From NCBI GenBank assembly GCA_030833145.1, contig JAURHT010000126.1, forward strand, positions 1 to 5,400: a stretch of DNA of 5,400 bases. Reading direction: 5' to 3'. This stretch comes from Aquirufa sp. Its GTDB lineage: Bacteria; Bacteroidota; Bacteroidia; Cytophagales; Spirosomataceae. The translations under genes were made by a program, and so were the position numbers. A model generated the notes under the pieces. The model saw nothing but the letters and a program-made list of their open reading frames with translations, was not told the DNA's origin and ran no database searches. Position 1 is the first letter of the stretch. Each line of letters opens with the position of its first letter. Of the stretch, positions 1-5,400 are shown one piece after another.

Positions 1-2315
1 ACATCTTTCGTGATGTCCACGTATTCTTTCCACATCGCTTTTTGGTCCGTAATATTTTTCTTTAAACGCGCTTCACCAGACGCTGGGCTCAAGAAACGTT
101 CGATGTATTTGTATTTTACATCATCCTGCGTGAATTTTTGCTGGAATTTCTTGCTGTGGAAAATCATATCCGTGCTATCCACATAGTCCATCCAGAACGG
201 AATCCAGGCTTTTAATCTAGCTTGGTGCGTTAACACATCTTCGTACAAAAGACCCGCTTTATTCGATTTAGCGAAAGAAGGAACGAGTTGTCCCATCGTC
301 GTTTTCAACGAGAATTTTCCCTCATCTTGCCATTTCATCAAGGCAGGAACGGAAGTTGAAATCTTGGTAATAGAAGCTAAATCGAAGATATCGGAAGTCT
401 TTAATGGAACAGTCGTTTCATAGATCTGGTTGCCAAAAGCTTTGTGGTAAATGACCTTCCCTTCTTTGGCAATCAACACCACTACGCCTGGAGCGCCCTT
501 CACCGCGATCGCTAATTTCGCCATCGAATCCACTTTCGCATTCAAATACGCAGACGAAATTCCCACCGCTTCCGGAAGCAAATTGTATTGTAAACGCGCT
601 AAGGAAGTGGTCGTTACACCCATCCCTTGCTTGTAGTCCGCATTCAAACTTACCGGCAATTTCCCGGTCGCTGGAATCGCTCCAAATACAATCTCTGCCG
701 CCGCTTCTTGCTGCGAAATTCCATCTTGATAAGCCGCCATTACTGCCCCAGCATTCTTCAAACTGTCAAATTGTGTCAGGGTATTCACGTTCGCAAAGTG
801 AATCGCCACCGTTTTAGGCGTGGCAAAACGGTTCACTAAGGTCTTAATCGCGGGCTTCAAACTATAATTATTCGCAGGGCGAATCGAAATGCTGTGAATC
901 CCCATCAACACCACATCGTAGTTTTTCAAGGTAGTTTCAATACGTGCAATCGTGGTATCCGCGCTCGTCTCATCCAGGTAAAAATGCGGCATTTCGACGT
1001 AGTTATTGGCCATTTTTTGGAACTCCGTAGGGAATGCGGACCCGTAGGATGGCTTGCCAATCGCAAGTGTCGCAATGCGCGTTTTGTCCAACGCTTTAAT
1101 AGGTACTAAGTCGCTTGGATTCTTAATTAACGTGATCGTTTTCTCAGCTAATTCGCGGTTCAACACTTCACTTTTCAGCGGATTCAAATCCTTGATTAAA
1201 TTCTCCACGACGATGGGTTCGTAGTGGGCAAGTCCCGCCCAGGCTTTGGCATTCAATATACGCTTCACCCGGCTATCGATATCCTCTTGCGTGATTTCTT
1301 TGTTATCTAAGGCCTTTTTGATAGCATTAAATGCCGCCGGGACGTCCACAAAAGTTTCTAAAATATCATTTCCCGCCAGGATCGCCTTCACGTTTGCTGT
1401 GCCTTCTGGGAACATCTTCGTCGCCCCTTTCATATCCATCGCATCCGTAAACACGAGACCCTGAAACTTCATTTCATCGCGCAACAAACCCGTTACAATC
1501 GGTTTAGAAAGCGTGGATGCTAAAGACGCGGTCGTATCCAATGCCGGCAGGTTCAAGTGACCCACCATCACCCCTTGCAAACCATTCGAAATCAATTCTT
1601 TGTAAGGATATAATTCCAAACTATCCAAGCGTGAACGCGAGTGGTTCAACACCGGAATATCCAAATGCGAATCCACTCCTGTATCGCCGTGACCTGGAAA
1701 ATGTTTCGCAGAAGTAATGATTCCCGCTTTTTGAAGTCCTTTCATATAGGCCAAAGCCTTCGCCGTCACATCCTCCCGATTCTCCCCAAACGAACGGAAA
1801 TTAATCACCGGATTCAACGGATTATTGTTCACATCCACCACCGGCGCATAATTAATGTGCACGCCCATTCTCCGGCATTGCTCCCCTATTTGGACACCCA
1901 TCTTCTCGATCAAAGCCGTATTTCCTTGCATCGCGCCTAAGGTCATTTGGTATGGAAAACGGAACGTCGAATCCAATCGCATCGCCAGACCCCACTCTAA
2001 ATCCATCCCAATAAACAGAGGAACCTTCGTTCTACTTTGCAATTCATTCACTAAGACCGCCTGCTTCACCGGATGTCCTTTAAATAGAACAAAGCCTCCC
2101 ACGTGGTAGTCTTTTACAATCGAATACAAACGCGTCGTATCGTAAGTGTCCGCCACATTTCCACGGGGCATCAACAATTGACCGATCTTCTCGTCTACAC
2201 TCAAGGAATTGAAAACGGAATCCACCCATTTTTGCTGGGTATGCGGGAACAAATCCTGTGAAAAGGCCTGGAAACTTAAAAGGAAAAGCAGTAATCCGGT
2301 GCTGATTTTTTTCAT
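1..2315 (-). CDS. GH3 beta-N-acetylglucosaminidase (NagZ-like) fused to a beta-lactamase-fold serine hydrolase, C-terminus cut by window edge
   Basis: The frame runs 771 codons without a stop and leaves the window, so the C-terminus is missing. Residues 1-19 look like a Sec signal peptide (MKK, a leucine-rich core, then AFS before Gln20), so the product is probably exported. Residues about 35-360 are a GH3 catalytic domain: APVVDVNNNPLNPV (157-170), RSFGE (174-178), the NagZ loop KHFPGHGDTGVDSH (204-217, His217 the likely acid/base) and FTDAMDMKG (289-297, Asp291 the likely nucleophile). Residues about 385-560 resemble the GH3 C-terminal domain. From about 590 a class C beta-lactamase-type domain begins, with SxxK as SITK (Ser648, Lys651); its YxN and KTG-type motifs should lie outside the window. 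In Bacillus subtilis, separate NagZ and AmiE act in turn on muropeptides; this fusion may combine both steps, which is inference. An in-frame ATG six codons upstream (2333) is possible, but MKK gives a more typical signal peptide. Confidence 0.9.
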   Translation of the reverse strand, partial: MKKISTGLLLFLLSFQAFSQDLFPHTQQKWVDSVFNSLSVDEKIGQLLMPRGNVADTYDTTRLYSIVKDYHVGGFVLFKGHPVKQAVLVNELQSRTKVPLFIGMDLEWGLAMRLDSTFRFPYQMTLGAMQGNTALIEKMGVQIGEQCRRMGVHINYAPVVDVNNNPLNPVINFRSFGENREDVTAKALAYMKGLQKAGIITSAKHFPGHGDTGVDSHLDIPVLNHSRSRLDSLELYPYKELISNGLQGVMVGHLNLPALDTTASLASTLSKPIVTGLLRDEMKFQGLVFTDAMDMKGATKMFPEGTANVKAILAGNDILETFVDVPAAFNAIKKALDNKEITQEDIDSRVKRILNAKAWAGLAHYEPIVVENLIKDLNPLKSEVLNRELAEKTITLIKNPSDLVPIKALDKTRIATLAIGKPSYGSAFPTEFQKMANNYVEMPHFYLDETSADTTIARIETTLKNYDVVLMGIHSISIRPANNYSLKPAIKTLVNRFATPKTVAIHFANVNTLTQFDSLKNAGAVMAAYQDGISQQEAAAEIVFGAIPATGKLPVSLNADYKQGMGVTTTSLARLQYNLLPEAVGISSAYLNAKVDSMAKLAIAVKGAPGVVVLIAKEGKVIYHKAFGNQIYETTVPLKTSDIFDLASITKISTSVPALMKWQDEGKFSLKTTMGQLVPSFAKSNKAGLLYEDVLTHQARLKAWIPFWMDYVDSTDMIFHSKKFQQKFTQDDVKYKYIERFLSPASGEARLKKNITDQKAMWKEYVDITKD

Positions 2316-2450
2316 AGCAAGGTTAACATTCATATAAGGTGTGAAAATACGCTAAATGTGGGAATCTTCTGAAATATCCGGCCTAATTTTTCGTGCTAAT
2401 TTTCATTCCACGGAAAGCATTCGTAATTTTAGGACTTAAATGATGAACGT
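2316..2450. promoter_or_regulatory. Divergent intergenic region between the GH3 fusion gene and tpiA
   Basis: Both genes are transcribed outward from these 135 bases, so both promoters should lie here. On the plus strand the heptamer TAATTTT occurs three times (2384, 2397, 2424), each one base short of the Bacteroidota -7 consensus TAnnTTTG. The copy at 2424-2431 lies 19 bases after a TTTC that could be a weak -33 element, and is well placed for tpiA. On the minus strand only a poor match (TATTTTCA, just upstream of the GH3 start) is visible. No Shine-Dalgarno sequence precedes either start. No gene or strong hairpin is seen. Confidence 0.4.
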
Positions 2451-3212
2451 ATGAGAAAAAAAATTGTTGCAGGTAACTGGAAAATGAACAAAACGGCGCA
2501 AGAAGCATTCGTTTTGGCTACTGAAGTAGCAGAATTAGTGAAGTCTAGCGTTTCCGCGGATGTTCAAGTGATTATGTCGACACCGGCTTTGTATTTAACG
2601 GGTGTAAATCAAGTAATTGAAGGCATTCCAAATTTAGCCGTTGCAGCCCAAAACTGCCACGAAAAAGCCTCTGGCGCTTACACAGGAGAGATTTCTGCTC
2701 CCATGTTAGCTTCTGCCGGCGTACAATATGTCATCTTAGGACACTCAGAGCGTCGTCAATACTTCGCAGAATCAAACGAGCAATTAGCGGCTAAAACAGA
2801 CGCAGCTTTGGCAAACGGCTTAACGCCTTTATTCTGCTGTGGCGAAAGCTTAGAAACGCGCGAAGGCGCAGATTTCTTAGGCCACGTGGCTCAACAATTA
2901 ACAGAAAGCTTATTCCACCTTTCTGCAGAGGAATTCAGCAAAGTGGTCATCGCTTACGAACCCATCTGGGCGATTGGAACCGGTTTAACCGCTTCTTCAG
3001 ATCAAGCACAAGAAATGCATGCTTACTTACGTGCACATATCGCTAAGAAATATGGCCAAAGCGTAGCCGACAGCATCTCTATCTTATACGGTGGAAGCTG
3101 CAACGCGAAAAACGCGAAAGAATTATTCGCTTGCGCAGACGTAGATGGTGGTTTAATTGGTGGCGCATCTTTGGTTGCGGCTGATTTTATTACGATTGCG
3201 ACTTCTTATTAG
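2451..3212 (+). CDS. tpiA: Triosephosphate isomerase
   Basis: This 253-residue protein interconverts dihydroxyacetone phosphate and glyceraldehyde 3-phosphate in cytoplasmic glycolysis and gluconeogenesis. It has the normal family length and all key motifs: AGNWKMN (7-13) with substrate-binding Asn9 and Lys11; the electrophile His98 in ILGHSERR (95-102); the catalytic base Glu170 in AYEPIWAIGTG (168-178), which runs into mobile loop 6; and the phosphate-binding YGGS (213-216) and GG (237-238). Translation begins with MRKKIVAGNW, the usual N-terminus. Two other ATGs a few bases upstream (2440, 2443) are out of frame. No ribosome binding site is visible, as is usual in this phylum. The stop is followed at once by a short hairpin and then by the first composite repeat, which contains a terminator, so tpiA is probably transcribed alone. 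No essential residue is missing. Confidence 0.99.
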   Translation: MRKKIVAGNWKMNKTAQEAFVLATEVAELVKSSVSADVQVIMSTPALYLTGVNQVIEGIPNLAVAAQNCHEKASGAYTGEISAPMLASAGVQYVILGHSERRQYFAESNEQLAAKTDAALANGLTPLFCCGESLETREGADFLGHVAQQLTESLFHLSAEEFSKVVIAYEPIWAIGTGLTASSDQAQEMHAYLRAHIAKKYGQSVADSISILYGGSCNAKNAKELFACADVDGGLIGGASLVAADFITIATSY

Positions 3213-3234
3213 TAAAGCGGAGCTTTGCTCTTTA
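3213..3234 (+). repeat. Short hairpin immediately after the tpiA stop
   Basis: GAGC (3220-3223) and GCTC (3227-3230) pair around a TTT loop, and the flanking TAAA (3213-3216) and TTTA (3231-3234) pair outside a three-base bulge. The hairpin begins on the base after the tpiA stop codon and ends at the first heptamer of the composite repeat. There is no T-tract, so it is not a classical terminator; it may stabilise the 3' end of the transcript. Confidence 0.45.
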
Positions 3235-3265
3235 AAGCATAAAGAATAAAGCACAAAGAATAAAG
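3234..3265 (+). repeat. Tandem heptamer array, left arm of copy 1
   Basis: Four consecutive 7-base units (AAAGCAT, AAAGAAT, AAAGCAC, AAAGAAT) and a trailing AAAG. Every unit keeps AAAG and position 6 is always A. The array is complementary in several registers to the inverted array at 3358-3382. Confidence 0.85.
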
Positions 3266-3270
3266 ATGGT

Positions 3271-3298
3271 TAAAAATGGGGCTTCGGCCCCATTTTTA
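3271..3298. terminator. Bidirectional intrinsic terminator downstream of tpiA
   Basis: A 12-bp perfect stem runs from the A-run into GGGGC (3271-3282), then a TTCG loop (3283-3286), then GCCCC running into a T-run (3287-3298). The loop is closed by C-G, giving the very stable cUUCGg tetraloop. The A-run and T-run make it usable on both strands. It lies about 60 bases past the tpiA stop. Confidence 0.9.
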
Positions 3299-3306
3299 TG
3301 TTTGAG

Positions 3307-3329
3307 GAAATGTGGTACAAAAACATTTC
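3307..3329. repeat. GAAATGT/ACATTTC hairpin in copy 1
   Basis: A 7-bp stem (3307-3313 with 3323-3329) encloses a nine-base loop containing AAAA. It is followed by ATATAC. The same motif recurs at 4142-4165, again followed by ATAC, so it is a module of the composite repeat. Confidence 0.65.
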
Positions 3330-3335
3330 ATATAC

Positions 3336-3351
3336 GCGTCGCAGGCGACGC
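3336..3351. repeat. GC-rich hairpin in copy 1
   Basis: GCGTCGC (3336-3342) and GCGACGC (3345-3351) are perfect inverse complements around AG. In practice this is a 6-bp stem with a CAGG loop. The reverse complement of its core (TCGCCTGC) matches the start of the corresponding hairpin at 4120-4134 in copy 2. Confidence 0.65.
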
Positions 3352-3357
3352 TTCCTA

Positions 3358-3382
3358 CTTTATGCTTTATGCTTTGTGCTTT
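3358..3382 (-). repeat. Tandem heptamer array, right arm of copy 1
   Basis: Read on the minus strand this is AAAGCAC, AAAGCAT, AAAGCAT, AAAG, the same unit as the left arm in inverted orientation. One more degenerate heptamer, ATTATTT on the plus strand, follows at 3383-3389 and runs into the putative HAD promoter. Confidence 0.85.
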
Positions 3383-3396
3383 ATTATTTAAATTTG
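3366..3396 (+). promoter_or_regulatory. Putative promoter of the HAD gene, giving a nearly leaderless transcript
   Basis: TAAATTTG (3389-3396) is a full match to the Bacteroidota -7 element TAnnTTTG and ends four bases before the ATG at 3401. Transcription would then start at or very near the start codon. The -33 element is weak: TTTA at 3366-3369 has a 19-base spacer, while the perfect TTTG at 3373-3376 has only 12. Any -33 element would lie inside the heptamer array. Confidence 0.5.
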
Positions 3397-3400
3397 AATC

Positions 3401-4081
3401 ATGGAACACGTAATCGCATTCGACGCAGACGACACCCTTTGGGTGAATGAACCCTATTTTAGAGAGACAGAAGATAAATTCTGTGCACTCTTAGAAGACT
3501 ATTTACCCATCCACACCACCGGTCAAGAGTTGTTCAAAATCGAGATGAATAACCTCGCACTTTACGGTTATGGGGTCAAAGGATTTATGCTTTCCATGGT
3601 CGAAACGGCCATTCATGTTTCGGGCGGAACAATGGGCCTAGACGGAATCGAAAAGATTCTGAATCTAGGCAAAGAGTTACTCGAAAGAGATATCGAAATT
3701 CTTCCAGGAGTAGTAGAAGTTTTGCAATCCTTACAAGGCAAATACCGATTAGTCGTGGCCACCAAAGGTGACCTATTAGATCAACAACGCAAACTCGCTA
3801 AATCCGGCTTAGAACAATATTTCCACCACATCGAAATAATGTCGGATAAGCAGGAAAGCGATTATTTAAAGCTCATCAAACACCTCGATGTCGATCCAGC
3901 CCATTTCACGATGATTGGAAATTCATTGAAATCAGATATCCTTCCTGTCCTTGCGGTGGGCGGACACGGCATCCATGTTCCATACCACACGACTTGGGCA
4001 CACGAGGTGGTTTCCCACAAAGTGGAGCACAAGAATTTTAGAGAGGTGGAGGATTTACGATTAATTTTAAATTTCATTTAA
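3401..4081 (+). CDS. HAD-superfamily hydrolase (probable phosphatase)
   Basis: This 226-residue cytoplasmic protein is of typical size for a HAD phosphatase with a helical cap inserted after motif I. Motif I is FDADDTL (7-13) with nucleophile Asp8 and acid/base Asp10. The cap probably spans about 15-95. Motif II is VVATKGD (118-124) with Thr121. Lys150 (SDK) is the likely motif III lysine, though Lys157 is possible. Motif IV is IGNSLKSD (172-179), with Asp179 a likely Mg2+ ligand and Asn where many members have Asp. The substrate cannot be told from sequence; family members act on sugar phosphates, nucleotides or other phosphate esters. The start is fixed because the next Met (49) lies after motif I. 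The gene stands alone between the two composite repeats and converges on nfu. Its last nine codons form one arm of a 19-bp perfect palindrome that includes the stop. No close functional assignment is offered. Confidence 0.93.
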   Translation: MEHVIAFDADDTLWVNEPYFRETEDKFCALLEDYLPIHTTGQELFKIEMNNLALYGYGVKGFMLSMVETAIHVSGGTMGLDGIEKILNLGKELLERDIEILPGVVEVLQSLQGKYRLVVATKGDLLDQQRKLAKSGLEQYFHHIEIMSDKQESDYLKLIKHLDVDPAHFTMIGNSLKSDILPVLAVGGHGIHVPYHTTWAHEVVSHKVEHKNFREVEDLRLILNFI

Positions 4082-4094
4082 AATTAATCGTAAA
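4054..4094. repeat. 19-bp perfect inverted repeat overlapping the HAD stop codon
   Basis: Left arm 4054-4072 and right arm 4076-4094 are exact inverse complements around TTC. The left arm is coding sequence for the C-terminal residues, and the stop TAA (4079-4081) lies inside the right arm. The RNA would form a long A/U-rich hairpin at the 3' end of the mRNA. No T-tract follows; the heptamers of copy 2 begin two bases later. Confidence 0.9.
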
Positions 4095-4096
4095 GT

Positions 4097-4114
4097 AAAG
4101 CACAAAGAATAAAG
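4097..4114 (+). repeat. Tandem heptamer array, left arm of copy 2
   Basis: Two complete units (AAAGCAC, AAAGAAT) and a trailing AAAG. A degenerate AAAGT precedes them at 4092-4096. This is the shortest of the four arrays, so unit number varies from two to four. Confidence 0.8.
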
Positions 4115-4119
4115 GTGGC

Positions 4120-4134
4120 ATCGCCTGCGGCGAT
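4120..4134. repeat. GC-rich hairpin in copy 2
   Basis: ATCGCC (4120-4125) pairs with GGCGAT (4129-4134) around TGC. GGT at 4114-4116 and ACC at 4136-4138 can extend the stem past a small internal loop. It corresponds to the hairpin at 3336-3351. Confidence 0.65.
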
Positions 4135-4141
4135 AACCTTC

Positions 4142-4165
4142 ATGAAATGTTCAAAAGCATTTCAT
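4142..4165. repeat. ATGAAATG/CATTTCAT hairpin in copy 2
   Basis: An 8-bp perfect stem (4142-4149 with 4158-4165) encloses an eight-base loop. Followed by ATACC, it matches the copy 1 hairpin (3307-3329) best in direct rather than inverted orientation. Confidence 0.7.
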
Positions 4166-4170
4166 ATACC

Positions 4171-4202
4171 ATAAAAAATGGGGCCTCGGCCCCATTTTTT
4201 AT
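4171..4202. terminator. Bidirectional terminator between the convergent HAD and nfu genes
   Basis: A 14-bp perfect stem runs from ATAAAAAATGGGGC (4171-4184) to its exact inverse complement (4189-4202) around a CTCG loop. With A-runs on one side and T-runs on the other, it can end transcripts from both convergent genes. It lies about 90 bases past the HAD stop and about 75 bases past the nfu stop. Confidence 0.9.
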
Positions 4203-4207
4203 TCCAA

Positions 4208-4239
4208 CTTTATTCTTTATGCTTTGTGCTCTATTCTTT
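4208..4239 (-). repeat. Tandem heptamer array, right arm of copy 2
   Basis: Read on the minus strand it has four units plus AAAG, with one unit mutated to AGAGCAC. Its outer end overlaps the first two bases of the 22-bp palindrome at the nfu stop. Confidence 0.8.
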
Positions 4240-4282
4240 TAATTTTACCACAATCTCCTTAGGAGATTGTGGTAAAATTAAA
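4238..4282. repeat. 22-bp perfect inverted repeat overlapping the nfu stop codon
   Basis: Arms 4238-4259 and 4261-4282 are exact inverse complements around a single T, centred on CTCCTTAGGAG. The nfu stop (4278-4280, minus strand) lies in the right arm. The hairpin would be the first structure in the 3' untranslated RNA of nfu. No T-tract follows on either strand, so it is not a standard terminator by itself. Confidence 0.9.
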
Positions 4283-4871
4283 CCCCTTCCGCCACCACTT
4301 CCTTCACACCCGGAACCATACGCGTTAATAACGCTTCGATTCCCTGCTTTAAGGTCATGGTTGAAGATGGGCAGCCAGAGCAAGAACCTTGCAATAAAAC
4401 CTTTACTTGACCTGTTGCTTCGTCAAATGAGTGGAAGGTGATCGCGCCGCCATCGGATTCTACCGCTGGGCGAACGTATTCGTCTAGGGCTTGTTTGATT
4501 TGCTTGATGGCTGGTGTGTCGTTAGACTGATCGTCAGCGATCGTTGCTTCTGGCAAAGAGAAAACGGGTTGTTTCTCCTCGAAATACTTCTTTAAATAGG
4601 TCTTAATCCCGAATAACTCATCCTCCCATGCCACTGACTCGGATTTTGTCAAAGTGATGAAGTTGTTCGTGATGAAAACGCGGGATACGAAATCAAATCC
4701 AAAAAGAGCGACCGCTAGTGGCGAGTTTTTCTCCTTCGTTAATCCGTCCGCTGGTTGGGTGTAATCGAATGACATCCCTTCCGGAAGTAATTCCATATTG
4801 AAGACGAACTTCATGGAATGTGGATTAGGGGTCGATTCGGTATAAATATGGATAGTAGTCGAAGTGTTCAT
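4278..4871 (-). CDS. NifU-like (Nfu) iron-sulfur cluster carrier protein
   Basis: This 197-residue cytoplasmic protein is predicted to carry Fe-S clusters from the assembly scaffold to target enzymes. Residues about 7-95 form the Nfu N-terminal domain, recognised by YTESTPNPHSMKF (10-22) and FVSRVFITNNFITL (61-74). An acidic and Pro-containing linker follows (about 100-118). Residues about 120-193 are the NifU C-terminal domain: YVRPAVESDGGAI (132-144), then GSCSGCPSS (162-170), where Cys164 and Cys167 form the CxxC that binds a cluster, usually at a dimer interface. The length fits bacterial and mitochondrial NFU1-type proteins. An in-frame TAA seven codons upstream, with no ATG between, supports this start; Met20 would cut the conserved N-terminal motif. 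It appears to be a single gene with its own promoter just behind rpmA, convergent with the HAD gene. Its stop codon lies in a 22-bp palindrome. Confidence 0.96.
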   Translation of the reverse strand: MNTSTTIHIYTESTPNPHSMKFVFNMELLPEGMSFDYTQPADGLTKEKNSPLAVALFGFDFVSRVFITNNFITLTKSESVAWEDELFGIKTYLKKYFEEKQPVFSLPEATIADDQSNDTPAIKQIKQALDEYVRPAVESDGGAITFHSFDEATGQVKVLLQGSCSGCPSSTMTLKQGIEALLTRMVPGVKEVVAEGV

Positions 4872-4895
4872 GTGGGGGTATTTTAATATTTAGAA

Positions 4896-4930
4896 CAAAG
4901 GTACGGCCTATTTGGTTTCCAAAAAACAAA
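4896..4930 (-). promoter_or_regulatory. Putative nfu promoter
   Basis: On the minus strand TACCTTTG (4903-4896) fully matches the Bacteroidota -7 element TAnnTTTG. TTTG elements sit upstream at 4923-4920 (16-base spacer) and 4930-4927 (23-base spacer). The predicted start leaves a leader of roughly 20 bases before the ATG. Both -33 candidates fall in the T-tract of the rpmA terminator. Confidence 0.65.
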
Positions 4931-4956
4931 AAAACCCGGCATTTTCATGCCGGGTT
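4921..4956 (-). terminator. Intrinsic terminator of rpmA
   Basis: On the minus strand a 10-bp perfect stem (AACCCGGCAT and ATGCCGGGTT, positions 4956-4947 and 4942-4933) encloses a GAAA tetraloop. It is followed by a T-rich run, TTTTGTTTTTT (4931-4921). The stem begins 21 bases after the rpmA stop. Confidence 0.95.
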
Positions 4957-4977
4957 CTCTATGTCAAATAACGAAAA

Positions 4978-5400
4978 TTACTCAGCCTTAGCTGCTTTCT
5001 TCGCTGGTGCTTTTTTCTCTGCTGCTGGAGCTGCTGCTTTTTTCGCAGGAGCTTTCTTAGCTGGAGCCTCAGCTGCTGGAGCTGCTTCTACTGCTGTTTC
5101 TGCTACTGGAGCTGGAGCTGCTTTCTTAGCTGGAGCTTTCGCTGGTGCATCTGCAGGAGCTGCATCTGCTGAAATAGGTAATACGTGAACGAATGAACGT
5201 CCTTTGAAACCTTTTTGGAACTTAACAACACCATCAGCTAAAGCGAATAATGTGTGATCTTTTCCGATTCCTACGTTTAAGCCAGGATTGTGAGCTGTAC
5301 CACGTTGACGAACGATGATATTTCCTGCAATGATTGCTTGACCTCCAAATAACTTAACGCCTAATCGTTTTGAATGTGATTCGCGACCGTTTTTGGATGA
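4978..5400 (-). CDS. rpmA: 50S ribosomal protein L27 with long Ala/Lys/Pro C-terminal tail, N-terminus cut by window edge
   Basis: L27 sits at the peptidyl-transferase centre of the large ribosomal subunit. The visible 140 residues begin at [14 protein letters not shown], which in homologs follows about eight residues (MAHKKGVG type), so little is missing. The conserved core continues with [34 protein letters not shown] and [10 protein letters not shown], ending near visible residue 76. L27 proteins usually stop about there, at 85-90 residues. Here 64 more residues follow (4981-5172), made almost only of Ala, Lys, Pro and Glu with a few Asp, Val, Ser and Thr. The tail includes four copies of APAKKA and recalls histone H1-like or other basic low-complexity tails. 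The reading frame is open and conserved in style up to its stop, and a terminator follows. Whether the tail stays on the mature protein is unknown. The usual partner rplU (L21) would be expected off the right edge. Confidence 0.97.

Follow-up and report, generated by a model that had tools for sequence, protein, structure and literature searches.

The HAD-like hydrolase gene in the stretch of Aquirufa DNA analysed here (the window; 5,400 nucleotides) is flanked on both sides by gaps that contain composite palindromic repeats. This raises the questions of what these repeats are, and whether they belong to the HAD gene or to some wider family of elements.

Structure of the two window copies

A sequence-only reading of the window had held that both gaps consist of the same parts and that copy 1 aligns with the reverse complement of copy 2. 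This was borne out, as 109 of 135 aligned bases were identical and the alignment score was 92, whereas the best score among 1000 first-order Markov shuffles was 21. Predicted RNA folding energies were −57.0 kcal/mol for copy 1 (z −7.8) and −57.3 kcal/mol for copy 2 (z −9.4), and an equally stable fold was found in 0 of 200 shuffles of either copy. Both copies fold as cloverleaves, in which a stem formed by the 7-mer arms closes three hairpins. The hairpins follow each other in opposite order, and the copies are therefore mutually inverted. The features are as follows:

3234..3382, minus strand (reverse relative to copy 2): type-A element copy 1, between tpiA and the HAD gene (alignment, folding, BLAST family)
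3234..3265, plus strand: left 7-mer arm of copy 1, AAAGCAT AAAGAAT AAAGCAC AAAGAAT AAAG (sequence, repeat search)
3271..3298, no strand: hairpin P2 of copy 1, GGGGC-TTCG-GCCCC, A/T runs at both flanks, bidirectional terminator-like (repeat search, folding)
3307..3329, no strand: hairpin P3 of copy 1, GAAATG...CATTTC, weakly conserved across the family (folding)
3336..3351, no strand: hairpin P4 of copy 1, GC-rich GCGTCG-CAGG-CGACGC (folding, stem parsing)
3358..3382, plus strand: right 7-mer arm of copy 1, of the same type as the left arm and inverted to it (sequence, repeats, folding)
3401..4081, plus strand: HAD-like hydrolase gene, a bystander between copies 1 and 2 (ORF, homology)
4054..4094, no strand: perfect palindrome (19 bp) in which the HAD 3′ end with its stop codon is mirrored, immediately preceding the copy 2 left arm (repeat search)
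4097..4239, plus strand: type-A element copy 2, between the convergent HAD and nfu genes (repeats, alignment, folding)
4097..4118, plus strand: left 7-mer arm of copy 2 (sequence, repeats, folding)
4120..4134, no strand: hairpin P4 of copy 2, ATCGCC-TGC-GGCGAT (folding)
4142..4165, no strand: hairpin P3 of copy 2, GAAATG...CATTTC (folding)
4171..4202, no strand: hairpin P2 of copy 2, 14-bp stem with A/T runs on either side (repeat search, folding)
4204..4239, plus strand: right 7-mer arm of copy 2 (sequence, repeats, folding)
4238..4282, no strand: perfect palindrome (22 bp), located between the copy 2 right arm and the stop codon of nfu (repeat search)

The two perfect palindromes (4054–4094 and 4238–4282) abut copy 2, one on each side. 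Judged from its sequence, P2 of both copies is a putative terminator on both strands, with a GC-rich hairpin and a T run. The copies share with the intervening sequences (IVS) of rRNA the complementary arms that form a long stem, and the 7-mer units within these arms. They are located between protein genes, not within 23S rRNA, and neither contains an S23/IVP (PF05635) ORF. All 12 Rfam matches listed for positions 3100–4400 of the window scored below the gathering score. Aquirufa antheringensis gave the best match in the species-genome collection (HAD 97% identical), which agrees with the Cytophagales named in the sequence-only reading.

A dispersed family at gene 3′ ends

Type-A elements, with AAAGNAY arms around three hairpins, were counted by BLAST, as the sequence-only reading had suggested for related genomes. 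Each of seven close Aquirufa relatives (G001–G007) gave 24–108 matches and five other genomes gave none, while across the genus at least 24 matches were present in 10 of 38 genomes and 0 or 1 in the remaining 28. The repeats thus belong to a dispersed family, as had been proposed, and a mere local duplication around HAD, to which the distance of less than 1 kb between the two copies might point, is refuted by these 24–108 matches per genome.

Stems were parsed directly from the copies. Of 24 copies taken, three without a P3 motif remained unparsed, leaving 21; L103 was left out of the alignment of the copies. In four of these (L001:4689, L001:6913, L082:1496 and L169:16769) the P2 picked was evidently not the terminator stem, and P4 was doubtful in L103; all were kept in the counts and means. 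The P2 and P4 stems vary in sequence between copies with the pairing retained. The GAAATG/CATTTC hairpin noted before is indeed present in both window copies but proved to be less conserved across the family than any other part, its GAAAT side occurring in only 9 of the 21 parsed copies. In addition, hybrid elements were found in which the two sides carry different arms (L004, L001:6913).

The type-A copies are mostly located at gene 3′ ends. Among periods 5–10, period 7 stands out in intergenic gaps, and arrays occupied 25 of the 186 gaps between convergent or tandem genes versus 1 of the 79 between divergent genes. Located at the ends of genes, type-A elements probably terminate transcription in both directions, to judge from their predicted stems. 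The alternative suggestion of a 3′-end processing cassette is compatible with this bias and with the terminator-like stem.

S23/IVP genes between inverted 7-mer arms

The seven copy-rich genomes contain 22 S23 genes, and all 21 that could be scored lay between inverted arrays. L216, an S23 frame carrying two stops, was left unscored. Arrays of period 7 or 8 flanked 62 of 94 S23 loci on both sides, whereas among 435 control ORFs the number was 5 (Fisher P = 1.6e-50); the 50 phylum-wide S23 loci were selected from the top-scoring matches and not at random, and the controls were taken from different genomes of that phylum. Some of the 32 failing loci have shorter or differently built arms, and some have no arms visible by eye (for example L199, L217 and L218). 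In L281, where S23 lies inside a 23S rRNA gene between matching inverted 7-mer arms, the automatic two-flank test failed because the picked start is inside the left arm, both arms being legible by eye. L206, where a wrong ORF was picked, was left out of the Mantel test, the consensus and the 94-locus counts, and L189, with flanks partly consisting of N and no inverted-repeat score, was left out of the 94-locus test but retained in the Mantel and consensus sets.

The two arms of a locus match each other. The mean 5-mer cosine between the left arm and the inverted right arm was 0.51 within loci and 0.05 between loci, and of 53 S23 loci with arrays on both sides, 46 were fitted better by the inverted than by the direct arrangement. 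S23 identity correlated with arm type (Mantel r 0.345; 0 of 2000 permutations), a correlation that common descent alone would also produce. Over 40 loci the arms conformed to the format NNNAGNN (A 0.85, G 0.78), a fitted consensus whose score of 2.80 has a small lead over the best of 30 column shuffles (2.74); arm types without AG exist, such as ATGGTRA (L210). Furthermore, 31 period-7 intergenic tracts were found in 114 kb of non-ORF DNA from 40 S23-rich genomes versus 2 in 90 kb from 40 S23-free genomes, and stretches with such tracts numbered 11 of 40 and 2 of 40, respectively (Fisher P = 0.013).

This strong association joins two puzzles that have so far been kept apart, namely the role of the S23 ORF in rRNA intervening sequences and the excess of 7-base repeats in many bacterial genomes, and makes both testable. 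Literature searches of open-licence PMC papers found no statement of the link, though it may be in print elsewhere.

The S23 gene and the type-A arms also meet directly. In three genomes, members of a single S23 clade (84–100% identical) are enclosed by a pair of type-A elements:

G007:C3 176775–177509: S23 between two type-A elements
G003:C130 1339–2040: S23 between two type-A elements
G325:C30 3291–3994: S23 with a broken frame between two type-A elements

When an S23 of this clade was used as a query, 7 of the 10 type-A-rich genomes, several of them incomplete MAGs by title, had no match of at least 84% identity; four of these seven had S23 relatives at 62–68% and two at 41–44%, and G334 gave none with this query. 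Insertion of whole elements was seen in two Nostoc plasmids, where S23 units occupy two different gaps of one operon and each plasmid has the other's gap empty. Read at base level for a target-site duplication, one of these two sites, which are not type A, has a possible 3-base ATG repeat and the other has none.

Slots, spread and competing explanations

Orthologous sites showed how the elements are distributed between relatives. The tpiA-HAD and HAD-nfu gaps of the sister species (L008/L009) contain no type-A element, and a third slot, at the xerD 3′ end, is empty in G008 and G009, so that the predicted absence from relatives was seen at all three sites. Because HAD keeps both neighbours in L008/L009 without the elements, the bracketing of this gene, although real in the window, looks incidental. 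The xerD slot holds an S23 element with B arms in G001, G003 and G004, an S23-less C arm pair in G002 and G006, and a type-A-armed element with P4 in G007; G005 gave no match. One genus thus presents a natural series at one orthologous site, from an empty slot to an S23 element, a bare arm pair and a type-A-armed element.

G001 and G007 were compared at 114 orthologous gaps, of which nine were occupied, all nine in both genomes. Six have 7-mer arrays in both, while at the other three one genome has 7-mers and the second has arrays of TTAGTC hairpins. Read by eye, the repeat type was the same at two slots, partly shared at three and different at four. Identical gaps at orthologous loci had been named as grounds for refutation, and on this point the outcome is mixed, with occupancy agreeing throughout and contents only in part. 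Since all nine slots are co-occupied while repeat types often differ, the slots appear stable and their contents often exchanged. Such co-occupancy speaks against simple mobility, and no jump of a type-A element to a new site was caught between these two relatives.

We consider it likely that the window repeats are S23-less members of an insertion-element family whose full form is a 7-mer array, an S23/IVP gene and the same 7-mer type inverted. As neither copy contains an S23 ORF, they are better called derivatives than members of the S23/IVP intervening-sequence elements. The S23-bearing, heptamer-armed element occurs in several bacterial phyla, and in this Aquirufa lineage type A has expanded, with dozens of copies in each genome, most of them located where genes end. 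The earlier idea of a non-autonomous mobile element is plausible in this association with S23/IVP genes, but not in the REP/RAYT sense.

We infer that the spread of S23-less elements is driven by S23p. As a consensus over loci, AG appears about once per 7 bases on the strand reading inward from both ends. An S23-family protein, whose solved relatives (2gsc, 2rld) were deposited as five chains each, may form a ring that binds this track in DNA or RNA, and it might handle whatever lies between a pair of these arms as if it were its own element. To our knowledge, no catalytic activity of S23p has been described. S23-less arm pairs would then be copied or exchanged at a limited number of gene-end slots, replacing the resident arm type. 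Judging by structure, the inserted cloverleaf could terminate transcription in both directions, and the long stem formed by the arms could be cut by RNase III in the manner of rRNA intervening sequences; together, we propose, these would make intergenic insertion tolerable.

Two rival explanations retain some weight, though we regard each as rather improbable. According to the first, the repeats are structural RNA or terminator cassettes that homologous recombination and gene conversion have spread between strains without a mobility protein of their own, while the 7-mers grow by polymerase slippage, an idea cited in PMC4692102. The gene 3′-end bias, the stems that vary yet stay paired, the hybrid elements and the slots conserved between G001 and G007 all fit this account. 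However, slippage can neither place the same 7-mer inverted around one gene family nor make 7-mers track S23-rich genomes, and the Nostoc units in different gaps of one operon need insertion; as a full account of the 7-mers, generic slippage is rejected. The second, which we judge to have a similarly small chance, makes S23 the newcomer, with arm pairs existing first as hairpin hot spots between which S23 genes settled. Known IVS do sit in 23S rRNA helices (PMC4990558), and type-A matches (24–108) exceed S23 genes (2–4 per genome) in G001–G007, but S23 type and arm type go together at several sites and the stretches from S23-free genomes are nearly without arrays.

Less probable still is that the repeats are MITEs or REPIN-like elements which depend on an ordinary transposase (DDE or Y1) acting in trans, the S23 gene being a passenger. 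REP/REPIN-RAYT elements are short, palindromic, intergenic and presumed non-autonomous, and MITEs are multicopy, with inverted ends and no ORF; the short inverted ends, the many intergenic copies and the absence from sister species would suit either. Nevertheless, the type-A ends are 7-mer arrays that vary in length and type rather than a constant terminal repeat, and different kinds of 7-mer replace one another at the xerD slot. Moreover, a profile search for Y1_Tnp (PF01797) in 12 genomes gave no match in the copy-rich G001–G007 and found it only in the copy-free G010–G012, and a RAYT/REPIN origin is rejected for the genomes searched.

Returning to the S23-based reading, its widest form is one that we offer tentatively, as possible rather than probable. 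S23 elements may be a widespread class of mobile elements without a transposase, in which a ring-forming, Avd-like protein recognises AG every 7 bases in inverted arrays and moves or rewrites their content. Many heptamer repeats (Calothrix, Nostoc, Beggiatoa TAACTGA, rRNA IVS) would be arms or relics, and the window cloverleaves non-autonomous satellites. Avd, the accessory protein of diversity-generating retroelements, resembles S23 as a likely homologue, PF05635 (2GSC) and Avd (4DWL) being compared as such in PMC10053308; no reverse transcriptase was named among the annotated neighbours of 14 annotated plasmid S23 loci. The 23S rRNA IVS of Coxiella likewise has an S23p ORF between terminal inverted repeats, with a 28-bp terminal stem and GACAGAT heptamers before the ORF that vary in number between strains (PMC4990558). 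In contrast, the window copies have no such ORF; they are flanked by protein genes, contain three hairpins each and belong to a family of dozens of copies.

The heptameric intergenic repeats resemble the arms described here in being intergenic arrays of 7-base units, some of which occur as inverted pairs, although GGGAATC lacks the AG of the NNNAGNN format. The main texts of PMC4679880 and PMC4692102 contain no occurrence of "S23", and both cite a polymerase-contact explanation for 7-base repeats. The repeats described there are TAACTGA in Beggiatoaceae (PMC4679880) and GGGAATC and GGGGA(C/T)T in Xanthomonas and Nostoc (PMC4692102, which also cites three heptamers in Calothrix PCC 7601), and 70 cases of inverted heptamer pairs have been reported from one Xanthomonas genome.

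The window repeats and the type-A family

The HAD-like hydrolase gene (HAD) was found to have one composite palindrome on each side, the two copies being inverted to each other.

Genes and repeats of the window
3-2333, minus strand: GH3 enzyme
2451-3212: triosephosphate isomerase (tpiA)
3234-3382: repeat copy 1
3401-4081: HAD
4097-4239: repeat copy 2
4278-4871, minus strand: Nfu/NifU protein (nfu)

Aligned over 135 bases, the copies agree at 109 and score 92, whereas the best of 1000 shuffles scored 21. Both fold as cloverleaves made of a 7-mer stem and three hairpins (z-scores -7.8 and -9.4), with AAAGCAT, AAAGAAT and AAAGCAC as stem units. The closest genome in the species collection was Aquirufa antheringensis (HAD 97% identical). 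Toward its C-terminal side the GH3 enzyme carries a beta-lactamase-like domain (PF00933, PF01915, PF00144). Perfect palindromes were observed at 4054-4094 (19-bp arms; HAD 3′ end, stop codon included) and at 4238-4282 (22-bp arms; nfu 3′ end). In the close-relative locus L003 the HAD end is altered and its mirror half is altered along with it, whereas in L002 the halves are mismatched; this may reflect palindrome correction.

The sequence-only reading had suggested a dispersed repeat family, and the searches bore this out. Copy 1 gave 51, 36, 92, 65, 31, 24 and 108 BLAST matches in seven close Aquirufa relatives (G001-G007, in this order) and none in any of five other genomes (G008-G012). Across the genus, at least 24 matches were obtained in 10 of 38 genomes and 0 or 1 in 28, this search having scored no more than 22 candidates in any genome, which makes some of its counts lower than those of the first search. 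A second-type 7-mer pattern (CAAAGNNC repeated) matched 8-124 times per genome in G001-G007, three times in G012 and not at all in G008-G011, while the reversed control pattern gave no matches. The element is missing from the orthologous gaps of the sister species: at their loci L008 and L009 a simple terminator is all that the tpiA-HAD gap holds, and HAD and nfu overlap at their stop codons. Both gaps are filled in the seven close-relative loci (L001-L007), with 7-mers that differ in type: A (AAAGNAY), B (AAAGTTC, AAAGACC) or C (AGAGTAT, AGATTAT). At L001:4866-6652 (A. antheringensis) the HAD-nfu gap contains ORFs of 170 and 420 aa with a type-A element on each side, the outer one being a hybrid with A and B arms.

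For the build of type A we collected 24 distinct copies, of which 23 were aligned and 21 parsed directly. RNAalifold on the alignment returned 27 pairs, 11 with changes on both sides. The terminator-like hairpin P2 showed 18 distinct stems in the parsed copies, with a mean of 11.8 Watson-Crick pairs against 4.2 in mononucleotide shuffles, although four of the 21 picks were evidently wrong and many stems differed in their A/T extension only. The 17 sound picks had nine different G+C cores, every one paired (GGGGC, GGGAC, GAGCGGC, GGGGCTG, TAGGGCTGA, GGGATCG, GGGGGATCA, TTGGC and GGGAACC). The GC-rich hairpin P4 showed 14 distinct stems (mean 5.8 pairs; shuffles, 3.7). From these distinct stems and differing paired cores we conclude that P2 and P4 vary among copies while staying paired. 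P3 (GAAATG/CATTTC) is weak, its GAAAT side being present in nine of the 21 copies.

S23 genes between inverted heptamer arrays

In one G007 gap, a short ORF between two type-A elements encodes an S23/IVP protein (PF05635), the ORF of 23S rRNA intervening sequences (IVS); the same gap in G001 holds ATGGTRA arms only. G001-G007 contain 22 S23 genes, of which 21 were scored (19 in a first set plus L284 and L285; L189 is partly masked). All 21 had a flank-to-flank inverted repeat scoring at least 33 (33-176), as did 6 of 650 ORFs of the two sampled genomes, with any S23 genes left among them. The 7-mer type varies by locus, and left and right arms are alike within a locus. The period-7 test was passed by 12 of 19 loci, the other seven being armed with TTAGTC hairpin units or longer composite units. 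Type-A elements flank S23 genes of one clade on both sides in G007, in G003 and in the further type-A-rich genome G325, which has a 94% relative of copy 1, the nearest among the matches listed. At G325:C30:3511-3856 the S23 frame is broken, with a type-A element on each side.

S23 matches (E 0.001 or better) occurred in 232 of 296 Bacteroidota genomes, 220 above the family cut-off, and on 28 plasmid records, mostly cyanobacterial. Period-7/8 arrays on both flanks were present in 62 of 94 S23 loci (13/19 from G001-G007, 5/9 from G009-G012, 35/50 high-scoring phylum-wide and 9/16 plasmid), compared to 5 of 435 control ORFs from HAD loci L008-L080. At periods 5, 6, 9, 10 and 11, S23 loci gave at most one per period in both Aquirufa groups and 0/50 phylum-wide, period 6 was found in 5/16 plasmid loci, and the control ORFs gave 1, 8, 11, 1 and 1. 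Among 53 two-array loci, the left arm and the inverted right arm had a mean cosine of 0.51 within a locus and 0.05 between loci, and in 46 the inverted fit was the better of the two orientations. Read on the strand that enters the element, the arms share the format NNNAGNN (A 0.85, G 0.78; taken from the 40 loci, of 95, whose period-7 sequence sufficed), scoring 2.80 against a maximum of 2.74 in 30 column shuffles, with some 7-mer types off-pattern. The best arm period was 8 at L229, L247, L255, L256, L257, L263, L266, L267, L282 and L283. In cyanobacterial plasmids of two genera (L270, L271), cas6 and cas4 are separated by an S23 gene with inverted 7-mer arms, and the 7-mers of the two plasmids differ (AAAAGCT and AGGTGAC types).

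In Azospirillum lipoferum 4B an S23 ORF lies within a 23S rRNA gene, between two arms with 7-mers of one type (CAGAGGA, CGGATGA); the left arm, missed by the automatic test, was read directly. This classical rRNA intervening sequence has the same build as S23 elements with 7-mer arms. GACAGAT heptamers have been described adjoining the S23p ORF of the Coxiella IVS (PMC4990558).

We also compared 40 S23-rich (8-15 matches) with 40 S23-free Bacteroidota, using up to the first 20 kb of each first contig, with any S23 genes inside these stretches left in place. Period-7 intergenic tracts numbered 31 in 114 kb of non-ORF DNA versus 2 in 90 kb, period-8 tracts 7 versus 0, and those of periods 5, 6 and 9-12 5 versus 3. 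At least one period-7 tract was present in 11/40 versus 2/40 stretches (Fisher p 0.013), the groups being also unlike in phylogeny and lifestyle.

Slot occupancy and insertion

We scanned 400 kb from G001 and as much from G007, 265 intergenic gaps in all. Period-7 tracts lay in 26 of these gaps; for each of the periods 5, 6, 8, 9 and 10, no more than one gap per genome was hit. The arrays lay in 11/46 convergent, 14/140 tandem and 1/79 divergent gaps. Beside types A, B and C we found ATGGTRA, TAGTCRN, and TTAGTC units alternating with small variable-stem hairpins. In the latter (G001:C2:190643-191099, G001:C2:215618-216003, G007:C3:173021-173350; also flanking S23 loci L200-L203) stems vary from unit to unit with self-complementarity kept.

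Two Nostoc plasmids (L273, L268) share an operon with pieces 90.8-99.7% identical. The S23 unit precedes the WP_104899637.1 gene in L273 and follows it in L268. The two units differ in 7-mer type, and the site occupied in one plasmid is empty in the other. In Aquirufa, the slot (orthologous gene-end site) at the xerD 3′ end showed four states.

Occupants of the xerD slot
G008, G009: empty
G001, G003, G004: S23 element with B arms
G002, G006: bare C arm pair
G007: type-A-armed element that has P4 but lacks the GC-rich P2 stem

Further array types occur there in G010 and G011, and the slot search gave no match in G005. The Nostoc sites and the xerD slot are evidence, from comparing the sites, for insertion of the unit. 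The xerD slot is the strongest single indication that type-A-armed elements and S23 elements can stand in for each other at one kind of site. In G001 (L211:412-1338) the xerD frame enters a 7-mer arm, the repeat encoding the last XerD residues; the XerD C-terminus of the empty-slot species differs from that of G001.

When 114 adjacent ortholog pairs were compared between G001 and G007, the 7-mer scan placed arrays in nine gaps, six in both genomes and three in one. Since TTAGTC hairpin arrays fill these three gaps in the other genome, the occupied slots are common to both. Read by eye, array types were the same in two gaps, partly shared in three and different in four. A slot can gain and lose different occupants by homologous exchange between strains, but this leaves the first arrival of different types at the same slot unexplained. 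The earlier suggestion of a mobile repeat agrees with the many dispersed copies and with the sister-species gaps lacking the element; however, all nine occupied slots are common to G001 and G007, which tells against simple mobility. Comparison of close relatives revealed no insertion of a type-A element at a new site, and G001-G007 gave no match to Y1 transposase.

A proposed working

Our data established the inverted layout, the arm consensus, the S23 association, the differing occupants of one slot, the 3′-end bias and the lineage restriction. We propose that the S23 protein (S23p) would bind the AG-every-7 track of the arms. Its solved relatives, 2gsc and 2rld, each contain five chains; that number would fit a ring whose ligand is repetitive, as in TRAP. 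S23p might also act in trans on arm pairs lacking S23, and termination at P2 together with RNase III cleavage within the arm stem could make insertion tolerable.

Our literature search, which covered mainly open-licence papers, returned no published link between S23 genes and flanking heptamer arrays outside rRNA. Heptamer arrays have been described in Beggiatoaceae (PMC4679880) and in Xanthomonas and Nostoc (PMC4692102), the main text of both papers having no occurrence of 'S23'. An unknown repeat-binding protein as a possible mobile part was considered in PMC4679880, and PF05635 is described as similar to Avd in PMC10053308.
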